The notes below the pieces were generated by a model, which was not told the DNA's origin, did not search any database, and saw nothing but the letters and a program-made list of their open reading frames with translations. From Gammaproteobacteria bacterium (GTDB lineage Bacteria > Pseudomonadota > Gammaproteobacteria > Tenderiales > Tenderiaceae): DNA of 6,510 nucleotides. The stretch covers positions 1-6,510 of the forward strand of contig JALTMR010000175.1 of the NCBI GenBank assembly GCA_027001525.1, in the 5' to 3' direction. The position numbers and the translations under genes are program-made. Shown one piece after another: positions 1 through 6,510 of this stretch; the first letter of the stretch is position 1, and each line of letters opens with the position of its first letter.

Positions 1-113
1 CTCCCGGGAAAGTCCGGTCGCGGTTTGCTGTGGCGTTTAAGGGTGTGTTTAGCCCACCATTGAGGGCCAAAAAGAGCGCCCAGGAAGAGCAGTCCAAGAA
101 TGAGAAAGAGCAC
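1..113 (-). CDS. N-terminus of a probable YugP-like neutral zinc metallopeptidase (cut by the left edge)
   Basis: The 37 visible codons begin at a GTG (113-111) and run open off the left edge. They give one strongly hydrophobic segment (residues 1 to about 18, ending LFGPQWW) followed by a basic stretch (KHTLKRHSKPRP) and then DFPG. This layout, a short N-terminal membrane anchor, basic linker and PxFPG-like motif, matches my memory of proteobacterial Zn_peptidase_2 (YugP-type) membrane metallopeptidases, whose zinc-binding HEXXH lies further on and cannot be seen. Only 14 bases separate the start from the stop of the upstream lipoprotein gene, so it is probably the third gene of a leftward operon. 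No Shine-Dalgarno sequence is visible before the GTG, which suggests translational coupling. No other in-frame start gives a sensible N-terminus. The reading frame and membrane segment are clear; the family call is moderate because the catalytic domain is outside the window. Confidence 0.6.
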   Translation of the reverse strand, partial: MLFLILGLLFLGALFGPQWWAKHTLKRHSKPRPDFPG

Positions 114-127
114 TGGAGGTGAGCCGT

Positions 128-667
128 TTAGAGGCTCTGAATGGGCTCTTGCTTAGCCTGGCCGACGGCCTTGAGGCGTTTGCTGATGACCTTGGCATCG
201 GCTGCAAGGCGCAGTTCCGGTCTAAAGTGCACGCCCCGAAACTCGCCATCCACCGGTTGGGTGACGAGAAAGTAGGTTTGGCCGGCCTCGAAGTCAAAGA
301 TGCGGCTTTGCTTTACGGTTTCGACTTCCCAGCGACCCCGGGTCTGGGTCAGATTCTCCAGTGTGATGGTGATTTCATGGGGCTTGAGGTAGACCAGGGT
401 GTATTCGCCCTTGCCCAGTTTCATGAGTTCCTGGCCGTTGATGAGGACGTTGAGCGGGTTGTCCGGAAAGCCCTGCATGTGCTCCGTATTGGGGCGAATG
501 AAGTAGACTTTGGCGTACTCTGATTTCGCTGTGTTGTCGTGTTGAATGAGTGCGTTGCGGCTGTTGATTTCAGTCGTCGAGCAAGCCGTGAACAGCGTGA
601 CGAGCAGTGCCAGTCCTACCGTTGTCCAGGTGCTGAAGTGGTTGTCTCGCAAGGTCGTCTCTCTCAC
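128..667 (-). CDS. DUF2846-domain lipoprotein
   Basis: This is a predicted lipoprotein of up to 179 residues. The N-terminus has a hydrophobic stretch (VGLALLVTL) ending in the lipobox-like FTAC, with Cys29 as the lipidated residue. Ser at +2, not Asp, predicts sorting to the outer membrane. Residues 50-140 show the DUF2846 pattern: AKVYFIRPN, then a short beta-rich segment with NVLINGQE, LGKGEYTLVYLKPHEITI and a late AGQTYFLV strand. The function of DUF2846 proteins is unknown. The outer start is a GTG at 667 with a poor ribosome site. A TTG five codons in (652-650) is preceded by GAGAG and would still leave a complete signal peptide, so the true protein may be 174 residues. It lies 80 bases after the Omp85-like gene and 14 bases before the putative metallopeptidase, all on one strand, which suggests a shared envelope role. 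I see no terminator on either side. Confidence 0.85.
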   Translation of the reverse strand: MRETTLRDNHFSTWTTVGLALLVTLFTACSTTEINSRNALIQHDNTAKSEYAKVYFIRPNTEHMQGFPDNPLNVLINGQELMKLGKGEYTLVYLKPHEITITLENLTQTRGRWEVETVKQSRIFDFEAGQTYFLVTQPVDGEFRGVHFRPELRLAADAKVISKRLKAVGQAKQEPIQSL

Positions 668-747
668 TGCCTAGTATTGGGTATCTGCTGCGCTGTCGGG
701 CCAGTCTACGATATCGGTCCCGAATATTCCATACGGGCCCTGGCAGG

Positions 748-2064
748 CTAAAAGGAGTTTCGGGTACCGATGTAGCTTCGTTTTTCCGCAGTCTCCAGGT
801 TATAGGCGACATCCACCCTGATTTGTAAGTTGACGAATGATTTCAGGCGGTAGCGAATGCCAAACCCCGGGCCGGCATCGAGGTCGCCGAAATCGATGAT
901 GCGGTTGTCGTAATAGGCGTTGCCGATATCGAAAAAGGCGACGCCCCGAAAGGCGGGTTGGTTAAACAAGGGGGTCAGGTACTCGATGTTGAAGGCGAAG
1001 AAGGAGCGGCCGGGTCGGCTGCCCTTGTCCAGTGCTCTTAACGTGCGGCTGCCGCCTACCGAAAAGGCGTAGTCGCCCAACACCAGGGTACCGCCGGAAA
1101 ATCCGAGTTGAAGCTGAAAGTTAAGGTTCCGGTGGGGGTGCTGCCCCACCGGCCAGTATCGGCGATAGTAAAATTTGTTGGTGGAGTAGGTGGCATCGGA
1201 GCCCAGTTGAGTCATTCCCACTCGCAAGTCGTAGCCGTACCGGCTTCCGCCACGGCTGAAGAGGTAGTCGTGAACCAGTTTGTGGCTGATGCTGAAGGTC
1301 AGGCCGGCGGCGTGACCGGGGTTTGCTGTATTGGGTACGCCGGAGACATATTCGTGTTTTTGCTTTTTCCAAAACCAGCCGCTGCGAACGCTCCAGCCGA
1401 CACTGGGCCCTGTGCGGTTGAGCCAGCGCCTGATGCTGAATGTGGCCCCTTCGGTCTTCTCCTGGTATTCCGAAATAACGGCACCATTTTCGCTGACATC
1501 GAAGGGGCCAACGGTGTACTCCAGCCCCATTTTCAGGTCGTAGTGAGTGCCGCCGATGCGGGGTGATTCGTAGTCGAGGGAGGTGGCGTTCCGATTTCCC
1601 TCCAGAGTGCAGCAGTTGCGCTCAGTTTTGTAGGTTAATTTCAACTTCTGGTTGAGGCCGGCCAGGTTGTCAAAGCGCAGTTGTGCGCCGTAGCTGATGT
1701 CGCCGTCGGGCGAGCGTTTGAGTTTGGGAATGGGGAAAAAGTAGTATTTTTCCGATACGCTGATGGTGAGTATTTGCCCCTGTGTGCCCTCCCTAAGCGC
1801 TGTGCGTACCGACTTAAACAGGCCAAGATCCATGATGGCCTGACGGGATTTTTTTATCCGTGCGGGATCGGCGGGGTCTCCAACCCCAACGAACATCTCT
1901 TGCAGGATAATTCTTGCCTGGGTGGTGGTGTTGCCCTCGATCTGAATGGCCTCGATGGGCAGGTAGGCCGCACAGCTACCACTCCAAAGTGCGAGCCAAA
2001 GGCTCACCCAGATGGCGGAGAATTGCTTGTGGGCTGGGCATGGAGCCCTCCAAAACAACGACAT
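748..2064 (-). CDS. BamA/TamA-family (Omp85) outer-membrane protein with a single POTRA
   Basis: The 438-residue product has a signal peptide (about residues 1-33, hydrophobic core FSAIWVSLWLALW, likely cut after SCAA). One POTRA-like domain follows (about 35-105; IEAIQIEGNTTT, then SRQAIMDLGLFKSV and an ISVSEK strand). From about residue 120 to the C-terminal Phe438 there is a series of alternating beta strands that makes a 16-strand-type barrel. VGGSRTLRAL (336-345) sits where Omp85 proteins carry the L6 motif (V/I)RG(F/Y): the arginine is kept but the glycine is alanine. The late strands (FNIEYLTPLF, GVAFFDIGNAYYD, GPGFGIRYR) are typical of the bacterial surface antigen family. It is much shorter than BamA (5 POTRAs) or TamA (3 POTRAs), so it is neither of these essential proteins. 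Its substrate is unknown. The ATG has AGGA about nine bases upstream. The gene is divergent from prkB and heads the leftward gene set with the DUF2846 lipoprotein. Confidence 0.9.
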   Translation of the reverse strand: MSLFWRAPCPAHKQFSAIWVSLWLALWSGSCAAYLPIEAIQIEGNTTTQARIILQEMFVGVGDPADPARIKKSRQAIMDLGLFKSVRTALREGTQGQILTISVSEKYYFFPIPKLKRSPDGDISYGAQLRFDNLAGLNQKLKLTYKTERNCCTLEGNRNATSLDYESPRIGGTHYDLKMGLEYTVGPFDVSENGAVISEYQEKTEGATFSIRRWLNRTGPSVGWSVRSGWFWKKQKHEYVSGVPNTANPGHAAGLTFSISHKLVHDYLFSRGGSRYGYDLRVGMTQLGSDATYSTNKFYYRRYWPVGQHPHRNLNFQLQLGFSGGTLVLGDYAFSVGGSRTLRALDKGSRPGRSFFAFNIEYLTPLFNQPAFRGVAFFDIGNAYYDNRIIDFGDLDAGPGFGIRYRLKSFVNLQIRVDVAYNLETAEKRSYIGTRNSF

Positions 2065-2422
2065 TTACTCATCCTGTGGTATTGCAGCGTGTATCCGTAC
2101 GGTGAAGCCGTTTATGGCACCCACACCAGGGTATCGGCGGCCCGGCCTGTTGAGTTCAGTGGCTGGCCTAAAAAGTCGCAAATCTGTCGGCTTGTTGTAT
2201 AATCGACGGTTTCCCGATAGCTGTAGTCGCCTTGATTTACCGTGGATGGATCGAAATATCTGTCTGTTTTGTAAGCTGATCGTAACAAAAAATCTCCTTG
2301 TAATTGGGGGGCAGTTTCTGGTGGTCAGGCCCAAATTCAATGCCGGTTGCCGCCGTGGTGCGGGCAGCCTGCGGAACGCGTTATTTAACTAAGTAGTCAT
2401 TCATCATACTAAGGAGGACATC
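2065..2422. other. Divergent intergenic region between the Omp85-like gene and prkB
   Basis: These 358 bases hold no convincing gene and must contain the promoters of both flanking transcription units. On the plus strand there is one perfect TATAAT (2198-2203) and, at the right end, a strong Shine-Dalgarno AAGGAGG (2411-2417) five bases before the prkB ATG. On the minus strand AGGA precedes the Omp85-like ATG. The reverse complement of the TATAAT box (ATTATA) could serve a leftward promoter in nearly the same place, but no good -35 box supports either direction. An 8-base palindrome, CCGTACGG, is at 2095-2102. I recognise no riboswitch, terminator or known operator. Confidence 0.7.
2175..2203 (+). 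promoter_or_regulatory. Possible sigma-70 promoter for prkB
   Basis: A perfect -10 hexamer TATAAT lies at 2198-2203. The hexamer 17 bases upstream (GTCGCA, 2175-2180) matches the TTGACA consensus at only three of six positions. There is an A-rich run just upstream (about 2170-2174). Transcription would start near 2210 and leave a leader of about 210 bases before the prkB start, which is long. The -10 match is exact, but the weak -35 and the distance keep confidence low. Confidence 0.35.
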
Positions 2423-3295
2423 ATGTCCAGAAAGCATCCTGTTGTTGCTGTTACCGGTTCATCTGGTGCGGGAACGTCGACTGTTAAGTCTGCGATGGAG
2501 CATATTTTTCGCCGCGAAGGGCTGAAAGCTCAGGTTGTAGAGGGTGACAGCTTTCACCGTTACGATCGTGTGGCGATGAAAGAGGCAGTGGCGAAGGCTC
2601 AGGCGGAGGGGCGTACACTGAGCCACTTTGGTGATGAGGGTAATGTGTTCGACAAGCTCGAAGAGCTGTTTCGTACTTACGGCGAGACAGGTCTTGGCCA
2701 AATTCGTCGTTACCTGCATAACGAAGAAGAGGCTGAGCCATACGGCCAGCAGCCCGGTGAGTTCACTCCCTGGGAGGAGATCGCTCCTGGTTCTGACCTG
2801 CTGTTCTACGAAGGGCTGCACGGTGGTGTGGTGACCGACACAGTCGATGTTGCCCAGTGGGTTGATCTGCTGGTGGGTGTGGTGCCTATCGTTAACCTGG
2901 AGTGGATCCAGAAGATCCATCGTGATAGCGCCGAGCGTGGATATTCCGCAGAAGCGATCGTTGATACCATTTTGCGCCGTATGCCGGATTACGTGACCTG
3001 CGTGACGCCTCAGTTCTCCCGCACTGATGTGAACTTTCAGCGTGTGCCCATTGTTGATACTTCCAACCCGTTCATTGCCCGCGATATTCCCACGCCCGAT
3101 GAAAGCTTTTGTGTGATTCGTTTCCGCTACCCGAAGAAGCATGATCTGGGCTTCTACCTGAATATGCTGCAAGGGTCCTGGATGTCTCGCCCGAACACGA
3201 TGGTGTTGCCGGCGAGTAAAATGGGCATGGCGATGGAGGTTATTCTGACTCCCATCATCCATGATCTGATTGAAAAGAAACGTACTGCCTCCTGA
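2423..3295 (+). CDS. prkB: Phosphoribulokinase (PrkB/CbbP class I family)
   Basis: This is a complete 290-residue protein of the bacterial class I phosphoribulokinase family, which phosphorylates ribulose 5-phosphate with ATP to give ribulose 1,5-bisphosphate in the cytoplasm. The P-loop is GSSGAGTS (12-19); threonine replaces the usual Walker lysine, which is normal for this family. EGDSFHRYDR (40-49) supplies the catalytic base Asp42 and substrate residues His45 and Arg49. FYEGLHGG (128-135) carries Glu130, and LEWIQKIHRD (159-168) carries Lys164, Arg167 and Asp168. VDTSNPFIA and GSWMSR are further family signatures. The length equals that of E. coli PrkB (about 289) and Rhodobacter PRK (about 290). 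By eye, several segments (STVK, IFRREG, IHRD, GSWMSR) are closer to Calvin-cycle CbbP than to E. coli PrkB. The start has AAGGAGG five bases upstream. It is transcribed alone, with a terminator straight after it, and no RuBisCO gene is visible, so its role here may not be carbon fixation. Confidence 0.95.
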   Translation: MSRKHPVVAVTGSSGAGTSTVKSAMEHIFRREGLKAQVVEGDSFHRYDRVAMKEAVAKAQAEGRTLSHFGDEGNVFDKLEELFRTYGETGLGQIRRYLHNEEEAEPYGQQPGEFTPWEEIAPGSDLLFYEGLHGGVVTDTVDVAQWVDLLVGVVPIVNLEWIQKIHRDSAERGYSAEAIVDTILRRMPDYVTCVTPQFSRTDVNFQRVPIVDTSNPFIARDIPTPDESFCVIRFRYPKKHDLGFYLNMLQGSWMSRPNTMVLPASKMGMAMEVILTPIIHDLIEKKRTAS

Positions 3296-3309
3296 TTGGG
3301 TGGTACCAG

Positions 3310-3334
3310 AAAGGGGCCTGAGGGCCCCTTTTTT
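3310..3334 (+). terminator. Rho-independent terminator after prkB
   Basis: A perfect stem AAAGGGGCC / GGCCCCTTT (3310-3318 and 3323-3331) closes on the 4-base loop TGAG. Together with the stem end it gives a run of six T (3329-3334). It starts 14 bases after the prkB stop. The A-tract before the stem and the T-tract after it would allow some function on the minus strand too, but no gene ends here on that strand. Confidence 0.95.
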
Positions 3335-3347
3335 GTGTCCGTATTTC

Positions 3348-3408
3348 GGGTGTAACTAAAGTGTCGTCGAATTTGTGACGAATAAGGGGTGTAACTCACT
3401 TTACCCCC
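3348..3408. repeat. Repeated 10-mer and inverted repeats upstream of the TPR operon
   Basis: GGGTGTAACT occurs twice in the same orientation (3348-3357 and 3387-3396), 39 bases apart start to start. Between the copies is a short inverted repeat TCGTC/GACGA (3364-3368 and 3377-3381, 8-base gap). The second copy is also part of an imperfect hairpin, GGGG-T-GTAA (3386-3394) against TTACCCCC (3401-3408), with one bulged T and no T-tract. Its place between the prkB terminator and the next operon suggests a regulator-binding site, but I do not recognise the motif and no clear -35/-10 pair accompanies it. Confidence 0.4.
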
Positions 3409-3533
3409 GTGATTGAGATAGGGCACAATTGCGCGACGCATCTCAGCGGGATATGGAAATGCTGGTGATTGTTGTTCTGCCCCCGGTGTGAGGGTGGGGT
3501 GCCCTTTCTCTTCTTGTTTTGTTGACTATCTTT

Positions 3534-3537
3534 GAGG
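3534..3537 (+). promoter_or_regulatory. Ribosome binding site that favours the GTG start at 3543
   Basis: GAGG lies five bases before GTG at 3543. The frame is open back to a TGA at 3489, and TTG codons at 3519 and 3522 are possible starts, but neither has a purine-rich site upstream (the preceding bases are mostly C and T). Starting at 3543 also gives a standard signal peptide. Confidence 0.55.
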
Positions 3538-3542
3538 CTTCG

Positions 3543-4085
3543 GTGGCGCTGCTTAAAGCATTACGGAAGGTGCTGACTTTCGTTTTCATTACGGTTTCAT
3601 CTCCAGTGTGGCTAACCACGGCCTACGCTGACGCACCGCTGTGGAATTTTTCCTCACTCTCGGAGGAGATGCTGGGTTTGCAGCGTGATCTTCTTGTCAT
3701 TGAACAAAAGGATGAGGCAAAGCAGGGCAATGAGCGGATTCTCATCTACCTGGATGTGGGCAACGTGCCAGAGCTTAAACTGGAAAGCGTGGAGCTTGTC
3801 CTGGATGGTGAGGTGGTGGTCGTTCGCTCTGTTGATGCTGAGCAGCGCGCCGCCTTTGAACAGGGCGGGATGGAAAAGCTCTACGTCGGCCGTCTCGCGC
3901 CAGGCCAGCATACTCTTCAGGCCCGATTCAGTGGTGTCTTTAACGGTGCCTATAGCCATGAAAAAACCTATCCGTTTGAAACAGAAAAGGGCATTACTGT
4001 GATGAGAGTTGCCATCATTGATGTCATGCACCAACAGCAGTCGGAGTTGGTGTTTTTTCCTGAATTTGTGTTTCATCAGGAGTAG
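3543..4085 (+). CDS. Small secreted protein, first gene of a TPR operon; function unknown
   Basis: From GTG 3543 the product is 180 residues (188 if TTG 3519 is used). It has a standard signal peptide: basic MALLKALRK, a hydrophobic core (VLTFVFITV) and an AYA cleavage site before Asp30. The mature protein of about 150 residues begins with a short helix (SLSEEMLGLQRDLLVIEQ) and then alternates strands: RILIYLDVG, LKLESVELVLDGE, MEKLYVGRLAPGQHTLQARFSG, MRVAIID. This suggests a small periplasmic beta-sandwich. I recall similar proteins (helix, LSLDVG-like strand, LDG, LY.G.L..G.H.L) encoded ahead of two TPR proteins in many proteobacteria, sometimes mislabelled as AraC-family regulators; no helix-turn-helix is visible here. 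The next gene starts 12 bases after the TAG stop, so the two are surely cotranscribed. The prkB terminator upstream means this operon needs its own promoter, which I cannot place with confidence. Confidence 0.8.
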   Translation: MALLKALRKVLTFVFITVSSPVWLTTAYADAPLWNFSSLSEEMLGLQRDLLVIEQKDEAKQGNERILIYLDVGNVPELKLESVELVLDGEVVVVRSVDAEQRAAFEQGGMEKLYVGRLAPGQHTLQARFSGVFNGAYSHEKTYPFETEKGITVMRVAIIDVMHQQQSELVFFPEFVFHQE

Positions 4086-4089
4086 CTCC
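4078..4089 (+). promoter_or_regulatory. Shine-Dalgarno within a stop-codon hairpin
   Basis: The only purine-rich ribosome site before the ATG at 4098 is AGGAG (4078-4082), 15 bases away, which is far for direct initiation. GGAG (4079-4082) can pair with CTCC (4086-4089) around a loop that is exactly the TAG stop of the preceding gene. A ribosome finishing the upstream gene would open this short stem, so the second gene may be translationally coupled. The stem has only four pairs. Confidence 0.3.
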
Positions 4090-4097
4090 GCCCGACT

Positions 4098-5579
4098 ATG
4101 GATCAGACACTGCCACTCAACCGCGTTTCGTTATTGCTGCTGATTTTCATTAGCTGTTTTGCTTTTTCTTCCGCCTCACCTGCTTCTGAGTCTGAGTCAG
4201 TTGATTTCAGCAAGGCAAAAAATGTGCTTTTGGGTGAGGCGATTGAGGCGGCGGCTTTTAACAGGGATTTTCGCAGTGCAGCTCTGTTGCAGTTAGCTCT
4301 GGATCAGCAGCAGCTCAGCGAGCGCGATGAGCTGCCCTTACTCTACCTGGCAAAAAAGTACGTCGAGCTGGGGTTAGCTGGCCGGGCCATGGACGTGTAC
4401 CGTTTGATTGCCGAACAGGGTGAGGGAGAGCGCTCCGAACGGGCGTGGTTGGCCTATGCAAAGCTCGCCATCGACAATGCCCGTTTTGACCTGGCTGAGC
4501 AGGCACTGCCCCACACGGGAAAGCGGCTCGATAATGAGCAGCGGGTGGAGCTGGGGGTCATTCAGTCCCTTGTCTATTTGCACCAGAGAAAAGAGAAAGC
4601 AGCTATCAGAGCGCTGCCAAAATTCAAACATGACACGGATTGGTCACTCTACCAGCGCTACAACATCGCGGTGACCTTGCTGAGTCACTACCGCAACAAG
4701 CGCGGCGCGCTGATCCTGGGCGAGCTGGCCAAGCTTGACGTGCAAAATGACCCAGCCAAAGCAGCCCTGCGTGATCAGGCAAATCTGGCGCTGGGCTATA
4801 GCTTGCTTCAGCTCAACAAGGCCAGGCAAGCGCGTAAATACCTCGCCAAAATCAATCTGGATACTCTGATGGCCAGTCAGGCACTGTTAGGCATGGGCTG
4901 GGCCTACTCGGCCGAGAACAACTACAGGAAAGCACTGGTTTATTGGCTGGAGCTTCAAAAAAACAGCATAACCAATACCCAGCTCTACGAATCAGCCCTC
5001 GCTGTGCCCTACGGGTTCGGGCGGGCCGGGGCAGTGAATCGGGCGGCTGAAGCTTATGATGACGCCATTCACCGCTTTGAAGCAGATATCGTGGCGATGA
5101 ATGCCGCCAAAGAAGAGATAGCACGCGGTATGTTGGTCACTCTGCTCCGAGCGGGGGACCCGGCCGATGAGTTCAGCTGGTTAGATGCCTGGCGCAGTGC
5201 GCCCACCCGCATTGGCGTCGGAAAGTTTGTCCCGCTACTGATGGAGAGTCCCGTCTTTCAGCAGGCGCTTCAGGAGTATCGCTACATCTTGAAACTGCGG
5301 GAACGCTACAAATCGATGGATGAAGGGGTGGCCCAATTGGAGGCGTTGCCCCACGCCGCGCAATTACAGTCCGACATATCTGCAGCCCATGCCAGATACC
5401 TGGCCATTGGTGAGGCCTTTCGCTCCGCGATCGACACTGGTGAAGAACATTTGAACGCTTTGGCGACAGAGATCCTTGAAAGCCATCAGCAACAGCTTAA
5501 AAATTATGGGCAGCAAGCCCGTTTTGGCTTGGCTCAAGCGATAGAGCAGGCAGCGTTTGGTCGGAGGGAGAGTGATTAA
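4098..5579 (+). CDS. Secreted TPR-like helical-repeat protein
   Basis: The 493-residue product starts with a signal peptide (hydrophobic SLLLLIFISCFAF, likely cut after SSA near residue 26). FISC at Cys20 is a poor lipobox, so a soluble periplasmic protein is more likely than a lipoprotein. The rest is predicted almost entirely helical, with degenerate tetratricopeptide-like pairs: LLYLAKKYVELGLAGRAMDVY (82-101), AWLAYAKLAIDNARFDLAEQAL (116-137), ANLALGYSLLQLNKARQARKYL (228-249) and QALLGMGWAYSAENNYRKALVYW (261-283), followed by YESALAVPYGFGRAG. After about residue 325 the repeats fade into a charged helical region (HRFEAD to the end) that may form coiled coil. The GMGWAY...YRKAL..W...LAVPY block matches my memory of a proteobacterial family whose genes sit beside a TPR lipoprotein. 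A role as a scaffold in a periplasmic complex is inferred. Its TAA stop overlaps the next ATG by one base. Confidence 0.85.
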   Translation: MDQTLPLNRVSLLLLIFISCFAFSSASPASESESVDFSKAKNVLLGEAIEAAAFNRDFRSAALLQLALDQQQLSERDELPLLYLAKKYVELGLAGRAMDVYRLIAEQGEGERSERAWLAYAKLAIDNARFDLAEQALPHTGKRLDNEQRVELGVIQSLVYLHQRKEKAAIRALPKFKHDTDWSLYQRYNIAVTLLSHYRNKRGALILGELAKLDVQNDPAKAALRDQANLALGYSLLQLNKARQARKYLAKINLDTLMASQALLGMGWAYSAENNYRKALVYWLELQKNSITNTQLYESALAVPYGFGRAGAVNRAAEAYDDAIHRFEADIVAMNAAKEEIARGMLVTLLRAGDPADEFSWLDAWRSAPTRIGVGKFVPLLMESPVFQQALQEYRYILKLRERYKSMDEGVAQLEALPHAAQLQSDISAAHARYLAIGEAFRSAIDTGEEHLNALATEILESHQQQLKNYGQQARFGLAQAIEQAAFGRRESD

Positions 5580-6510
5580 TGAATTTACGACGCGCTCTTC
5601 TCTTTCTCATGGCCCTTATTCTGACCGCCTGTGCTGGTACGCCGGAGCAAAACGACACGACGCTAGGCAGTTTGGATTCGATGGAGATCGACCTGGATGA
5701 GACTCCCCGCCAGGGGCTCAGCGTCGATCGTGCCATCGAAACCTATGAGGGGCTGGCACAGGACATTGGCGCAGGGGAGTTAAACGCGAAGGCTATGCGG
5801 AGTCTGGCCGATCTGGAAATGCAGCGCGTCGGCAAAGCCTTTGATGACGGGGATCCCTCGCTTGACGAGAACAGTTACGATAAGGCGATACACTGGTATC
5901 AAAAGCTGCTGGTTACCTATCCAAAATACCCTGAACGAGAGGATGTTCTATATCAGCTGGCCAGGGCTTATGAGCAGAGCGGACGAGTGGAGAAAGCGGT
6001 TCGGGCACTGAAGCTGGTTGCTCGTCTCTATCCTCATTCGCCCCGGGTCGATGAGGCCCATTTTCGGCGTGGAGAAATTCTGTTTGCGGATCTGCGTTAT
6101 GACGAGGCGGAGCATGCCTATTCCAACGTCGTGGCCATCGGGCACTCATCAAAATTCTACGAGCAAGCGCTGTTCAAATACGGTTGGTCTATCTACAAAC
6201 AGGACCGCTGTGTCGATTCTATGACGGTTTTTTTTACGCTACTGGATTCCAAGCTCAACCAGAATATGGCCCCCTCAGAGCTGTCCCAATTGGCGTTTCT
6301 GGAGAAGTCCGAGAAGGAGCTGGTCGGGGAGGTTGATCGGGTAATCAATCTTTGCGTGTCACAAAAAGATGATCCGGTCTATCTGTCCACCTACCTGGAG
6401 GGTAAACCCGCCCGGGCTTACGAGTTTTTGATCTATGAGTGGCTGGCCCAGTACTACCTCGAGCAGGAGCGCCCGTACGATGCGGCAAAAGTCTTTTCTG
6501 CCTTCTACAA
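5579..6510 (+). CDS. Outer-membrane TPR lipoprotein, 5' part (cut by the right edge)
   Basis: The ATG overlaps the preceding stop as TAATG, and the frame is open through 310 codons to the edge. The signal sequence MNLRRALLFLMALILTAC ends in a perfect lipobox (Leu15-Thr-Ala-Cys18). Ala at +2 predicts transfer to the outer membrane by the Lol system. An acidic low-complexity linker follows (about 19-45). Tandem TPR units are then clear: SYDKAIHWYQKLLVTYP (99-115), DVLYQLARAYEQSGRVEKAV with LVARLYPHSP (122-155), EAHFRRGEILFADLRYDEAEHAY (159-181) and FYEQALFKYGWSIYKQ (193-208). The array probably continues beyond the window, since this kind of protein is usually much longer. It resembles outer-membrane TPR lipoproteins such as GltE/AglT of the Myxococcus gliding machinery in layout only; I have not compared sequences. 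The start overlap means it is coupled to the periplasmic TPR gene, so the two products probably act in one envelope complex. Confidence 0.88.
   Translation, partial: MNLRRALLFLMALILTACAGTPEQNDTTLGSLDSMEIDLDETPRQGLSVDRAIETYEGLAQDIGAGELNAKAMRSLADLEMQRVGKAFDDGDPSLDENSYDKAIHWYQKLLVTYPKYPEREDVLYQLARAYEQSGRVEKAVRALKLVARLYPHSPRVDEAHFRRGEILFADLRYDEAEHAYSNVVAIGHSSKFYEQALFKYGWSIYKQDRCVDSMTVFFTLLDSKLNQNMAPSELSQLAFLEKSEKELVGEVDRVINLCVSQKDDPVYLSTYLEGKPARAYEFLIYEWLAQYYLEQERPYDAAKVFSAFY

Follow-up and report, generated by a model that had tools for sequence, protein, structure and literature searches.

The AglRQS motor of Myxococcus powers both the Glt and the Nfs machinery (PMC3858216). Two of its subunits, AglQ and AglS, are each described with a transmembrane Asp (PMC9389320), and the D28N substitution in AglQ abolishes conductance and movement, leaving the motor paralysed (PMC3858216); whether these two subunits dimerise with each other or each with itself is given as unknown (PMC9389320). 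In every non-Deltaproteobacterium that it examined, Luciano 2011 (PMC3169522) found gltC, gltD, gltE, gltG, aglR, aglQ and aglS together in a single region and named this set the core complex (Group B); it reported group A (gltA, B, F, H, I, J and K) from Myxococcales and Bdellovibrionales only. The same source states, as did the original prediction for the present locus, that core parts occur in gammaproteobacteria whose need for gliding is unknown. Judged by its sequence, the cluster described here is most probably a gammaproteobacterial Agl/Glt core complex of this already known kind.

The window, by which we mean the whole stretch of 6,510 nucleotides that was analysed, is one contig (C175; GCA_027001525.1, JALTMR010000175.1, positions 1-6,510). 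Three consecutive + strand ORFs lie at 3543-4085, 4098-5579 and 5579-6508, and the 12-base gap and one-base overlap noted between them are exact. The last 127 bases of the window (contig join, 6384..6510, no strand assigned) are identical to C405:1-127, and exact 127-base overlaps extend C175 to C405 and C425 of the same genome, which hold the remainder of the cluster: the end of GltD, a GltE-like gene, the gene for a 107-aa protein, a MotA/TolQ gene, two ExbD/TolR genes and a TonB-like gene. The seven core genes fall in one region, with adjacency established through contig overlaps in the window's own genome and on single contigs in relatives, where a comparison of gene neighbourhoods, proposed with the original prediction, returned the same order. 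Other genomes conserve the three window genes, both their sequences and their order, which argues that they are real genes and not chance ORFs. Before gene 1, a promoter scan gave no sigma-70-like site at 3200-4200 and listed four terminator-like sites against 1.3 expected; a GC-rich stem with a T run at ~3313-3334, behind a kinase gene, was seen by eye and is absent from that scan's list. No Rfam match reached the gathering score within the window. Viral and plasmid origins were considered and set aside: the L024 copy of GltC has no encoded relative in viral contigs (four pattern stretches, none confirmed), and the L024 copy of GltD has no match at E<=1e-10 in 72,556 plasmid records.

Gene 1 (3543..4085, +), here called beta, is a 180-aa ORF read from GTG 3543, although its start is uncertain between this codon and TTG 3519. 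The expectation of a small secreted beta-rich protein was borne out by an N-terminus that is hydrophobic and signal-like by eye and by a predicted structure (mean pLDDT 77.5) in which a helix at residues 36-59 accompanies a sandwich of eight strands. Pfam and NCBIfam gave nothing for it at E<=1, making this a family without a model, and its homologues occupy the same position in 11/11 of the first relative loci. Comparison of the fold with the PDB gave 768 matches at E<=10, of which the best (5a9i_A) had E 0.0044 and none reached E<=0.001, and we therefore claim no family for this protein.

Gene 2 (4098..5579, +) encodes a GltC-like secreted TPR/helical-repeat protein of 493 aa, recognised from its ORF and its homologues, which are 33-41% identical within the same family and take a longer form of ~610-650 aa in other families. 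Its own TPR-type match is sub-threshold (PF25063, E 0.00099, 19.5 bits vs cut-off 35), but a relative (L029:7058-8521) has matches above two Pfam cut-offs (ANAPC3 30.3 vs 27.2, TPR_2 29 vs 27), which upholds the predicted helical repeat. The NCBIfam GltC model is not matched by the gene 2 protein, and gliding_GltC is matched by one of the three long-form relatives scanned (L032, E 0.00045, 19.1 of 450 bits required).

Gene 3 (5579..6510, +) comprises the first 310 codons of a GltD-like TPR lipoprotein whose ORF is open at the contig end; the rest, reached by exact overlap, lies on C405:1-2030, and GltD of close relatives is 937-945 aa long. A lipobox read by eye (LTAC) and TPR families that exceed their cut-offs, PF07719 for one with 49.6 bits vs 27, uphold the TPR lipoprotein of the original prediction; the outer-membrane location named with it is putative. 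The GltE-like protein is likewise a TPR protein with a lipobox by eye, on which the gliding_GltE model scores 34.7 of 225 bits, lower than the PilW model on the same protein. NF033758 was discarded as evidence, given that all its matches in the genome of the window are generic TPR proteins and that it finds matches in 10/14 control genomes.

For the 6-8 kb past position 6510, proton-channel, ExbD/TolR and AgmX/PglI genes had been forecast; all are present on C405/C425, and the continuation is not the run of unrelated genes that had been set as the contrary outcome. A TolQ/MotA-type gene (aglR family) begins at C405:3003 and runs into C425 (PF01618, 100.9 bits vs 22.9 for the C425 part); two ExbD/TolR-type genes (aglQ and aglS families) lie on C425 (PF02472, 52.4 and 58.4 bits vs 25.4), as does a gene for a GltG-like protein with an AgmX/PglI tail (NF033768, 71.4 bits vs cut-off 40). 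In this protein the FHA domain of Myxococcus GltG has no Pfam match, and the GltG equivalog model scores 47.2 of 650 bits; like GltE, it matches the NCBIfam equivalog of the Myxococcus gliding protein far below cut-off.

Tol-Pal and Ton also combine TolQ/ExbB and TolR/ExbD with a TonB-like transducer that extends to the outer membrane, and the TolQ, YbgF/CpoB-like TPR and TonB_C-like matches would be expected if the cluster were a Tol-Pal or Ton energiser paralogue for envelope constriction or nutrient uptake that had little to do with Agl/Glt. We consider this quite improbable: the channel protein scores far under the equivalog cut-offs for TolQ (TIGR02796, 68.3 of 221 bits) and ExbB (TIGR02797, 43.2 of 206.2) when scored without its extreme N-terminus, encoded on C405, and the full-length L029 protein scores 69 and 47.7; nothing in the cluster was recognised as TolB, Pal or a TonB-dependent receptor, and TPR proteins stand in place of TolB and Pal; and the pair of ExbD genes, the AgmX/PglI tail above its cut-off and the succession GltC-GltD-GltE agree with the Agl/Glt core. 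With the Agl-Glt machinery of Myxococcus xanthus the cluster shares an AglR-type channel, two ExbD-type proteins, a GltG-type transducer, TPR proteins as candidate counterparts of C, D and E, and a small secreted gene after gltE (gltF in Myxococcus).

The order beta, GltC, GltD, GltE, 107-aa protein, TolQ, ExbD-1, ExbD-2, GltG recurs widely: all nine genes are present in 94 of the 161 loci scanned, 91 of them in this order, where the 161 include some genomes fetched twice and many of the other 67 are cut by contig ends or carry fused genes. Fusions join GltC to GltD in 5/161 GltD frames (4 after removing repeats) and GltD to GltE in 13/161 (12 after removing repeats), and speak for contact between these proteins. 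The Group B core complex, as presented in PMC3169522, unites the same seven families in a single cluster, with duplicates in some genomes, and one extra gene without Myxococcales homologues, whereas two small genes are found here; the beta and 107-aa proteins run with the block, and we count this as new. The 107-aa protein is secreted, its gene located between the GltE-like and TolQ genes. It has no family match in NCBIfam, its structural model is poor (mean pLDDT 64, pTM 0.22), and a conserved linear motif resembles, by eye, a TonB box; we predict a linear-peptide-like protein. Its gene sits where gltF sits in Myxococcus.

The two ExbD proteins differ at the transmembrane Asp position. Among matches of at least 60 bits, ExbD-1 carries Asn in 123/133 loci and Asp in 10/133, whereas ExbD-2 carries Asp in 128/128; the residues in the window's genome are Asn22 and Asp30, respectively, and 10/128 pairs have Asp in both members. 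No acidic residue occurs in the flanking helix of ExbD-1 in any of the 123 Asn rows, and a Pro stands seven residues after the Asn/Asp position in 118/123 Asn rows and 0/10 Asp rows. The Asn aligns gap-free with Asp25 of ExbD in PDB chains 7ajq_F and 6tyi_Y, both weak matches (E 0.013 and 0.062). A first ExbD tree, unrooted and built with the trait's own column, was set aside and repeated rooted without that column; rooted on ExbD-2, the tree (a short search on a subsample of 55/133 ExbD-1, 10 Asp and 45 Asn, and 29/128 ExbD-2) shows a single step from Asp to Asn and perhaps one step back (L150, on a long branch), which fits one ancient change in ExbD-1. The asymmetry is absent from the available text of PMC3169522 and is counted as new here.

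The Asp of ExbD-2 is the likely proton carrier. ExbD-1, missing a protonatable residue in 123/133 loci, need not sit in the pore, and TolQ5 could instead enclose an ExbD-2 homodimer with two Asp, ExbD-1 being structural or peptidoglycan-binding and off the proton path; the gain of Pro could mark such a new role. We think this rather unlikely, as the position should then drift, yet it is Asn or Asp only in 133 rows, and the flanking helix is conserved equally to that of ExbD-2 (in rows chosen as Asn, which gives the Asn column zero entropy by construction). The core motor and transducer are homologous to those of Myxococcus, and might power Myxococcus-like gliding in this bacterium; this we judge highly improbable, in that Asp is described in both AglQ and AglS (PMC9389320) and the essential AglQ-type Asp is naturally Asn in ExbD-1 here, while the group A genes that Myxococcus has, and of which none is known for the core, are reported only from Myxococcales and Bdellovibrionales, the core alone being argued insufficient (Luciano 2011, PMC3169522).

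Second copies of GltD without a motor recur. Two or more GltD loci accompany one GltG in 12/18 genomes, most of the 18 having been picked for a second copy, and in 11 genomes a GltD locus is followed by ~4.5 kb or more of sequence that contains no motor, each of these genomes having GltG elsewhere. Some motor-less copies are split clusters, as seen from G002 (third copy) and G195 (second copy), where a GltG match lies on the same contig ~27 and ~13 kb off, and from G069, whose single GltD locus has its GltG on a different contig; in G000, G005, G007 and G010, drafts 83-88% complete, a second motor may be missed. Motor-less copies with a single GltG, absent from the available text of PMC3169522, are counted as new here. 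They parallel the Agl-Nfs spore-coat machinery, in which a Glt-like complex that lacks a motor of its own relies on AglRQS; there, motor sharing is described from two-hybrid and mutant data, whereas here we infer from copy numbers that GltD copies may share a motor.

Together, these data make it probable that the nine-gene cluster, of which the three window genes form the front, encodes a proton-driven machine that spans both membranes and the periplasm between them and is homologous to the Agl/Glt and Agl/Nfs core of Myxococcus. In such a machine, the usual TolQ pentamer would enclose one ExbD-1/ExbD-2 heterodimer, in which ExbD-2 alone would carry the proton, whereas ExbD-1 would act as peptidoglycan anchor and as a polar partner that stays fixed. 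The motor would work GltG in the manner of TonB or TolA; the tail of GltG, on a long Pro/Glu/Lys-rich arm, would span the periplasm and grip the linear motif in the 107-aa protein, which is GltF-like by position; and the TPR proteins GltC, GltD and GltE would relay force to a component of the outer membrane or surface, which would be moved or deposited. Motor-less GltC-GltD copies would plug into the same motor, like Nfs in Myxococcus. The ExbD heterodimer, the shared motor and the surface cargo are put forward as inferences. More tentatively, and with a little less than even confidence, we propose that a lopsided 5:2 motor runs a widespread class of envelope machines: its ExbD heterodimer would be obligate, with the proton-carrying Asp of one partner permanently exchanged for Asn, its axle would offer one proton site for each turn pair, and each such motor would drive two distinct trans-envelope transducers in a cell.

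A natural Asn/Asp ExbD pair makes the question of AglQ/AglS hetero- versus homodimers directly testable, and poses the puzzle of a 5:2 rotary motor that would turn with one carboxylate, though the matching engineered change in AglQ kills the Myxococcus motor. No function has been assigned to the core complex since 2011, yet a GltD gene is present in 90/370 class genomes sampled (about a quarter). Concrete handles on what this core complex moves come from its two small subunits, from the fused genes and from the genes linked in operons with the motor-less copies.

Three plus-strand reading frames close the window (contig C175 in its entirety), which is part of a draft assembly of 583 contigs that totals 2.75 Mb and has a completeness of 88.3%: a beta gene (3543-4085), a GltC-like gene (4098-5579) and a GltD-like gene (5579-6508, open at the contig end), the first two spaced by 12 bases and the latter two overlapping by one base. 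The cluster is adjoined over 128-3295 by a phosphoribulokinase/uridine-kinase-type gene (2423-3295; PF00485, 228 bits) and, divergently on the opposite strand, an Omp85/POTRA gene and a DUF2846 lipoprotein gene. The kinase gene lies near the cluster in 8 of 89 loci, the DUF2846 gene in 8 and the Omp85 gene in 6, neighbours that probably reflect shared synteny.

The original prediction had placed TolQR-type motor genes just beyond the contig end, and such genes were found on two further contigs. The final 127 bases of C175 are identical to the initial 127 bases of contig C405, whose own final 127 bases are identical to the end of contig C425 read on the minus strand; these overlaps suggest that the cluster parts are adjacent in the genome. 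On C405 the GltD-like gene runs on to 2030, genes for a TPR lipoprotein (2005-2628) and a 107-aa secreted protein (2592-2915) come next, and TolQ starts at about 3003. C425 carries the remainder of TolQ and, on the minus strand, two ExbD genes (1996-2508 and 1499-1996) and a 335-aa TonB-like protein (485-1492); about 150 bases beyond the last of these lies an AFG1-type ATPase gene. The identical gene order is unbroken on single contigs of relatives (for example loci L024, L027, L028 and L029, and L025 by tblastn).

To describe this block we scanned 161 loci with profiles for nine proteins: 91 (11 from relatives and 80 from named genomes, the best 80 of at least 570 confirmed stretches), 10 and 60; some genomes were fetched twice, and nine pairs of loci share an identical ExbD-1. 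All nine genes occur in 94/161 loci, and in 91 of the 161 their order is beta, GltC, GltD, GltE, 107-aa, TolQ, ExbD-1, ExbD-2, GltG; the three exceptions (L085, L227 and L238) involve overlapping frames, a split match or a weak beta match. The other 67 loci, which lack at least one of the nine, include some cut by contig ends, some with fused genes, motor-less copies and some with matches under threshold. GltC-GltD form a single reading frame in 5 of the 161 GltD frames and GltD-GltE in 13 (fusion loci L100, L207, L209, L230, L218; L031, L058 and others). When the class was sampled evenly, 90 of 370 genomes had GltD (E<=1e-60).

Curated models matched both the motor genes and the tail of GltG above their cut-offs. 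Equivalog models of the Myxococcus proteins scored far under cut-off, which is the outcome to expect of homologues from the core complex and not of gliding orthologues. The available text of Luciano et al. (2011; PMC3169522) describes this gene set, plus one additional gene, as a core conserved among bacteria that do not glide and states its function to be unknown; given this description and the curated-model assignments, the locus itself is of a known kind.

The two ExbD proteins differ within the helix that houses the essential Asp in ExbD and TolR: it reads TAFMNLMVILVPFLL in ExbD-1 and VSLMDIFTILVFFLL in ExbD-2. The ExbD-1 Asn aligned gap-free to Asp25 of ExbD chains 7ajq_F and 6tyi_Y by phmmer, with weak E-values (0.013 and 0.062). 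Across all loci with an ExbD match of at least 60 bits, ExbD-1 carries Asn in 123/133 and Asp in 10/133 (114 and 10 of 124 with repeats removed), and ExbD-2 carries Asp in 128/128; pairs are Asn/Asp in 118/128 and Asp/Asp in 10/128, or 47 and 1 of 48 in the class sample. No acidic residue occurs from three before to fifteen after the Asn in any of the 123 Asn rows, and a Pro stands seven residues on in 118/123 of them (for example L050, 1996-2508, minus strand) versus 0/10 ExbD-1 Asp rows. In an unrooted 80-row tree that kept the Asn/Asp column, one branch (100/98) splits off the eight Asp rows; in a subsample tree rooted on ExbD-2 with the trait column removed (55/133 ExbD-1 and 29/128 ExbD-2 rows), the ExbD-1 Asp rows diverge close to the root, and the pattern needs no more than a single Asp-to-Asn change and one possible reversal. 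In Myxococcus, according to the text available, the D28N change in AglQ eliminates conductance and leaves both the Glt and the Nfs complexes paralysed (PMC3858216), and AglQ-AglS pairing is called unknown (PMC9389320). We infer that ExbD-1 and ExbD-2 pair obligately, giving a heterodimer with a single proton site; the main rival is that ExbD-1, with Asn in the place of the essential Asp, serves in a non-pore role. The literature text covered, including PMC3169522, PMC3858216, PMC9389320, PMC9120999, PMC4488436 and PMC12204202, gives no account of the Asn/Asp pair or of core function; subscription papers, figures and supplements lay outside this scope, and absence from print is not claimed.

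Two small proteins complete the block. The beta family has at least 4407 relatives at E<=0.001 among at least 7999 scored candidates, and the 107-aa family at least 1348 among at least 7996; no Pfam domain appeared in either among the 120 matches listed for each. The beta protein is predicted to comprise a helix and an eight-strand sandwich, for which comparison with the PDB found no solid match; several source names in its family read 'AraC family transcriptional regulator', at odds with a secreted beta-sandwich protein. In the low-confidence model of the 107-aa protein, a signal helix is followed by a long extended stretch that contains a conserved motif, and a further helix forms the C-terminus; six columns are invariant among 70 sequences. 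In Myxococcus gltF lies directly behind gltE (PMC3169522, Table 1), the place that the 107-aa gene takes here; from gene position alone, this protein may be GltF-like. GltF has been compared to a TonB box (PMC9389320, text available).

Upstream neighbours were tallied over 89 loci (for example L033, L034 and L097), with labels checked on single members only. Beside clusters of the long-GltC type, the recurrent ones are a thioredoxin-like protein (33 loci), a large lipoprotein similar to the HZS_alpha match of L033 (22), and an OMP-like and a DUF3570-like protein (about 20 loci each). A further protein, in 18 loci, we take to be ApbE-like. Three motor-less beta-GltC-GltD-GltE sets (L131, 659-11758; L132, 569-11690; L134, 9578-19458, minus strand) lie directly behind three same-strand genes. 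The products of these genes are candidate cargo: one matches DUF1585 weakly, one resembles a lipoprotein and has a Laminin_G-type lectin domain, and one has a Tat-like signal (signals judged by eye). Separately, a third GltC-GltD-GltE-107-aa set in genome G002 (L148, G002:C23:28000-47999, 1028-12337) lies about 45 bases behind same-strand type VI secretion genes (gp25-like, TssF, TssG and a ClpV-type ATPase), with a GltG match about 27 kb off on the same contig.

Eleven genomes contain a GltD locus followed on its contig by at least about 4.5 kb that lacks TolQ, ExbD and GltG: G002, G005, G007, G010, G030, G082, G200, G227, G285, G286 and G352 (respectively L033, L132, L134, L131, L129, L233, L208, L212, L204, L236 and L213). 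Among 18 genomes compared for copy number, most of them picked for having motor-less copies, 12 combine at least two GltD loci with a single GltG. These include the genome of the window, where a 788-aa fragment at the end of contig C353 represents the second GltD and the 1.27 kb behind it contains neither GltE nor a motor. GltD versus GltG copies number 3 vs 2 in G002 and G280, 2 vs 2 in G195 and G165, and 1 vs 1 in G004 and G069. G165 and G280 each have two loci with their own motor; in G195 and for the third copy of G002, GltG is distant on the same contig, so these may be split clusters. Together, these copy numbers suggest that one motor may often serve two complexes, as in Myxococcus.
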